This document shows, piece after piece, positions 1 through 64,000 of a stretch of DNA of 64,000 bases. The first letter of the stretch is position 1, and each line of letters opens with the position of its first letter. The position numbers were made by a program, and so were the translations under genes. The DNA is from Bacillus sp. FJAT-18017. GTDB lineage: Bacteria; Bacillota; Bacilli; Bacillales; Cytobacillaceae. Under the pieces are notes generated by a model. The model was not told where the DNA came from and ran no database searches. It was given only the letters and a program-made list of their open reading frames with translations. The DNA lies in the NCBI RefSeq assembly GCF_001278805.1, contig NZ_CP012602.1, positions 2,138,001 through 2,202,000 of the forward strand. The letters are read 5' to 3'.

Positions 1-408
1 AGTACATCTGTACCAGGCCTTAGCGCAAAACCAATTATAGATATACTGGCAGAGGGGGAGTCTCTGGAGATTTTTGATAGAAATGAACGCAATCTGATGA
101 ATGCAGGCTACATTGCAAGGGGAGAAAACGGGATTGCCGGCCGGCGATATTATATAAAAGTAAATCCGAACGGAGAACGGCTCGTCCATCTCCATGCGTT
201 TAAAAAGGGAAGTCCTCATATCAACAGGCATCTCTATTTTCGCGACTATCTCATTAGCAATTCTGATAGAGCTAATGCATACGGACAAATAAAGGGAGAG
301 GCCGCATCCAAATTTCCTAATGATATCTCCGCTTATATAGCATATAAAGAAAAAATAGTTTTAGAGATTGAACAAGAAGCGATAAATTGGGCGAAAGCGC
401 AGAAATAG
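1..408 (+). CDS. GrpB family protein (UPF0157), 5' end cut by window
   Basis: Open from the first base of the window. The visible 135 codons begin inside the conserved GSTSVPGLxAKPIIDI block (here STSVPGLSAKPIIDIL), so an N-terminal part lies outside. The family belongs to the nucleotidyltransferase-like fold and is sometimes fused to dephospho-CoA kinase; its reaction is not established. The C-terminal half with HLYFRDYL and the closing helix is normal for the family. A GC-rich hairpin follows the stop directly. Confidence 0.85.
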   Translation, partial: STSVPGLSAKPIIDILAEGESLEIFDRNERNLMNAGYIARGENGIAGRRYYIKVNPNGERLVHLHAFKKGSPHINRHLYFRDYLISNSDRANAYGQIKGEAASKFPNDISAYIAYKEKIVLEIEQEAINWAKAQK

Positions 409-436
409 GGCAGCCGCATAAAGGCTGCCCTATATA
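407..436. terminator. Convergent terminator between the GrpB gene and yqkF
   Basis: The arms AGGGCAGCC and GGCTGCCCT pair perfectly over 9 bp around a 7-nt loop and are followed by an AT-rich stretch rather than a clean U-run. It lies between two convergent genes and could serve both. Confidence 0.6.
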
Positions 437-437
437 T

Positions 438-1346
438 TTACCTATGTTGAGTATACATATTGACTTTTGTAAGCTCGTGAATGACTGCTATTTCTTCGTC
501 TGTAAGCGGGTTGGCCCGTGCTGCCTTCGCATTCTGCACAATCTGTTCAACACTGCTTGCACCTGCAACAACTGAAGCGACTGCAGGATGTGACAGGTTG
601 TATTGAAGGGCAGCCTCGGCTAGAGAGCGTGAACCAAGTTTTTCTTTTAACAAAGGCAATAGCCTTTCAAGTTCATCGTAGCTGTAATCCAGGTAGCCTT
701 CAGAAGAGGCTTTTTCGAGCATTTTTTCACTAAGCAGGCCTTTTGCAACCGGACCTCTTGTGACCGCGGATACACCATTGGCCTTTAACAAAGGCAAGAT
801 TTCCTCCTCTGGCCGCCGGTCAAGCATGCTGTACTGGACCATCACAGATACGAGCGAAGATTTATCCACATATTCTCTTACAACATTCGGCCGGATTGAT
901 GAAATGCCATAATAGCGGATTAACCCTTCGGATTTCAGTTCCTCGAATGCCTCAATCGTTTCATCAATTGGATCATCGATCGTGCCGCCATGCAGCTGAT
1001 ACAAATCTATGTAGTCTGTCTGAAGACGTTTCAGACTGTCCTTAACTGCATTCTTAACATGTTCCTTTGAAGGGTCCCACGTCCAGCCAGATTTGTCCTG
1101 CTTCCAGCGATTTCCCGCCTTCGTGGCAATGACCACCTTGTCCCGCCGGCCTTTCAGGGTTTCACCTACAATCTTTTCATTCTCGCCGAAATCATAGAGG
1201 TCGGCAGTATCAAAGTAGTTAATTCCTTCATCCAGCGCGGCATCAATGATTGAACGGGCCTTGTCCACATCAGTTCCAAGCGACATGCAGCCAAGCCCGA
1301 GAACGCTAACCTCCAACTCGGAATTGCCAAGTTTTTTCTTTTTCAT
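438..1346 (-). CDS. yqkF: Aldo/keto reductase, YqkF-like
   Basis: 302-residue NADPH-dependent oxidoreductase of the aldo/keto reductase (TIM-barrel) family. Visible marks are the N-terminal LGLGCMSLGTD strand, FDTADLYDFGENE with the catalytic Asp and Tyr, the ATKAG lysine, and the YQLHGG histidine motif. The start is the ATG 8 nt after AAGGAG; an upstream GTG three codons earlier is too close to it. The substrate is unknown, likely an aldehyde or ketone. It shares the yqkF-mciZ-nudF neighbourhood of B. subtilis and is followed by mciZ divergent to nudF. Confidence 0.85.
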   Translation of the reverse strand: MKKKKLGNSELEVSVLGLGCMSLGTDVDKARSIIDAALDEGINYFDTADLYDFGENEKIVGETLKGRRDKVVIATKAGNRWKQDKSGWTWDPSKEHVKNAVKDSLKRLQTDYIDLYQLHGGTIDDPIDETIEAFEELKSEGLIRYYGISSIRPNVVREYVDKSSLVSVMVQYSMLDRRPEEEILPLLKANGVSAVTRGPVAKGLLSEKMLEKASSEGYLDYSYDELERLLPLLKEKLGSRSLAEAALQYNLSHPAVASVVAGASSVEQIVQNAKAARANPLTDEEIAVIHELTKVNMYTQHR

Positions 1347-1386
1347 AGCCATCACTCCTTATGGCCATTGTACCCTCATGAGTGAA

Positions 1387-1533
1387 TTAGCGGCAACTTG
1401 ACTGCCTCTTGGCTTCAAATTGAAGCAATTCTGAAACTGTAAGGTGGACAGAACCCAATTCACGGAGTAAATATCTGATTTCCCAGGCCTTTCCGGTCAT
1501 AGTGAAGCCCTTCTTGTGTACATACGCTTTCAT
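1387..1533 (-). CDS. mciZ: MciZ-like inhibitor of FtsZ assembly
   Basis: 48 codons. The core KGFTMTGKAWEIRYLLREL matches the MciZ pattern (KGVVLVGKAWEIRxxL) of B. subtilis, where the 40-residue peptide is made in the mother cell under sigma-E and caps FtsZ filaments to stop Z-ring assembly. The start ATG is preceded by GGGGGAA at good spacing; the longer reading frame upstream has no ribosome binding site. The position between yqkF and nudF is the same as in B. subtilis. The C-terminal tail, rich in Gln, Lys and Arg, is about eight residues longer than the known peptide. Confidence 0.8.
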   Translation of the reverse strand: MKAYVHKKGFTMTGKAWEIRYLLRELGSVHLTVSELLQFEAKRQSSCR

Positions 1534-1607
1534 GGTTAATTTCCCCCAATTAAAGTATGATAGAATGTATGAACACATAGTCAGGAATAGAACAGGAGTG
1601 GCAATGG

Positions 1608-2159
1608 ATGGGAAATTTAGAGGAAAAAACTATCGGAAGCAAGGAAATTTTCAGCGGAAGAATTATTACCGTTAAGCTCGATGAAGTTGAGCTTCCAAAT
1701 GGAAAGACTTCCACCAGGGAAATTGTGAAACATCCAGGTGCAGTAGCTGTGCTAGCTGTTACCGATGATAATAAAATAGTCATGGTTGAACAATACAGGA
1801 AACCAATGGAGAAGATCCTAGTGGAAATACCGGCAGGAAAGCTTGAAGAAGGGGAAGACCCTGCAGTCTGCGCCCGCCGGGAATTGGAAGAGGAGACAGG
1901 CTACGAGTGCCAGGAAATGGAGCTCTTGATCTCTTTCTACACCTCTCCGGGATTTGCGGATGAAATCGTCCACCTGTATATTGCTAAAGGCATTTCTCAA
2001 AAGGAAGATGCAGCAGGACTGGATGAGGATGAATTCGTCAATGTTATGGAACTTACACTGGAAGAAGCATTAACTTTAATAGAAGAAAAAAGAATATATG
2101 ATGCGAAAACTGCTTATGCTGTCCAATATGTACAGCTGCAGGAGGCGCTTTCGAAATAA
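1608..2159 (+). CDS. nudF: ADP-ribose pyrophosphatase (Nudix hydrolase)
   Basis: 183 residues; hydrolyses ADP-ribose to AMP and ribose 5-phosphate. The Nudix box is complete: GKLEEGED, then RELEEETGY, with the metal-binding Glu residues intact. The N-terminal dimerisation half has ELPNGKTSTREIVKHPGAVAV, typical of the NudF group. AGGAG precedes the ATG by about 10 nt; a nearby ATG four bases earlier is out of frame. The stop codon overlaps the next start by one base, so the two genes are probably translated together. Confidence 0.92.
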   Translation: MGNLEEKTIGSKEIFSGRIITVKLDEVELPNGKTSTREIVKHPGAVAVLAVTDDNKIVMVEQYRKPMEKILVEIPAGKLEEGEDPAVCARRELEEETGYECQEMELLISFYTSPGFADEIVHLYIAKGISQKEDAAGLDEDEFVNVMELTLEEALTLIEEKRIYDAKTAYAVQYVQLQEALSK

Positions 2160-3325
2160 TGAAAAAGTTCTACACGGATTTGCATATCCACATTGGCCGG
2201 ACTAAGACAGGAAAGCCAGTCAAAATAACCGGGGCAAAATCACTGACATTTACCAATATCATTGAACATGCCCGCAATAAAAAAGGTCTTCATATGATTG
2301 GTATAATTGATTGCCATTCACCGGAAGTCATCGTCGAGATGGAGGAACTAATGCTAGCGGGTGAGATGTCTGAACTATCAGGCGGTGGATTGGAATTTGG
2401 CGGAATGGCTGTCATTCCAGGTTCAGAGCTGGAGATTTATGATCCGGGAACTAAGGGACCAATCCATGTTCTTGTGTTTATGCCCAACATGAAAACGATG
2501 AAGGAGTTTTCCGCTTGGCTTTCAGGGAAAATGAAAAACGTAAATCTTAGCTCACAGCGGATTTACGCTACTGGCCGGGAGCTTCAAATAAAAGTGAAGG
2601 AACTTGGCGGTCTGTTCATTCCCGCCCATGTATTCACACCTTTTAAAAGCCTATACGGAAAAGGTGTCAATAAATCTCTCGAGGAAGTTTTTGACCCACA
2701 GCTTATAGATGGCATTGAGCTTGGATTAAGCTCAGATACTAATATGGCAGATGGATTGGAGGAACTGCATAGCTATCCTTTTTTAACAAATTCAGATGCC
2801 CATTCACTTGCAAAAATAGCCCGGGAATACCAGGCGATTTTAATGGAAGAAGCGTCTTTTACGAACCTCGCCCTGGGATTAAGGGGAGAAGGGGGACGCG
2901 GGATCCTGGCTAATTATGGTTTGGATCCATTGCTTGGCAAATACCATAGGACGGTTTGTACAGACTGTTTGCAGCCAAATAATAAAACGGGAGAACCTTG
3001 CAGCAACTGCGGTTCAATGAAGATTACTAGAGGAGTCGCGGACAGGATAGCAGAGTTGTCGAGTGCTGCACAACGCCCGAACTGGCGGCCCCCGTATATC
3101 CACCAGGTTCCTTTAGAGTTTATCCCGGGGCTTGGCCCAAAGCTTTTTGAAAAATTATTGTGGCATTTCGGGACGGAAATGGCCATCCTTCATGATGTTC
3201 CAAGTGAAGCAATTGAACAGGTAATACCGGAGCGAATTGCCAAGCTCATTATCGAGGCAAGAGAAGGCAGATTACGTTTAACTGCCGGCGGTGGAGGTAA
3301 ATATGGAAGGGTAGACTTCTCATAG
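2159..3325 (+). CDS. Endonuclease Q family protein (PHP domain)
   Basis: 388 residues. The N-terminal PHP metal-dependent domain shows DLHIHIG, IDCHSPEV, PAHVFTP and NSDAHS, supplying the His/Asp metal ligands. A zinc finger with CTDC and CSNCG follows around residues 260-285, and the C-terminus has a helix-hairpin-helix-like LEFIPGLGPKLFEKLL. This is the EndoQ architecture: endonucleases that cut DNA 5' of deaminated bases (uracil, hypoxanthine). The role in repair of deamination damage is inferred from the family. It overlaps nudF by one base and precedes spoIIM. Confidence 0.8.
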   Translation: MKKFYTDLHIHIGRTKTGKPVKITGAKSLTFTNIIEHARNKKGLHMIGIIDCHSPEVIVEMEELMLAGEMSELSGGGLEFGGMAVIPGSELEIYDPGTKGPIHVLVFMPNMKTMKEFSAWLSGKMKNVNLSSQRIYATGRELQIKVKELGGLFIPAHVFTPFKSLYGKGVNKSLEEVFDPQLIDGIELGLSSDTNMADGLEELHSYPFLTNSDAHSLAKIAREYQAILMEEASFTNLALGLRGEGGRGILANYGLDPLLGKYHRTVCTDCLQPNNKTGEPCSNCGSMKITRGVADRIAELSSAAQRPNWRPPYIHQVPLEFIPGLGPKLFEKLLWHFGTEMAILHDVPSEAIEQVIPERIAKLIIEAREGRLRLTAGGGGKYGRVDFS

Positions 3326-3423
3326 AGATAATCATTTAATAGTAGGAAATGGAGAGAGACGGTAATATCAAGATAGGATTGGCATACAATGGTAGAAACA
3401 CGAACCGTTTAGGGGGAAATGCC

Positions 3424-4062
3424 ATGAAAAAACGTATGAACCAGTCCATCGCATCAGCATATTTAGGCGAGCACTCCTCAATCTTCCTGTTTGTTTCGAT
3501 CCTGTTCATGATGGGAGTCATTTTTGGGGCTATTATCGTAAACAGCATGAGCCTTGGCCAAAAGGAAGATTTATTCTACTATTTATCTCAATTTTTCGGA
3601 CAGATAGCCAGTGGTGAAACAGAATCTGCCAGGAACTTATTTTTCCAAAGCCTTTTGCATAATAGCAAATTCATTTCCCTGATGTGGATTCTTGGAATTT
3701 CCATCATTGGACTTCCGGTTATTTTAATTCTGCTGTTTATTAAAGGAATGGTCATCGGATTTACAGTAGGCTTCCTAGTCAGCCAAATGGGCTGGGATGG
3801 CTTTGTTTTTGCTTTTGTCTCAATTCTGCCGCAGAATGTGATAATCATACCTGTCTTTATCATTATGGCAGCAGTGTCGATAGTATTTTCTCTGAAAATG
3901 ATCCGGAGGCAGTTTTTCAAAAAGGTCGGCCAACCGATAGCGCCATTATTCGGAAGGTATTTGATTTTTCTTGCTGCCGCACTGTTTTTATTAGTGGTTG
4001 GATCGGGTATTGAGGCATATCTTTCGCCAGGTTTCATGAAGGCAGTCGCAGGTTCCCTTTAG
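3424..4062 (+). CDS. spoIIM: Stage II sporulation protein M
   Basis: 212-residue integral membrane protein with about five hydrophobic segments. With SpoIID and SpoIIP, SpoIIM forms the DMP peptidoglycan-remodelling machine that drives septal thinning and engulfment in the mother cell. The start ATG follows AGGGGGAAATGCC; the longer frame upstream lacks a ribosome binding site and does not resemble the family. The N-terminus (SSIFLFVSILFMMGVIFG) and length are typical. The stop codon abuts a Fur-box-like sequence belonging to the next gene. Confidence 0.92.
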   Translation: MKKRMNQSIASAYLGEHSSIFLFVSILFMMGVIFGAIIVNSMSLGQKEDLFYYLSQFFGQIASGETESARNLFFQSLLHNSKFISLMWILGISIIGLPVILILLFIKGMVIGFTVGFLVSQMGWDGFVFAFVSILPQNVIIIPVFIIMAAVSIVFSLKMIRRQFFKKVGQPIAPLFGRYLIFLAAALFLLVVGSGIEAYLSPGFMKAVAGSL

Positions 4063-4077
4063 TGATAATCAATTTCA
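4063..4077. promoter_or_regulatory. Fur-box-like site upstream of fur
   Basis: TGATAATCAATTTCA matches the 7-1-7 Fur consensus TGATAATNATTATCA at 12 of 14 specified positions. It sits about 115 bp before the fur start and about 65 bp before the likely -10. Fur autoregulation is possible; binding is not shown. Confidence 0.4.
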
Positions 4078-4102
4078 GTTAATAATCATTTTAAACTGTT
4101 GT

Positions 4103-4117
4103 TTATAATAATTTTAG
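4103..4117. promoter_or_regulatory. PerR-box-like site in the fur promoter
   Basis: TTATAATAATTTTAG matches the Per box TTATAATNATTATAA at 12 of 14 positions. It lies immediately upstream of the -35 region (TTTTCA, 4118-4123), with TATAAT at 4141-4146 after a 17-bp spacer. In B. subtilis fur belongs to the PerR regulon, so this site has a ready explanation. Confidence 0.5.
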
Positions 4118-4177
4118 TTTTCAACTTAATTTCTATCTGCTATAATGGGAGGGACAGTTGCGAGGGAGGTCAACCCC

Positions 4178-4657
4178 ATGGAAACAAGGATTGAAAGAAT
4201 AAAAAAACAGTTGCATTCATCAAGCTATAAGCTTACTCCGCAACGCGAAGCAACCGTTCGGGTTTTGCTGGAAAACGAAGAGGATCATCTCAGTGCAGAA
4301 GATGTCTATCTGCTTGTTAAGGAGAAATCACCCGAAATCGGCCTGGCAACTGTTTATCGAACATTGGAATTGCTGACTGAATTGAAAATAGTTGATAAGA
4401 TTAATTTCGGAGACGGGGTCTCGAGATACGACCTTCGCCAGGAAGGTGCCGCCCATTTCCATCATCATCTTGTTTGTATCGAGTGCGGCGCTGTGGATGA
4501 AATTCAAGAAGACCTGTTGGAAGACGTTGAAGAAATCGTGGAACGCCGCTGGAATTTTAAAATTAAGGATCACCGGCTCACCTTCCATGGAATTTGCCAT
4601 CGCTGCCAGGGGAAAAGTGAAACTGCCGAATTGGAAGCAGAATTTACAAATAAATAA
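4178..4657 (+). CDS. fur: Ferric uptake regulator Fur
   Basis: 159 residues. The N-terminal winged helix (YKLTPQREATVRVLL, then LATVYRTLELL as the recognition segment) is followed by the dimerisation domain with FHHHLVCIECG and the CHRC pair; the two CxxC motifs bind structural zinc. It represses iron uptake genes when iron is sufficient. Fur rather than PerR or Zur is favoured by position between spoIIM and yqzK-xerD, as in B. subtilis. The start ATG has GAGGGAGGT upstream; an earlier in-frame ATG overlaps the -10 element and cannot be used. Confidence 0.9.
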   Translation: METRIERIKKQLHSSSYKLTPQREATVRVLLENEEDHLSAEDVYLLVKEKSPEIGLATVYRTLELLTELKIVDKINFGDGVSRYDLRQEGAAHFHHHLVCIECGAVDEIQEDLLEDVEEIVERRWNFKIKDHRLTFHGICHRCQGKSETAELEAEFTNK

Positions 4658-4662
4658 CATAC

Positions 4663-4692
4663 AAGAACCTGCTAAATGGCAGGTTCTTTTTT
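4663..4692 (+). terminator. fur terminator
   Basis: AAGAACCTGC and GCAGGTTCTT form a 10-bp stem around a 6-base loop, followed by a run of T. Confidence 0.85.
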
Positions 4693-4725
4693 TCTATAAG
4701 AAAGTTTATCTTTTTTTTGAGAACT

Positions 4726-4932
4726 GTCTAGCTCCACAAGGAAAGCTTCGGCAGCATAAGCATCGCACGAAGAAAAAGCGGTAGCTTTTTCGAGGAGCGC
4801 CTAGCGCCTAGTGTACTTCGGTCCCCTGGTTACGATAAGTCAACATCGATTCGCTGGTACTCATCGTGTTTCCTTTATCTCCTTCGAGGCCCTCCAGTCC
4901 ATACGGCGCTGACCAAGGCGCTTGCACTTTTC
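4726..4932. repeat. Dispersed repeat family A, copy 1
   Basis: GC-rich non-coding block beginning GTCTAGCTCCA and ending AAGGCGCTTGC. It shares with copy 2 near 33.9 kb the segments CTAGCTCCA, ACGATAAGTCA, CCTTTATCTC and GACCAAGGCGCTTGC/GGCCAAGGCGCTTGC. This copy carries about 60 extra bases after CTAGCTCCA. It fills the gap between the fur terminator and yqzK. No open frame with a ribosome binding site is present. Function unknown. Confidence 0.7.
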
Positions 4933-5005
4933 TAATCCTCAGGTATAATATCGTGCAATTTTGGCATACCTTGTACTAAAACCAGAAACCTTGGGGGAAA
5001 AGAAC

Positions 5006-5233
5006 ATGTTGTCATTTTGCAGGGCTGTTTATCATACATTAAAGGTATTTATCCTGTTTGTAACCTGCACGGTACTATTTTATTATGGTATGATGTGGTT
5101 ACACGAAGAGTATCAGAACTATCACCGGTACGATGAGCCGAAGGGAACTGCAGTGAAGGTGTCCAACACATCACAGGCTAGTAATCCCGAATGGCTGGAC
5201 CGGTTGTTGCTGTTCTATTTGAGCGGGGAGTAA
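5006..5233 (+). CDS. yqzK: YqzK family (DUF4227) small membrane protein
   Basis: 75 residues with a single transmembrane helix (residues about 9-30, [20 protein letters not shown]) and a short charged C-terminal part. Function unknown; it lies between fur and xerD as in B. subtilis. The ATG follows GGGGGAAAAGAAC. The 3' end overlaps no gene but sits 5 bases from the xerD start, so the two are probably co-transcribed. Confidence 0.75.
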
Positions 5234-5238
5234 TTTGC

Positions 5239-6135
5239 ATGATGGAAGATCACTTGAAAGATTTTATCCATTTCCTACTAGTGGAAAAAGGATTGTCACA
5301 AAATACTGTTGTAGCATATGAACGTGACTTAAAGGCTTATTTGAAACATGTGAAAAACAAAAGCGGGTTAACATCAGTCAATGAGATTCAAAGGACGCAT
5401 ATCCTGCACTTTCTTGGAAAATTAAAGGAAGATGGGAAATCGTCAAAAACTATTGCCAGACACGTGGCGTCGATTCGTTCCTTCCACCAGTTTTTATTGA
5501 GGGACAAAGCATCTGAACAAGATCCTTCTGTCCATATTGAAACGCCGCAGCTTGAGAGGAACCTTCCAAAGGTCTTAAGCATGGAGGAAGTTGAGACCTT
5601 GCTGGAAGCTCCGACAGAGGATGGCCCATTTGGGCTTAGGGACAAAGCAATGCTTGAAATCCTTTATGCAACGGGCATACGGGTAAGTGAACTAATAGGC
5701 TTGAATATCGGAGACCTTCATTTACAAATGGGATTTGTCCGCTGCATAGGGAAGGGAAACAAGGAACGGATCATTCCGATTGGCCGGACCGCGTCGGAGT
5801 CACTGGAAAGATATCTTTCTGACGGCAGGCCTCAGCTCGCAGCCAAAACCGGGCGTGAAGATGCCTTATTCCTTAACCATCTAGGACATAGGCTGACCAG
5901 GCAGGGGTTCTGGAAAATCCTGAAAAAGCTTGCCGAGGAAGCGGGAATTGAGAAACCATTAACCCCGCATACACTAAGGCACTCATTTGCAACGCATTTG
6001 TTAGAGAATGGGGCGGACTTACGGGCTGTTCAGGAAATGCTCGGGCACGCAGACATTTCAACTACTCAAATTTACACCCATGTCACGAAGGTAAGGCTGC
6101 GTGATGTATACAGTAAATTCCACCCAAGAGCTTAA
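5239..6135 (+). CDS. xerD: Site-specific tyrosine recombinase XerD
   Basis: 298 residues. N-terminal SAM-like core-binding domain (to about residue 85), then the catalytic domain with Arg in GIRVSEL (about 148), Lys in GKGNKER, HTLRHS (His 244, Arg 247), His in GHADIST (270) and the nucleophilic Tyr in QIYTHV (279). With its XerC partner it resolves chromosome dimers at dif. The first ATG of ATGATG lies 8 nt after GGGGAG; the second (5242) is the alternative. The position after yqzK supports XerD rather than XerC. Confidence 0.92.
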
Positions 6136-6146
6136 GAGTTTACTAG

Positions 6147-6177
6147 AAAGGCCAGCGAAGTGATAGCTGGTCTTTTT
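6147..6177 (+). terminator. xerD terminator
   Basis: AAAGGCCAGC pairs with GCTGGTCTTT across a 9-base loop and is followed by six T. Confidence 0.85.
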
Positions 6178-6550
6178 TGGTGGCGCGTGCGCTTTTTATA
6201 TTCTGCGGAAAAAATTGGTCTTGGGAGCGGTTTCTTGCTTGTATTTTCTCTGTGGTTTAGTAAAATATAGATGTCAGACTTCTGACTTTCTTATACCTCT
6301 CACTTGAACATTTAACGACTGGAAAATTTTAGTTTACTCCTGAGGTAGTTCATCAATGAATCGCAAACTTCGTGATTTCATTATCTCGGTTGAAGCCACT
6401 TTACTTTTGTGTGGCGTTAAACAAGGTGCATGCGCTGTGGTTCTGGTGAGTAATGATAGTTGAAAAGGGTAGAATAGCAACGAGGTTTGATGAAAATATT
6501 CTACTTAAAGACAAATTATAGAGGTGAACAGCTGGGAACAGTTTTTACCT
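6178..6550. other. Unassigned 370-bp spacer before deoB
   Basis: No open frame with a ribosome binding site was seen on either strand. It contains a possible sigma-A promoter (TTGTAT at 6239, TAAAAT at 6261) followed at once by a perfect inverted repeat, listed separately. The distance from that promoter to deoB is about 300 bp, so a long leader or a lost gene is possible. Confidence 0.4.
6273..6286. promoter_or_regulatory. Operator-like inverted repeat upstream of deoB
   Basis: GTCAGACTTCTGAC is a perfect 6-bp inverted repeat with a 2-bp centre. It begins 6 bp after a TAAAAT -10 element (6261-6266) whose -35 is TTGTAT with a 16-bp spacer, so it covers the expected start of transcription. 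The half-site resembles operators of GntR-type regulators, but I cannot assign one. Confidence 0.4.
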
Positions 6551-6567
6551 TAAAAGGAGGGTTTTGA

Positions 6568-7755
6568 ATGGGCCAAGGTGGAACATTCAAACGGATTTTT
6601 TTAATTGTTATGGATTCTGTCGGGATTGGTGAGGCTCCTGATGCTGAAAAATTTGGAGATAAAGGCTCAGATACGCTTGGGCATATTGGTGAGGCAATGG
6701 GCGGCCTAAAAATGCCTGTCATGGGCCAACTGGGTCTTAGCAATATTAAGGAAATTAAGGGTATTGAAAAACAGGAGAAGCCCCTTGCTTTTTATACTAA
6801 AATGCAGGAAGCTTCGAACGGTAAAGATACGATGACTGGACACTGGGAAATAATGGGCCTTAATATTCAGACTCCGTTCCGTGTATTTCCTGAGGGCTTC
6901 CCGGATGAACTTCTATCCGAGCTTGAAGCTCGTACAGGCAGGAAAATAATTGGGAACAAGCCGGCGAGCGGTACGGAAATTCTTGTGGAACTTGGGCAGG
7001 AGCATATGGAGACAGGTGCGCTTATTGTGTATACATCTGCCGATTCAGTGCTTCAAATTGCAGCCCATGAAGATATTGTTCCACTTGATGAATTGTATCG
7101 TATTTGCAAAATTGCCAGGGAATTGACACTTGATGAGAAATATATGGTCGGAAGAGTAATAGCCAGGCCATTTGTTGGCGAGCCAGGAAACTTTAAACGA
7201 ACTGCGAACCGCCATGATTATGCCTTGAAGCCATTTGGACGGACAGTTATGAATGAATTGAAGGATGCAGGCTTAGATGTAATTGCAATAGGCAAAATTT
7301 CCGACATTTATGATGGTGAAGGCGTGACAAAATCGCTCCGTACCGCGTCAAATATGGATGGAATGGACAAGTTAAATGAAACGCTCGATATGGATTTTAC
7401 TGGATTAAGCTTCCTGAACCTTGTTGATTTCGATGCCCTTTTTGGCCATCGCCGTGATCCAAAAGGGTACGGGAAGGCTCTTGAGGAGTATGACGCCCGT
7501 CTTCCAGAAGTACTTGAAAAACTGAAAGAAGACGATTTGCTGATCATCACCGCAGACCACGGGAACGATCCGGTTCACCCGGGAACTGACCATACACGGG
7601 AATATGTCCCTCTTCTCGTTTATTCTAAGGGACTCACTGGCGGCAGTGAGCTTCCTATCCGTGAAACGTTCGCCGACATTGGTGCAACAGTTGCTGAAAA
7701 CTTCAACGTAACTATGCCGCAACATGGGAAGAGTTTTCTTGGCGAACTGAAGTAA
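6568..7755 (+). CDS. deoB: Phosphopentomutase
   Basis: 395 residues; interconverts (deoxy)ribose 1-phosphate and 5-phosphate in nucleoside salvage. Alkaline-phosphatase-superfamily metal sites are visible: [11 protein letters not shown] at the N-terminus, [10 protein letters not shown] with the catalytic Thr, and [18 protein letters not shown] near the C-terminus. AAAAGGAGGG precedes the ATG. It lies upstream of pdp, whose product (a sugar 1-phosphate) is its substrate; the purine nucleoside phosphorylase gene usually between them is absent. Confidence 0.95.
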
Positions 7756-7920
7756 CCGTCCAACTAATATCTCTAAACAGACAATTAGTGGAAAGCCATT
7801 ACTGTTGGAAGATGCCTTTTTTCAGTATTAGCGGGCAGGTAACATGGATGTACAACTTTAACCAATCCTGATGATAATGGATTGTTTAACAAAATTAACT
7901 AAATAACTTTAATTTAATTA

Positions 7921-8222
7921 GAACGGAAGGCGCGGGACTCGTTCGAAAATGCAAAAAGCGCATTTTCTCCTGCGATGCATTTTTCAGGGAAGCTTATTCA
8001 ACGTCCTGTGGGAGAAAAGGGACAGTGGGAGACCCCACAGGCGCTTTAGCGCCGAGGAGAATGAAATACGTAAGTGCCTTGGGTTGCCCCGACAAGCGCT
8101 GGAGGGCCTGAAGGAGAAGTCGCTCTTTGACCTCACCTGAGGGACCGAAGCGACCTCGAGGGGCTAGGCACTGAAGCAAGACAGGCTCCCCGCCGTGCCC
8201 ACGCAAAGCGGAAGCGCCTCGT
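7921..8222 (+). repeat. Dispersed repeat family B, copy 1, interrupted by family A sequence
   Basis: Begins GAACGGAAGGCGCGGGACTC and runs through GTGGGAGAAAAGGGACAGTG, GGGAGACCCCACAGGCGC and GCCGAGGAG, the same string found inverted at 41.7 and 57.4 kb. After GCCGAGGAG the element is broken by about 110 bp whose complement reads GTGCCTAGCCCCTCGAGG, the signature of family A. It then resumes with GGCTCCCCGCC and AAGCGGAAGCGCCT. The frames here have no ribosome binding site and are not treated as genes. Confidence 0.65.
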
Positions 8223-8261
8223 GACAGGCAAAGAACGCCTCGAGCCAGGCAAAAAGCCGCC

Positions 8262-8346
8262 TGTCTCTGCGATGTTAATTCACGGATGCTTTCCTTTGTG
8301 TCCCTGCGATGATAATTCTCAGGAGCTTCCCTTTGTGGAGTGGGAA
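8262..8346 (+). repeat. Dispersed repeat family E, copy 1
   Basis: CCTTTGTGTCCCTGCGATGA followed by TAATTCTCAGGAGCTTCCC and TTTGTGGAG. The same order of words recurs near 45.1 kb (CCCTTTGTGTCCCTGCAATA, then GTCCCTTTATGGAG). Non-coding; function unknown. Confidence 0.5.
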
Positions 8347-8398
8347 TTTTTAGATAAGAAAATGCTTTTCAAAAAATGAAAAGGTAGTGATGATTACG

Positions 8399-9703
8399 AT
8401 GAGAATGGTAGACATAATTGAAAAGAAACGTGATGGGCTAGAGTTGACATCCGAGGAGATCAATTTCTTTATTCAAGGGTATACATCTGGTTCTATTCCT
8501 GATTATCAAATGAGCGCGCTTACTATGGCTATCTTTTTTAAAGGAATGACTGAATCTGAACGGGCCGAGTTGACTATGGCAATGGTTAAGTCCGGGGATC
8601 AGATAGATCTTAAAGGAATTGAAGGCGTGAAAGTGGATAAGCACTCAACCGGCGGTGTAGGAGATACTACAACTCTTGTACTTGGCCCTTTGGTTGCATC
8701 GGTGGGAGTGCCTGTTGCAAAAATGTCTGGCCGCGGGCTTGGACATACCGGTGGGACCATTGACAAATTGGAAGCAGTTGAGGGATTTCATGTTGAAATT
8801 AGCAATGAAGAATTCCTCGAGCTTGTTAATAAAAATAAAATAGCTGTTATCGGGCAAAGCGGGAATCTGACACCGGCTGATAAGAAATTGTACGCACTTC
8901 GCGATGTAACTGCTACGGTGGACAGTATCCCGCTAATTGCAAGCTCTATTATGAGCAAAAAAATAGCTGCGGGTGCGGACGCAATTGTCCTTGATGTCAA
9001 AACTGGAGCGGGCGCATTCATGAAAACGTTGGATGATTCCCGAGAGCTGGCAAAAGCAATGGTTAGAATCGGAAATAATGTTGGCCGGAAAACGATGGCT
9101 GTTATTTCCGATATGAGCCAGCCGCTTGGATTTGCAATTGGCAATGCCCTTGAAGTAAAAGAGGCAATTGATACGCTTAAGGGGGAAGGCCCTGAGGATT
9201 TGGCTGAACTGAGTTTGACACTTGGCAGCTATATGGTGTTCCTGGCAGGAAAAGCGGAATCACTAGCGGATGCTCGCCTATTGCTTGAAGCAGCAATAGC
9301 TGACGGGTCAGCGCTTGAAAAAATGAAAGTATTCCTTAGCTCTCAGGGTGGGGATGCCTCTGTTGTGGACGATCCTTCCAGGCTCCCTCAGGCTAAATTT
9401 GTTACCCCTCTTGAGGCAAAAACGAGTGGCTACGTTTCCGAAATTATTGCCGACGAGGTAGGTACAGCCGCGATGCTCCTTGGAGCTGGCCGTGCAACAA
9501 AGGAATCCGAAATCGATCTTGCAGTTGGGCTGGTCTTGAAAAAGAAAATTGGCGATAAGGTTGAAGCCGGAGAATCGCTTGCTGAAATTCACAGCAATAG
9601 CGAGGAAATTGAAGAAGTAAGGAAAAGGCTTTATAACAGCATTAAAATTACCAGTGAAAAAGTCGACGCACCGACTTTAATCTATGGCGAAATAACCGAA
9701 TAA
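8399..9703 (+). CDS. pdp: Pyrimidine-nucleoside phosphorylase
   Basis: 434 residues; phosphorolysis of uridine, deoxyuridine and thymidine to base and (deoxy)ribose 1-phosphate. Glycosyltransferase family 3 fold: an N-terminal helical domain, then [13 protein letters not shown] for phosphate binding, [10 protein letters not shown], and a C-terminal domain with biotinyl-like [13 protein letters not shown]. The start MRMVD fits the family length (433-434), although ATG 8390 lies nearer to the AAAAGG sequence and GTG 8387 is also in frame. A strong terminator follows. Confidence 0.92.
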
Positions 9704-9719
9704 AATCACTGAAATTATA

Positions 9720-9766
9720 TAGACAGTGGCTAAACTGCTGAAGCAGTTGTGGCCACTGTCTTTTTT
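9720..9766 (+). terminator. pdp terminator
   Basis: AGACAGTGGC and GCCACTGTCT form a perfect 10-bp stem, with a second inner hairpin (ACTGCTGAAGCAGT), followed by TTTTTT. Confidence 0.9.
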
Positions 9767-9836
9767 GCGTTTAATTTTGTATAGAAAAACCATTTTTGGA
9801 AAAAATGGAGGCTATAAAGAATGGAGGGTTATGCAC

Positions 9837-11009
9837 ATGAAACGATTAGGTTCACTAATGCTGGCAACATTGCTTTCTTTTACACTAGTTTTACCCGGTA
9901 CAGTTTCTGCTAAAGAAGATAACTCCACTGATTTGGCAAAGGATGTAAAATCGGCCATCCTGATAGAAAGGGACACTGGTACTGTTCTCTATGAGAAAAA
10001 TAGCAATGAGCAGCTTCCGCCTGCGAGTATGACAAAAATCATGACGATGCTTCTCATCATGGAAGCATTAGATAAAGGTAAGCTCGATGTTAATGAAAAG
10101 ATTCGTGCAAGTGAATATGCCGCTTCCATGGGAGGTTCCCAGATTTTCCTCGAACCTGGTGAGGAAATGACAACAAAAGAACTTTTAAAGGGAATCGCAA
10201 TAGGCTCGGGAAATGATGCGTCGGTTGCGATGGCAGAACGGATTGGCGGCTCTGAAGAAGCCTTCGTAGACATGATGAATAAAAAAGCCAGGGAGCTTGG
10301 TCTGAAGAATACCGTTTTCAAAAATACAACAGGCTTGCCTGCTGAAGGCCATATCAGTACTGCCAGCGATATGGCAAAGATGGCGAAAGAACTGCTGAAA
10401 TACGAAGACATAACAAAGTATACAGGAATGTATGAAGCATATCTGCGTGAAGATACCGATAAAAAGTTCTGGCTTGTAAATACAAACAAGCTGGTCAGAT
10501 TTTATCCTGGTGTTGATGGTTTAAAAACAGGCTTTACTGCGGAAGCGAAATATTGCCTTACCGCAACAGCGCAAAAGGATGGAATGAGGGTAATCGCTGT
10601 TGTCTTTGGCGCACCTACCTCAAAGGCTAGAAATGCACAGGTGACTAGGATGCTTGATTATGCTTTCGGCCAGTATGAAACACATCCTCTTTACCAAAGA
10701 AATGTTGCAGTAGGCACAGTGGAAGTAAGCAAAGGCAATTCAAAGAAGCTGAAGGCAGTTACAAGCGAACCAATTTCTCTTTTAACGAAAAAAGGAGAAA
10801 AGATTTCAGATGTCAAAAAAGTGGTCAACCTTAAGAAGGACATCCACGCTCCTATCGGAAAAGGAGATACGATTGGAACGCTTAAAATTGTAAAAGGCGG
10901 AAAAGTGCTGCAGGAAAGTCCGCTTATGGCAAGCAAAAATGTTGGCGAAGCTGGATGGTGGACTATGTATAAACGAGCTCTGGGTATGTTCACGAAGTCC
11001 GGCGAGTAG
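9837..11009 (+). CDS. dacF: D-alanyl-D-alanine carboxypeptidase DacF
   Basis: 390 residues with a Sec signal peptide (cleavage likely after VSA, about residue 25). Penicillin-binding motifs are SMTK (catalytic Ser 64, Lys 67), SGN in IGSGNDAS, and KTG in DGLKTGFT. The C-terminal beta-rich domain and a terminal amphipathic helix fit a low-molecular-weight PBP. In B. subtilis it trims stem peptides of the spore cortex from the forespore and lies just before spoIIA, as here. The ATG 8 nt after GGAGGG is chosen over ATG 9831, which is only 2 nt away. Confidence 0.92.
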   Translation: MKRLGSLMLATLLSFTLVLPGTVSAKEDNSTDLAKDVKSAILIERDTGTVLYEKNSNEQLPPASMTKIMTMLLIMEALDKGKLDVNEKIRASEYAASMGGSQIFLEPGEEMTTKELLKGIAIGSGNDASVAMAERIGGSEEAFVDMMNKKARELGLKNTVFKNTTGLPAEGHISTASDMAKMAKELLKYEDITKYTGMYEAYLREDTDKKFWLVNTNKLVRFYPGVDGLKTGFTAEAKYCLTATAQKDGMRVIAVVFGAPTSKARNAQVTRMLDYAFGQYETHPLYQRNVAVGTVEVSKGNSKKLKAVTSEPISLLTKKGEKISDVKKVVNLKKDIHAPIGKGDTIGTLKIVKGGKVLQESPLMASKNVGEAGWWTMYKRALGMFTKSGE

Positions 11010-11070
11010 TTGTCGAAACGGAAAATAATTGCACTACCTTTAGCGAAATGCCACTAGTTTTGTCCGTGTT

Positions 11071-11098
11071 GAAGGATTTGAACTACTCCGTCTCGAAT
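11071..11098 (+). promoter_or_regulatory. Sigma-H promoter of the spoIIA operon
   Basis: GAAGGATTT fits the sigma-H -35 consensus RNAGGAWWW exactly. After about 12 bp comes CTCGAAT, matching the GAAT -10 core. It lies about 95 bp before the spoIIAA start, where B. subtilis has its sigma-H promoter. Confidence 0.75.
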
Positions 11099-11193
11099 TG
11101 TCTCATTGTAAGGCGGCCAGACTGCATCCGCAGTGGGCTAATATTGGCACAGAAGTTGCCAAATGCCAAGTATACAATAGGAGGCCGGAGATA

Positions 11194-11544
11194 GTGAGTC
11201 TGAACATCGGAATGGAAGTTAGAAGTGAAGTGCTATGCATCCGTTTAAGCGGTGAACTTGACCATCACACCGCAGACAGGCTTCGTTCGCAAGCCACACA
11301 AGCAATCGAGGAATATGGAATCCGCCACATTATTTTGAACCTTGAAGGGTTATCCTTTATGGATAGTTCTGGGCTGGGCGTTATTCTTGGACGGTATAAA
11401 CAATTGAAGCAGCTTCATGGAGAGATGGTTGTTTGCTCGGTTTCACCAGCGATTGAACGCCTGTTTGATATGTCTGGGCTTTTTAAAATCGTGAAAATGG
11501 AACCGACTGAAGAATTTGCTTTTCAAAGATTGGGGGTTGCATGA
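11194..11544 (+). CDS. spoIIAA: Anti-sigma-F factor antagonist SpoIIAA
   Basis: 116-residue STAS-domain protein. The phosphorylated serine is Ser 58 in [12 protein letters not shown]. Unphosphorylated SpoIIAA releases sigma-F from SpoIIAB in the forespore; SpoIIE dephosphorylates it. The start is GTG, 9 nt after ATAGGAGG; upstream ATG codons in the same frame lie in the leader and one overlaps the sigma-H -10. The stop overlaps the spoIIAB ATG by one base. Confidence 0.93.
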
Positions 11545-11984
11545 TGAGAAACGAAATGAACCTCCAATTTCGGGCACTAAGCCAAAATGAATCGTTTGCC
11601 AGGGTTACGGTTGCTGCATTCATTTCTCAGCTGGATCCGACTATGGACCAGTTAACTGAAATTAAGACCGTGGTGTCGGAGGCCGTCACGAATGCAATTA
11701 TTCACGGTTATGAGAATGATCCCGAAGGAATTGTCCATATCCACGTGGCGATTGAAGGGGAGCTTGTTGATATTGTCATTAAGGATACAGGAAATGGGAT
11801 TGCCGATATAGATGAAGCGCGGCAGCCACTGTTTACAACAAAACCAGACCTTGAGCGATCCGGGATGGGCTTTACCATCATGGAAAACTTTATGGATGAG
11901 GTCGAGGTCTTGTCCGAGCAAGGTAACGGTACCGAGGTCAGGTTGCGGAAGAATCTATCCCGAAGCAAAATGCTTTGCAATTAA
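11544..11984 (+). CDS. spoIIAB: Anti-sigma-F factor / protein kinase SpoIIAB
   Basis: 146 residues, GHKL ATPase fold. The N-box is [12 protein letters not shown], the G1 box DTGNGI and the G2 region RSGMGFTIM. It holds sigma-F inactive and phosphorylates SpoIIAA. The second ATG of ATGATG is 7 nt from GGGGG and gives the usual MRNEMNL start; 11541 is the alternative. The gene overlaps spoIIAA by one base and is followed closely by sigF. Confidence 0.93.
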
Positions 11985-11995
11985 GGAGAGGGCCT

Positions 11996-12754
11996 ATGGA
12001 TGTGGAGGTCAAAAAAGAGAGTGCGCAGCCGTTTCTAAAGGACCATGAAGTGAAGGAATTGATTAAGAGAAGCCATAACGGGGACCAGGATGCACGGGAC
12101 CTCATTGTTGAGAAGAATATGAGGCTTGTCTGGTCTGTCGTACAGCGATTTTTAAATCGAGGCTATGACCCGGACGACTTATTTCAAATCGGCTGTATCG
12201 GCCTTCTAAAATCAGTCGATAAATTTGACCTTTCGTATAATGTCAAATTTTCAACATACGCAGTACCAATGATCATAGGGGAAATCCAACGATTCATCAG
12301 GGATGATGGAACCGTCAAAGTAAGCAGATCCCTGAAGGAAACGGGAAATAAAATCCGGCGGGCAAAGGATGAAATGTCCAAAACACTTGGGCGTGTACCG
12401 ACAGTAAAGGAATTGTCCGAGTATTTAGGCCTCGAACCCGAGGAAATTGTCCTTGCACAGGAAGCAAGCCGTACGCCTGCATCCATCCATGAAACCGTCT
12501 ATGAAAATGATGGGGATCCAATAACGCTTCTGGATCAAATTGATGATGGTAATGATGGGAAATGGTTTGATAAAATCGCCCTTAAAGAAGCCATTAGTGA
12601 ACTGGATGAACGGGAAAAGCTGATTGTCTATCTTCGCTATTATAAGGATCAGACGCAATCAGAGGTCGCCCAGAGGCTTGGTATATCCCAGGTACAGGTT
12701 TCACGGCTAGAAAAAAAGATCCTGCAGCAAATGAAAAACCATATGGACCTCTGA
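11996..12754 (+). CDS. sigF: RNA polymerase sigma-F factor
   Basis: 252 residues, the first forespore-specific sigma factor. Region 2 is seen in RGYDPDDLFQIGCIGLLKSV and KFSTYAVPMIIGEIQRFIRD; region 3 in SLKETGNKIRRAKDEM; region 4 in YYKDQTQSEVAQRLGIS with a helix-turn-helix ending VSRLEKKIL. AAGGAGAGGGCCT precedes the ATG; an earlier in-frame ATG (11975) lies within spoIIAB. The terminator arm begins inside the last codons. Confidence 0.95.
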   Translation: MDVEVKKESAQPFLKDHEVKELIKRSHNGDQDARDLIVEKNMRLVWSVVQRFLNRGYDPDDLFQIGCIGLLKSVDKFDLSYNVKFSTYAVPMIIGEIQRFIRDDGTVKVSRSLKETGNKIRRAKDEMSKTLGRVPTVKELSEYLGLEPEEIVLAQEASRTPASIHETVYENDGDPITLLDQIDDGNDGKWFDKIALKEAISELDEREKLIVYLRYYKDQTQSEVAQRLGISQVQVSRLEKKILQQMKNHMDL

Positions 12755-12771
12755 GTCCATATGGTTTTTTT
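12736..12771 (+). terminator. spoIIA operon terminator overlapping the sigF stop
   Basis: ACCATATGGAC and GTCCATATGGT pair over 11 bp with a 6-base loop and are followed by seven T. The 5' arm encodes the final HMDL residues. Confidence 0.9.
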
Positions 12772-12819
12772 GTTAGAGTCAGCTTTGTTATGTTAAACAG
12801 AGACTGTTGAATTCCACCT

Positions 12820-13012
12820 CACAAAGGAAAGCTCTATAGAACATGCATTGCCAAGGACAGGCGTATCTTTCTTCCGCGAGACGTTCTTTGCAAGCGACGA
12901 GGAGCTTCGGCTTACACGGACGAACCAAAGCAAAGCTTGCTGAGCGCGTAGATCAACACGGCTCACTTGTATGCTTCCGTATTTCATTCTCCTCGCGTGA
13001 GCGCCTGTGGAT
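12820..13012 (-). repeat. Degenerate mosaic of repeat families A/B
   Basis: GC-rich block ending GCGCCTGTGG. The segment CGTATTTCATTCTCCTCG is the complement of the family A/B junction in copy 1 near 8.06 kb (CGAGGAGAATGAAATACG), so the two loci share a mosaic break point. It is degraded relative to the 41.7 and 57.4 kb copies. Confidence 0.5.
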
Positions 13013-13019
13013 AGACCTG

Positions 13020-13225
13020 GTTCTTGACGACCCTGCAGTTAAGAAATAAAGGGTGCAGTCTTCAATAGAGGTTCTTGACGACCCTGAGGCTATAGAAATG
13101 GAGGGCACGGTCTTCAATAGAGGTTCTTGACGACCCTGGGCTATAGAAATAGAGGGCACGGTCTTCAATAGAGGTTCTTGATGCCCCTGAGGATGAAGAA
13201 TGAAGGGCGCGGCCTTAAAGTAGAT
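13020..13225 (+). repeat. Tandem repeat family C, four units of 51-52 bp
   Basis: Units start at about 13020, 13071, 13123 and 13174. Each opens with GTTCTTGACGACCCTG (GTTCTTGATGCCCCTG in the last) and closes with TCTTCAATAGAG. Units 2 and 3 are almost identical; 1 and 4 are diverged. Two inverted units occur near 42.1 kb. The unit length near a multiple of three creates a repetitive frame on the minus strand with no ribosome binding site. Confidence 0.8.
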
Positions 13226-13439
13226 GTTCACTAACCTCTTCTCTCGTTTGGAAGTCAGTTGCATTTCCGCTCTACTAATTCAAGCTGCTTCCAAGAATAA
13301 TTACCCCGGATACAAGATAACCGAGCCTTAAATACCCTGGTCCGAAACAGATATAACACCCCTTACAGGAAAATTAATTAACGATTAATCCTCCTATCCC
13401 ACCTCATCATATTCGCTTCTGAGGCAATTATTGCCTTTC

Positions 13440-13467
13440 ATGAAGAATTCCCGTTTTATCCATACTA
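13440..13467 (+). promoter_or_regulatory. Sigma-G-type promoter of spoVA
   Basis: CATACTA (13461-13467) matches the sigma-F/sigma-G -10. TGAAGA (13441) is a fair -35 at the expected distance. Transcription would start near 13474, about 30 bp before the TTG start of spoVAA. The spoVA operon is a sigma-G target in B. subtilis. Confidence 0.55.
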
Positions 13468-13502
13468 GCAATACAAGGAAACCAATGATGGAAGTGAGTG
13501 TC

Positions 13503-14123
13503 TTGGAAAAAACGGTCTACATCCGAATGAGGAACAGGATATTGGTCCAGCCAAATCAGGAAATTATCTTAAAAGACGTTGCCCAAGTGCTTGCGCCGGA
13601 TGGGATGGATCAACGGATCAAAACGATTCCAATTTACAAGGTTACCTCCCGTGATAGTAACTTTATCGTCATGGATGCCATGAAAATAATACGCCATATT
13701 ACGAACGCTATACCTGGCGCAGATGTTCAGACGGTTGGCCCGGCCCAAACACTGATTGAAGTAATTTTAAAGAAAAAAGGGCTCTCCCTTCCCTTATTCA
13801 TTTTAATCTGGTTTTTGCTTTTTTTCGGTTCAGCCATGGCAATCATGAATTTCCATGATGATGTCAGTATGCAAAGTGTGCAGGAAAAGCTCTATACCAT
13901 CATTACAGGTAAGGAGTCCCATCAGCCCCTTCTTTTCCAAATACCATATTCAATTGGACTGGGGGCAGGAATGGTCATATTTTTTAACCATATTTTCAAA
14001 AAACGAATTAACGAAGAGCCTAGCCCGCTCGAAGTAGAAATGTTCAACTACCAGCAAGACCTTGACAACTATGTCATGATACACGAAAACAAGGAGAGCA
14101 TGAAGCGCCTTGATGATTATTGA
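13503..14123 (+). CDS. spoVAA: Stage V sporulation protein AA
   Basis: 206 residues. The N-terminal soluble part (IRMRNRILVQPNQEIILKDV) is followed by two membrane helices and the conserved FNHIFKKRINEEPSPLEVEMF. SpoVA proteins move Ca-dipicolinic acid across the spore inner membrane. I chose TTG because it has GGAAGTGAG at the right spacing, lies downstream of the sigma-G promoter, and gives 206 residues as in B. subtilis; ATG 13488 is the alternative. Confidence 0.85.
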   Translation: MEKTVYIRMRNRILVQPNQEIILKDVAQVLAPDGMDQRIKTIPIYKVTSRDSNFIVMDAMKIIRHITNAIPGADVQTVGPAQTLIEVILKKKGLSLPLFILIWFLLFFGSAMAIMNFHDDVSMQSVQEKLYTIITGKESHQPLLFQIPYSIGLGAGMVIFFNHIFKKRINEEPSPLEVEMFNYQQDLDNYVMIHENKESMKRLDDY

Positions 14124-14535
14124 AGGGCTCGCGATCGTGTTCATTGCTTTGAGCGGAGGGCTAGCAGTTGGTTCTGGCTTTGTTGCTTTCCTGACAGTAT
14201 TAGGAATTGTCCCGCGCCTGGCTCAAATTTCTAAAACTGTTGATAAGGTAGTGTGGTACGAGGCGGCAATTATTCTTGGGACAATCGCAGGAATTTTTGG
14301 GAGTTTAAGGGATCCCATTCTTGGTTTGCCCGCCTTTTTGCTTGTATTTCTTGGGCTTGCAGGCGGCATTTTTGTCGGGATGATTGCTGGTGCGCTTGCG
14401 GAAGTCTTAAATGTAATTCCAATTCTTGCTAAAAGGCTGAATATGGATGGGGAAATTATTATTTTACTTATGGCTGTAGTATTGGGGAAAATTGCTGGAT
14501 CGTTATTTCAATGGCTTTACTTTATCCATCAATAA
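14113..14535 (+). CDS. spoVAB: Stage V sporulation protein AB
   Basis: 140 residues, almost wholly hydrophobic with about four membrane helices (SGGLAVGSGFVAFLTVLGIV at the N-terminus). Part of the dipicolinic acid transport locus of the spore inner membrane. It overlaps spoVAA by 11 bases; the ribosome binding site AAGGAGAG lies inside spoVAA, about 14 nt away. The next gene is spoVAEA rather than spoVAC, so the operon is shortened here. Confidence 0.88.
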   Translation: MIIEGLAIVFIALSGGLAVGSGFVAFLTVLGIVPRLAQISKTVDKVVWYEAAIILGTIAGIFGSLRDPILGLPAFLLVFLGLAGGIFVGMIAGALAEVLNVIPILAKRLNMDGEIIILLMAVVLGKIAGSLFQWLYFIHQ

Positions 14536-14558
14536 GAAGAGTTGGGGGTGGTTGCTGA

Positions 14559-15164
14559 ATGCAAAGAAGAGTCATACTCATTACAGATGGTGATGAATAT
14601 GCAAGAAAGGCAGTAGAGTGCGTCGCAGCGGAAGTTGGGGGGCGAAGCATTTCTCTATCATCTGGCAACCCCTCTATACTCAGCGGCCCTGAAATTGTAG
14701 CCTTAATTAAACTCGCTACAAATGATCCAGTTCTCGTCATGTTTGATGATAGCGGACTAGTTGGGGAAGGGGCAGGCGAGACTGCATTAAAATATGTTGC
14801 CTCCCATCCGGACATCGAGGTCCTGGGCATCATCGCTGTTGCCTCCAAAACCCACCAGGCAGAGTGGACGAAGGTTGACATATGCATTGATCGGGACGGG
14901 GAATTAACCCCTTATGGTGTGGACAAACACGGAGTTCAGGAAATGGATATTGGAAGAATATATGGGGATACCGTATATTGCCTTGATGGACTTAATGTGC
15001 CAATCATTGTGGGAATCGGGGATATAGGAAAAATGGCTAGAAGAGATCATTTTTCCTCAGGTTCCCCCATTACAAGGAAGGCTGTCGAGCTTATTCTTGA
15101 AAGGAGCGGTTATGATGTTGGGCAAGAAAACAGAGCAGGGGCTCCTTCCCAAATCACTGAATGA
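14559..15164 (+). CDS. spoVAEA: Stage V sporulation protein AE, soluble subunit (SpoVAEA)
   Basis: 201 residues without membrane segments. It opens [18 protein letters not shown] and contains [34 protein letters not shown] and a C-terminal GYDVG, as in SpoVAEA. In B. subtilis this gene follows spoVAEB near the end of the operon; here it comes straight after spoVAB with a 23-bp gap. It overlaps the next gene by about 50 bases. Confidence 0.85.
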
Positions 15165-16593
15165 AATAGAGTCGTACATGAAGGAAAATGCAGGACTTGG
15201 AAAGAGTTTTGATCTCGGGGTTCGCAAGCTCCGGGTCCTCCGCAAAGATGTGCATTTTTATTATGTGAATGGCTTGTGTGACACCTCTTATATTATGGAA
15301 ATCATGGAAGAACTGATTGAAGGTGACTCTAAAGGGAAATTGTCTTCGGGTATTTTTCCATTCATTGAACAGCATCTTGTACATCAGACTGTCAATAGGG
15401 TTCGTACACTAGAGGAATTTGTGACAGCAGTCCTTTCAGGTATGATTGTATTCGTTATTGAAGGTGAAGGGGTCGGTCTGTCTGCAGATACAAGGGGATA
15501 CCCAGGCAGACAGCCACAGGAGCCGGATACGGAAAAGGTTGTCAGGGGTTCTCGGGACGGCTTTGTTGAAAACATTATTCTGAATACTGCTCTTACCAGA
15601 AGAAGAATCCGTGATGAACGCCTCCGATTTGAAATCCTGCGAGTAGGGGAACGCTCCAAAACTGATATCGCAATCGGATATATCGAGAATGTAGCAGACC
15701 CGTGCCTTGTTGAAAAGATTAGAAAGGAAATAGAAAAAATTAAGGTTGATGGGCTACCCATGGCTGACAAGACAGTGGAGGAGTTCATAGTCAATCAGGG
15801 ATTCAATCCATATCCACTTGTCAGATATACGGAGCGGGCTGATGTAGCGTCGGTCCATTTGCTCGAGGGGCATGTGCTAATTTATGTGGACACATCGCCT
15901 AGTGTCATCATTGCACCCGCAACATATTTCCATCATGTACAGCATGCGGAGGAATACAGGCAATCTCCTGCCGTTGGTACTTTTGTTAGATGGGCCAGGT
16001 TCCTTGGTATTTTCTCATCGATATTCCTTTTGCCACTCTGGTTTTTGTTCGTAATTGAACCCAGCCTCCTGCCAGAGAATCTATCCTATATAGGTCCAAA
16101 TGAAAAAAGCAGCATCCCGATTATCGTGCAGTTGCTTTTGGCCGACCTGGGAATTGAATTTTTAAGGATTGCAGCCATTCATACACCAACACCACTTTCA
16201 ACTGCAATGGGCCTCGTAGCAGCTGTTCTAATTGGCCAAATTGCAGTCGATGTAGGGCTTTTTGTATCGGAAGTTATTTTATATGTGGCGGTATCAGGTA
16301 TTGGGACCTTTACGACCCCAAGCTATGAGCTTAGCGTCGCCAATAAAATAGCAAGGTTCTTTTTGCTAATTATCACAGCGTTCTTCCATTTACCGGGTTT
16401 TGTGATTGGCATGACAGTGTATCTGTTGTTCTTAATCAGAATCAAGTCATTTGAGATACCGTATTTTTGGCCGTTTATACCGTTTGAGCCCAGAGCAGCA
16501 TTGCAAATAATTGTACGGCGGGCAGTCCCTGGGGCGACACTCAGGCCAAGAATTATCTTTGCTGGCAATCGCCAGCGGCAGCCTTCTAAATGA
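15115..16593 (+). CDS. spoVAF: SpoVAF, GerA-family germination protein
   Basis: 492 residues. A large soluble N-terminal domain of the GerA/GerXA family ([33 protein letters not shown]) is followed by about five membrane helices from residue 290 on. SpoVAF acts with germinant receptors at the spore inner membrane. ATG 15115 is 8 nt from AAAGGAG; ATG 15112 and TTG 15097 are alternatives. It ends the shortened spoVA operon and precedes lysA. Confidence 0.9.
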
Positions 16594-16705
16594 ACCGTTG
16601 CAGGATGAACTTTAATATGCTAAAGTAATCACTATCGATGTTTAAGAGGGCGCTGCCCTTTTGGCTTTACACAGGTATATGGTGGAAGTGAACAAAAAAT
16701 TTATT

Positions 16706-16737
16706 GGACAGTACCTGCTGCGGGCCTGTCTTTTCTT
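16706..16737 (+). terminator. spoVA operon terminator
   Basis: GACAG and CTGTC enclose an inner CCTGC/CGGG pairing and are followed by TTTTCTTTAT. A smaller hairpin, AGGGCGCTGCCCTTTT, lies at 16647. Confidence 0.65.
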
Positions 16738-16790
16738 TATTAGTCCGTTTATAGACACACGAAGAAGCCATGAATAGGGAGATGGGACTT

Positions 16791-18125
16791 ATGCATTTTT
16801 ATGGGACAATTGCAGTTAATCAGGCCGGCAATCTCGAAATTGGCGGGGTTGATGCTATTGAATTGGTCAATACGTACGGTACGCCTCTTTATGTGTATGA
16901 TGTAGCGTTAATCAGGGAGCGGGCACGAGGCTTTAAACGCGAGTTCATTACACAGGGTGTTAATGCGCAGGTGGCGTACGCCAGCAAAGCTTTTTCAACA
17001 ATTGCAATGATCCAGCTTGCGGAAGAGGAAGGATTATCGCTTGATGTTGTTTCAGGGGGAGAGCTTTATACAGCAATGGCTGCGGGATTTCCGGTTGAAA
17101 AAATCCATTTCCATGGGAATAACAAGAGCCGGGAAGAACTTGAACTTGCTATAGAATTAGGGATTGGATGTATCGTCGTAGATAATTTTTATGAACTTGA
17201 ATTGCTAAAAGATATTTGTTCGGAACGAAATACTAACGTAAAGATTCTGCTCCGAGTTACTCCAGGGATTGAGGCCCATACCCATGACTATATTCTAACA
17301 GGCCAAGAAGACTCAAAGTTTGGCTTTGGCCTCCAAAACGGACAAGCAGAAGAAGCAGTCCGTGAAGCTAGCAGTTTTGAATTATTTGATGTTTTGGGAG
17401 TTCATTGCCATATCGGCTCGCAAATTTTTGAGACGACAGGCTTTATTCTCGCTGCTAAAAAAATCTTTGAAAAATTGGCAGACTGGCAGCGCAACTTTGG
17501 TTATAAGACCAAGGTTCTTAACCTCGGAGGCGGTTTTGGGATCCGTTATACGAAAGACGACCATCCGTTACCACCTTCCCATTATGTACGCGAAATAATT
17601 GCTGAAGTTAAAAATCAGGCTGCCCTGCATGAAATGGATATGCCGGAGATATGGATAGAGCCTGGCAGATCGCTGGTGGGAGATGCGGGCATTACTTTAT
17701 ATAAAACGGGATCACGCAAAGAGGTTCCCGGTGTACGCAACTATCTGGCTGTTGATGGTGGAATGAGCGACAATATCCGGCCAGCTCTTTATCAGGCAAA
17801 ATATGAGGCCGTATTGGCAAGCAGGCCACTTGCCGAGCCGAAAGAGACAGTATCTGTTGCAGGCAAGTGCTGTGAATCCGGGGATATGCTTATCTGGGAC
17901 TTGCCTCTCCCTGAAGTTGGCGAGGAGGAAGTTCTTGCTGTATTCTGTACAGGGGCATATGGATATTCAATGGCCAATAATTATAACAGAATACCAAGGC
18001 CGGCAGTTGTGTTTGCTGAAAATGGACATGCTTCTCTAGTTGTAAAAAGGGAAACATATGAAGATTTGATACGCCATGATTTGCCATTTATCCGTTCCAG
18101 CAGCAAAGAGACTGCGAAAAAGTAG
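16791..18125 (+). CDS. lysA: Diaminopimelate decarboxylase
   Basis: 444 residues; PLP-dependent last step of lysine synthesis, meso-DAP to lysine. The fold type III barrel shows QVAYASKAFS with the PLP lysine, HFHGNNKS, GVHCHIGSQI, LNLGGGFGI, EPGRSLVGDAG, and CCESGD with the C-terminal catalytic Cys; GAYGYSMANNYN lies near the end. The ATG giving MHFYGT matches the family start and follows GGGAGATGGG; the frame extends seven codons upstream. Confidence 0.95.
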   Translation: MHFYGTIAVNQAGNLEIGGVDAIELVNTYGTPLYVYDVALIRERARGFKREFITQGVNAQVAYASKAFSTIAMIQLAEEEGLSLDVVSGGELYTAMAAGFPVEKIHFHGNNKSREELELAIELGIGCIVVDNFYELELLKDICSERNTNVKILLRVTPGIEAHTHDYILTGQEDSKFGFGLQNGQAEEAVREASSFELFDVLGVHCHIGSQIFETTGFILAAKKIFEKLADWQRNFGYKTKVLNLGGGFGIRYTKDDHPLPPSHYVREIIAEVKNQAALHEMDMPEIWIEPGRSLVGDAGITLYKTGSRKEVPGVRNYLAVDGGMSDNIRPALYQAKYEAVLASRPLAEPKETVSVAGKCCESGDMLIWDLPLPEVGEEEVLAVFCTGAYGYSMANNYNRIPRPAVVFAENGHASLVVKRETYEDLIRHDLPFIRSSSKETAKK

Positions 18126-18207
18126 CAAATATCCGTATTGCTCTTCATTCGAGATGGTGTTATGGATAAATTTTTTATAATAGTGTAAAATGATGGACAT
18201 TGGTATT

Positions 18208-18335
18208 TACCTCACCTTAAGGGCCGGCAAGCCTCCTCCTGAGGCTGCTGACCCGAAAGGTCCGATTGGTGAAATAATACTTTTCTAGGGGCCTTAGAAA
18301 ATCAATCGGACTGTGCGCAACAAATAAACATTGGA
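18208..18335 (+). ncRNA. Candidate structured RNA, family D, diverged copy
   Basis: CTTAAGGGC opens an imperfect helix (GGGCCGGCA with TGCTGACCC) capped by AGCCTC-CTCCT-GAGGCT. Next comes AAAGGTCCGATTGGTGAA, identical in the 36.0 kb copy, and a second arm whose inner stem is TTTTCTA/TAGAAAA and whose outer stem is TCCGATTG/CAATCGGA. The stems differ in sequence from those of the other copies but sit in the same order. It lies between lysA and a small membrane peptide gene. The class is not identified. Confidence 0.55.
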
Positions 18336-18362
18336 AAATGCTTTAGCTTGGAGGCGTGGACG

Positions 18363-18452
18363 ATGGGGGATAAGTCAAATCGTGTTTTGTTTGTGGTTCT
18401 TCTCCTTTTGGCGGTCGTTTGGGGCCTGATATATTGGTTTTTCATCGCTTGA
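18363..18452 (+). CDS. Small single-pass membrane peptide, 29 residues
   Basis: MGDKSNRV followed by a hydrophobic stretch (LFVVLLLLAVVWGLIYWFF) and a two-residue tail. The start ATG is 9 nt after GGAGG, a strong ribosome binding site. Too short for routine gene callers. Just upstream lies the diverged family D RNA candidate. Function unknown; similar tiny membrane peptides in bacilli are often sporulation products or regulators, but nothing here decides that. Confidence 0.6.
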   Translation: MGDKSNRVLFVVLLLLAVVWGLIYWFFIA

Positions 18453-18584
18453 TTGGCGGCGCGCAATCAAACAGCTGTTTGTTTCCGATGGACTTCGATT
18501 TGGTATGATGAAATGTGGCGCAACCTGAAAGTATTATTACATATACTAATTCTAACCGGTGACTTACCGGATTAGGATTTATAA

Positions 18585-18974
<390 letters not shown>

Positions 18975-19505
18975 TCACTTTCTGCGCTCTTTTTCTTTTC
19001 TAAGCATTAAGGCTTGTTCCCTTTCAAGTATGACGGATGTACGGTCTCGTGTACTATGCCGGTCAATTATTGCCTTTGGCGGAATGTAATCTGCATTTTC
19101 CGTTTGGTGACCTTTCCTTAAACATTCCATTTTCCAAAGATTATGTAGTTGTTCATCCGCTATAGGAATGGAAAATCCTTTGAAAGATTTACCGGAGCAT
19201 GCTTCTTCTATTAAATTTTCAATATTGGTGAAAAGCATTTGGCTGTCTATCCCGAGGGAAGGAAGGAGTTCTTCCCTGCTTTTAAAGATGGATAAGGATT
19301 TTTTCAAAATCCTGGCTGCTCCTTTTGCGTTTCCTCTGCGAAAATGGTAACAGCCAACAGAGAGCTGAATGAAAGCCACCCAAATGGATTCTTTGTTTCC
19401 ACAATCTACTTCCTTCCAATATTCCTCCAATATTTCATGACATTCAAAAAAGTCCTGGTCACCATGAAAATGGGCAAGGTATTCTATATATGGATCCGGG
19501 TACAT
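18975..19505 (-). CDS. ypuF: DUF309 family protein YpuF
   Basis: 176 residues. The DUF309 signature FFECHEILEEYWKE is followed by IWVAFIQLSVGCYHFRRGNAKGA; this all-helical domain is widespread in bacilli and has no proven activity. GGAGGG lies 6 nt before the ATG. The C-terminal tail is long and charged. It is convergent with ribT, the two stops being adjacent, and divergent from scpA. Confidence 0.85.
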   Translation of the reverse strand: MYPDPYIEYLAHFHGDQDFFECHEILEEYWKEVDCGNKESIWVAFIQLSVGCYHFRRGNAKGAARILKKSLSIFKSREELLPSLGIDSQMLFTNIENLIEEACSGKSFKGFSIPIADEQLHNLWKMECLRKGHQTENADYIPPKAIIDRHSTRDRTSVILEREQALMLRKEKERRK

Positions 19506-19608
19506 TCATTTCCCTCCTGCTGCATTGAATGGGTATGTATAGTTTAACATAATGCCCGGGCGAATCCCGCTAAATCGCCATTAAGAAGTGTTTGATAAGA
19601 ATTTTTTG

Positions 19609-19637
19609 TTGGATAAGCCCGTTTTATCCTCTATACT
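19609..19637 (+). promoter_or_regulatory. Sigma-A promoter of scpAB
   Basis: TTGGAT and TATACT are separated by exactly 17 bp, about 80 bp before the scpA start. Confidence 0.55.
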
Positions 19638-19717
19638 AAGTAATATATGTTTTCCTAATCTATCCTTGCTTCTGTATGAGCAGGATTATTAAATTTGCAG
19701 AGCTTGGTGAAAAAATG

Positions 19718-20491
19718 ATGCATTATAATGTTAAAATCGATTCTTTTGAAGGCCCGCTTGATTTGCTGCTCCACCTGATTAATACCCTCGAAATAGATAT
19801 TTATGACATTCCTGTTGCGCAAATTACGGAGCAGTATCTTATTTATATCCATACAATGAAAGAACTGAAGCTTGACCTTGCGAGTGAATATCTGGTAATG
19901 GCTGCTACACTTCTTGCAATAAAAAGCAAGATGCTCCTGCCTAAACATGAAGAAGAACTATTCGATGATGAAATGGAACCACTTATCGAGGAAGACCCTC
20001 GGACTGAGTTGGTGGAAAGACTGATTGAATATCGAAAATATAAGGAAGCAGCAGTAGAATTAAAGGAAATGGAAGAAGAGCGGAGCCTGATTTATTCAAA
20101 GGCTCCTAGTGACCTGACTGATTTTGCCAAAGAAGGTATACAACAAAAGGCGTCTGCTCCTTCTGCATCCATTTATGATATGCTTGGAGCCTATCAAAAA
20201 CTTATGAGACGAAAAAAACTCCAAAAGCCTGTGAGCACTAAAATAGCACGCCAGGAAATATCTATCGAGAAAAGAATGGATGAGGTTATGGAATCCCTTA
20301 AAGGGAAGCCGTTGGGAGTTGATTTCTTCGAGCTGTTTCCGTCTCCCGAGAAGGAAAATATTGTGGTAACCTTCCTGGCCATTCTCGAACTAATGAAGAG
20401 AGACGAACTCTTTGCGGAACAAACAGAAAACTTTGGAGACATCAAGATTATTCCCGCAAGGAAAGGAGCAGTAGCAGTTGGGTATAGTTAA
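19718..20491 (+). CDS. scpA: Segregation and condensation protein A
   Basis: 257 residues, the kleisin that bridges the SMC heads with ScpB. The N-terminal [12 protein letters not shown] and ITEQYLIYI, and the central [20 protein letters not shown], are diagnostic. The C-terminal winged helix ([17 protein letters not shown]) binds the SMC cap. ATG 19718 is 7 nt after GGTGA; ATG 19715 and a longer frame from 19676 are less likely. It overlaps scpB by 14 bases. Confidence 0.93.
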
Positions 20492-21056
20492 CTATCATAG
20501 CATCCTTGAAAGCCTCTTATTTGCCGCGGGGGATGAAGGATTGTCTATAAAGCAAATTGCAAGTGTATTGGAGGTAGATGAACAGCAGGCATCCAATCTT
20601 GTCGATGAGATGAAAGAAAAATTGGAAGCGGATGAGAATAGGGGCTTAATTGTTATTTTACTAGCCGGGACTGTACAGCTTGGTACAAAAAAAGAGAATG
20701 CAGCCTATTTGAAAAAGCTCGTAGAGTCGCCTGGTACATCGACTCTGTCGCAGGCGGCCCTTGAAACACTGGCCATCATAGCCTATAAACAGCCTATTAC
20801 TCGTGCAGAAATAGAAGACATTCGTGGTGTTAAAACTGAGCGTCCTCTGCATACATTGATGTCAAAAGCCCTTATAAAAGAAATGGGAAGGGCGGAAGGG
20901 TCCGGACGTGCAATTCTGTACGGTACTACCAAGGAATTTTTAGATTACTTTGGCCTAAAAAGCCTTGAGGAACTGCCTCCACTTCCTGACAAAGGTGAAG
21001 AGGATTTTGAGCAGGAGGAAGCTGATTTATTTTTCGGAAAGTTCCAGGAGCTTTAA
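20478..21056 (+). CDS. scpB: Segregation and condensation protein B
   Basis: 192 residues, two winged-helix domains; forms a dimer on ScpA in the SMC condensin. The core [23 protein letters not shown] and [18 protein letters not shown] are diagnostic. The start is TTG, about 10 nt after AAGGAG within the scpA end; no ATG is available. Confidence 0.93.
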
Positions 21057-21111
21057 TTTTCATATTTGTTGTATAGTATGGATAATAAGTTCAAAAGGAG
21101 AGGGAAACCAA

Positions 21112-21528
21112 ATGTTGATCAAACAAAGCAGCGGTTATGAACTGGAAAAAGAGAAATCGAATACCTCGGAGGATTTCTTCAATCGAAGCGAATTAACGTA
21201 TGTTGAGGATGGGGAAGAAAGGACGCTGCATGTCCTCTACCTTCGCTATTTCGATGAAAAATTCACCGATTTCGTACCTTTTGAAAATGATCCTTTATTT
21301 ACTGTAAGTGGCAAGGACATTTATTTCAAGGATATAGTCGCCCTCGTCTGTATGATAAAGAATCCAGGCCTTCGGAACAGAAAACGTCTCTATCTTCATA
21401 CCCAAAAGGAATTCGCGGCCAATTTCCAGGGGATAAATTATGAAAAACTGCCAGAAATTTTCGAGGCACTCATTGCAAAGGGAAGTTTTGAAATGAATTC
21501 CCCTCTCGAATTTGTTCAGGCTTCTTAA
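21112..21528 (+). CDS. Hypothetical protein, 138 residues, between scpB and ypuI
   Basis: I do not recognise this family. The protein is soluble, acidic and without signal or membrane segments. Segments worth noting are LTYVEDGEERTLHVLYLRYF, FVPFENDPLFTVSGKDIYF and LHTQKEFAANFQGINYEKLP. AAAGGAGAGGGAAACCAA precedes the ATG, and a weak promoter (TTTTCA at 21057, GATAAT at 21081, 18-bp spacer) lies between it and scpB. In B. subtilis as I remember it, no gene lies between scpB and ypuI. Confidence 0.75.
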   Translation: MLIKQSSGYELEKEKSNTSEDFFNRSELTYVEDGEERTLHVLYLRYFDEKFTDFVPFENDPLFTVSGKDIYFKDIVALVCMIKNPGLRNRKRLYLHTQKEFAANFQGINYEKLPEIFEALIAKGSFEMNSPLEFVQAS

Positions 21529-21600
21529 TCGTTTACAGAATAAAAGGGACTGCTTCCGTATAAATTTAAATACATAATTTAATACTTTGGAGGGGCAAAA

Positions 21601-22089
21601 ATGGCTAATACATTAGTTGAATCGCAACTGAGGGAAGTCAAGGCATTTCTTAAAGATTCAAATAAACGGATTGAACATTTCCTCAACGAGACAACACTTT
21701 CAGCGCTTGTACAAGGGGATGAGGATAAATTATCCTATTACCAGACAATCCTTTCCCAGCTTAGAAAGCTGTTAGTTTATAGCGAAGAAAGCCTGGATAC
21801 ATGCGCAGTCCTGCTTCAGGGCACCCCTTTCCAAAAGAGTGCAGCCGAAAGAACGCTGTATCGAATTTATCATCAGTGCATTGATGAATTCTTTTCGCCG
21901 AAAAATGGAGCCTGGTACGAGGATAGCCGAAGTGCCTATACAGGCAGGAATTCAATCAAGTACCACAAGCCGGTACCAGATTCCGTATCCAGTGTATTAC
22001 GGGGGCTTGAAGCGGGGTTCCAGCAGATGCGTGAAGACCTTGAATATTACGAAACTGATTACCGTACGAAAATGATGCAGTCTAAATAA
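21601..22089 (+). CDS. ypuI: DUF3907 family protein YpuI
   Basis: 162 residues, helical and soluble. The conserved segments are FHLN-like IEHFLNETTLSAL, RTLYRIYHQCIDEFFSPKNG and the tail FQQMREDLEYYETDY. Function unknown; the position after scpAB is conserved in bacilli. GGAGGGGC precedes the ATG by about 5 nt. A strong bidirectional terminator follows. Confidence 0.82.
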   Translation: MANTLVESQLREVKAFLKDSNKRIEHFLNETTLSALVQGDEDKLSYYQTILSQLRKLLVYSEESLDTCAVLLQGTPFQKSAAERTLYRIYHQCIDEFFSPKNGAWYEDSRSAYTGRNSIKYHKPVPDSVSSVLRGLEAGFQQMREDLEYYETDYRTKMMQSK

Positions 22090-22094
22090 TAGAT

Positions 22095-22134
22095 GAAAAA
22101 AGCTGGCCCTAGTTTTTGGGGGCCAGCTTTTTTG
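22095..22134. terminator. ypuI terminator
   Basis: AAAAAAGCTGGCC and GGCCAGCTTTTTT form a perfect 13-bp stem including the A and U tracts, so it may act on both strands. Confidence 0.9.
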
Positions 22135-22311
22135 TGCACGGCCGGAGCTGTGTGATGGAGTAGGTCTTGCGCACACCCATTATCATGAATTAAAAATACA
22201 AGCTTTTGTTTTTCACCGCTCCACCGCCTTTCTTTTTATTCAGAATTTCATTGTTTTTATAAATTAATTTTTATAAGATTGATAGTTCCAACTCCTTGTC
22301 CGCCTTTTTGG

Positions 22312-22339
22312 TCATATTGGCCATGTCCTGGCATAAACT
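22312..22339 (+). promoter_or_regulatory. Sigma-E promoter of dacB-spmAB
   Basis: TCATATT and CATAAACT are separated by 13 bp, close to the sigma-E consensus (KMATATT, 13-15 bp, CATACANT). In B. subtilis dacB is transcribed by sigma-E in the mother cell. Confidence 0.65.
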
Positions 22340-22380
22340 TGTACAAATTCTTTTTTTTCGAGAAGGGGTCGGAGTCCGTA

Positions 22381-23532
22381 ATGAAAAAAATAAAACCTTT
22401 TCTTTGCCTCATCATTTCCGTACTGGTTATTAGCGGCCTTTTACCTTCTAATGCTTCTGCATCTATTTCCGTAAGCGCAAAGGCAGCTATTCTGATAGAG
22501 CAGGAGTCCGGCCGTGTATTATTTCAAAAAGAGGCCTATACACCAATGCGGATAGCCAGTATTACAAAAATCATGACTGCAATTCTTGCAATCGAGTCAG
22601 GGAAAATGGATGAAGTTGCAACGGTAAGTGAAAAAGCGGTAAGGACTGAGGGTTCATCTATCTACTTGAAACCGGGAGAGAAAATAAAGCTGGAAGATCT
22701 AGTTTATGGTCTGATGCTCCGGTCGGGAAATGATGCGGCTGCGGCGATTGCCGAATTTGTAGGAGGCAGTGAGGAAGGTTTTGCTTTTCTTATGAACCAA
22801 AAAGCTGAGGAAATTGGGATGGAAAACACAGTATTCTCCAATCCTCATGGTCTTGACAACAAAGAAAAGCACTATTCCACCGCCTATGATATGGCTATAT
22901 TAACGAGGTATGCCATGAAGAATAAAGTGTACGAGAAAATTTCAGCTACAGAAGTACATAGGGCGGCAAATCCTGGCGAACGATGGGATCGGGTCTGGAA
23001 AAACAAAAACCGGCTTCTGTCTATGTATAAATATAGCACCGGAGGGAAAACGGGGTATACCAAACGTGCCAAACGGACACTGGTTTCCACGGCCAAAAAG
23101 GGTGATATGGAATTGATTGCCGTAACACTGAATGCCCCGGATGATTGGAACGACCATATGACTATGTTCGAATCTGGCTTTGCAAGCTTTGATTTGGCAG
23201 AAGTCATTCCAAAAGGCGAAATTTTATTGAAAAAAAGGCCTTATAAAAATGGTCAGATTTTTACAAAGAAAAGAGCGGTTTATCCAGCAACTGAAGAAGA
23301 GCTCGAAAAGTTTGAGGTTAAATATAAATTGCTTCATCCGGAATCAGGTAAATTTCCCGGTGTATACAAAGGAAATTCAGCGTTAGCCGGGAAGGCGGTT
23401 ATTTACTTGGATGGAAGGGCAGTGAGAAGTGTACCGATATATTTCAAGCCGTCAAAGGGTGAGGAAAGTGGTTATATGGATAACTTCAAAAGGTTTTTTA
23501 GTTTGGCAGTAGGCATTCGGGACAATGGTTAA
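22381..23532 (+). CDS. dacB: D-alanyl-D-alanine carboxypeptidase DacB (PBP5*)
   Basis: 383 residues with a signal peptide ending near NASAS. Catalytic motifs are SITK (Ser 60, Lys 63), SGN in RSGNDAA and KTG in TGGKTGYT. It trims cortex peptidoglycan stem peptides from the mother-cell side. The ATG follows GGTCGGAG; the open frame extends 34 codons upstream across the sigma-E promoter and is not coding. The 3' end overlaps spmA by 8 bases. Confidence 0.92.
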   Translation: MKKIKPFLCLIISVLVISGLLPSNASASISVSAKAAILIEQESGRVLFQKEAYTPMRIASITKIMTAILAIESGKMDEVATVSEKAVRTEGSSIYLKPGEKIKLEDLVYGLMLRSGNDAAAAIAEFVGGSEEGFAFLMNQKAEEIGMENTVFSNPHGLDNKEKHYSTAYDMAILTRYAMKNKVYEKISATEVHRAANPGERWDRVWKNKNRLLSMYKYSTGGKTGYTKRAKRTLVSTAKKGDMELIAVTLNAPDDWNDHMTMFESGFASFDLAEVIPKGEILLKKRPYKNGQIFTKKRAVYPATEEELEKFEVKYKLLHPESGKFPGVYKGNSALAGKAVIYLDGRAVRSVPIYFKPSKGEESGYMDNFKRFFSLAVGIRDNG

Positions 23533-24112
23533 TTATATCTGGGTTTTAATAACAGTTGTCGGGATTGTATTTGCAATATTCAACGGAACAATGCAGGAAG
23601 TAAACCAGGCTATTTTTCAGGGAGCAAAGGATGCAGTCACATTATGTATTGGCCTTATTAGTATTCTTGTCTTTTGGCTAGGGATGATGAGGATTGCCGA
23701 GGAGGCCGGTTTACTTAAAGCGATGGCCAAACTATTTAAGCCGATAGTAAAGCCTCTGTTTCCGGAGGTGCCAGCAAATCATCCGGCAATGGGCTATATC
23801 CTTTCAAATATTATCGCCAATATGTTCGGTCTTGGAAATGCGGCTACCCCTCTAGGGTTAAAAGCAATGGAACAACTACAGGAATTGAATGACCAAAGGG
23901 ATCATGCAAGCCGTTCGATGATTACTTTTCTTGCTATTAATACAGCTAGCGTTACAATATTGCCGACAACAGTCATTGCAATCCGAATGAATTATAACTC
24001 AGCATCCCCGGCTGAAATTGTTGTACCAACACTCATTACAACAGTATTTTCTGCCATTGGGGCACTATTGATAGACCGATATTATTACTGGCGGCGCAGC
24101 CGAAGAAGGTGA
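23525..24112 (+). CDS. spmA: Spore maturation protein A
   Basis: 195 residues, a nucleoside-recognition (Gate) domain membrane protein. Conserved segments are FWLGMMRIAEEAGL, NIIANMFGLGNAATPLGLKA and INTASVTILPTTVIAIR. SpmA with SpmB is needed for proper spore core dehydration. Translationally coupled to dacB by overlap, and followed by spmB 4 bases on. Confidence 0.93.
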   Translation: MVNYIWVLITVVGIVFAIFNGTMQEVNQAIFQGAKDAVTLCIGLISILVFWLGMMRIAEEAGLLKAMAKLFKPIVKPLFPEVPANHPAMGYILSNIIANMFGLGNAATPLGLKAMEQLQELNDQRDHASRSMITFLAINTASVTILPTTVIAIRMNYNSASPAEIVVPTLITTVFSAIGALLIDRYYYWRRSRRR

Positions 24113-24116
24113 TAGC

Positions 24117-24644
24117 TTGCAAACATTGGCGGCAGTTTCACTCTGGTTCATCCCGTTAATTATTGCTTCCATCCTAATTACGGGAACAATCAAGAAAGTT
24201 CCGACTTATGAAAGCTTTGTTGAAGGCGGGAAGGAAGGTATTAAGATTGCGATTTCAATTATACCGTTCCTTGTGGGAATGCTCGTTTCTGTTTCAATTT
24301 TCAGAGCTTCCGGAGCGCTTGATGCTATGACAGGCTGGGTACGGCCCTGGTTGAATGACGCAGGGATTCCAGCGGAAATAGTACCGCTTGCTCTTATACG
24401 GCCGATTTCAGGCACAGCGGCACTGGGGATGACGACTGATTTAATCGCAACTTACGGACCGGACTCTTTTCCAGGGAGGCTGGCTTCAATCTTGCAAGGA
24501 AGCACGGATACGACGTTTTATGTGTTAACCGTATATTTTGGATCAGTGGGAATCAAAAAAATGGGGGATGCATTAAAGGTAGGCTTGCTAGCGGACGTTG
24601 TCGGAATTGCGGCAGCCATCTTTGTTGCTATTCTTGTATTTTAA
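24117..24644 (+). CDS. spmB: Spore maturation protein B
   Basis: 175 residues, the second Gate-domain membrane protein. LALIRPISGTAALGMTTDL and SILQGSTDTTFYVLTVYFGS are diagnostic. The start is TTG, after AGAAGGTGATAGC; there is no better start. Works with SpmA in spore core dehydration. A terminator follows at once. Confidence 0.93.
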   Translation: MQTLAAVSLWFIPLIIASILITGTIKKVPTYESFVEGGKEGIKIAISIIPFLVGMLVSVSIFRASGALDAMTGWVRPWLNDAGIPAEIVPLALIRPISGTAALGMTTDLIATYGPDSFPGRLASILQGSTDTTFYVLTVYFGSVGIKKMGDALKVGLLADVVGIAAAIFVAILVF

Positions 24645-24647
24645 CCA

Positions 24648-24680
24648 GCCTGGGCACAATGCCCGGGTTTTTTGTTTTTT
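24648..24680 (+). terminator. dacB-spmAB terminator
   Basis: CCTGGGC and GCCCGGG pair around ACAAT and lead into TTTTTTGTTTTTT. Confidence 0.85.
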
Positions 24681-24866
24681 TAAAATCCCCCGGTTATTGT
24701 TGCAGTCCTTAATATAATTTTGCATAAAAAGAAAATTTGTAAGGCCTCACCCTCTTATGTTGCTGCCAAATGGGTTTTCAAGCTTTGAATTCGGACAAAA
24801 TTATGTCATAATTCATTAGAATACAATTGCACGATAATAATGCTAGAAATAACAGAGGTGGCATAT

Positions 24867-25604
24867 ATGGAACGTTTGCAAAAGATTATTGCCAGAGCAG
24901 GTGTGGCTTCGAGAAGGAAAGCAGAAGAGCTTATAAAAGAAGGAAGAGTCAAGGTGAACGGCAAGGTCGTTACCGAACTTGGTGTAAAGGTTACCCCTTC
25001 CGATAGGGTTGAAGTGAATGAGGTTCAAATTGAAAGTGAAGAGCCCGTTTACTTTCTTTTTTATAAGCCGCGCGGAGTTATTTCTACAGTCAAGGATGAC
25101 AAGGGGCGAAAGGCTGTTACTGACTTTTTCCCGGAATTAAAGGAAAGGATTTATCCAATCGGCAGGCTTGACTACGACACATCGGGCCTTCTCTTGCTAA
25201 CGAATGATGGGGACTTTGCAAATCTGCTTATGCATCCCCGAAGTGAAATCGAGAAGGTGTACGTTGCCAAAACTGAGGGCATTCCGCTAAGAGAAAAAAT
25301 TAGGAAGCTTGAAAAAGGCATCAAACTAGAGGATGGAATGACAGCACCCGCAAAGATTAAAATGATTTCCGTTGACAAAAAGAAGCAAACATCGATCATT
25401 GAAATTTCAATCCATGAAGGACGAAATAGGCAGGTAAGAAGGATGTTTGAAGCTATCGGGCATAAAGTAATTAAATTAAAGCGAGAACGGTATGGTTTTT
25501 TAACATTGGCAGGCTTGAAGGCAGGGGAAGCGCGGGAGCTGACTCCGCACGAAGTTAAGCAGATGCGGGCATTAGGAATGCAGGCGGATAAGAAAAATTC
25601 ATAA
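24867..25604 (+). CDS. rluB: 23S rRNA pseudouridine synthase B
   Basis: 245 residues. An N-terminal S4 RNA-binding domain (RLQKIIARAGVASRRKAEELI) is followed by the RsuA-type catalytic domain with YPIGRLDYDTSGLLLLTNDG, where Asp is the catalytic residue, and IHEGRNRQVRRMFEA. AGAGGTGGCATAT precedes the chosen ATG; the frame is open nine codons further upstream. Expected to modify helix 89-90 uridine of 23S rRNA as in RluB. Confidence 0.92.
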   Translation: MERLQKIIARAGVASRRKAEELIKEGRVKVNGKVVTELGVKVTPSDRVEVNEVQIESEEPVYFLFYKPRGVISTVKDDKGRKAVTDFFPELKERIYPIGRLDYDTSGLLLLTNDGDFANLLMHPRSEIEKVYVAKTEGIPLREKIRKLEKGIKLEDGMTAPAKIKMISVDKKKQTSIIEISIHEGRNRQVRRMFEAIGHKVIKLKRERYGFLTLAGLKAGEARELTPHEVKQMRALGMQADKKNS

Positions 25605-25651
25605 TCCTGTCACAATTAGGAAAGCGATAACACTGTCTGCATGGTGAAAAA

Positions 25652-25660
25652 TGTTATAAT
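25652..25660 (+). promoter_or_regulatory. Extended -10 promoter of resA
   Basis: TGTTATAAT is a perfect extended -10 about 44 bp before resA; the -35 region is weak. Confidence 0.5.
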
Positions 25661-25703
25661 TTAGACACAATTAAAAACATGCAAGAATTTTGGGGGATGC
25701 GGA

Positions 25704-26228
25704 ATGAAGAAAAGGCGGTTGGCAATCAGGTCGGTGATCTTGGTGCTTTTGGCTGCGGCCGTTGTATACACACTCTATGCGAACTTCACAAAGGAGGATC
25801 GTGTCAGGGTTACACCAGGTGACATGGCACCGAATTTTGTCCTTACTGACCTTGAGGGAAAAAAGCATAAGCTATCAGATTACAAAGGACAAGGTGTGTT
25901 CCTTAACTTCTGGGGAACATGGTGCAAACCGTGCGAAAAGGAAATGCCTTATATTAATAACCAATACGCCCAGTTTAAGGATAAAGGGGTTACGGTTCTG
26001 GCCGTAAATATCGGTGAATCCAATTTGGCAGTCGGAAATTTCGCGGAAAAGTACAGCCTGGATTTTCCGGTCGTACTCGACAAAAGCAGGCAGGTTATGA
26101 ATGCTTACGGGGTCGACCCCCTTCCAGCAACATTCCTGATTGATAAGGAAGGGAAAGTTGTCCGCTATCATACGGGCCAATTGACTGAAGAGACTGTCAA
26201 GCAGTATATGGAAAGCATAGAACCTTAA
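25704..26228 (+). CDS. resA: Thiol-disulfide oxidoreductase ResA
   Basis: 174 residues; N-terminal membrane anchor (residues 7-25) and an extracytoplasmic thioredoxin/TlpA domain with the CxxC pair Cys 74-Cys 77 in WCKPC. It reduces the haem-binding cysteines of apocytochrome c before haem attachment. The cis-Pro motif PLPATFLID is present. First gene of resABC; a good extended -10 precedes it. Confidence 0.94.
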   Translation: MKKRRLAIRSVILVLLAAAVVYTLYANFTKEDRVRVTPGDMAPNFVLTDLEGKKHKLSDYKGQGVFLNFWGTWCKPCEKEMPYINNQYAQFKDKGVTVLAVNIGESNLAVGNFAEKYSLDFPVVLDKSRQVMNAYGVDPLPATFLIDKEGKVVRYHTGQLTEETVKQYMESIEP

Positions 26229-26248
26229 GCGTATAGGGAGTTTTTATG

Positions 26249-27904
26249 ATGAATCAAATTAAATGTGAATGTGGGCATGTAAATCCACATGGCACAGTCC
26301 TTTGTGAGGCATGCGGGCGTGCTTTGTCAAACGTTGCCAAACAGGAAAAATTGCATGATATGCGTTACGAGGGCAGTTCCCGCCGTTCGCAAACGTATAA
26401 CAAAACGTTCGTAGATAAAATTTGGAACTTCTTCTCGTCTGTAAAAGTCGGCGTATGGCTCATCATCATTACCTTGGTGGCTTCAGCGGTTGGAACCATT
26501 TTTCCACAGGAGATGTATATCCCGAATGTAGTGACACCTGAGCAATATTATGAGGACGAATATGGGTGGATGGGGAAGCTTTATTTTCTGCTTGGTTTCC
26601 ATAACTTATACAGTTCCTGGTGGTATTTGATACTAATTGCAATGATTGGAGTTTCTCTGGTCATATGCAGCCTGGACAGAGTTATTCCGCTTCACCGCGC
26701 ATTGAAGGCGCAACGAGTGATTCGGAATGATGGTTTTTTGAAAAAGCAAAGGATATTCGGGATTTCAGAAGGCGCAGCTACTGATGACGAAATTGCAAAT
26801 GTAGCGGCAAAGCTTAAAGCACGCCGCTACAATGTTCGGGAAGATAACGGAAACCTTTTGGCCGAAAAAGGCAGGTTTTCCAGATGGGGCCCTTATGTCA
26901 ACCATGTTGGTCTTATTATCTTTCTTATAGGCGGAATGCTCAGGTTTGTCCCTGGCATGTATATTGATAGGGTGCTTTGGATCCGCGAAGGTGAAACATT
27001 GGAGATACCAGGTACTGAAAGCCAATATTTTTTGACTAACAATCAATTCATCCTTGAAGTATATGACAAGGAGAATGAGGACGAAGTATTCAGTGAAGCG
27101 CTTGACCGGGCTGGTACTGTGGCAAAGACATACCAATCAAATGTGGTTTTATATAAAAAATCTGCAGATTCTCTCCCTGGGGAAGATCCTGAGCTTGAGA
27201 AACTGAAAGAATCCGAGATTAGAGTCAATGAACCTCTTAAATTTGATGACTATGCGCTTTACCAGGTTGATTATAAGCTGAACGAACTGAGTTCAATGAC
27301 GTTCGCTCTTACAGATAAAAACTCCGGGAAGCAATTTGGGGATGTTAAGGTTGACCTTTATGAGCCTAAGAAGACATATGACTTGGGAGAGGGCTTTTCT
27401 GTAAAACTTCTTGGCTATTATCCTGACTTTGAATTTGGCGATAATGGGGAGCCTATTACAAAATCACGGGTACCAAATAATCCTGCATTTGTTTTTGATA
27501 TGATTACACCGGATAAACCTGAAGGCGAGGTTAGTTTTGCTGCTATCCAGCAGACAATTGAGCCTGAAGGCGATAACAAATATAAGATGGAATTTAAAAA
27601 TGTAGAGACTAAAAATGTTTCAGCATTAACTGTCCGAAAAGACCATACACTTTGGGTGCTTGCTCTTGGTGGTTTAATCTTCATGATTGGTGTCGTTCAG
27701 GGTGCATACTGGAATCATCGCAGGATTTGGATCCAAAAACGGGACGGGGATATTTGGATAGCAGCACATACGAATAAAAACTGGCACGGCATAAAGCGGG
27801 AAATCGGGCAGATTATAGAAAATACTAATCTACAGATGCCTGATGACCAGTTACAGGACGAGAAGCCAGAAGGAGGGGTGGACCTTGGCGGAGTTAAGCA
27901 GTAA
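26249..27904 (+). CDS. resB: Cytochrome c biogenesis protein ResB
   Basis: 551 residues. The N-terminus has a zinc-ribbon-like [18 protein letters not shown], then membrane helices with the ResB signature [19 protein letters not shown], a large extracytoplasmic domain, and a last helix near residue 480. With ResC it forms the system II haem exporter and cytochrome c synthase. The second ATG is 8 nt after GGGAG; 26246 is the alternative. The 3' end overlaps resC by 20 bases. Confidence 0.94.
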
Positions 27905-29051
27905 TTTATTATTTATAGCATTCATTTTATACTTGATTGCTACTTTCTTATTTGGTGGGGCAATTAAGACTGGGGAGACGAGCAAATGGAGTAAGGCGGC
28001 CATATTTACCGCCATTGCCGGTTTCATCTCGCAATTGGGATATTTTATTACACGATGGATTGCCGCGGGGCATGCACCGGTTAGCAATCTATTCGAATTT
28101 ACAACATTTTTCGGAATGGCCCTTGTCGGCGCTTTCATTTTCATATATTTTATTTATAAATCGGCTTTACTTGGATTGTTCACAATGCCGGTTGCGCTTC
28201 TAGTGATTGCATATGCAAGTATGTTTCCAAGAGAAATCAGTCCGCTAATACCGGCGCTGAAAAGCTACTGGCTGCAAATCCACGTTACCACTGCTGCACT
28301 TGGGGAAGCAATACTTGCAATAAGTTTCGCGGCTGGATTGATTTATCTAATAAGAGTTATTGATCAGACAAAATCTAATAAGAGAACATTCTGGCTTGAG
28401 GCCATTATGTTCACAATGGTTTGTGTCCTTGGGTTTATTGCGGTAGCGGTTGGTTTTTCTTCTGCCGGATACAAGGCAGAGTTCAATTGGGTCGATAAAT
28501 CCGGTAAAGACGCTCAAATTGAATTCCATATGCCCGCACTGGTGGGACCACATCAAGGAGAACTTCTAACAGATGGGAAGTTTGAACCGCTTGTGGAAAT
28601 GCCGGCCATTATTAATTCGAAAAAGTTGAATACTGTGCTTTGGTCCTTAATCGGCGGCACAATCCTTTATGGGCTCATTAGGTTAATTTTAAGAAAGAGA
28701 ATTTCAGCAGCTCTCCAACCGCTGGTGAAAAACGTCAATCTTGATCTTGTTGATGAAATTAGCTACAGGTCCGTTTTGATTGGATTCCCTGTCTTTACCC
28801 TAGGGGCATTAATCTTTGCGATGATTTGGGCACAAATTGCCTGGACACGATTCTGGGGCTGGGATCCAAAAGAAGTCTGGGCCTTGATTACATGGCTGTT
28901 CTACGCAGCGTTCCTTCATCTCAGGCTCTCAAAAGGCTGGCATGGAGAAAAATCAGCGTGGCTTGCAGTCATAGGTTTTGCAATAATCATGTTCAATCTG
29001 ATTGCAGTCAACCTGGTAATCGCCGGCCTCCACTCCTACGCCGGGTCCTAG
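27885..29051 (+). CDS. resC: Cytochrome c biogenesis protein ResC
   Basis: 388 residues, about eight membrane helices. The tryptophan-rich haem-binding WWD-type motif is present as [14 protein letters not shown], with conserved His residues in the flanking helices. The start is TTG with AGGAGGGG just upstream, giving the [10 protein letters not shown]-terminus; no ATG is close. Forms the ResBC complex for haem transfer to cytochrome c. Confidence 0.93.
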
Positions 29052-29123
29052 AAAAGCGTAAGCTCCCGTATAACGCCGTATGAAATGGTTGCCCTCTTTT
29101 ACCAAATCTAGAGAGGGCCGCCA

Positions 29124-29162
29124 ACCTGTGAGAAGCTCATATTCACACAGTTGCCTTTTATC
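29124..29162 (+). terminator. Possible resABC terminator
   Basis: CAACCTGTGA and TCACACAGTTG pair with one internal mismatch and are followed by CCTTTTAT. The run of T is short, so some read-through into resDE is likely, as known for this locus. Confidence 0.35.
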
Positions 29163-29253
29163 AATAAAGGCGGGATCACCAACCAGTTAGTTTTGCTTCA
29201 CAGTAAAGCCCCGCATGCAAATGCTGTGCAGGTGCTTATGTAACCGATTAAAT

Positions 29254-29282
29254 TTGGAAATTTATCTTTCATTCTGTAAACT
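29254..29282 (+). promoter_or_regulatory. Promoter of resDE
   Basis: TTGGAA and TAAACT lie 17 bp apart, ending 23 bp before the resD start. Confidence 0.5.
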
Positions 29283-29305
29283 ATTTGCATGGGGGGATTT
29301 TAACA

Positions 29306-30022
29306 ATGGAAAAAGACGTAAAAATTTTAGTTGTTGATGATGAAGAACGTATTCGCAGGCTTTTAAAAATGTACCTTGAGCGTGAAGAATTCTTAATCGA
29401 CGAAGCGGAAGATGGAAATGAAGCATTGTCCAAAGCACTAGCAAATGACTATGATGTCATCCTGCTCGATTTGATGATGCCTGGAAAAGACGGCATAGAA
29501 GTATGCCGTGAACTACGTGAAAAGAAAGCAACCCCTGTCATCATGCTTACTGCGAAGGGCGAAGAAGTAAACCGTGTCCAGGGTTTTGAAGTAGGAACAG
29601 ATGACTACATTGTAAAGCCATTCAGTCCCCGGGAAGTTGTCCTGCGTGTAAAAGCATTGCTTCGCCGGTCATCTCAGACCAGCTATTTGCAAACAGATAC
29701 GACAACTAAGGATGTCATAGTGTTCCCGCATTTAACAATTGACAATGATGCACACCGTGTTACTGCGGATGGAAAAGAAGTCAGCCTTACACCTAAAGAA
29801 TATGAATTACTGTACTTTTTGGCAAAATCCCCTGACAAAGTATTTGACCGGGAACAGCTGCTTAAAGAGGTATGGCATTATGAATTCTTTGGCGATCTAC
29901 GTACTGTAGATACACACGTGAAGCGCTTAAGAGAAAAGCTGAATAAAGTTTCCGAGCAGGCTGCACGAATGATTGTGACCGTATGGGGAGTAGGGTATAA
30001 GTTTGAGGTCGTGAATGAATGA
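29306..30022 (+). CDS. resD: Response regulator ResD
   Basis: 238 residues. The receiver domain holds the phospho-acceptor Asp 55 ([11 protein letters not shown]), the acidic pair DDEE and the KPF lysine; the C-terminal OmpR-type winged helix ends [10 protein letters not shown]. In B. subtilis ResD governs aerobic and anaerobic respiration genes. GGGGGGATTTTAACA precedes the ATG. It overlaps resE by four bases. Confidence 0.94.
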
Positions 30023-31797
30023 TTTTCCTTCGAAGTGTCGTAGGTAAACTTTGGTTTACCATTCTTTTACTTGTTTCTTTTGTGCTGTTCATCCTCACTG
30101 TCATGCTGCTTGAGTTTTTTGAAAATGACAGCATTATAAAAACGAGGAATGATTTAACCCATACAGCCGAGAAAATTGCAAACGTCTTAAAAAAACATGA
30201 GAATGACGATACTTCGCTAGGATTGGAGATTTCATGGGAAATCCTGGATAATGTCACTAAGGCAGTGATCATTAAAAGTCCCAATGAAGTATATTATTCG
30301 CCAAATACGGAAGATAAAAGCAAGTTGACCATCACGGATATTTCCAACGATCCTGACTTGTCCAGGGTACTGAAAGAGGGCGTCACAGCCAATAAAGTTA
30401 CTACTCTCTCATCTAAACCTGGACAAGATGGGCCAAATTATTCAATAATCGGTGTTCCTCTCCAGCTTATTGGGGAAGACAACGGAGCTGTCTTCATTTA
30501 TCAGTCCATTTCAGTCGTCCAGAATACAACCCGAGATACCACGAAATTCATTTTGTTAGTGGCCGGCGTTGCGATTGTTCTAACTACAATATTCGCATTT
30601 TTCCTCTCAACAAGAATTACTTCCCCGCTTCGAAAAATGAGGGAAGCAGCGTTTGAAGTTGCCAGAGGCAAATTTGATACAAAGGTTCCGATTCTGACCA
30701 ATGATGAAATTGGTGAACTTGCCACAGCCTTTAATCAGATGGGCAGGCAGCTTAAATTCAATATGAATGCACTTAATCAGGAAAAGGAACAATTGGCCAG
30801 CATTCTTAGCTCCATGGCAGATGGAGTCATTACCTTTAATAGGGATGGAACCATTCTAATTACAAATCCTCCAGCAGATCGGTTTTTGCAATATTGGTAT
30901 TATGATAAAGGTTCAAATGATGGAGGTACCGAGGAAGTACCTTCTAAAGTGATGGAACTTTTCCAACAAGCTGTCGATACCGAAAGTGAACAGATGGGGG
31001 AAATTTCTTTGCTTGGCCGAAGTTGGGTAATTCTGGTCAGCCCCTTGTATAGTTCTAAGTTTATCAGAGGCGCCGTTGCTGTAATCCGTGATATGACTGA
31101 GGAACGGAAGCTGGATAAAATGAGAAAAGATTTTATCGCTAATGTATCACATGAACTTCGGACGCCCATCTCCATGCTTCAGGGATATAGTGAGGCAATT
31201 GTTGATGATATTGCAGGTACTGATGAAGAGAAAAAAGAAATGGCAAAAGTTATTTATGATGAATCACTTCGAATGGGCAGGCTGGTCAATGAATTGCTCG
31301 ATATTGCCAGAATGGAATCCGGGAATATTAAACTGAATATGGACGAGATACCGGTTGCTCCCTTTATTGGCCGTATTTTAAGGAAATTTCAAGGTTTGGC
31401 TAAGGATCATGATATCTTCCTAACAGCTGAAATAAATGATTCCGAATATCATAGTACATTTGACGGAGACAGAATTGAACAAGTTTTCACGAATTTGATT
31501 GATAACGCAATTAGACATACCCCTAAAGACGGCACAGTAAAAGTTACTGTGAAGAGCGATGAAAAGGGAGTAGAAGTTGAGGTTGCCGACTCTGGTTCGG
31601 GAATACCTGAAGAAGATTTGCCCTTTATTTTTGAGCGTTTTTATAAGGCGGATAAGGCCCGAACACGCGGACGTGCTGGAACAGGCCTGGGACTCGCTAT
31701 TGCAAAAAATATTATTGACGCACATAAAGGCCATATATCTGTAAAGAGCAAGCTTGGACAGGGCACGACATTTTCCTTCTTCATTCCTCGAAAATAG
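30019..31797 (+). CDS. resE: Sensor histidine kinase ResE
   Basis: 592 residues. Two membrane helices (about 10-32 and 175-195) flank an extracytoplasmic sensor; then HAMP, a PAS-like domain (about 250-350), the H-box with His 378 in [11 protein letters not shown]-box [12 protein letters not shown]1 [11 protein letters not shown] and G2 [12 protein letters not shown]. Partner of ResD in redox signalling. ATGA overlap with resD suggests translational coupling. Confidence 0.94.
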
Positions 31798-31849
31798 AAG
31801 GAATAGCCAGAAATGTGGTGCAAAATCTTGATACACGGGAAACATTTTA

Positions 31850-31878
31850 GCCTGCACTTATTTGTGCAGGTTTTTCTT
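31850..31878 (+). terminator. resDE terminator
   Basis: CCTGCAC and GTGCAGG with a 6-base loop, followed by TTTTTCTTT. Confidence 0.85.
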
Positions 31879-32049
31879 TGCGTAATTATATAAAATTGAA
31901 CCTGTGATATGGCTCTCTTTCTATGAACCATATCCGAATCTGGTATTGATGATTTCGATACATTTTTCTGTTATTGATTTGCAAAATGAATGACATAAAA
32001 TTGTAATATTTTCCTTCCTTTTTGTAACAAAACGGACTATATTAAAGAG

Positions 32050-32077
32050 TGTAACTTTAAGCAGGCGTTTACGTCTA
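32050..32077 (+). promoter_or_regulatory. Sigma-X autoregulatory promoter
   Basis: TGTAAC and CGTCTA are separated by 16 bp, the ECF-type sequence expected for sigma-X control of its own gene. The 170 bp between the resE terminator and this site show nothing else clear. Confidence 0.75.
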
Positions 32078-32103
32078 AAAATACGAACGGGGAGGAAAAT
32101 TGA

Positions 32104-32655
32104 ATGGACTCCGTTTTTACTGAACTATATACAAAATATCACCAAGAGGTTTTTCAATTCTTGTTTTACATGGTCCGGTCCAAAGAACAGGCTGAAGATC
32201 TTGTACAGGAAGTATATATCAGGGTTCTGCGGTCTTACTCACGCTTTGAGGGGAAAAGCAGTGAGAAAACATGGCTTTTTTCGATTGCAAGGAATGTCGC
32301 CATTGATCATTTTCGCAAGCAAAAAGGCTGGAAGCAAAAACTTCTGGAAAAATTTGATTGGTCGACAGCTCAAGTAAGAGACCATCAGCCGCTTCCGGAG
32401 GAAATAGCCCTCCAAAGGGAAGAAATCAAGGGAATGTTTAAGTGTCTTGATTTATGCACACACGACCAACGCGCTGTCCTTATTATGAGGTATCTTAATG
32501 ATTTGTCGATAGCGGAGACAGCAACAGTATTGGGCTGGACCGAGAGCAAGGTCAAAACCACCCAGCACAGGGCGATTAAAGTGCTGAAAGCCCATATGGA
32601 ATCGCTTTTTGAAACGGAGGGATTTGTGGATGAACAAGCGAGGGTGGAGCGATAA
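32104..32655 (+). CDS. sigX: ECF sigma factor SigX
   Basis: 183 residues with sigma region 2 (EDLVQEVYIRVLRSYSRFEG, TWLFSIARNVAIDHFR) and region 4 (LNDLSIAETATVLGWTESKVKTTQHRA). It controls cell-envelope genes such as those altering surface charge. GGGGAGG precedes the ATG. It overlaps rsiX by 26 bases and is preceded by its own-type promoter. Confidence 0.92.
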   Translation: MDSVFTELYTKYHQEVFQFLFYMVRSKEQAEDLVQEVYIRVLRSYSRFEGKSSEKTWLFSIARNVAIDHFRKQKGWKQKLLEKFDWSTAQVRDHQPLPEEIALQREEIKGMFKCLDLCTHDQRAVLIMRYLNDLSIAETATVLGWTESKVKTTQHRAIKVLKAHMESLFETEGFVDEQARVER

Positions 32656-33796
32656 AGAAGTTGCAGAACTCATCAGGAATATGCCGAAGGTAACCGATGA
32701 TCGCGACCCGCGGGATATTTATCAGAATATCTCAATGAAAATCAAGAAGAAACGCAAAGGCTTATGGATAATGCCTGGAATTGCTGCCGCTGCAGCAGCG
32801 GTCCTGTTGTTTTTACTCATCTCGCCTGGCTCTTTCAATCTCAGTGGTGACGGAAACAAGACTTCAACAGCAGACGATAAGAGTTCACAAACAAATCTAG
32901 TGGGAACAGACGATAATAAAAAGAAAGATCAGAGCGATAATAATCCAATGATTGCCATGGTTGGTGAAAGCGATGGGGATACTGGCTCAGCGCTATATGC
33001 AGAAGAAGTAGGGGAAAGTGAACGGGCCGTTACTATTTATGTGCCTGATGGTCAAATTCAAAATTTAGTGCCTGTAACTGTAAAAGTACCCGAAGAAGGC
33101 GGCAGTTGGGTAGATTCCCTTAAAACCGCAATGCAATCCCTGAAAGAAGAAGAATGGGGATTGTCAGAATTTTATCCAATGGATGTAGCTCTTGAAGGAA
33201 ACGATACGTTTGTTGTAAATATTCCAGAAAAGCATAATTATTTGGGAGCAGCTCCCGAAACGATGTTTATAAATTCGATTAATGAAAATGTCGCTGCGAA
33301 TGCTGCGGATTCAGTATCTAAAATTAAATATAAAACGAATGGAAAGCCGGGGATTTATTTAAGCAATTATGGTGAGCGTAAAGCCGACTCTGTCGAAGTT
33401 AAAAGAAACCGTGCGTATTTGTTCGTACATCAGGAGGGTAAGGATGTTCCATATATGGTCCCTACTTCTGAGCAATTCAAGAATTTCAATGAAGCAATTG
33501 AAGCGATGAAAACGGATGATTTCCAAAATGGCCTGCAGCCTTCCTTGCCTCCAACCTTTAAGGTGAAAGAAATTACATTAAAAGAAAAGATACTCTATTT
33601 GTCGCTTGCAGATGATTCAGATTTGAAAAACGACCCGGCAACCTTGCATTCATTTGAGGCATTACTCTTAACAGCAAAGGATTTTGGTTTTACTAAAGTT
33701 AAAATTAATAATGCGCCTATTGAAAATCTGGGCCCATTCCTCTTGAATCAGGAAATAAATGTTCCCGTTGGGGCAAATAAAATGAAGATCGAATGA
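32630..33796 (+). CDS. rsiX: Anti-sigma-X factor RsiX
   Basis: 388 residues. A cytoplasmic N-terminal part (about 50 residues) that would hold sigma-X, one membrane helix (LWIMPGIAAAAAAVLLFLLI), a low-complexity Asp/Ser/Lys linker, and a large extracytoplasmic domain with two GerMN-like repeats. The ATG after GGAGGGATTTGTGG gives MNKRGWSDKEV. Overlap with sigX ties their synthesis together. Confidence 0.88.
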   Translation: MNKRGWSDKEVAELIRNMPKVTDDRDPRDIYQNISMKIKKKRKGLWIMPGIAAAAAAVLLFLLISPGSFNLSGDGNKTSTADDKSSQTNLVGTDDNKKKDQSDNNPMIAMVGESDGDTGSALYAEEVGESERAVTIYVPDGQIQNLVPVTVKVPEEGGSWVDSLKTAMQSLKEEEWGLSEFYPMDVALEGNDTFVVNIPEKHNYLGAAPETMFINSINENVAANAADSVSKIKYKTNGKPGIYLSNYGERKADSVEVKRNRAYLFVHQEGKDVPYMVPTSEQFKNFNEAIEAMKTDDFQNGLQPSLPPTFKVKEITLKEKILYLSLADDSDLKNDPATLHSFEALLLTAKDFGFTKVKINNAPIENLGPFLLNQEINVPVGANKMKIE

Positions 33797-33805
33797 TAAT
33801 CAGGA

Positions 33806-33835
33806 AGTCCGCCTAGTCATAGGCGGGCTTTTTCT
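33806..33835 (+). terminator. sigX-rsiX terminator
   Basis: GTCCGCCT and AGGCGGGC pair around AGTCAT and are followed by TTTTTC. Confidence 0.85.
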
Positions 33836-33898
33836 TTGTGTTTAAGGAAATTATAATTTTCGCGACTGTGGATAACTTTTTTTACTGAGCGTATCTAC

Positions 33899-34046
33899 GT
33901 CTAGCTCCAGCGCCTATCGCCTAGCAAACTTCAGGCCTCCTCCCTACGATAAGTCATCATCGAATCACTTTCGCTCTTCGTGATTCCTTTATCTCAGTCG
34001 AAGTCCCTCCATTTTGTACGGCGATGGCCAAGGCGCTTGCGCTTTT
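33899..34046. repeat. Dispersed repeat family A, copy 2
   Basis: GTCTAGCTCCAGCGCCTA, CTACGATAAGTCATCATCGA, CCTTTATCTC and GGCCAAGGCGCTTGCGC match copy 1 at 4.7 kb in the same order and orientation. This copy lacks the 60-bp internal block of copy 1. No coding frame. Confidence 0.7.
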
Positions 34047-34179
34047 GTTGTGGGAATTTTCTTTTTTATGAATAACTATAGCGAAGACTCCAAATTATAA
34101 CAAATGTGCCATTTGCCGTTCTGAAACCAGTGGGAACTGCATATGGTGGATAGTGCGTGTAACAAGGAGGAGGATTTTC

Positions 34180-34947
34180 GTGAAAGATTACATAGTTCGT
34201 TTTTTAATTGCAGGAATATTGGGAGTTTGTGTATCATTGCTTATTATTGGAGGAAGCCAGGCAAAAGCAAGTGAGATTTATTATGATACTGAATGGGTAC
34301 TTCCTACAGAAGGTGTGATAACCGATGTTTTTGGGACAAGAGGTGGTTCCCATAAGGGGATTGACATAGCAGGTGAATTGGGAGTGCCGGTAAGGGCTGT
34401 AAAAGATGGTATCGTTACAAAATCGTATCTCTCTGCTTCCTATGGAAATGTGATTTTAATAAAGCATAAGGATGGTTTCGAGTCTGTATATGCCCATTTG
34501 GAGAAGCGAATGGCGAAAGAGGGCGAACACGTTAAAAAAGCGGAGAAAATTGGGACAATGGGAAACACGGGATATTCGACTGGTGTTCATTTGCATTTTG
34601 AACTTCACGAAAAAGAATGGACATTCCAGAAAGAAAACGCTGTAAATCCCGAGTCGCTGCTGGGGAAAATTGAAGTTGGCCAAAACATGGCAGCAATTCC
34701 GGTTACCAAGCCTAAAAGTATTATTGAGGCTGGTGGGAAGCCGCATAATGCAGGGAACGGTATCCATATAGTCTCCTCTGGTGAAACGCTTTGGGGAATA
34801 GCACAAAAGAACGGACTGTCTGTTAAACAGCTTATTGATTTAAATGAGCTGGAGGATACGATTATCCGACCTGGCCAGAAACTGGAGATTTCTTGGGGTG
34901 CAGAAACAGCTACTAATGTTATGAGGATTTCGTCAACCAATGAGTAA
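34180..34947 (+). CDS. M23 family metallopeptidase with C-terminal LysM domain
   Basis: 255 residues. Membrane anchor or signal (residues 6-28), then an M23 (LytM-like) domain with the zinc ligands in GGSHKGIDIAG (HxxxD) and GVHLHFELHE (HxH), and one LysM domain near the C-terminus (HIVSSGETLWGIAQKNGL). A cell-wall or spore-wall endopeptidase is expected. The start is GTG after AAGGAGGAGG. It lies alone between rsiX and the FMN riboswitch. Confidence 0.85.
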   Translation: MKDYIVRFLIAGILGVCVSLLIIGGSQAKASEIYYDTEWVLPTEGVITDVFGTRGGSHKGIDIAGELGVPVRAVKDGIVTKSYLSASYGNVILIKHKDGFESVYAHLEKRMAKEGEHVKKAEKIGTMGNTGYSTGVHLHFELHEKEWTFQKENAVNPESLLGKIEVGQNMAAIPVTKPKSIIEAGGKPHNAGNGIHIVSSGETLWGIAQKNGLSVKQLIDLNELEDTIIRPGQKLEISWGAETATNVMRISSTNE

Positions 34948-35026
34948 TTCGGTTGGCATTTTCCTTGTTCATTAAAAGTACAAAATTGTTCAAGCTCTTT
35001 CTCTTTCCATAGTACTGCTTTTTCAG

Positions 35027-35032
35027 TATAAT
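35027..35032 (+). promoter_or_regulatory. -10 of the ribU leader promoter
   Basis: TATAAT, with TTTCCA 17 bp upstream (35004-35009), ends about 23 bp before the FMN riboswitch. Confidence 0.55.
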
Positions 35033-35054
35033 AAAGTGGTAATTAAATATTGTC

Positions 35055-35186
35055 TATCTTCGGGGCTGGGTGTAATTCCCGACCGGCGGTGATGAGTTAA
35101 TGTTAACTTTAAGTCCGCGAGCCGCAAGGCAGGATTTGGTGCGATTCCAAAACCGACAGTAAAGTCTGGATGGGAGAAGATGGAGG
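35055..35186 (+). promoter_or_regulatory. FMN riboswitch (RFN element)
   Basis: All conserved words are present in order: CTTCGGGGCTGGGTG, AATTCCCGACCGGCGGT, AGTCCGCGAGCC, GCAGGATTTGGTGCGATTC, CGACAGTAAAGTC and GGATGGGAGAAGATGGAG. It controls ribU by FMN-dependent termination at the hairpin near 35.25 kb. Confidence 0.96.
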
Positions 35187-35246
35187 TTCAGCGGACGTTT
35201 CAAATTTTGATATTTTGAACGTTTATTAAGCTTGCCTTTGTGAAAT

Positions 35247-35280
35247 TCTCCCTCAAGCAATCCTGCTTGGGGGTTTTTAT
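35247..35280 (+). terminator. Expression-platform terminator of the FMN riboswitch
   Basis: CTCCCTCAAGCA and TGCTTGGGGG pair around ATCC and are followed by TTTTTAT, 65 bp before the ribU ATG. Confidence 0.85.
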
Positions 35281-35343
35281 TTGCATGGCCAGCTTTGCGG
35301 AATCTTTCTTCTTTAGTGATGGACACAAAGGAGAGAGGAAGAA

Positions 35344-35919
35344 ATGAAGAAACTTAATGTAAAAACTATGGTCATGATCGGTATGCTAAGCAGCATATCC
35401 TATGTACTTATGCTGCTGAATTTCCCGCTGCCGGTTTTTCCGAGCTACCTAATGATTGATTTCAGTGACATCCCCGCTCTTTTAGCGGCACTTGCTTTTG
35501 GCCCGTTGGCCGGAGTGCTGGTGGAATTAATTAAGAATGTACTGGACTGGTTTATGACAGGCAGCCAGACAGGAGTGCCTGTAGGCCATATCGCAAATTT
35601 TGCCGCGGGAATTCTGTTCATTTTACCAACCTACTATGTTTATGACAGAATTAAAACAAAAAAAGGCTTGTCTCTGGCGCTGATTTCAGGAACCGTCACT
35701 ATGGCGGTATTGATGAGCATATTGAATTACTTTTTATTCCTGCCAGCTTATACATGGTTTTTGAATGCCCCTGCAATGGCGGATTCAGTAGCTTTAAAGA
35801 GTGTTGTCCTGTTCATATTGCCATTTAATATATTAAAAGGGCTTATTGTTTCCCTATTGTTCCTGCCGCTTTACCTAAGAATGAGTTTTTGGATTGAGAG
35901 GCAGCGGGTACTTGCTTAA
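35344..35919 (+). CDS. ribU: Riboflavin ECF transporter S component RibU
   Basis: 191 residues, five to six membrane helices, with the family pattern PLPVFPSYLMIDFSDIPALL and FGPLAGVLVELIKNVLDWF. It binds riboflavin and works with the shared EcfAA'T energising module, which is not in this window. GGAGAGAGGAAGAA precedes the ATG. The FMN riboswitch upstream confirms the substrate class. Confidence 0.95.
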   Translation: MKKLNVKTMVMIGMLSSISYVLMLLNFPLPVFPSYLMIDFSDIPALLAALAFGPLAGVLVELIKNVLDWFMTGSQTGVPVGHIANFAAGILFILPTYYVYDRIKTKKGLSLALISGTVTMAVLMSILNYFLFLPAYTWFLNAPAMADSVALKSVVLFILPFNILKGLIVSLLFLPLYLRMSFWIERQRVLA

Positions 35920-35971
35920 TTAAGATAAATCATGCAGACAGCCCCAATGCTTGAGCTGAAAAATATAAAAG

Positions 35972-36017
35972 AGGCTGTCCCAAAAGGTCGTTGAACGATG
36001 ACTTTTTGGGACAGCCT
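35972..36017 (+). repeat. Hairpin repeat family F, type i, copy 1
   Basis: AGGCTGTCCCAAAAG and CTTTTTGGGACAGCCT form a long near-perfect stem with an inner GTCGTT/AACGATGAC part. It lies 50 bp after ribU and may end its transcript. A degenerate inverted copy is at 41.94 kb. Confidence 0.65.
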
Positions 36018-36024
36018 TTACTGT

Positions 36025-36216
36025 TTTATCCCACTCTTAACGGGCAGTAAGACCCCCACCCCAAGATTCGCGAAGAAGATAGGTGGGGGATCAACTGCCC
36101 GTAAAGGTCCGATTGGTGAATTAAAGTGAAACTTGCCGCTGTGCCCTTCAGCGGCTTAGTTGAACCAATTGGGCTCCGCGCGGCTATCCATCAGTGTGGG
36201 ATGAGGAAAACCCTCA
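36025..36216 (+). ncRNA. Candidate structured RNA, family D, copy 1
   Basis: CGGGCAGT pairs with ACTGCCCG and encloses GACCCCCACC/AGGTGGGGGATC, giving one long arm. Next comes AAAGGTCCGATTGGTGAA, whose CCGATTGGT pairs with ACCAATTGG; inside it AACTTGCCGCTG faces CAGCGGCTTAGTT. The closing part is CGCGCGGCTATCCATCAGTG. The 51.96 kb copy is nearly identical. No transposase is adjacent. The class is not identified. Confidence 0.6.
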
Positions 36217-36488
36217 CTGTTGGAAGATTCACTTTATGGCTATTGGTTGATATTTAATAAAACTCCACAATTTTTCGTTCGTGTTGGGTTTCCCTCTGTT
36301 CTTAACCTAATTACTTGTTTTTTTTCAATGTTAGCGGCTTTTTTAAAAATTGTGGGATGAGAAAAACAGAGCCAGGTCCACACTGTTTTTGGACAGGCCT
36401 CTTAAGGAAAGGCGATTAAAACAGTCATTCCATTTGATTTGACAAAGTACCTTCAGCGGAAATGAAATTGTACTATTTACCTAACAAA

Positions 36489-36526
36489 AAAAGGCGCCCA
36501 AAAGTGTTCTTTTGGGACAGCCTCTT
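36489..36526 (-). terminator. fer terminator, family F type ii hairpin
   Basis: On the minus strand AGGCTGTCCCAAAAG and CTTTTGGGCGCCT pair around AACA and are followed by TTTTTTTG. It starts about 25 bases beyond the fer stop. The same hairpin, inverted, is at 41.67 kb. Confidence 0.7.
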
Positions 36527-36547
36527 TATGTACGTTCAGATAAAGAT

Positions 36548-36811
<264 letters not shown>

Positions 36812-37018
36812 TTAGTGTGAACAATTTATTTCTCCGCAAAACGTTGGAAACGCATTCCGCATATCTATTGTAAAAAAGAATTCCAAACTTTTCAATAGAA
36901 ATTATATTGATAATACTTCTCACTCCTGCATTCATTCGCTAATTTACCCTAATTTTAGACAACTCAAGCATACTTTTCATGGTAAAATGGAGATACAACA
37001 AATGTACAGGGGATAAAT

Positions 37019-38098
37019 ATGCGAAATTTGCAAGAAACACTTCAACTTTCCTTTTTAGAAGCCTTAATCTTGTATTGTCTTAAACAGTTAAATGGGGAAC
37101 GAACAATTTATGCTATATACCATATTTTAAATGGCAAAAAATCAGCCCAGACAATTCAGGATGTACATTTATTCGGATTAACTGGATTATTTAAGGCATA
37201 CGATCGATTGTCGAGGGATCAGCTCGATTCAATTATTAAAACACTCATATCCAAGGGTCATATTGAGAGCAATGATGACCTTCGTTTTTTTATTACCGAT
37301 AAAGGGCTTGAACAGCTCCAGGAAACACTTTTGTTAACTCCCATTTCTCCATACTTGTCAGGATTGAAGTACAACCAGGCGAGCCAGATGTTGTGGGAAA
37401 GACTTACTCTCCTTGTTCAGGTATGTTCCCATATTTCAAACAAGGATAACACGTATGTGCCAATTCAGAAAGGCAGACAAACACAGTTATGGGTAAAAGC
37501 ATTCCTCTCGAAAAGAAATAAATCAGAGAGAGAAAAAATACCTTATTTGTTGTTAAAGGAGTTTACTCGTCTTTTCGATGGCAAGAAAGATTTGAAGCCT
37601 GAAATACTGGTTCTGCGACTAAGCGGTTATAAACATGCGGGGCTGACTTCTGAACAGGCGGCACATCAGCTTTGCATGGAAGAAGTACATTATCATTTGG
37701 AATTCCTGGGGATTCTTCATTTCATTTGCGAAATGGCCTTAACTAGCAGCGAAGCATATCCTATTTTTTATGAATTGGTTCGCGAGAGCAGTAAAAGCAA
37801 TGCACTAACCATTACATCACTCCAAACTTATAAACTTTTAAAGGAAGGTTACTCCATAGAGGATATCGCCATGTTTCGCAATCTTAAGTTGAGTACTATT
37901 GAGGACCATATTGTTGAGATTGCATTGAATCGGGAGGATTTCTCAATTGAACCTTTTGTTAGTCCTGAGGAGCAAAAGAAGATTGCTGACATTGCTTCAA
38001 GAACCTCTTCCAGACAGCTTCGCCACTTGCGGGAGCTATTAGGGGGAGTTTCATATTTTAAAATTAGGCTCGTATTGGCAAGGCTTGGTGATTATTAA
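37019..38098 (+). CDS. ypbB: YpbB, helix-turn-helix protein linked to RecS
   Basis: 359 residues, soluble, mostly helical. The C-terminal YSIEDIAMFRNLKLSTIEDHIVEIA is a helix-turn-helix resembling the HTH_40 domain often fused to RecQ helicases. The last base overlaps the recS ATG, so the pair is co-translated. A role alongside the RecQ-type helicase is inferred from this constant linkage. AGGGGATAAAT precedes the ATG. Confidence 0.85.
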   Translation: MRNLQETLQLSFLEALILYCLKQLNGERTIYAIYHILNGKKSAQTIQDVHLFGLTGLFKAYDRLSRDQLDSIIKTLISKGHIESNDDLRFFITDKGLEQLQETLLLTPISPYLSGLKYNQASQMLWERLTLLVQVCSHISNKDNTYVPIQKGRQTQLWVKAFLSKRNKSEREKIPYLLLKEFTRLFDGKKDLKPEILVLRLSGYKHAGLTSEQAAHQLCMEEVHYHLEFLGILHFICEMALTSSEAYPIFYELVRESSKSNALTITSLQTYKLLKEGYSIEDIAMFRNLKLSTIEDHIVEIALNREDFSIEPFVSPEEQKKIADIASRTSSRQLRHLRELLGGVSYFKIRLVLARLGDY

Positions 38099-39597
38099 TG
38101 TTGAAACAGCAGCTTTATAAATATTTTGGATATTCGTCATTCAGGCCGGGCCAGGAGGAAGTGGTATCTTCTATCCTTGCAGGAAAAGATACACTTGCAA
38201 TGCTTCCTACTGGAACAGGGAAATCGCTTTGTTTCCAGCTTCCTGGATATATCATGGATGGATCGGTCGTTATCATCTCCCCTTTGCTTTCCCTTATGCA
38301 GGACCAGGTTGAACAAATGAGGAAAAGAGGGGAAAAACGAGTTATTGCCATTAATTCCTTTTTGTCTCCCATCGAAAAAAAAGAAGCACTGGCAAAGCTG
38401 CCATACTATAAATTTATTTTTCTGTCACCGGAAATGCTTACACTGCCTTTTATCATTGACAGACTTAGGGAAGTCACTATTAGCCTCTTAGCAATAGATG
38501 AAGCCCATTGTATTTCACAGTGGGGCTATGATTTCAGGCCGGATTATTTAAAGCTTGGAGATTTTCGCCAAAGGCTTGGCAATCCTTTGACACTTGCTTT
38601 GACAGCAACAGCAACCATTGATATAAGGGAAGACATTGTAAATAGGCTTGAAATGAATAATCCGGTGAGAATCGTTTCAAGTGTCGATCGTCCTAACATT
38701 TCATTCCAGATTGAGAAATTGGGAGATTACAGGGAAAAAGAAAGGCGAATATTGGAGCTTGTAGGGACATTGAAACGACCAGGGATTATCTATTTTTCCA
38801 GTAAGAGGGCTGCTGAGCAAACAGCAGCAATGCTTAGAAGCAAAGGGTTTTCAGGAACAATGCCTTATCATGGCGGTATGGACCAGGAACAGCGCATCCT
38901 TATTCAGCAACAATTCCTGAACAGCCAGTTGGATATTATTTGTGCTACAAGCGCTTTTGGTATGGGAGTGGATAAAGAAGACATCCGTTTTGTGATTCAT
39001 TATCATATGCCAATGCAAATAGAATCATATTTACAGGAAATTGGCAGAGCAGGTAGGGATGGTGAACCATCTTTGGCAATATTGCTTTATGCTGAGGGTG
39101 ATGATTTCCTGCAATATAATCTGGCAGAAGGTGAATTGCCTTCGGGCGAACAGCTGGATGCATTTTTTTCTTATTTAAAAATGGGCGAATTGAAAAAGGA
39201 CCAGAATGCCTTTTTTGAACACGCGCGGGAAGCTGGGGGCCTAACGGACACCCAATGGCGCTGGCTTAAGGATGCTCTTGCCAGCTTTGGAGATGAAAAC
39301 CTGCAAACAGTTTTAGAAGAATTGAAAAGCTATGTAGCAAACAGAAACAGGATTAAGGTGAATTATATTCATAAAATGAAGGGCATTATTGACCACGATG
39401 GGTGTATTCGAAATTACTTTCTGGACTACTTTCAGGAACCTTCCCTTGAAGCTGGGCGGTATAATTGCTGTGACAAATGCGGGCTACAGTTAACAGATTT
39501 TATGGGTGAAATAATTGAAGAGAAAAAGGCAGAAAAAAATATGGACTGGAAAAAGCATTTATCCTTTTTACTTCTGGGTGAAGTAAATGAAAAATAA
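38098..39597 (+). CDS. recS: RecQ-family ATP-dependent DNA helicase RecS
   Basis: 499 residues. Walker A LPTGTGKSLCFQLP, DEAH box AIDEAHCISQWG, TATAT motif III, and motif VI QEIGRAGRDGEPS are all present. A zinc-binding segment CCDKCG lies near the C-terminus; no HRDC domain follows, so it is the short RecS type. The 3' end overlaps ypbD by 11 bases. Confidence 0.93.
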   Translation: MLKQQLYKYFGYSSFRPGQEEVVSSILAGKDTLAMLPTGTGKSLCFQLPGYIMDGSVVIISPLLSLMQDQVEQMRKRGEKRVIAINSFLSPIEKKEALAKLPYYKFIFLSPEMLTLPFIIDRLREVTISLLAIDEAHCISQWGYDFRPDYLKLGDFRQRLGNPLTLALTATATIDIREDIVNRLEMNNPVRIVSSVDRPNISFQIEKLGDYREKERRILELVGTLKRPGIIYFSSKRAAEQTAAMLRSKGFSGTMPYHGGMDQEQRILIQQQFLNSQLDIICATSAFGMGVDKEDIRFVIHYHMPMQIESYLQEIGRAGRDGEPSLAILLYAEGDDFLQYNLAEGELPSGEQLDAFFSYLKMGELKKDQNAFFEHAREAGGLTDTQWRWLKDALASFGDENLQTVLEELKSYVANRNRIKVNYIHKMKGIIDHDGCIRNYFLDYFQEPSLEAGRYNCCDKCGLQLTDFMGEIIEEKKAEKNMDWKKHLSFLLLGEVNEK

Positions 39598-40177
39598 ACA
39601 AGCAGAGCTAATTGGACAACTGTCGGACAGAGAATTGCTTTTTCATTTATACGCTACGCAGATATTTTTATTGATTATATCGTTTGTATTAGGTATATTT
39701 CTTTTTGAAAATGGCTTCTTTTTGGATTTAGCACAATGGAATGATCCGGCTATATGGACAATAGGAATACCAGCAGGGCTTGCGGTCGTTCTAGTTGACT
39801 TGATTCTAATGAAAGTATTGCCCCCATCCTATTATAATGACGGTGGTTTAAATGAAAGGATATTTCGTTCTAGAAATTCCCTTCATATCGCCCTGATTGC
39901 TGCAATTGTTGCAATTAGCGAAGAAATTCTTTTCAGAGGAATTATCCAGGAGAAAACAGGGCTAATCATTGCGAGTATCATTTTTGCCCTAATCCATTAT
40001 CGATATTTATTTAATTGGTTTTTATTTGTCAATATTGTTGCGCTAAGCTTTTTTATTGGAGCTATTTATAGCTGGACAGATAATTTGGCAGTAACCATTG
40101 TGATGCACTTTACAATTGATTTTCTTTTGGGAATGGCTATTAAGCTGAAAAATAAGAATGGAGGCGGGAATGGATGA
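39587..40177 (+). CDS. ypbD: CPBP family intramembrane metalloprotease YpbD
   Basis: 196 residues, about five membrane helices. The CPBP (Abi) motifs are SEEILFRG (EExxxR), FALIHYRY and VMHFTIDF, supplying the presumed metal ligands. Substrate unknown. It is coupled to recS by overlap and to ypbE by an ATGA overlap. Confidence 0.87.
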   Translation: MKNKQAELIGQLSDRELLFHLYATQIFLLIISFVLGIFLFENGFFLDLAQWNDPAIWTIGIPAGLAVVLVDLILMKVLPPSYYNDGGLNERIFRSRNSLHIALIAAIVAISEEILFRGIIQEKTGLIIASIIFALIHYRYLFNWFLFVNIVALSFFIGAIYSWTDNLAVTIVMHFTIDFLLGMAIKLKNKNGGGNG

Positions 40178-40923
40178 ACAAGGAAGATCCATATAGGGAA
40201 CGGGCAGAGAAAAACCGACAGCGAATCTCAAGACCCGAACCGGATCCAAATGATGTGTCTTCAATGCCTTCCAGGTCAAAAGTCCACCAAGATAAAAAGA
40301 AAAAAACTGTATTTAAATTGAAGTATCCGATTATCCGGTTACTTGTTCTTTTCTTCATCCTTTTACCTATCACCGTTATTACCGTGATTTCATACATGGA
40401 TGAGAATCAGTCCGAGCAAACTCTAAAGACTGGCTATGATATGGTAAGCCTTGAAGAAAGGGAAAATGAAGTATCCATCGAGAATAAAGAAAATACAGAA
40501 GAAGTCCAGTCACCTGAAACTTCTGATGGCGCGGATGAAGAAGCAACTTCAACCATGTCTCCAGCTTCACCAGCAGGACAGCCAGTTTCGGAGGGGAAAG
40601 ACAAAGAAACTTTGTCTTCTGAAAATGCTAATGCGGAAACACCGCGACAGGTCACCTCTTCCAATTCTGCACCTAAAGCTGAAAATCAGAGTGCTGACAA
40701 TAGCCAGTCAAATGACGAGTCAAGCAAAGGAAAAACTGAAAATGGAAAGCCTGAAAGTGAACAGAAAGTCCTTTACCATACTGTAAAACCAGGTGAAACG
40801 TTATTCAGAATTGCAATGACCTACTATAAAAGCCAATCCGGAATAGAGATCATCCGAAATGCCAATGGAATAATTGAAAATGAAATACAGACAGGACAAA
40901 CCTTGAAAATTCCTGTTAAGTAG
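40174..40923 (+). CDS. ypbE: LysM-domain membrane protein YpbE
   Basis: 249 residues. Charged cytoplasmic N-terminus, one membrane helix (residues 50-72), a long Ser/Glu/Asn-rich linker of about 120 residues, and a C-terminal LysM domain (YHTVKPGETLFRIAMTYYKS) that would hold it to peptidoglycan. Function unknown; last gene of ypbB-recS-ypbD-ypbE. Confidence 0.87.
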   Translation: MNKEDPYRERAEKNRQRISRPEPDPNDVSSMPSRSKVHQDKKKKTVFKLKYPIIRLLVLFFILLPITVITVISYMDENQSEQTLKTGYDMVSLEERENEVSIENKENTEEVQSPETSDGADEEATSTMSPASPAGQPVSEGKDKETLSSENANAETPRQVTSSNSAPKAENQSADNSQSNDESSKGKTENGKPESEQKVLYHTVKPGETLFRIAMTYYKSQSGIEIIRNANGIIENEIQTGQTLKIPVK

Positions 40924-40954
40924 ACGGCTGCCCACATAAGGCCGTTTTTTTTTA
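40922..40954 (+). terminator. ypbE terminator
   Basis: ACGGC and GCCGT flank a 14-base loop and are followed by nine T. Confidence 0.7.
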
Positions 40955-41141
40955 TGTTTAAGGAAATTACAGATTTCTGCCAACCTTTGCTTCCCAAATA
41001 GAAACAAGTTTTGTACGGGGTTCATTCATAGATGCTTTCCTGACCTTTTTAATATCCATTCTTCATAAATAAGTGGACAGGTTCATACATTTCTATAAGA
41101 TGTCCAGCTTCTTAACGATTGGATTGGGGGAACACTCAGGT

Positions 41142-41600
41142 ATGGAAAAACAAATCAGCATGCTCGATAACCGTACTGACAAAGCAACAAAAGAGATGCT
41201 TAATAATGTGGTAAAGAGAAAAAAGAAATTTGACGAAGCGAAATTAAAACATTATGCATCGATTACCGCACTCCTTGGAGTAACCGCGATGTATTTGGCC
41301 TATCTATATTTTTCAATTGTTGTTCCTTATTCGTATTCGTTTTACGCCATGTTTTCCTCATTTGTCGGCAATAGCTTAAACTTTTTCTTTTTTGTCCTTA
41401 CAGGGTCACTTTATGGACTGATGATTCTCCTGAAACAGCAAAGTGATAAAAAAGAAAAGGAATACCATGAACTTAGATGCGAGATAGTGGATCGCAGTAA
41501 AGATTTATGGAAAAAGGAAGAAGAATGGAAATCAAGACATATTGTTTTTGAAATGATGAAAAAGGAATATGATATAAATCTTTATCATGAAAAAAAATAA
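41142..41600 (+). CDS. ypbF: DUF2663 membrane protein YpbF
   Basis: 152 residues with two membrane helices (about 42-62 and 75-98) and a charged, helical C-terminal tail rich in Lys and Glu. Function unknown. The ATG giving MEKQISMLDN is chosen by family length; the frame is open 23 codons upstream. GGGGGA lies 12 nt away with an AGGT closer. Confidence 0.78.
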   Translation: MEKQISMLDNRTDKATKEMLNNVVKRKKKFDEAKLKHYASITALLGVTAMYLAYLYFSIVVPYSYSFYAMFSSFVGNSLNFFFFVLTGSLYGLMILLKQQSDKKEKEYHELRCEIVDRSKDLWKKEEEWKSRHIVFEMMKKEYDINLYHEKK

Positions 41601-41666
41601 AGATACCAGTTTCTAAACCGGAACAGAATATTTCGGTCTTCTTTTTTTATAATTCATATTGGGCCA

Positions 41667-41708
41667 GAGGCTGTCCCAAAAAAGTAACCTTTTGGGCGCC
41701 TCTTTTTT
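41667..41708 (+). repeat. Hairpin repeat family F, type ii, copy 2
   Basis: GAGGCTGTCCCAAAAAAG and CTTTTGGGCGCCTC form a stem followed by TTTTTT; it can terminate ypbF. It is the inverse of the fer terminator hairpin at 36.49 kb. Confidence 0.7.
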
Positions 41709-41725
41709 ATGGAATGAATAGTGCA

Positions 41726-41856
41726 ATTGATTTTCGCTCCAGGCGCTTCGCTTTCCGTGGGCGGGCGGGGAGCCTCCTCGGCGCTTGAGCGCCTGTGGGG
41801 TCTCCCACTGTCCCTTTTCTCCCACAGGAGTCTTCGCGCCTTCCGCTTCAATCAAC
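41726..41856 (-). repeat. Dispersed repeat family B, copy 2 (compact form)
   Basis: Reads on the plus strand TTTTCGCTCCAGGCGCTTCG, GAGCCTCCTCGGCGCTTGAG, CGCCTGTGGGGTCTCCCACT and TTCCGCTTCAATCAAC. It is the uninterrupted short form of the 8.0 kb element, in the opposite orientation, and lacks the ATGCATTTTC portion. Confidence 0.75.
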
Positions 41857-41937
41857 AAATTTACTGCATAAAAAAATAAGAAAACTTCCTTTTTGGTATA
41901 ATTAAGTCACCACAATTTCAAATAATTTATAAAACAT

Positions 41938-41992
41938 AAAAAACTGCCACAAAAAGTCGTCATTCAACGACCTTTTGGGACATCCTCTTTAT
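41938..41992 (-). repeat. Hairpin repeat family F, type i, degenerate copy
   Basis: ACAAAAAGTCGTCATTCAAC and GACCTTTTGGGACATCCTC are the complement of the 35.97 kb hairpin with a few changes (GCCAC for TCCC), which weaken the base of the stem. Confidence 0.55.
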
Positions 41993-42110
41993 TGTAAGTT
42001 ATTTAGATAAAGAGTTATAGAATATAGTTTTCTTAACGGAATGGATTAAATCGGAAGGAGCGGAGACGCTTCTGGTAAGCTTATTTAACTGTAACGGGAG
42101 AAAAAGCCAG

Positions 42111-42230
42111 CGAACCTCTATTGATGACCGGAAGCCCTATGAAGCCCTATTTCTAAGGCAACAGGGTAGTCAAGAACCTCTATTGACGACCGGACTCTCC
42201 ATTTCTTAACCAGCAGGGTCGTCATGAACC
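42111..42230 (-). repeat. Repeat family C, two inverted units
   Basis: CGAACCTCTATTGATGACCG and AAGAACCTCTATTGACGACC, with CAGGGTAGTCAAGAACC and CAGGGTCGTCATGAACC, are the complement of the 51-52 bp unit tandemly repeated at 13.0-13.2 kb. One unit has a direct duplication of GAAGCCCTAT. The remaining bases to 42.44 kb show no gene. Confidence 0.7.
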
Positions 42231-42449
42231 AGCGAGCTTCCCCAGGCGCTAGTAAACGTCTTAGTTAGCCCCGGCAAGTTCTCCTCAAGTTATCCTTAAT
42301 AACCTTTATTAAGCTAACCCATAATTTCGTGCGTGTACTTTCTGCGGTTAACATAGCCTAGGATAAAAATATTCTAAGAAATGAAAAGGATTTGAAGGCG
42401 ATTATGTTGAAATAGTAAGTGTACGATTTATAATGTCGAGGTGATGGTA

Positions 42450-43085
42450 ATGTTTGTAAAAAGCATTATGATTCCTAAATATAATTGCCACGTTGTCCAG
42501 GGAAATGAGAAAGTACGTAAAGCGCTGGAATGCCTTGAAAAACATCAAATCGATGGTGTTCCAGTCTTAAGAGGCGACGAATATGAAGGGATTATTACAC
42601 TTCATCGGATTTATGAACAATATTTCAAATCTGGTAAATCAAAAGAGGATTTTCTTGATGAAACTGTCATTTCCGATATCGCAACCCATCAGGAAGCGTA
42701 TTTGGATGGTGGGGAGATCTTTGAAAATACATTAATGGAATTGAGGAACTTCCCACTTTTGTCTGTTGTCGATAGTAAAAGAAACTTTCTAGGCGTCGTA
42801 ACCAGATATGATGTTTTAAATCAGTTCCAAAGCGCTTTTGGAATGAATAGGCCTGGTGTCCGGATTGCCTTTACATCTGTTGAAACAGAAGGAAGGATTG
42901 CCCGTCTTGCGGAAATTGCCCACCAGTTCCATGAACACATTATTTCACTCGTAACCTTTGATGAAACAGATAAACTGGTCAGAAGGATTGTGCTAAAGGT
43001 TGAGCGAAATGAGAATATTGATAAATTCGTTAAAAAGCTGGAATCACACGGATTTAGGATTCTTAACATCCATGAAGATGTGTAA
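42450..43085 (+). CDS. CBS-pair protein with C-terminal ACT-like domain
   Basis: 211 residues, soluble. Two CBS motifs (about residues 1-60, with GVPVLRGDEYEGIITLHRIY, and 75-130, with PLLSVVDSKRNFLGVVTRYD) are followed by an ACT-like region (GVRIAFTSVETEGRIARLAE). This layout is like the c-di-AMP-binding CbpA proteins of Listeria; ligand binding here is inference. The ATG follows GAGGTG by 6 nt; upstream GTG 42441 and ATG 42444 overlap that site. Confidence 0.8.
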   Translation: MFVKSIMIPKYNCHVVQGNEKVRKALECLEKHQIDGVPVLRGDEYEGIITLHRIYEQYFKSGKSKEDFLDETVISDIATHQEAYLDGGEIFENTLMELRNFPLLSVVDSKRNFLGVVTRYDVLNQFQSAFGMNRPGVRIAFTSVETEGRIARLAEIAHQFHEHIISLVTFDETDKLVRRIVLKVERNENIDKFVKKLESHGFRILNIHEDV

Positions 43086-43119
43086 ACATTTTGAGTAAAA
43101 TAAATAGCAAGTAGTTAAC

Positions 43120-43149
43120 ATCCCCTCATATATAGTTATATGGGGGGAT
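43120..43149 (+). promoter_or_regulatory. Hairpin sequestering a ribosome binding site
   Basis: ATCCCCTCATATA and TATATGGGGGGAT form 13 consecutive pairs (one G-U) around a TAGT loop. The 3' arm contains the whole GGGGGGA Shine-Dalgarno sequence of the next gene, whose GTG is 6 nt beyond. There is no T-run, so it is not a standard terminator. Confidence 0.6.
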
Positions 43150-43155
43150 TTAACT

Positions 43156-43509
43156 GTGCCTAGTATTTTTCTTATGCTTGCCATGTTCGTGTGCGGCTAT
43201 TTATTCAGTGAATGGATGGAAATAACCAGCCCTTTTTCACTCCATAGTTTTTTGCTCGGCCTGGTTTTAAATCCACTCGGCTTTTTTGCTGCTGCATTAG
43301 CTTACTTTTCCGGTGTAGGAATCAATGGTTACCTGATACGTTTATATTCGGAAACGCCAAAGCGCCGTAATTTTAAAAGGCTGTCAGCTTTATTGGTTTG
43401 CCTTGGCTCGGTGTTCATATTTGTTTACCTCTACCAAATTTCACCGGTACATACGCTTGTATTCTTCGGCTCCAGCCTGATTTATGGTATCATTTCGATA
43501 TACTTGTGA
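43156..43509 (+). CDS. Small integral membrane protein, unknown
   Basis: 117 residues with three to four membrane helices. Not recognised. Distinct segments are MLAMFVCGYLFSEWMEITSP and FFAAALAYFSGVGINGYLIR, and a basic loop YSETPKRRNFKR. The start is GTG, 7 nt after GGGGGGA; that site is held in the hairpin above. It is followed by ypbG after a 14-bp gap, suggesting a shared transcript. Confidence 0.7.
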   Translation: MPSIFLMLAMFVCGYLFSEWMEITSPFSLHSFLLGLVLNPLGFFAAALAYFSGVGINGYLIRLYSETPKRRNFKRLSALLVCLGSVFIFVYLYQISPVHTLVFFGSSLIYGIISIYL

Positions 43510-43523
43510 AGGGTGCTGAAGAA

Positions 43524-44294
43524 ATGGGCTTTTATTTTTTGATGGGCATAGTTGCTCTAGGTGCCTTATTGTTAATCTATATGCTATATCTTGCTTTTGA
43601 AAATAACCTAAAAGAGCAAGAGCTTTTGTTTTCCGACTTCCCAGAAACATTCGGCTCGCTTAAGGTGTTTTTCATCTCTGATATTCATAAAAGAATCGTA
43701 TCAGATACATTGGTATCCTCCGTTAAAGGAAAGGCAGACCTAGTAATCATAGGTGGGGATATCAGAGAAAAAAGAGTGCCTCTTGGAAATGTAGAAGCAA
43801 ATATCCTGAAATTGAAATCGATAGCGCCTGTATTCTTTGTATGGGGCAATAATGATTACGAAGGTGAATACCGAGCCCTGGATCATTTGCTGCTCAGCCA
43901 CGGAGTGAAAATTCTTGATAATACTGCAACTTCCTTTGAATCGGCAGCAGGGGATAGAGTAGTCATTTTAGGGGTAGATGATCTAGGTTTAAGCAAAGAC
44001 CGCTTGGATCTTGCGTTATTTGATGCTGGTGAAGGCGGATTTAGGATATTGGTGAGCCACAATCCCGAAATTATCCAAAAAATAGAAACAGAACATAAGA
44101 TTTCTTTAGTGTTAAGCGGTCATACCCATGGCGGCCAGATAAGGTTTGCGGGAATCGGCCCGTATAAAAAGGGAAGAATCGAAAAAGCAGGCAATGTAAC
44201 ATTGCTAACCAGCAACGGATATGGTACGACCATGCTGCCTCTAAGGCTTGGCGCTAAATCGGAATGCCACTTGCTGACAATTCGAAATGGCTGA
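43524..44294 (+). CDS. ypbG: Metallophosphoesterase YpbG
   Basis: 256 residues. N-terminal membrane helix (residues 2-24), then a calcineurin-like phosphoesterase domain: FISDIHKR (DxH), IIGGDIRE (GD), WGNNDYE (GNxD/E), VSHNP and SGHTHGGQIR (GHTH). All metal ligands are in place. Likely acts at the membrane; substrate unknown. The ATG after AAGGGTG is used; the frame is open far upstream within the preceding gene. Confidence 0.88.
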   Translation: MGFYFLMGIVALGALLLIYMLYLAFENNLKEQELLFSDFPETFGSLKVFFISDIHKRIVSDTLVSSVKGKADLVIIGGDIREKRVPLGNVEANILKLKSIAPVFFVWGNNDYEGEYRALDHLLLSHGVKILDNTATSFESAAGDRVVILGVDDLGLSKDRLDLALFDAGEGGFRILVSHNPEIIQKIETEHKISLVLSGHTHGGQIRFAGIGPYKKGRIEKAGNVTLLTSNGYGTTMLPLRLGAKSECHLLTIRNG

Positions 44295-44412
44295 CCTGAT
44301 TGTGCATACAAGTTAAAGTTAAAAAGCATATAGGGGAGAATAGACAATTCACCAACCCGGCGCAATGACATAAACTATTGAAAAGAGTGAGTCATGGCAG
44401 GGGGCTTAAGGC

Positions 44413-44991
44413 ATGCGTCTCGAAAGATTGACAGAGAATAAGATTAAGATTTTTATAACTTCCGATGACCTTTTTGACAGGGGGTTGTCCAAAGAGGATA
44501 TTGTAAAGGATTCACTCAAATGGAGGCAGCTCTTTACTGATATGCTTGAAGAAGCCAGCGACACGCTTGATGTAGATATTCAGGGTGCGGTCGCAGTAGA
44601 AGTCTTTTCACTCAAGGCGCAAGGGATGGTCATGATTATCACCGTCACAGATCATGAGGAAGAGGATGAACTTCTTTATGACGGCTTTATTGAAATGCAA
44701 GTAACGGTTGAAGGTATTGAAAAACTGATGTTTAAATTTGAGTCCATTGAGGATGTTATTCAGCTTGTTAAACGTCTTTCTTTTTTAGGAACCAAAGGGG
44801 GAAGCCTCTATTCTTTAAACGGCCACTATTATCTCCTTTTCGATGCGAGCCCTGAAGATGCCGAGCGTAATGCTTCGATAATGGCTGAGTATGGGCAGGC
44901 GTCAATACTTAGCCTGATATATCTTGAGGAATATGGAAAAACAATTATGAAAGATTGCGCTGTAGAAACACTCCTTCAATACTTTTCATAG
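44413..44991 (+). CDS. mecB: ClpC adaptor MecB (YpbH, MecA paralog)
   Basis: 192 residues. The N-terminal substrate-binding domain begins MRLERLTENKIKIFITSDDL and the C-terminal ClpC-binding domain has GGSLYSLNGHYYLLF and AEYGQASILSLIYLEEYGK. Adaptor that brings substrates to the ClpCP protease; the short acidic linker and position after ypbG favour MecB over MecA. GGGGGC lies before the ATG. Confidence 0.9.
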   Translation: MRLERLTENKIKIFITSDDLFDRGLSKEDIVKDSLKWRQLFTDMLEEASDTLDVDIQGAVAVEVFSLKAQGMVMIITVTDHEEEDELLYDGFIEMQVTVEGIEKLMFKFESIEDVIQLVKRLSFLGTKGGSLYSLNGHYYLLFDASPEDAERNASIMAEYGQASILSLIYLEEYGKTIMKDCAVETLLQYFS

Positions 44992-45029
44992 GCGGACTGA
45001 CCGATCATTCGGCAGCCGCTGTTTTTTTG
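44992..45029 (+). terminator. mecB terminator
   Basis: GCGGACTGACCGA and TCGGCAGCCGC pair with two single-base bulges around TCAT, followed by seven T. Confidence 0.75.
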
Positions 45030-45111
45030 TATGTATACATAGTTATAGGCTAGTTATAGGAAGTGTTTTTTTAAAAAAAACTAGTTGATTGAAGCGACTT
45101 GTAAAAGGCGA

Positions 45112-45185
45112 TATCTGCAGTTCCTGCAGGGTCTCCCTTTGTGTCCCTGCAATAATTATTCCGAAAACGTCCCTTTATGGAGCTG
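45112..45185 (+). repeat. Dispersed repeat family E, copy 2
   Basis: CTCCCTTTGTGTCCCTGCAA, then AATTATTCCGAAAACGTCCC and TTTATGGAG, parallel the 8.26 kb copy. The rest of the 365-bp gap before gudB holds only the gudB promoter. Confidence 0.5.
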
Positions 45186-45276
45186 AAATCAACTGAGTTG
45201 ATAAAATGGACTAGCCCTCTAATAATGAACGCTTGCAAATAAATGAGTGAATAGACTGAATTGAAATTTTTTATCT

Positions 45277-45304
45277 TTGCTTTAACTTTTTAAAAGTGTA
45301 TACT
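45277..45304 (+). promoter_or_regulatory. Promoter of gudB
   Basis: TTGCTT and TATACT are separated by 16 bp, about 52 bp before the gudB start. Confidence 0.5.
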
Positions 45305-45356
45305 AGTCTCTGAAAGCCACGAACTTTCGAGCAGTGATATCTTAGGAGGTTTATAA

Positions 45357-46631
45357 ATGGCAACGGGGAAAGGTAATGAAAGTACGAATCTTGAAAAACA
45401 TGATGTTCTAAAATCCACTCAAACGGTTATCCATAAGGCGCTAGAAAAGCTTGGATATCCTGAAGAAGTTTTCGAGCTCTTAAAAGAGCCGATCAGGATG
45501 ATGACTGTTAAAATCCCAGTGCGTATGGATGATGGGGCAATTAGGATATTTACCGGTTATAGGGCCCAGCATAATGATGCAGTCGGACCTACAAAAGGCG
45601 GGATTCGCTTTCACCCGAATGTAACAGAAAAAGAAATCAAGGCACTTTCTATTTGGATGAGCCTTAAATGCGGAATAGTGGATCTCCCATATGGCGGAGC
45701 GAAGGGCGGGATCATTTGCGATCCTCGCGACATGTCATTCCGTGAACTAGAACGACTTAGCCGAGGATATGTTAGGGCGATAAGCCAGATTGTCGGTCCT
45801 ACAAAAGATATTCCGGCTCCGGATGTATTTACAAATTCTCAAATCATGGCTTGGATGATGGATGAATACAGCAGGATTGATGAATTTAATTCTCCTGGCT
45901 TCATTACAGGGAAACCGCTTGTACTTGGAGGATCCCATGGCCGTGAATCTGCAACAGCAAAAGGAGTTACCATTTGTATTCGCGAAGCAGCCAAGAAAAA
46001 AGGCATTCAGCTTGAAGGAGCACGGGTTGTTGTTCAGGGGTTTGGAAACGCTGGCAGCTATCTATCTAAATTCATGCACGATGCTGGAGCTAAAATAATT
46101 GGCATTTCTGATGCCTATGGTGCTCTATATGACCCAAATGGACTGGACATCGATTATCTCCTCGACCGCAGGGATAGTTTTGGAACAGTCACCAAGCTAT
46201 TTAACAATACAATCACAAATAAGGAACTGTTGGAACTTGATTGTGACATCCTTGTTCCTGCCGCTATTGAAAATCAAATCACAGATGAAAATGCCCATAA
46301 TATCAGGGCAAGCATTGTTGTCGAAGCTGCCAATGGCCCTACTACCTTGGAAGCTACAGAAATCCTTACAGAACGGGGAATCCTGCTTGTGCCGGATGTA
46401 CTTGCATCCTCCGGCGGTGTAACGGTATCCTACTTTGAATGGGTACAGAACAATCAAGGATATTATTGGACTGAGGAAGAAGTGGAAGAAAAGCTTGAAA
46501 AAGTAATGGTGAAATCCTTTAAGAACATATATGATACGGCTCAAAATCGCCGTGTGGATATGCGCCTGGCAGCTTATATGGTTGGAGTGCGCAAAATGGC
46601 TGAAGCCAGCCGTTTCAGAGGCTGGATTTAG
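45357..46631 (+). CDS. gudB: NAD-specific glutamate dehydrogenase
   Basis: 424 residues. Catalytic region PTKGGIRFHP and PYGGAKGGI with the active Lys; Rossmann motif GFGNAGSYLS; C-terminal SRFRGWI. It degrades glutamate to 2-oxoglutarate and ammonia. The frame is intact and has no three-residue direct duplication around NVTEKEIKALS, unlike the cryptic gudB of laboratory B. subtilis 168, so an active enzyme is expected. AGGAGG precedes the ATG. Confidence 0.94.
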   Translation: MATGKGNESTNLEKHDVLKSTQTVIHKALEKLGYPEEVFELLKEPIRMMTVKIPVRMDDGAIRIFTGYRAQHNDAVGPTKGGIRFHPNVTEKEIKALSIWMSLKCGIVDLPYGGAKGGIICDPRDMSFRELERLSRGYVRAISQIVGPTKDIPAPDVFTNSQIMAWMMDEYSRIDEFNSPGFITGKPLVLGGSHGRESATAKGVTICIREAAKKKGIQLEGARVVVQGFGNAGSYLSKFMHDAGAKIIGISDAYGALYDPNGLDIDYLLDRRDSFGTVTKLFNNTITNKELLELDCDILVPAAIENQITDENAHNIRASIVVEAANGPTTLEATEILTERGILLVPDVLASSGGVTVSYFEWVQNNQGYYWTEEEVEEKLEKVMVKSFKNIYDTAQNRRVDMRLAAYMVGVRKMAEASRFRGWI

Positions 46632-46683
46632 GCAGAATACGTTCATCTGAATGTGATTTTTGGATTTACATTGAAACCTTGAA

Positions 46684-46720
46684 GAAAATCTCCTATCATA
46701 AACTGATGGGAGATTTTTTT
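46684..46720 (+). terminator. gudB terminator
   Basis: AAATCTCCTATCA and TGATGGGAGATTT pair with one G-U around a TAAAC loop and are followed by a T tract. Confidence 0.85.
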
Positions 46721-46859
46721 GTATAATTTCCCCGGAATCCTTGGAAGAAAGCTTCCAGCTTATCGGTCCGGAAGAATGAAGTAAGAAGATAGCTTTGGGA
46801 GTAATAGCCCGTATAGGCTTATATTATTTGATTGATCATTTATATAGGAGATGCTTTTT

Positions 46860-47819
46860 ATGCAAAAGGAAGATGTTATTATTATCGGGGCTGGCCCCTG
46901 TGGTCTAGCAGCTGCCATATCGTTGAAGGAAGCAGGTAAAAATCCCCTTGTTATTGAAAAAGGGAATATAGTGAATGCGATCTATCATTATCCAACCCAT
47001 CAAACTTTTTTTAGTACAAGTGAAAAATTAGAAATTGGCGATGTCCCGTTCATTACGGAAAACTATAAGCCGGTCAGGCTTCAAGCACTGGTTTATTACA
47101 GGGAAGTTGTAAAGAGGAAGCAGCTAAGAATCAACTCCTTTGAAAGAGTTATGTCAATTACTCAAAGTGGAAGCGGATATTTAGTGAATACAGAGAAAGG
47201 GGTATACGATACGCCCAATGTTGTAATTGCCACTGGGTATTATGATAATCCTAACTTCATGGGTGTTCCTGGAGAAAATTTACCTAAGGTATTTCATTAC
47301 TTTAAGGAAGCACATCCATATTTTGATAAAGATGTATGTGTTATTGGCGGCAAGAATTCCAGTGTCGATGCAGCGATTGAACTGAATAAGGCTGGGGCAA
47401 GGGTAACAGTTTTATATAGGGGAAGTGAATATTCCACGAGCATCAAACCATGGATTCTCCCCGAATTTGATTCGCTTGTCAGGAATGGTTCAATCCGTCT
47501 TGAATTTAATGCGCATGTCAAGGAAATAACTGACAGGGAAGTCTATTTTGAAAAGGGTGGACAAGTCCATTCATTTCAGAATGATTATGTTTTTGCGATG
47601 ACAGGATATCGTCCCGATCATAACTTCTTAAAGGAAGTCGGTATTGAAATTGACTTCGAGACAGGAAGGCCAAAGTTCAATCCAGAAACGATGGAAACGA
47701 ATATGCCAGGAATCTTTATTGCTGGTGTAATCGCCGCCGGAAATAATGCCAACGAGATCTTTATCGAAAATGGCCGCTTCCATGGCGGCTTGATTGCAAA
47801 AGCCTTAACAAAAAATTAA
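46860..47819 (+). CDS. ypdA: YpdA/Bdr, bacillithiol disulfide reductase
   Basis: 319 residues, FAD/NADPH-dependent thioredoxin-reductase-like enzyme. FAD motif IIGAGPCGLAAAISL at the N-terminus and NADPH motif VIGGKNSSVDAAIEL mid-protein; no CxxC redox pair, but Cys in GPCG is retained, as in YpdA. It reduces bacillithiol disulfide. The ATG 9 nt after AGGAG is used in preference to 46851. Confidence 0.9.
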   Translation: MQKEDVIIIGAGPCGLAAAISLKEAGKNPLVIEKGNIVNAIYHYPTHQTFFSTSEKLEIGDVPFITENYKPVRLQALVYYREVVKRKQLRINSFERVMSITQSGSGYLVNTEKGVYDTPNVVIATGYYDNPNFMGVPGENLPKVFHYFKEAHPYFDKDVCVIGGKNSSVDAAIELNKAGARVTVLYRGSEYSTSIKPWILPEFDSLVRNGSIRLEFNAHVKEITDREVYFEKGGQVHSFQNDYVFAMTGYRPDHNFLKEVGIEIDFETGRPKFNPETMETNMPGIFIAGVIAAGNNANEIFIENGRFHGGLIAKALTKN

Positions 47820-47871
47820 ACACTTGAAGTAAAATCTAAGACAGTTCCTATAAAGGATGCAGGGTGATTCT

Positions 47872-48828
47872 ATGAGAAAAGTAGTATTGTTGACCACAGG
47901 CGGAACAATAGCCAGCAAACCCAATAAGGATTCAGGCAAATTGGCTTCAGGAGAAATGACAGGGGAAGAACTGGCCGCCCTTTGTAACCTGCCTGACGAT
48001 ATTGAAGTTATTGTTGAATCAGTTTTTCAAAAAGCTAGCATGCATATTACATTTGACGACTTGATTTACTTGAAGGGTAGAATTGACTATTACTTCCGGG
48101 ATGAAACGGTTTGGGGTGCGGTAGTAACACATGGTACGGATACAATGGAGGAAACGGCTTACTTTTTGGATCTAACTGTTGATGACGAACGACCTGTCAT
48201 TGTTACTGGGTCACAGCGGTCACCAGATGATTTGGGAAGTGATGTCTTTATTAACCTCAGGCATGCGATATATTCGGCCTGCTCGAAAGATTTACGAGGA
48301 ACGGGTGCTGTGGTTGTGTTTAATGAGCGGATATTTGCTGCCCGGTATGTTAAAAAAGAACATGCATCCAACATACAGGGATTTAGTGTTTTTGGTTTTG
48401 GTTATTTAGGTATTATTGATAATGATGAAGTTTCCGTTTATCAAAAACCGATCAGGCGTGAAGTCTATAACCTAAAAACAACCATTCCGCGTATAGAAAT
48501 AGTCAAATGCTACATGGGCGGAGATGGCATATTCATAAAAGCGGCTAGGGAAAGCGGAGTTAAAGGGATTGTGCTTGAAGGAGTCGGGCGCGGCCAAGTA
48601 TCTCCTTTAATGATGGAGGAAATTGAAAAGGCTATTGCTGAAGGTATTATTGTAGTAATTACCACCAGCGCTGAAGAAGGTGCGGTCTATACCACTTATG
48701 ACTATAAAGGGAGCGCATTTGACCTGTACAAAAAAGGTGCTATTTTAGGCAGTGACAATGATTCGAAAAAAGCCCGAATTAAGCTTGGAGTCGCACTTGC
48801 AAGCGGAAAAACAGAAGTACAGTTTTAA
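47872..48828 (+). CDS. ansA: L-asparaginase
   Basis: 318 residues; hydrolyses asparagine to aspartate and ammonia. TTGGTIAS contains the nucleophilic Thr and VTHGTDTMEETAYF the second Thr-Asp pair; the Lys in KCYMGGDG follows. No signal peptide, so a cytoplasmic type. GCAGGGTGATTCT precedes the ATG. It lies after ypdA with a 52-bp gap. Confidence 0.92.
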   Translation: MRKVVLLTTGGTIASKPNKDSGKLASGEMTGEELAALCNLPDDIEVIVESVFQKASMHITFDDLIYLKGRIDYYFRDETVWGAVVTHGTDTMEETAYFLDLTVDDERPVIVTGSQRSPDDLGSDVFINLRHAIYSACSKDLRGTGAVVVFNERIFAARYVKKEHASNIQGFSVFGFGYLGIIDNDEVSVYQKPIRREVYNLKTTIPRIEIVKCYMGGDGIFIKAARESGVKGIVLEGVGRGQVSPLMMEEIEKAIAEGIIVVITTSAEEGAVYTTYDYKGSAFDLYKKGAILGSDNDSKKARIKLGVALASGKTEVQF

Positions 48829-48993
48829 TTTTACACACTTTTTTATGTGGCAGTTAGAGATCTATAGTCTTGATCAACTTCAGGAAAAAAAGTTCCCATT
48901 TTCTTTCGGTACCGGCCGTGTTACCATGAAGGTAATGGAAAAATTCGTGAATTAGATCTTTATTCAACTCCTCGCAAAGAAAGGTGGCCGTGC

Positions 48994-49683
48994 ATGCTGG
49001 GGATCTTTTCTGCCGGGATTGCACCCGGCCTCGCATTACTAAGTTATTTCTATTTGAAGGATGAAGTGGAATCAGAGCCGCTTCCAGTGGTTATCAGGAC
49101 CTTTATCAATGGAGCTTTGCTTGTGTTTCCAATTATGTTCATACAGCATGTCCTAAATGCTGAGAATGTTATCAATTCAGGATGGGGAACAGCATTCCTT
49201 TCCTCTGGTCTTTTGGAGGAGTTCATGAAATGGTTCATTCTCTACTATGTTATCTACCGGCATATGGCTTTTGATGAGCCATTTGACGGAATCGTCTATG
49301 GTGCCGCGGTCTCCCTTGGTTTTGCCACCGTCGAAAATATTCTTTATTTAATTGGCAATGGTGTGGAGCATGCAATCGGCAGGGCGTTGCTTCCCGTCCC
49401 AAGCCATGCTCTTTTTGGGGTTATTATGGGATTTTATATAGGGAAAACCAAGTTCTCCAAAACAAAACAGAAATTATGGTTATTCTTTTCACTAGCATTG
49501 CCGGTCTTACTTCACGGGATTTATGACTATATATTAATCACTCAAGAAAACTGGATTTATATTATTATGCCATTTATGGCCTTCCTTTGGTGGTTTGCAA
49601 TAAGGAAGGTTAAGAAGGCACGCATCCTAAGCGCAGCCCATTTAGAAAGTAAATACCAGGCCCAAAACCCTCTCCACTCATAG
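48994..49683 (+). CDS. prsW: Intramembrane protease PrsW
   Basis: 229 residues, about eight membrane helices. The glutamate pair [11 protein letters not shown] and the later VPSHALFG and LLHGIYDY motifs match PrsW (CPBP-like clan). In B. subtilis PrsW makes the first cut in the anti-sigma-W factor RsiW. AAAGGTGGCCGTGC precedes the ATG. Confidence 0.9.
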
Positions 49684-49698
49684 TGAAGAGGGTTTTAC
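49664..49698. terminator. prsW terminator
   Basis: AAAACCCTCT and AGAGGGTTTT pair across the prsW stop codon; the T-run is short. Confidence 0.6.
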
Positions 49699-49800
49699 AT
49701 TTTTATTGGTACCTTCCAAACCTCCACTTCAATGAATAAAACCGGCAGTAATACAAAAAATAAACTCAATATAGAAGAAATGGAATTGGAGGTACAACTT

Positions 49801-50541
49801 ATGAAAAGGAAGTGGAGGGCATTTCCAAAATGCCTTTTGGTTATGTTGTTATGCCTTCCTGTGCTTTTTGGGCCAGGAGAAAAAGCAGAGGCGTTCAGCA
49901 ATCAGGTCATTCAGCATGGTGCGATTGGAGAGGATGTGATTGAGCTCCAATCAAGGCTGAAATACATTGGATTTTACACGGGGAAGATAGATGGGGTTTT
50001 TGGCTGGAGGACCTATTGGGCTCTAAGGAATTTCCAATATGAATTTGGATTGCCTATAGACGGTATCGCAGGCAAGGACACTAAGGCAAAGCTTGTAAAA
50101 ACAACAAAGTATAACGCCAAAGGTGCAGGCGGGAAAAATACATCCGCACCCGCCAAGCCTACTGCAACAAATGTTCCAAACGGCTTTTCGCAAAATGATA
50201 TTAAACTCATGTCAAACGCGGTTTATGGAGAAGCGAGAGGGGAGCCTTATGAAGGCCAGGTTGCAGTTGCGGCGGTCATTCTCAACAGGCTTGAAAGCTC
50301 AACTTTTCCAGATACCATTTCAGGAGTTATTTTTGAACCACTCGCGTTTACCGCTGTAGCGGATGGACAAATTTGGCTTACACCGAATGATACGGCAAGA
50401 AAAGCTGTAATGGATGCGATCAATGGCTGGGATCCTACGGGGAATGCAACATATTACTTCAATCCCGAAACAGCAACTAGCAAATGGATTTGGTCAAGGC
50501 CCCAAATCAAAAGGATTGGCAAGCATATATTCTGTAAATAA
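49801..50541 (+). CDS. sleB: Spore cortex-lytic enzyme SleB
   Basis: 246 residues. Signal peptide ending KAEAF, a peptidoglycan-binding domain (about 35-95; GEDVIELQSRLKYIGFYTGK), a linker rich in Ala/Thr/Lys, and the Hydrolase_2 lytic transglycosylase domain from about residue 140 (NAVYGEARGEPYEGQVAVAA). It breaks down cortex during germination. The ATG after GGAGGTACAACTT is used; the frame is open 23 codons upstream. YpeB follows 12 bp on. Confidence 0.94.
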   Translation: MKRKWRAFPKCLLVMLLCLPVLFGPGEKAEAFSNQVIQHGAIGEDVIELQSRLKYIGFYTGKIDGVFGWRTYWALRNFQYEFGLPIDGIAGKDTKAKLVKTTKYNAKGAGGKNTSAPAKPTATNVPNGFSQNDIKLMSNAVYGEARGEPYEGQVAVAAVILNRLESSTFPDTISGVIFEPLAFTAVADGQIWLTPNDTARKAVMDAINGWDPTGNATYYFNPETATSKWIWSRPQIKRIGKHIFCK

Positions 50542-50553
50542 GCGGGTGAAGAA

Positions 50554-51903
50554 ATGGTTAGAAACGTGATAATCGTAATCCTTGTAATTGCCCTAGCTGG
50601 AACCGGCTACTGGGGTTATCAGGAACATAAAGAAAAGACAGCAGTACTGATTAACGCTGAAAACACCTATCAGAAGTCGTTTCATGAACTTACCTATGAA
50701 ATCGATTTACTTCACGATGAGATAGGATCAACGCTAGCAATGAATTCCCGTAAGTCATTATCTCCTTCTCTGGCTGAAGTATGGAGAATTACGGCTGAAG
50801 CCCGCCAGAATGTGGGGCAACTTCCCTTGGCGCTGCTTCCATTCAATAAGACAGAGGAATTCCTTGCTAATGTAGGTAACTTTAGTTACAAGGCAGCTGT
50901 AAGAGATTTGGAAAAAGAACCTTTAACCGATACAGAATATAAAGCCCTTGAAAACTTGTATAAGGAGGCAGGCGACGTCCAAGAGGATTTACGCAAAGTT
51001 CAGCATATGGTCCTGAAAAATAATCTTCGCTGGATGGATGTAGAGCTTGCACTGGCTTCCGGAAAGGAAAACGGGGACAATACCATTATTGATGGATTTA
51101 AAACGGTTGAAAAAACAGTCTCCGGTTATGATGAAACTGATTTTGGGCCAGGTTTTGTTGATATGAAGAAAAATGATGCTAACTTTAATAATCTTCCTGG
51201 CAAAAAAATCACAAAAAAAGAAGCGGTCTCTATTGCAAAAAAATACATCGGATTTGATGGGAATGCTAAAACAAAGGTGACGGATAATGGTAAAGGGTCT
51301 GATTACGGTTTTTACTCCGTTACCGTAAACAATCAGGATACCGGAATGGAAGCGATGATGGATATTACTCAGAAAGGCGGGTATCCAATTTGGTTCTTAA
51401 ATAATAGGCCAGTTAATAAGGCATCCATTTCCTTAAATGATGCTGGCAATAGGGCACTCGCATTTCTCAAGGAAAATGGTTTTGCTTCAATGGAACTATT
51501 TGAAAGTGCCCAATACGATTCTGTTGGCGTTTTTACATTTGTTACTAAAATAGATGACATTAGAGTTTATCCCGACTCGGTTAAAGTGAAAATTGCCCTG
51601 GACGATGGCACGCCTGTCGGATTATCTGCTGAAGATTATTGGAAGAACCATAAGAATCGAAAGCCTGAAAAACCAGCACTGCCTCTTGCGGAAGCCAGGA
51701 AGAAAATCAATCCAAAGCTAACAGTTATGGAGGAACGGCAGGCAATCATTGTCAATGATGTTAGACAAGAAGTACTTTGTTATGAATTCCTTGGTACCCT
51801 TGGTGATGATTCATACCGGATTTACATTAATGCAATGAATGGGGATGAGGAGAAGATTGACAAACTGAAAGAAGCCGAAGAATTATACGAAGATGCTTTA
51901 TAG
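50554..51903 (+). CDS. ypeB: Germination protein YpeB
   Basis: 449 residues. N-terminal membrane anchor (residues 3-22), a helical region with AEVWRITAEARQNVGQLPL, and three PepSY-like domains in the C-terminal half. It stabilises and localises SleB in the dormant spore. Co-transcribed with sleB. In B. subtilis ypfA comes next; here that gene is missing and a family D RNA occupies the space. Confidence 0.93.
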   Translation: MVRNVIIVILVIALAGTGYWGYQEHKEKTAVLINAENTYQKSFHELTYEIDLLHDEIGSTLAMNSRKSLSPSLAEVWRITAEARQNVGQLPLALLPFNKTEEFLANVGNFSYKAAVRDLEKEPLTDTEYKALENLYKEAGDVQEDLRKVQHMVLKNNLRWMDVELALASGKENGDNTIIDGFKTVEKTVSGYDETDFGPGFVDMKKNDANFNNLPGKKITKKEAVSIAKKYIGFDGNAKTKVTDNGKGSDYGFYSVTVNNQDTGMEAMMDITQKGGYPIWFLNNRPVNKASISLNDAGNRALAFLKENGFASMELFESAQYDSVGVFTFVTKIDDIRVYPDSVKVKIALDDGTPVGLSAEDYWKNHKNRKPEKPALPLAEARKKINPKLTVMEERQAIIVNDVRQEVLCYEFLGTLGDDSYRIYINAMNGDEEKIDKLKEAEELYEDAL

Positions 51904-51956
51904 CTTTCTCAACACCCTGTTTTAAAAATGCGGCTGTGGACGATACTGTAGGTAAA

Positions 51957-52155
51957 TTTTATCCCACTCTTAACCGGCAGTAAGACCCCCACCTTAAGAT
52001 TCAAAGGAAGCGAAGAAGATAGGTGGGGGATCAACTGCCCGTAAAAGTCCGATTGGTGAATTAAAGTGAAACTTGCCGCAGTGCCCTTCAGCGGCTTAGT
52101 TGAACCAATCGGGCTCCGCGCGGCTATCCATCAGTGTGGGATGAGGAAAACCCTT
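51957..52155 (+). ncRNA. Candidate structured RNA, family D, copy 2
   Basis: Nearly identical to the 36.0 kb copy from TTTTATCCCACTC to GGGATGAGGAAAACCC. The first loop (CAAAGGAAGCGAAGAAG) is longer by a few bases; other differences fall mainly at CCGGCAG for CGGGCAG, GCAGTG for GCTGTG and CCAATCGG for CCAATTGG. The last turns a G-U pair with CCGATTGG into G-C. It lies between ypeB and ypfB, same strand. Confidence 0.6.
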
Positions 52156-52174
52156 TATTGAAAAGAGAGGTGCC

Positions 52175-52354
52175 ATGAAAACCGTTGAACGTATCCTCTT
52201 GAAAATTGCCGTTATTCAGTTTCTGTTTTTACTTTTGTCCCAGTTGATTTTTCATTGGTATGGTCTTTTGCCTGGGGTGCTTCCAATATCAAAATATGAA
52301 GGGACAGAGGCCGGAACCTATTCGGAATTTCTGCAAACCTTTCAAGGAGAGTAG
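52175..52354 (+). CDS. ypfB: YpfB family small membrane protein (DUF5359)
   Basis: 59 residues: a short basic N-terminus, one membrane helix (IAVIQFLFLLLSQLIFHWYG) and a tail with ISKYEG. GAGAGGTGCC precedes the ATG. The protein matches the small YpfB of B. subtilis, which sits directly before cmk. Function unknown. A terminator begins at its stop codon, separating it from cmk. Confidence 0.8.
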   Translation: MKTVERILLKIAVIQFLFLLLSQLIFHWYGLLPGVLPISKYEGTEAGTYSEFLQTFQGE

Positions 52355-52379
52355 GGCAGGATATTCCTGCCCTTCTTTT
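52353..52379 (+). terminator. ypfB terminator
   Basis: GGGCAGG and CCTGCCC pair around ATATT and are followed by TTCTTTT. Confidence 0.8.
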
Positions 52380-52423
52380 GTTATTTAATTTAATTTATAT
52401 AGGCTAAATTATGTTTAAAAGTA

Positions 52424-52432
52424 TGGTAAAAT
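52424..52432 (+). promoter_or_regulatory. Extended -10 promoter of the cmk leader
   Basis: TGGTAAAAT is an extended -10 lying between the ypfB terminator and the structured leader. The -35 is weak. Confidence 0.4.
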
Positions 52433-52461
52433 AAATAATTGTCAGCAAGTACTATAATAAG

Positions 52462-52650
52462 ATGAACTAAGTCATTGGAAGCCCTGGAGAGCTGCTGCCC
52501 GGGAAGTATGTAACCGCCTTGGTTAGCCCCCAGATAAGCGCAGTAGGGCATGAAGGAAAGCCATTCTTTACTTCACTTAAGGGTGGATGCGTTCTTCACG
52601 GACTAGGTGCTAAAAGAACTCTCGGGCGCCATAGCACTTCAAGCGAAATT
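52462..52650 (+). promoter_or_regulatory. Structured leader before cmk, M-box-like
   Basis: GAGCTGCTGCCC, then CCGCCTTGG, then TGGATGC followed after 16 bases by GTGCTAAA, parallel the conserved words of the Mg2+-sensing M-box (CGCTGCTGCCC, GACGCCAATGGG, TGGATGC...GTGCTAAAG) in order. Local hairpins are AACC-GCCTT-GGTT, TGAAGGAAAG/CTTTACTTCA and GTTCTT/AAGAAC. No terminator with a T-run follows, so any control would act on translation or be absent. It may instead be an independent small RNA. Confidence 0.45.
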
Positions 52651-52712
52651 AACTGGTAAAACTAAAAGTTCATCTTTTATAAATGAGTAATGGAAAAGGT
52701 ACAGGAGGATTT

Positions 52713-53390
52713 ATGGAAACGAAAATTTCAATCGCAATTGATGGCCCTGCAGCGGCAGGTAAAAGTACAGTAGCTAAAATACTGGCTGAAAGGCTCTCTT
52801 ATATTTATATTGATACTGGAGCGATGTATAGGGCTCTTACCTATAAAGCACTGAAAAATGGGGTTGACCTCGAAAATGAAGAAAGCTTAATTGATATGCT
52901 GCTTAGCTCAACTATTGAGCTTTTTCCTTCAGAAAAAGGGCAGCTCGTATTTCTTGATAAGCAAGAGGTAACCTCTGATATACGAACTTCAGAAGTTACC
53001 AACTCGGTATCCATTGTGTCGAGGCATCGCAAGGTTAGGGAAGAAATGGTACGGAGACAGCAGCAATTCGCTGAAAATGGCGGCGTTGTTATGGATGGCA
53101 GAGACATTGGCACACATGTCCTTCCAAATGCAGAAGTAAAGGTGTTTTTACTTGCCAGTGTTGAGGAACGGGCTTCAAGAAGGCATTCCGAGAATCTATT
53201 AAAAGGTTTTGAATCAGATCTCGAAACGCTCAAAAGAGAAATTGCGGCAAGGGATAAACTTGATTCGGAACGGGAAGTCGCACCGTTAGTCAAAGCTGCA
53301 GATGCAGTTGAAATTGATACAACATCCCTTTCGATTGAAGAAGTTGCTGACTCGATAATGTCATTAGTGAAGGAAAGAGTGGGAAAATAA
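52713..53390 (+). CDS. cmk: Cytidylate kinase
   Basis: 225 residues; phosphorylates CMP and dCMP. P-loop [26 protein letters not shown], and the LID region [33 protein letters not shown] precedes the ATG; an earlier in-frame ATG (52683) has no site. The stop overlaps the plsC ATG by one base. Confidence 0.95.
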
Positions 53391-53983
53391 TGGCGTTCTA
53401 TGATTTTGCAAAAAACGTTGTCAAGCTAGCCCTTAAGCCTGTATATAGGTATGAAATAATTGGCCAGGAGAATGTACCTAAGGATGGCGGAGTCCTCTTA
53501 TGTTCAAATCATATCGAGAATTTTGACCCCCTATTGGTTGGAATCACCACCAAACGCCCGGTTCATTTTATGGCCAAGGAAGAGATTTTTAAAGTGCCAG
53601 TGCTGAAGAATGTCGTGCTAATGTGCAACGCTTTTCCTGTGAAACGGGGAATGAGTGACCGGGAAGCATTAAGAAAAGGATTAAATGTTTTAAAGGAAGG
53701 AAAGGTTTTAGGTTTGTTTCCAGAGGGAACTAGAAGCAAGACGGGGGAATTGGGCAAGGGTCTGGCAGGTGCCGGATTTTTCGCACTCCGTTCAAGTGCG
53801 CATGTAGTTCCATGCGCCATCATCGGCCCCTATAAGGCTTTTTCCAAATTAAAAGTCGTTTATGGCAAGCCAATTGATATGGAAAAAGTAAGAATGGAAA
53901 AGGCTTCTGCCGATGTTGTAACTGAATTAATCATGTCGGAAATACGTAAACTTATTGATGAACACAAAGGTGTTTCCGCTTGA
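53390..53983 (+). CDS. plsC: 1-acyl-sn-glycerol-3-phosphate acyltransferase
   Basis: 197 residues. The acyltransferase motifs are NHIENFDP (HX4D), FPVKRG, FPEGTRSK and VVPCAI. It makes phosphatidic acid at the inner face of the membrane. It is fused translationally to cmk by the one-base overlap and followed by the S1-type gene. Confidence 0.92.
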   Translation: MAFYDFAKNVVKLALKPVYRYEIIGQENVPKDGGVLLCSNHIENFDPLLVGITTKRPVHFMAKEEIFKVPVLKNVVLMCNAFPVKRGMSDREALRKGLNVLKEGKVLGLFPEGTRSKTGELGKGLAGAGFFALRSSAHVVPCAIIGPYKAFSKLKVVYGKPIDMEKVRMEKASADVVTELIMSEIRKLIDEHKGVSA

Positions 53984-54129
53984 CAAAAAAGTCCTTTTGT
54001 AAGAAGTTATTAAAAAAGGATATTTTTTAGAATATTCGATAGAATTGCAGCCGAAGATGCGTGCTGTGTATCTGCATGGCTCTGCATCTGTATTTCAAAT
54101 GGGCAGCCAATGGTTAAGGAGGAGTACAT

Positions 54130-55269
54130 ATGTCGGAAGATATGAATCAGATTGAAGTAGGATCTTTTGAGATCGGGGATCGCGTGACTGGGCAAGTGAC
54201 TAAGGTTGAGGAAAAACAAGTTCTCGTAGACATCCAGAACAGCAAACTTGACGGAATCATTCCTATTAGCGAATTGTCCAGCATCCATATTGAAAAAGCA
54301 TCGGATGCTGTTGCCGAAGGCGATACACTTGAACTGGAGGTCCTTAAAGTTGAAGAAGAGGCCCTTATCCTTTCCAAGCGCAAGGTAGATGCTGTCAAAG
54401 CGTGGGACGAGCTTGAACAGAAATTCCAAAGCGGCGAAGTCTTCACCGCTGAGGTAAAGGATGTTGTAAAGGGCGGCCTCGTAGTTGACCTGGGAGTCCG
54501 TGGATTTGTACCTGCATCCCTGGTTGAAGCTTACTTTGTAGAAGACTTCTCCGACTATAAAGGGAGGGAGCTGTCCTTTAAGATTGTCGAGCTTGATAAG
54601 GAAAAGAACAGGCTCATCCTATCCCACCGTGCCGTGGTTGAAGAGGAAAAAGGCAAAAAGAAACAAGGCTTGCTGGAAAACCTCCAGCCTGGTCAAGTAA
54701 TCGAAGGAACAGTTCAAAGGATTACTGACTTTGGCGCGTTTGTAGATATTGGTGGAATCGACGGTCTTGTCCATATTTCCCAGCTTTCGCATGAACATGT
54801 TGAAAAACCAGGCGATGTTGTTGAGGAAGGGCAACAGGTACAAGTGAAAGTCCTAAGTGTAGACAGGGATAATGAAAGAATTTCTTTATCAATTAAAGAA
54901 ACTCTTCCAGGGCCATGGTCAAATATCGCTGAGAAGGCTGCTAAAGGAAGCGTCCTAACTGGCACCGTCCGCAGAATTGTATCGTATGGAGCTTTTGTTG
55001 AAGTCTTCCCTGGTGTTGAAGGGCTTGTGCATATTTCCCAGATTGCACACAAGCACATTGCAACTCCTCATGAGGCTTTAAAAGAAGGCCAGGAAGTACA
55101 AGTAAAAGTTCTGGAAGTCAGTGAGAATGATCAGCGGCTCAGCTTAAGCATTAAGGATTTACTGGAAAAGGATTACGAGGAAAATACCGACTATGAATTG
55201 CCAGAGGAATCAAAAGGCTTCCAGCTTAGCGAACTGCTCGGTGACAAGCTCAAAAATCTTAAAAAATAA
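54130..55269 (+). CDS. rpsA: S1 RNA-binding domain protein YpfD (30S ribosomal protein S1 homolog)
   Basis: 379 residues with four S1 (OB-fold) repeats: starts near residues 15, 100, 188 and 273. The third (GQVIEGTVQRITDFGAFVDI) and fourth (GSVLTGTVRRIVSYGAFVEV) are the best conserved. Firmicute S1-like proteins have fewer repeats than the six of E. coli S1 and are dispensable in B. subtilis. AAGGAGGAGTACAT precedes the ATG. Confidence 0.92.
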   Translation: MSEDMNQIEVGSFEIGDRVTGQVTKVEEKQVLVDIQNSKLDGIIPISELSSIHIEKASDAVAEGDTLELEVLKVEEEALILSKRKVDAVKAWDELEQKFQSGEVFTAEVKDVVKGGLVVDLGVRGFVPASLVEAYFVEDFSDYKGRELSFKIVELDKEKNRLILSHRAVVEEEKGKKKQGLLENLQPGQVIEGTVQRITDFGAFVDIGGIDGLVHISQLSHEHVEKPGDVVEEGQQVQVKVLSVDRDNERISLSIKETLPGPWSNIAEKAAKGSVLTGTVRRIVSYGAFVEVFPGVEGLVHISQIAHKHIATPHEALKEGQEVQVKVLEVSENDQRLSLSIKDLLEKDYEENTDYELPEESKGFQLSELLGDKLKNLKK

Positions 55270-55282
55270 TAAGATTCATTTT

Positions 55283-55316
55283 AAAGGCCTCTGCTATCGC
55301 GGAGGCCTTTTATTTT
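55283..55316. terminator. Bidirectional terminator between rpsA and ypzI
   Basis: AAAGGCCTCTGC and GCGGAGGCCTTT pair around TATC, with T-rich sequence after it on the plus strand and an A/T-rich run on the other. Confidence 0.85.
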
Positions 55317-55319
55317 ACA

Positions 55320-55457
55320 TCATTTCTTGTAATTCATCTTCCTTGCTTCCTCGGGTGTTTGAAGCCCTGTAGCACCTGGGTAACCTAAATCCTGATCACG
55401 GTCTGATTCGACTCTGCCGCTTTCCCTCAGCTTTTTTTCCTGCCTGTCCTTTCCCAT
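55320..55457 (-). CDS. ypzI: YpzI family small protein, 45 residues
   Basis: Reads MGKDRQEKKLRESGRVESDR, then a Gly/Pro-rich stretch and TPEEARKM. It is hydrophilic and charged, and resembles YpzI of B. subtilis in sequence and in position near yphA and der. GGAGGTGTGAATT precedes the ATG on the minus strand. Too short for many gene callers. Function unknown. Confidence 0.8.
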   Translation of the reverse strand: MGKDRQEKKLRESGRVESDRDQDLGYPGATGLQTPEEARKMNYKK

Positions 55458-55563
55458 AATTCACACCTCCTTATTGTTAAAATGAATCATTAAACAAAGA
55501 TTATTCTTCGGGTATGAAAGTACATAGTACCTGCCGATAATGGGAATGTTAGGAGGAGGATAT

Positions 55564-56175
55564 ATGGCAGGTCTTTTGTTTTATCTAACTGCATGGTGTC
55601 TATGGATTTATTCAACCTTTTTTCTTGAACGTAAATCGCCCCAAAGGCTGGGCATAGCTATCGCTATTCTGGCAGTCATTATTCTTGCGCCTTACCAAGT
55701 GCAGGTAATGAGCCTAAATATTAACATTGGCTCTCTGTTGCTCTTTTTCTACTCACTTTCTTTTTTAAGAGGAGAAAAGGTGTCAGACATTGCATATTTT
55801 TATGTCTGCTCATTAATACTCTCGATTGCATACGGTGTCATTCAGATGTTTTTCCTTTTTGACCCGGTTATCTTTTTTGTTGATAAAGATATTCTTTCTG
55901 CTTTTATCATGGGAATCCTCGCAATTTTCTTAAGAAACTCGCTCGCAAAACGTTTCCTTTTAGTTTTATTTGCATCATTGCAAGGCGAATTCCTCACTTC
56001 AATTGTTCTTGTGCAGTTTGGATTTCCGTATGAGGCTGGCGGGTACGTTTTTTTGGATTATACCGCCACAGCAGGTTTATTGATCATTTTTTGGAGTGCT
56101 TTCGAAACAACTGCTTCTATCTTAGGAACTATTTTTAAACCAATTGAAAGGGGCAATAAGCTTCCTCATGACTGA
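55564..56175 (+). CDS. yphA: YphA family membrane protein
   Basis: 203 residues, about six membrane helices. Not assigned a function; matches YphA in placement between the S1-type gene and the YIEGIA gene. AGGAGGAGGATAT precedes the ATG at ideal spacing; a frame open eight codons earlier lacks a site. The C-terminus overlaps the next gene by eight bases. Confidence 0.78.
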   Translation: MAGLLFYLTAWCLWIYSTFFLERKSPQRLGIAIAILAVIILAPYQVQVMSLNINIGSLLLFFYSLSFLRGEKVSDIAYFYVCSLILSIAYGVIQMFFLFDPVIFFVDKDILSAFIMGILAIFLRNSLAKRFLLVLFASLQGEFLTSIVLVQFGFPYEAGGYVFLDYTATAGLLIIFWSAFETTASILGTIFKPIERGNKLPHD

Positions 56176-57043
56176 ATACACGTATCCCATACTGGCAGGG
56201 CTTATTGTAGGTTTGATTGCTCGTCTGTACATGCTGCGTACTGACTATCGCCAGTATCCAACATATCTTCATGGTAAAATTATTCATGTTGCAGTTGGCT
56301 TTATAGCAGCTGGACTTGGGACTGTCGTTGTTCCTTCTATTATGGAGAAAGAATTTACGGCAGTGACATTTTTAACGATTGCCGCCTCGCAATTTCGCGA
56401 AGTCAGGAATATGGAGCGGAATACACTAAGTGTGCTTGATGAGTATGAGCTCGTAAAACGTGGGAACACGTATATAGAGGGAATTGCGGTTGCGTTTGAA
56501 AGCCGGAATTACTTGGTGATCCTCACTTCCTTTGCCGTAACGTTTGCATACTTGTGGATAAATTTAGTTGGCGCAATTATTGCTGCCATACTTGCGCTTA
56601 TAGCGGTAAAGTTCCTGATGTCGGGGGGGACTATTGAAAAAATAGCCGATATCGAATATGTACAGCCCCGATTTGAAGGCCCTGGTTTATATGTTGATAC
56701 GGTTTATATGATGAATATTGGTCTTCCTGCCCGCAGGCAGGAAATACTTGAGAATGGAATGGGTTTTATTTTAAAACCGAAGAATGCCAACTCGAAAATT
56801 ACTTTGTCTAATTTAGGTCAACGGCAGGCAATTCTCCATGATGTCTCGACTGCTCTTGGAATTTACAGGGATTCAGGTACTCCGGCGCTCGTTCCTTTGG
56901 CAAAAAGGGATCTCAAGGATGGACGCCTGGCAGTTTTTGTTCTCCCTCAAGAAAGGGATAAACAAAAAGCAATTGATATTATTGGAGCAGTTCCAACGCT
57001 TGAGAATGCCATTCGGATGCCTTCGAAAAAATTACAAGAGTAG
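56168..57043 (+). CDS. yphB: YIEGIA family protein (YphB/SeaA-like)
   Basis: 291 residues. The family-naming YIEGIA motif is present in RGNTYIEGIAVAFESRN. Three to four membrane helices occupy the first 160 residues; the C-terminal 130 are soluble. Known members are sporulation or germination related. The ATG is chosen for the typical N-terminus; TTG 56144 is in frame. GAAAGGGG lies 14 nt upstream. Confidence 0.78.
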   Translation: MTEYTYPILAGLIVGLIARLYMLRTDYRQYPTYLHGKIIHVAVGFIAAGLGTVVVPSIMEKEFTAVTFLTIAASQFREVRNMERNTLSVLDEYELVKRGNTYIEGIAVAFESRNYLVILTSFAVTFAYLWINLVGAIIAAILALIAVKFLMSGGTIEKIADIEYVQPRFEGPGLYVDTVYMMNIGLPARRQEILENGMGFILKPKNANSKITLSNLGQRQAILHDVSTALGIYRDSGTPALVPLAKRDLKDGRLAVFVLPQERDKQKAIDIIGAVPTLENAIRMPSKKLQE

Positions 57044-57055
57044 TGAGGGATGATC

Positions 57056-57241
57056 GTGAGCCTTGAAAAGTTCATATTAGCTGTGGTGACCACCAATCCT
57101 GCTAAAGTTTCCGGAGGAGCAAGTGTTTTTCATTGTTCGGGGAAAGAGGAAATGGATACCATGACAGCGAACCTCGAAGCGATCCTTGATGGAATAGCGC
57201 ATGCACTGGGTGAAGAGTTATATATTATTGTAAAGCACTGA
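57056..57241 (+). CDS. Small partner of the YIEGIA protein (capping-complex subunit)
   Basis: 61 residues, soluble: AVVTTNPAKVSGGASVFHCS at the front and GEELYIIVKH at the end. GTG is used because GAGGG sits 6 nt away; ATG 57050 would touch that site. Small genes directly after YIEGIA genes are annotated as capping-complex subunits; no activity is visible. A weak terminator (CCCTTC/GAAGGG) follows at 57.3 kb. Confidence 0.7.
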   Translation: MSLEKFILAVVTTNPAKVSGGASVFHCSGKEEMDTMTANLEAILDGIAHALGEELYIIVKH

Positions 57242-57301
57242 CTCTACAATAGTTTTAATTGCGCGGATGGACGAACATTGGTACTATAATGAAGAGTTAA
57301 G

Positions 57302-57326
57302 CCCTTCCTATGAAGGGTTTATTTTG
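57302..57326 (+). terminator. Terminator after the YIEGIA gene pair
   Basis: CCCTTC and GAAGGG around CTAT, followed by TTTATTTT. Confidence 0.6.
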
Positions 57327-57375
57327 GTAAAATACAGTTTTTATCCTTATGTTTTTGGCTAGGTTAACAACACTG

Positions 57376-57565
57376 GTGATTTCCGCTCCAGGCGCTTCGC
57401 TTTCCGCGGGCGGTCTGGGAGCCTCTTCGGCTTAGCGCCTGTGGGGTCTCCCACTGACCTTTTCTCCCGCCAGGACGTTGAATAATCTTCCCTGAAAAAG
57501 CACCGCAGGAGAAAATGCGAATGCATTTTCGAACGAGTCTTCGCGCCTTACGCTCCAATCAACTC
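57376..57565 (-). repeat. Dispersed repeat family B, copy 3 (long form)
   Basis: On the plus strand it reads TTTCCGCTCCAGGCGCTTCG, CTGTGGGGTCTCCCACTGAC, CAGGACGTTGAATAATCTTC and CATTTTCGAACGAGTCTTCG. It includes the CAGGGAAG/ACGTTGAATAA portion shared with the 8.0 kb copy but absent from the 41.7 kb copy. The flanking bases to der show nothing else. Confidence 0.75.
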
Positions 57566-57679
57566 TGGTTATAATATCATTATCGATAAACATTGCCATG
57601 ATTATTAGGATGCAAAAATCTGAAGTAACCGAAAATAGGCAGATGCCTGTTTTTAGAATGTAAATTAAGGGTGAGTTGA

Positions 57680-58990
57680 ATGGTAAAACCAACAATTGCA
57701 ATTGTCGGACGGCCGAACGTAGGCAAATCAACGATTTTCAATAGAATAGTCGGAGAAAGAGTCTCTATTGTAGAGGATATTCCAGGCGTGACCAGGGATC
57801 GTCTCTATAGTTCTGCAGAATGGCTTGCACATGATTTCAATATTATTGATACAGGCGGCATAGATATCGGCGATGAACCCTTCCTTGAGCAAATCCGCCA
57901 GCAGGCCGAAATTGCTATTGAAGAAGCAGATGTCATTATTTTTATTGTGAATGGCCGTGAAGGCGTTACAGCTGCCGACGAAGAAGTGGCAAAGATACTT
58001 TACAAAACGAAAAAGCCAGTTGTTCTGGCAGTAAATAAAATCGATAATCCGGAAATGAGAGCGGAGATTTACGATTTTTATGCACTTGGCTTTGGCGAGC
58101 CTTTTCCAATTTCAGGCTCTCATGGTCTTGGTCTGGGTGACCTTCTTGATGAAGCTGCAAAACATTTTCCAAAAGTTGAGGAAGTAGATTTTCCTGAAGA
58201 TGCTATTAAATTCAGCTTAATCGGGCGTCCGAATGTCGGAAAGTCTTCCCTGGTAAATGCCTTGCTAGGGGAAGAGCGGGTCATTGTCAGTGATATTGCC
58301 GGTACAACCCGTGATGCAATTGACTCGTTGTATGAATTTGATGGACAGGAATATGTCATTATCGATACAGCAGGGATGAGAAAAAGAGGCAAGGTATATG
58401 AAAGCACTGAAAAATATAGTGTACTCCGTGCACTAAGGGCGATTGAACGGTCAGATGTTGTCCTGGTGGTATTGAATGCCGAAGAAGGTATTCAGGAACA
58501 GGATAAGAATATTGCTGGATATGCCCATGAAGCGGGCAGAGCGGTAGTTTTAGTCGTAAATAAATGGGATGCCATTGAAAAAGATGAGAAAACCATGAAA
58601 GAGTTTGAACTTAAAATTAAGGACCATTTCAAATTTCTTGACTATGCTCCAATTGTCTTTTTATCTGCTAAAACAAAGAAAAGGGTTCATTCGCTGTTAC
58701 CTGTAATCAACATGGCAAGTGAAAATCATTCGATGAGGGTGCAAACGAATGTACTGAACGACATCATAACAGATGCGGTTGCCATGAATCCTACTCCAAC
58801 TGATAAAGGGCGCAGGTTAAAAATTTACTATACGACTCAGGTAGCCGTGAAGCCGCCTACATTTGTCGTTTTTGTAAATGACCCTGAAATGATGCACTTT
58901 TCTTATCAACGTTTCCTCGAGAACAGAATCCGTGACGCATTCGGCTTTGAAGGCACACCTATCAAAATATTTGCAAGAGAAAGAAAATAA
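57680..58990 (+). CDS. der: Ribosome biogenesis GTPase Der (EngA)
   Basis: 436 residues with two tandem G domains: [12 protein letters not shown] (about residue 10) and [12 protein letters not shown] (about 184), each with DTxG and NKxD (AVNKIDN, VVNKWDA). A C-terminal KH-like domain follows. Needed for 50S subunit assembly. AGGGTGAGTTGA precedes the ATG. Confidence 0.96.
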
Positions 58991-59010
58991 AGTAAAGGTT
59001 GTGATTTTTT

Positions 59011-60054
59011 ATGCATATGCAGAGTGGGGAAATCGCTGTATTAGGTGCTGGCAGCTGGGGAACAGCACTTGCAATCGTGCTTGCTGATAACGGGCATAAC
59101 GTAAAATTATGGAGCCACAACCCTGACCAAGTACAAGAAATTAATGAATCAAGGACAAATGCAAAATATTTGCCTGGAATCGAAATACCAGCCTTAATCG
59201 AAGCTGTGTCTTCGATAAGTGATGCACTACAGGGCACTGATACCGTTGTTTTAGCCGTACCAACAAAAGCAATAAGAGAAGTTGTTGGCAAAATGAAATC
59301 GGTACAAAACTCGCCCGTGACGGTTGTACATGTGAGTAAAGGAATTGAGCCGGATTCCCTGCTTCGGATTTCGGAAATGATCCAAGAGGAAATGCCATCT
59401 GAATCTGTAAAAGCAATTGTTGTGTTATCAGGACCTAGTCATGCGGAGGAAGTTAGCTTAAGGCACCCGACAACGGTCACTGTTTCTTCAGAGAATATGG
59501 AAGAGGCAGAGCGGATACAAGATTTGTTTATCAACCAAAACTTCAGAGTATATACCAATCCAGATGTTATCGGTGTTGAAATAGGCGGTGCATTGAAAAA
59601 TATTATAGCCTTAGCTGCAGGAATTACAGATGGGCTTGGTTTTGGGGATAATGCCAAAGCAGCGTTAATGACTAGGGGGCTCGCGGAAATAGCAAGGCTT
59701 GGCACGAAAATGGGAGCCAATCCATTAACTTTTTCGGGGCTGGCTGGTATCGGTGATTTAATCGTAACCTGTACAAGTGTTCATTCAAGGAACTGGCGGG
59801 CTGGAAATATGCTAGGCAAAGGGCAAACTCTTGAAGATGTACTTAACAACATGGGAATGGTTGTTGAGGGGGTGCGGACAACTAAGGCTGCGCACCAGCT
59901 GGCAGCGAAATATGAAGTTGAGATGCCGATTGCTGATACATTATATAAAGTGCTATTTGAAGGGCTTCCTGCCAAGGATGCGGCTGATTTGTTGATGGCC
60001 CGCAACAGGACACACGAGATGGAAGACTTAACGAATATCTTAAATGACAATTAA
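59011..60054 (+). CDS. gpsA: Glycerol-3-phosphate dehydrogenase [NAD(P)+]
   Basis: 347 residues; reduces dihydroxyacetone phosphate to glycerol 3-phosphate for phospholipid synthesis. NAD motif [12 protein letters not shown], then [19 protein letters not shown], and the catalytic Lys in [26 protein letters not shown] precedes the ATG; a second ATG two codons on is possible. It follows der by 20 bp. Confidence 0.96.
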
Positions 60055-60170
60055 TTTACGTTTATAATTATTAAACATGGGCTTTTTAGAGATGCATTTA
60101 TTTTTCTGTCTGCATACAATGCAACGAAACATTTTAGTGAATTGTTGTTTGGGTATAGTCGTACCATAAT

Positions 60171-60204
60171 TGAGCAAGGACTCGCCCCCCTTGCTCTTTT
60201 TTTA
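60171..60204 (+). terminator. der-gpsA terminator
   Basis: GAGCAAGG and CCTTGCTC enclose ACTCGCCCC and lead into TTTTTTT. Confidence 0.85.
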
Positions 60205-60268
60205 TAATTAAATTTGTTCTTATCTGAGAATTAGTTCTATAAGCAGCAGATTCGGAAAGTAATAGTTG

Positions 60269-60297
60269 TTCCCGCGGGAAGAACGCTGTGATATAAT
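60269..60297 (+). promoter_or_regulatory. Promoter of yphE with overlapping palindrome
   Basis: TGATATAAT is a perfect extended -10 (60289-60297). The expected -35 position is filled by TTCCCGCGGGAA (60269-60280), a perfect 12-bp palindrome, so a regulator could act there. Confidence 0.45.
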
Positions 60298-60324
60298 ATT
60301 GCTTTGTAAAAGGGGGGTATATGT

Positions 60325-60525
60325 TTGTCACCAGCATTGATGAAAATGTGGATTTCGTTTGTTGGAATGGGCCTAATGGCTATTTCTTTGCTTACAATCT
60401 ACCTGAGCAGATTTAAATTAAAAGGCGTTCTTCGTATAATAACAGCAGTAATAGCTTATGGGCTGATGGTGCTTTCCGGCATTATTATTTTCCTGGTCGT
60501 CATGAGCGGGCCGACAAGTGAATAG
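60325..60525 (+). CDS. yphE: DUF2768 family membrane protein YphE
   Basis: 66 residues with two membrane helices (about 8-26 and 36-60) and an R/K-rich turn between. The start is TTG after AGGGGGG; the ATG four bases earlier is out of frame. Function unknown; it lies between gpsA and yphF as in B. subtilis. Confidence 0.75.
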   Translation: MSPALMKMWISFVGMGLMAISLLTIYLSRFKLKGVLRIITAVIAYGLMVLSGIIIFLVVMSGPTSE

Positions 60526-60552
60526 AACTACATAATCCAAAGGATTGATTAC

Positions 60553-61269
60553 ATGTTAAACAAATTGAAATTTTCGCTATCGGTTTTTCTTATTGTAACC
60601 CTTTCCGGCTGCATGTATCCAAGTGAGGATCTTGCACAAAACCAAATTCCATATAAAGAACAGATTGATTCTGTTCAGTCTGCGGTTGATCGTTTTCAAG
60701 AAGATAATGGGGGCATTCTTCCAATTAAAACGAAGGATATGGAAACGCCTATCTATGAAAAATATTTGATTGACTTTAACAAAATAGCTCCTAGATATAT
60801 TGATTCGCCGCCAGGTAATGCCTTTGAGAGCGGAGGTATTTTCCAATACGTATTAATTGATGTAGAAACCAACCCTACCGTCAAGCTTCTGGATTTGAGA
60901 ATTGCCGACAAGATTAGAGAAATAAAAATTCGTATAAGCGCAAGTGGCTTTCCTCCTTATAAAGACAAGATAGCCCCAAATGTTTATACCATGAATTTTA
61001 AAGAGCTTGGCTACAAAGAGGATCAATTTGTAATTAGCCCTTTTACACAACAAAATTTACCGTTTGTAGTAAATGGGCAAGCTGAAGTATACGTCGATTA
61101 TCGCAGTGATATTTACCAGGCTCTAAAAAAGTCAGACAAAAACTTTAAAAAGGGCGATGACATACGGAGCATTCTTACAGATAACTCTATGTTCGTTCCT
61201 GCCTACTCATTACCATATACGATTGATGATAAAGGAGAGCCTGTTTTTATCCAGAACAAAGGACAGTAA
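60553..61269 (+). CDS. yphF: Lipoprotein YphF
   Basis: 238 residues. Signal sequence with lipobox LSGC (Cys 20), so the protein is lipid-anchored outside the membrane. The rest is soluble with YKEQIDSVQSAVDRFQEDNG and no known catalytic motif. It follows yphE by 27 bp and is probably co-transcribed. Confidence 0.8.
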   Translation: MLNKLKFSLSVFLIVTLSGCMYPSEDLAQNQIPYKEQIDSVQSAVDRFQEDNGGILPIKTKDMETPIYEKYLIDFNKIAPRYIDSPPGNAFESGGIFQYVLIDVETNPTVKLLDLRIADKIREIKIRISASGFPPYKDKIAPNVYTMNFKELGYKEDQFVISPFTQQNLPFVVNGQAEVYVDYRSDIYQALKKSDKNFKKGDDIRSILTDNSMFVPAYSLPYTIDDKGEPVFIQNKGQ

Positions 61270-61460
61270 GCCCGTTGATTCAAGCTTCTGAGTTAAAAAA
61301 GCTAATGCTTAATACCCGTATAAAAGTTAGAGGTTCATGCCTTGGAAAAATGATTTTGGTTCCTTGCGGCTAATAATCGGTGAGAAAGATAAAGATTTGC
61401 TTTCTTAAAAACTAGCAATCAATCAATTGCAAATGGTAAAAATTCATAAACGAAAGTCAT

Positions 61461-61504
61461 AACCCTTTTTCTGTGAAATATATTTACAGGAGAAGGGTTT
61501 TTTT
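61461..61504 (+). terminator. yphF terminator
   Basis: AACCCTT and AAGGGTT, with CTGT/ACAG inside, followed by seven T. The 190 bp between yphF and this hairpin contain nothing recognisable. Confidence 0.75.
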
Positions 61505-61597
61505 CATTATGTTTGCTTCCCTTGCTGGGGTTAAGACCGGTTTATTCCGGAATAATGGGTTTTCCGGAACAGGAGGTAAAAATAAATAGCAAAACTA

Positions 61598-61627
61598 GCA
61601 TAAAAGGATAGGACAACGTCATAAACA
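61598..61627 (+). promoter_or_regulatory. Probable sigma-E promoter of spoIVA
   Basis: GCATAAA and CATAAACA are 15 bp apart, similar to the dacB promoter in this window. spoIVA is a sigma-E gene in B. subtilis. Confidence 0.5.
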
Positions 61628-61694
61628 TATACTGTCCAAAATTACCTAAATGGATACTATTATCCCACTAACTCTAAGATCGGGAGGGGATCTC

Positions 61695-63173
61695 TTGGAA
61701 AGGGTAGATATTTTTAAAGATATTGCTGAACGTACAGGCGGCGATATTTATCTGGGGGTTGTTGGGGCTGTCCGCACCGGCAAATCCACATTTATCAAAA
61801 AGTTCATGGAACTCGTAGTACTGCCAAATATGGCAAATGAGGCGGACCGGGCAAGAACGCAGGATGAGCTGCCGCAAAGTGCGGCGGGCAAGACAATCAT
61901 GACTACTGAGCCAAAATTCGTCCCAAATCAGGCCGCAACAGTGTTTGTCGACGAGGGGCTTGAGGTAAATATCCGTCTGGTAGATTGTGTTGGCTACACA
62001 GTCCCAGGTGCAAAAGGGTATGAGGACGAAAATGGTCCGAGGATGATAACCACACCATGGTATGAAGAACCTATCCCGTTCCATGAGGCTGCTGAAATCG
62101 GAACGAGAAAGGTCATCCAGGAACATTCGACAATCGGGGTAGTTATCACAACGGATGGGACGATTGGGGAAATTCCGCGCAGCTCCTACCTGGAAGCTGA
62201 GGAACGAGTTATCAATGAACTTAAAGAGGTTGGCAAGCCGTTCATTATGGTGGTAAACAGTGCCCAGCCGTATCATCCGAATACGGAAGCACTTCGAGCC
62301 AGCCTTGCTGAAAAGTATGATATTCCAGTACTCGCTATGAGTGTTGAAGGTATGCGGGAAGGAGACGTACTCAATGTATTGAGAGAAGCGCTTTATGAAT
62401 TCCCTGTCATTGAAGTAAATGTTAACCTTCCAAGCTGGGTTATGGTACTCAGGGAAAATCATTGGCTTCGTCAAAGCTATCAGGAAGCTGTGAGGGAAAC
62501 GGTTAAGGATATTAAAAGATTAAGAGACGTGGACCGTGTTGTAACCCAATTCAGTGATTTCGAATTCATTGAAAGGGCGGGGCTTGCCGGAATAGAAATG
62601 GGCCAGGGTGTCGCAGAAATCGATTTATATGCACCTGATGAACTTTACGACGAAATCCTTAAGGAAATAGTCGGAGTGGAGATCAGGGGCAAGGATCACC
62701 TGCTTGAGTTAATGCAGGAGTTTGCACATGCGAAAGCAGAATATGACCATATTTCCGATGCACTTAAAATGGTCAAACAAACAGGGTATGGAATTGCTTC
62801 TCCTTCATTGGCGGATATGAGCCTCGAAGAGCCAGAAATCATCAGGCAGGGTGCCAGGTTTGGAGTCAGGCTGAAAGCCGTTGCCCCATCCATTCATATG
62901 CTAAAGGTAGATGTTGAATCAGAATTTGCCCCAATTATCGGGACAGAAAAACAAAGCGAAGAATTGGTTCGCTACCTTATGCAGGATTTCGAGGACGATC
63001 CGCTTTCTATCTGGAATTCAGATATTTTTGGCAGAAGCCTCAGCTCCATTGTCAGGGAGGGTATCCAGGCGAAAATTTCGCTTATGCCTGAGAACGCCCG
63101 CTATAAGCTAAAAGAAACGCTGGAGCGCATTATTAACGAAGGATCGGGCGGTCTGATTGCGATCATACTCTAA
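61695..63173 (+). CDS. spoIVA: Stage IV sporulation protein A (spore coat morphogenetic ATPase)
   Basis: 492 residues, as in B. subtilis. The Walker A is GAVRTGKSTFIKKF, followed by DCVGYTVPGAKG; the C-terminus ENARYKLKETLERII is highly conserved. It polymerises with ATP hydrolysis to form the base layer of the coat around the forespore. The start is TTG after GGGAGGGG; the ATG 45 bases earlier has no ribosome binding site. Confidence 0.95.
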   Translation: MERVDIFKDIAERTGGDIYLGVVGAVRTGKSTFIKKFMELVVLPNMANEADRARTQDELPQSAAGKTIMTTEPKFVPNQAATVFVDEGLEVNIRLVDCVGYTVPGAKGYEDENGPRMITTPWYEEPIPFHEAAEIGTRKVIQEHSTIGVVITTDGTIGEIPRSSYLEAEERVINELKEVGKPFIMVVNSAQPYHPNTEALRASLAEKYDIPVLAMSVEGMREGDVLNVLREALYEFPVIEVNVNLPSWVMVLRENHWLRQSYQEAVRETVKDIKRLRDVDRVVTQFSDFEFIERAGLAGIEMGQGVAEIDLYAPDELYDEILKEIVGVEIRGKDHLLELMQEFAHAKAEYDHISDALKMVKQTGYGIASPSLADMSLEEPEIIRQGARFGVRLKAVAPSIHMLKVDVESEFAPIIGTEKQSEELVRYLMQDFEDDPLSIWNSDIFGRSLSSIVREGIQAKISLMPENARYKLKETLERIINEGSGGLIAIIL

Positions 63174-63195
63174 CAATTAAAAATATGCTACGGTA

Positions 63196-63228
63196 TAGGC
63201 TCCTTTATGGGGCCTTTTCTTTTTTTCT
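63196..63228 (+). terminator. spoIVA terminator
   Basis: AGGCTCC and GGGGCCT around TTTAT, then TTTTCTTTTTTT. Confidence 0.8.
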
Positions 63229-63640
63229 CGCAACCCTCAGAATACTACCTCTTTGTGGAATGTAAAAGGTTTAGCCCGAGGGTAGGAGAGGGGGTGAATA
63301 TTGGTTAGCTCGCTAAAAATAGCGAAAATTCCCCAGCGATATTTCTTGAAATAAGATTAAAACTTGAGATGAAGGGGAATGAAGAGTGTGGAGAGCCCGG
63401 CTTCTGAATGTTAAAAACGGATATTTTTCGCGCATTTCCTTAATTTTCGACATTTTAGAGGAAAATTCGTCTTTTATATGAAAAGATTTCCACTATTTAC
63501 GGGAATAATCTTGATATGCTGTTTTTAATGTGATAATCTACTAACAGAATTATCCTCATGAAGCACAAAGCTTAATTTCATTGGGTTTCTTTCAATTTTT
63601 TAAGTAAAAATGATTGAAATCCAGCGAGGCTTCATTTATG
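63229..63640. other. Unassigned 410-bp spacer before hbs
   Basis: No gene is apparent on either strand. A strong GGGGGTGAATA is followed by a TTG opening a 17-codon frame (63303-63356) that I do not consider reliable. The region is AT-rich with no repeat family members. Confidence 0.4.
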
Positions 63641-63647
63641 ATAAGCC

Positions 63648-63677
63648 TTGTCAATAAAATACGAGCATACGTATAGA
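63648..63677 (+). promoter_or_regulatory. Possible hbs promoter
   Basis: TTGTCA and TATAGA with an 18-bp spacer, about 80 bp before hbs. The palindrome ATACGTAT overlaps the -10. Confidence 0.4.
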
Positions 63678-63756
63678 ATTGATGAAATTTGTTTAGAAAT
63701 GTAGATAAGTATTCTTATCTGCTACTGGGCAAATCATTTGGGAGGAGGTGAATGGC

Positions 63757-64000
63757 ATGAACAAAACAGAACTAATCAATGCAGTAGCTGAGGCTAGCGA
63801 ACTTTCTAGGAAGGAAGCAACTAAAGCTGTTGATGCAGTGTTTGATTCCATTTTGGATGCTTTGAAAAATGGTGATAAGGTTTCCCTAATCGGTTTTGGT
63901 AACTTTGAAGTTCGTGAGCGTTCCGCTCGTAAAGGCCGCAACCCGCAAACTGGCGAAGAAATCGAAATCGCTGCTAGCAAAGTTCCAGCTTTCAAACCAG
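63757..64000 (+). CDS. hbs: DNA-binding protein HU (HBsu), 3' end cut by window
   Basis: 81 codons are visible, ending at AFKP just before the last nine or so residues. [20 protein letters not shown] and [20 protein letters not shown] are diagnostic; RNPQTGEEI forms the DNA-binding arm. The protein is a nucleoid-associated dimer. GGGAGGAGGTG precedes the ATG. Confidence 0.96.

Follow-up and report, generated by a model that had tools for sequence, protein, structure and literature searches.

The three look-alike sequences in the window (the whole 64-kb stretch of Bacillus sp. FJAT-18017 DNA that was analyzed) are probably copies of a small protein-less mobile element rather than a small RNA. 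They belong to a dispersed repeat that is likely a non-autonomous, MITE-like transposable element without terminal inverted repeats, inserting precisely at TTTAT and carrying TTTAT again on its 3′ side. The best reading that we can offer is a bcr1-/PATE-like non-autonomous transposon using TTTAT, for which single-stranded DNA (ssDNA) hairpins would be the substrate, and the conserved folds look more like transposition DNA hairpins than regulatory or guide RNA. We file the family under a known kind, the TTTAT-bounded, transposase-less repeats, and stop short of assigning it to bcr1, with which it was compared by description only.

The complete unit has the order TTTAT/CCCACTCTTAA–left hairpin–TAAAGGTCCGATTGG–(optional module)–CTAA–right hairpin–GGAAGnTTCAC/TTTAT, with the central segment between the two hairpins reading CCGATTGG…CTAA, and inspection of the consensus termini revealed no terminal inverted repeats. 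The consensus of the family is 152 nt, and the 21 module-less copies aligned from the Bacillus sp. FJAT-18017 genome (G000) are 102 to 156 bp long. TTTAT stands at the start of 152 and at the end of 171 of the 195 distinct full module-less cores; these cores, a set that excludes module-bearing and truncated copies, were reduced to 127 representatives for the analysis of covariation. No coding capacity was found in the copies examined, and 20 of the 22 module-less G000 copies are intergenic according to an open reading frame (ORF) heuristic applied to that set.

The copy under study is a complete element with one module on the + strand (36025–36237 of the window), bounded by TTTAT at 36025–36029 and 36233–36237; an earlier interpretation made from the letters alone (the sequence-only reading) had placed its end at 36216. 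Its left-end hairpin (ACGGGCAGT ... ACTGCCCGT; 36040–36102, + strand) folds both as RNA and as ssDNA and has a covarying stem. The inserted module (36120–36175) lies on the − strand and matches the right-end consensus in inverted form with another palindrome (GCCGCTG/CAGCGGC). The right-end hairpin (36188–36223, + strand) was delimited by sequence and covariation, and the right terminus (36224–36237, + strand) consists of AAGATTCAC plus the TTTAT that is right-terminal in the 171 cores counted above. BLAST and sequence comparison delimited the other two copies: the second, at 52.0 kb (51958–52158, + strand), is 93% identical to the 36.0-kb copy across query bases 1–190 and has lost its right hairpin by deletion up to a TTTAT, and the third, diverged copy, at 18.2 kb (about 18206–18318, + strand), has the left hairpin and a module, with the right end missing. 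The motif GTCCGATTGGTGAA occurs exactly at 18260, 36107, and 52047, always on the + strand; with up to two mismatches allowed, three matches were reached in 2 of 100 shuffles. This common motif and the 93% identity bear out the sequence-only reading in its grouping of two near-identical copies with a relative at 18.2 kb. As RNA, the 36.0-kb copy folds better than 200 of 200 shuffles (z −5.99), and its fold as ssDNA is equally good (better than 200 of 200, z −6.04); the 18.2-kb copy folds as RNA with a z of −4.05. The 36.0-kb element has on each side a hairpin that belongs to a different palindromic repeat (GGCTGTCCCAAAAG / CTTTTTGGGACAGCC type; 35970–36019 and about 36488–36525), and an FMN riboswitch at 35052–35185 is found upstream of an ECF transporter S component gene (35344–35919) that is of the riboflavin type by a weaker match.

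Three copies had been noticed at first, but the genome holds dozens. BLAST of G000 with two of the window copies returned 30 and 25 places, partly overlapping, and a covariance model built from the 21 module-less copies returned 48 matches under strict filters. Applied with the same filters to kin genomes, a search that had been proposed along with the initial interpretation, the model found the family in 21 of 41, its own genome included. In a class-wide sample the element was present in 39 of 398 genomes and 21 of 143 genera, again including its own; the class scan scored nine candidates per genome, so that per-genome counts are floors, and the sample probably contains no B. cereus-group genome because a 16S marker matched 0 of the 398. 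An exact 25-base scan of named genomes detected at least 120 stretches, with carriers in more than ten other genera among the 80 of 120 matches listed: Peribacillus, Cytobacillus, Neobacillus, Caldibacillus, Lysinibacillus, Rummeliibacillus, Ureibacillus, Gottfriedia, Psychrobacillus, Anoxybacillus, Evansella, and Mesobacillus, together with a strain named Paenibacillus sp. FJAT-29882. No B. cereus-group record was among the matches of the plasmid and phage scans. Part of the Bacilli element is present in a plasmid record labelled Klebsiella grimontii pNY3A (CP079755.1, 221561–221652). One relative genome (G014) contains a group of short, low-scoring model matches of ~91 bp with near-constant length and score (e.g., G014:C366:16353–16443), which are perhaps a related short subfamily. 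Tiny remnants of ~55–60 bp at loci L022, L023, and L402 join half of the left hairpin to half of the right hairpin, consistent with deletions between similar CCCCCAC arms.

Insertion at TTTAT can be followed in a second dispersed repeat of the genus (window positions 33850–34050; CTAGCTCCAGCGCC ... GCGCTTGCGCTTTTGT), which serves as a host repeat for the element. The window itself contains an unoccupied target site in this repeat (33972–34003, + strand, TTTAT at 33988–33992), detected by a match to the empty-site pattern (G000:C1:2171972–2172003). Allowing up to three mismatches, 31 empty TTTAT sites were found in G000, 43 in G007, 21 in G005, and 16 in G004, against none in any of these four genomes with the reversed pattern. 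Among loci L001–L055 of G000, 14 host-repeat sites are filled, 11 of them with the subtype of the empty-site pattern and 3 with a sister subtype; their left boundaries comprise 10 TTTAT and 4 TTTAC, and their right boundaries 12 TTTAT, 1 CTTAT, and 1 TATAT. Filled minus empty site equals the element plus one TTTAT, a product that is the same for a 5-bp target duplication and for an element ending in TTTAT, the two being indistinguishable from empty and filled sites. A small number of insertions, later copied along with the host repeat, may account for the filled sites. Since the element inserts at TTTAT and has TTTAT 3′ of itself, the end of an existing copy is open to a further insertion. In the relative genome G006, seven copies, six of them full and one 5′-truncated, form an array with a single TTTAT at every junction, and at an orthologous site (flanks 96% and 91% identical) where G000 has one remnant, G007 has two full copies and a remnant, with one TTTAT per junction. 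Copies in G014 are up to 100% identical within unrelated flanks, and such copies show recent movement.

Stable predicted RNA folds and strong covariation are also what would be expected of a functional RNA dispersed in modular form, whether an sRNA, a cis element, or an omega-RNA-like scaffold, an explanation that we consider very improbable. Pairing was counted for 26 pairs that we named across the 127 representatives, giving 2996 Watson-Crick, 59 G·U, 87 A·C, and 133 other cells. The paired fraction of 93.3% compares with 25.8–41.1% when partners were slid by one to three columns, and compensatory cells number 249 versus 46.8 ± 5.5 (maximum 66) in 300 shuffles, which ignore relatedness. Covariation of the left and right hairpins upholds the initial proposal that pairing is kept by compensating changes, although the stem contrast cited for it does not. 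RNA-level, + strand selection would favor G·U over A·C among changes, and the absence of this preference argues against selection on RNA. In an FMN riboswitch control (31 sequences, from relatives and the window), G·U reached 81 and A·C 8, or 24 and 8 when only departures from the commonest pair were counted. Under the 19-pair structure that RNAalifold itself proposed for the repeat, total G·U does exceed A·C (133 to 47), which would favor functional RNA, but this total is high because some pair has G·U as its commonest form, and among departures the counts are 30 G·U and 47 A·C. A·C at about the level of G·U is also expected from neutral decay of dead copies; the comparison counts against RNA selection more than it proves recognition of single-stranded DNA.

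Transcription is a further point in favor of a functional RNA, in that passages of PMC3446304 place bcr repeats inside transcripts (84 of 165 and 62 of 155 copies in two B. cereus strains). Against it stands the mixed orientation to genes: for the 22 module-less G000 copies, the upstream gene has the same orientation as the element in 9 and the opposite in 9, and the downstream gene the same in 6 and the opposite in 12, the remainder having no gene in reach. HEARO is a family present in Rfam, and a match to it in particular had been suggested as a check. No match to the element was obtained at the gathering threshold, nor at E ≤ 1 for six loci including the 36.0- and 52.0-kb copies, nor at E ≤ 5 around the 18.2-kb copy. 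A second suggested check, of tnpB neighbors, was divided: one of six G000 TnpB loci (L066) does have an element, which starts about 518 bp after the tnpB-like stop and within a host repeat, and the other five have no exact match to the end motifs. HEARO and omega-RNAs resemble the element in being structured and near transposon-type ends; the element differs in having no Rfam match, no nuclease gene seen at its ends, and no clear RNA wobble signature. With TTTAT at both ends, moreover, a TTTAT-TAM nuclease directed by the right flank would cleave filled and empty sites alike. An omega-RNA/HEARO identity was rejected on the lack of an Rfam match and of shared ends at the six G000 TnpB loci. The proposal of a small RNA or orphan guide RNA made in the sequence-only reading is not supported, in view of the Rfam result, the failure to see these ends with a tnpB at the six G000 loci, the lack of a G·U excess in the named structure, and the mixed orientation. 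Its companion proposal, an IS200/IS605-like element without its gene, finds support in the subterminal hairpins, the fixed target, and the termini lacking inverted repeats.

The segment between the two ends is missing from many copies, and some of these optional modules appear by sequence to be extra, inverted right ends. The reverse complement of 36118–36175 scored 55.5 against the right-end consensus, compared with 15.5 for the forward strand and 32.5 for the best of 500 shuffles; the reverse complement of the 52.0-kb module scored 63.5 and, like that at 36.0 kb, has a foreign palindrome. The 18.2-kb module did not rise above chance as an inverted right end (18.0 against a shuffle maximum of 30.0), and type-2 modules gave weaker scores of 35.5 and, for a G014 unit, 31.5 (shuffle maxima 26.5 and 26.0). 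A left end, an inverted right end, and a right end occur together at 10 of the loci examined by pattern scan, 8 of them outside the own genome, including loci of Bacillus sp. FJAT-27225 and Peribacillus huizhouensis. In Marseille-Q3522, three to five type-2 units of ~54 nt stand in tandem within single elements. GCCGCTG/CAGCGGC and TTTTCTA/TAGAAAA, at first interpreted as one compensated stem, are rather two kinds of optional module; the stem looked diverged because a different, interchangeable module occupies the position. In some copies (loci L168, L172, L218, L224, and L212) the right-hairpin loop carries CGTC-rich palindromic units (GTCGGCACTAG ... ACGTC), another nested repeat.

Among known systems, bcr1 is said to have been described by Okstad in 2004 with TTTAT at each end. 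According to passages of PMC6542083, PMC2267715, and PMC3446304, bcr1 (bcr group A, bcr1–bcr3) is like the element in its length of ~150 bp, its tens of mostly chromosomal copies per genome, its stem-loops, its MITE-like nature, and a TTTAT motif tied to mobility. Bcr repeats are stated to be absent outside the B. cereus group, and their mobility at TTTAT is left unexplained, in passages of PMC6542083; the element described here differs in being carried by Peribacillus, Cytobacillus, Caldibacillus, Lysinibacillus, Ureibacillus, and others and is not confined to that group. Among the papers listed in our literature searches we recognized no TTTAT repeat outside the B. cereus group, and we do not claim absence from print. 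PATEs are similar in lacking terminal inverted repeats, in having subterminal hairpins, the target at the left, and a possible guide at the hairpin foot, and, from the empty and filled sites, in insertion 3′ of a fixed tetra- or pentanucleotide, here TTTAT, with no other change. Unlike a PATE, the element ends in the target on its right side also, it has no autonomous partner among the sequences searched, and its copies are far more numerous than the single PATE-like sequence described in passages of PMC7290912. REP/BIME sequences with their RAYTs are likewise short, palindromic, and of high copy number, and two Y1 proteins of G000 come near REP_Tyr_transpos (77.2 and 61.3 bits, under the curated cut-off of 80); no element was seen beside the RAYT-like genes of G000. 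REPs, as passages of PMC8266576 describe them, consist of one GTAG-tagged palindrome, with cleavage at CT or CA, whereas the element is two-ended and TTTAT-bounded, with TAA at the foot of the right hairpin in 121 of 127 representatives.

IS200/IS605 transposases bind ssDNA hairpins and pick cleavage sites via tetranucleotide guides 5′ of the hairpins, according to parts of PMC7290912 and PMC8266576. By analogy, a transposase supplied in trans would recognize both hairpins of the element on single-stranded DNA, with about even chances that it is an HUH enzyme. Of the 127 representatives, 115 have TAA at the 5′ foot of the left stem and 121 have it at that of the right stem, and this foot TAA might pair with the TTA of the TTTAT cleavage sites in the manner of the IS200/IS605 guide tetranucleotides. 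A pair of covarying subterminal hairpins, each preceded by TAA, suits HUH recognition better than it suits a tyrosine or serine recombinase that acts site-specifically at TTTAT, a mobilizer that we regard as unlikely and none of which is linked to the element. What favors a recombinase is that the relative genome G024 has no Y1_Tnp match, yet carries copies up to 98.7% identical (15 compared). G020 likewise lacks a Y1_Tnp match; among the 6 of its copies that were sampled, one of them wrongly oriented in the comparison, identity does not exceed 85.9%. Across the kin genomes, co-occurrence is weak: a Y1 transposase match is present in 19 of the 21 genomes with the element and in 13 of the 20 without it.

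A cognate transposase was sought at Y1 loci and between distant ends, and none was tied to the element. None of the five Y1 matches of G000 was seen with the element's ends, nor did any of the 14 Y1 stretches of G014 appear to share them. In other relatives, a scan of 29 Y1 loci looked for direct repeats and for an 8-base motif of the element's ends, which occurred in some; the flanks of 6 of 14 relatives' Y1 loci were inspected, and the other 8 had no end motif by scan. No gene-bearing autonomous copy emerged from the named stretches or from an end-pair scan of the loci examined. The 120 named stretches gave 125 pattern matches, 105 of them full short elements and 20 odd or cut. The end-pair scan, in which overlapping loci count twice, matched 278 left and 319 right ends and gave four long pairs; tandem hairpin modules account for the extra length in three of these and unrelated sequence in the fourth, and no transposase was recognized in them. 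No partner lay within 330 bp of 35 left and 61 right ends, and these are not all explained. At locus L057 (1900–2620), at least four tandem units of ~130 bp, several with TTTAT, immediately precede a Y1 gene of RAYT-like type (77.2 bits to NF047646, slightly short of the cut-off), and these are possibly a repeat family of their own. A link between this repeat and the element was considered and dropped, the other inspected RAYT locus with tandem repeats (L160) having a different kind.

A narrower explanation, which overlaps with the one we prefer, is that the repeats are the decayed or trimmed ends of one particular IS200/IS605 element with tnpA. The fixed pentanucleotide at the left, the hairpins near both ends, and the want of terminal inverted repeats agree with it, as does the description of PATEs, in passages of PMC7290912, as palindrome ends often moved in trans. 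In G014, moreover, four of the 14 Y1 stretches (L402, L407, L410, and L412) have the element or an end fragment of it close to Y1 remnants, and in L410 (about 1195–1350, G014:C360) a left-end fragment directly abuts a Y1 transposase gene fragment. Where IS ends can be made out in these stretches (L402, L407, and L412), however, they are unlike those of the element, no Y1 locus of G000 was seen with common ends, and the right flank repeats the target, and we regard the explanation as unlikely. The proximity in the four stretches was taken as coincidence without a statistical test, and it remains a lead.

The preferred reading, a non-autonomous transposon bounded by TTTAT, can be extended, tentatively and with less than even confidence, to a Bacilli-wide transposase-less family in which an ssDNA transposase or recombinase uses TTTAT as target and as both boundaries, so that copies chain head to tail, and in which elements become multi-ended mobile cassettes by gaining either tandem hairpin modules or extra right ends, inverted and with palindromes unrelated to their own; this family may be the class-wide stock of B. 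cereus bcr1. The comparison of G·U with A·C in covarying stems may aid in separating DNA from RNA hairpins in repeat families. With a TTTAT-bounded family present in many other Bacilli, where exact empty sites and recent movement are seen, the question of the mobilizing enzyme becomes testable in other hosts.
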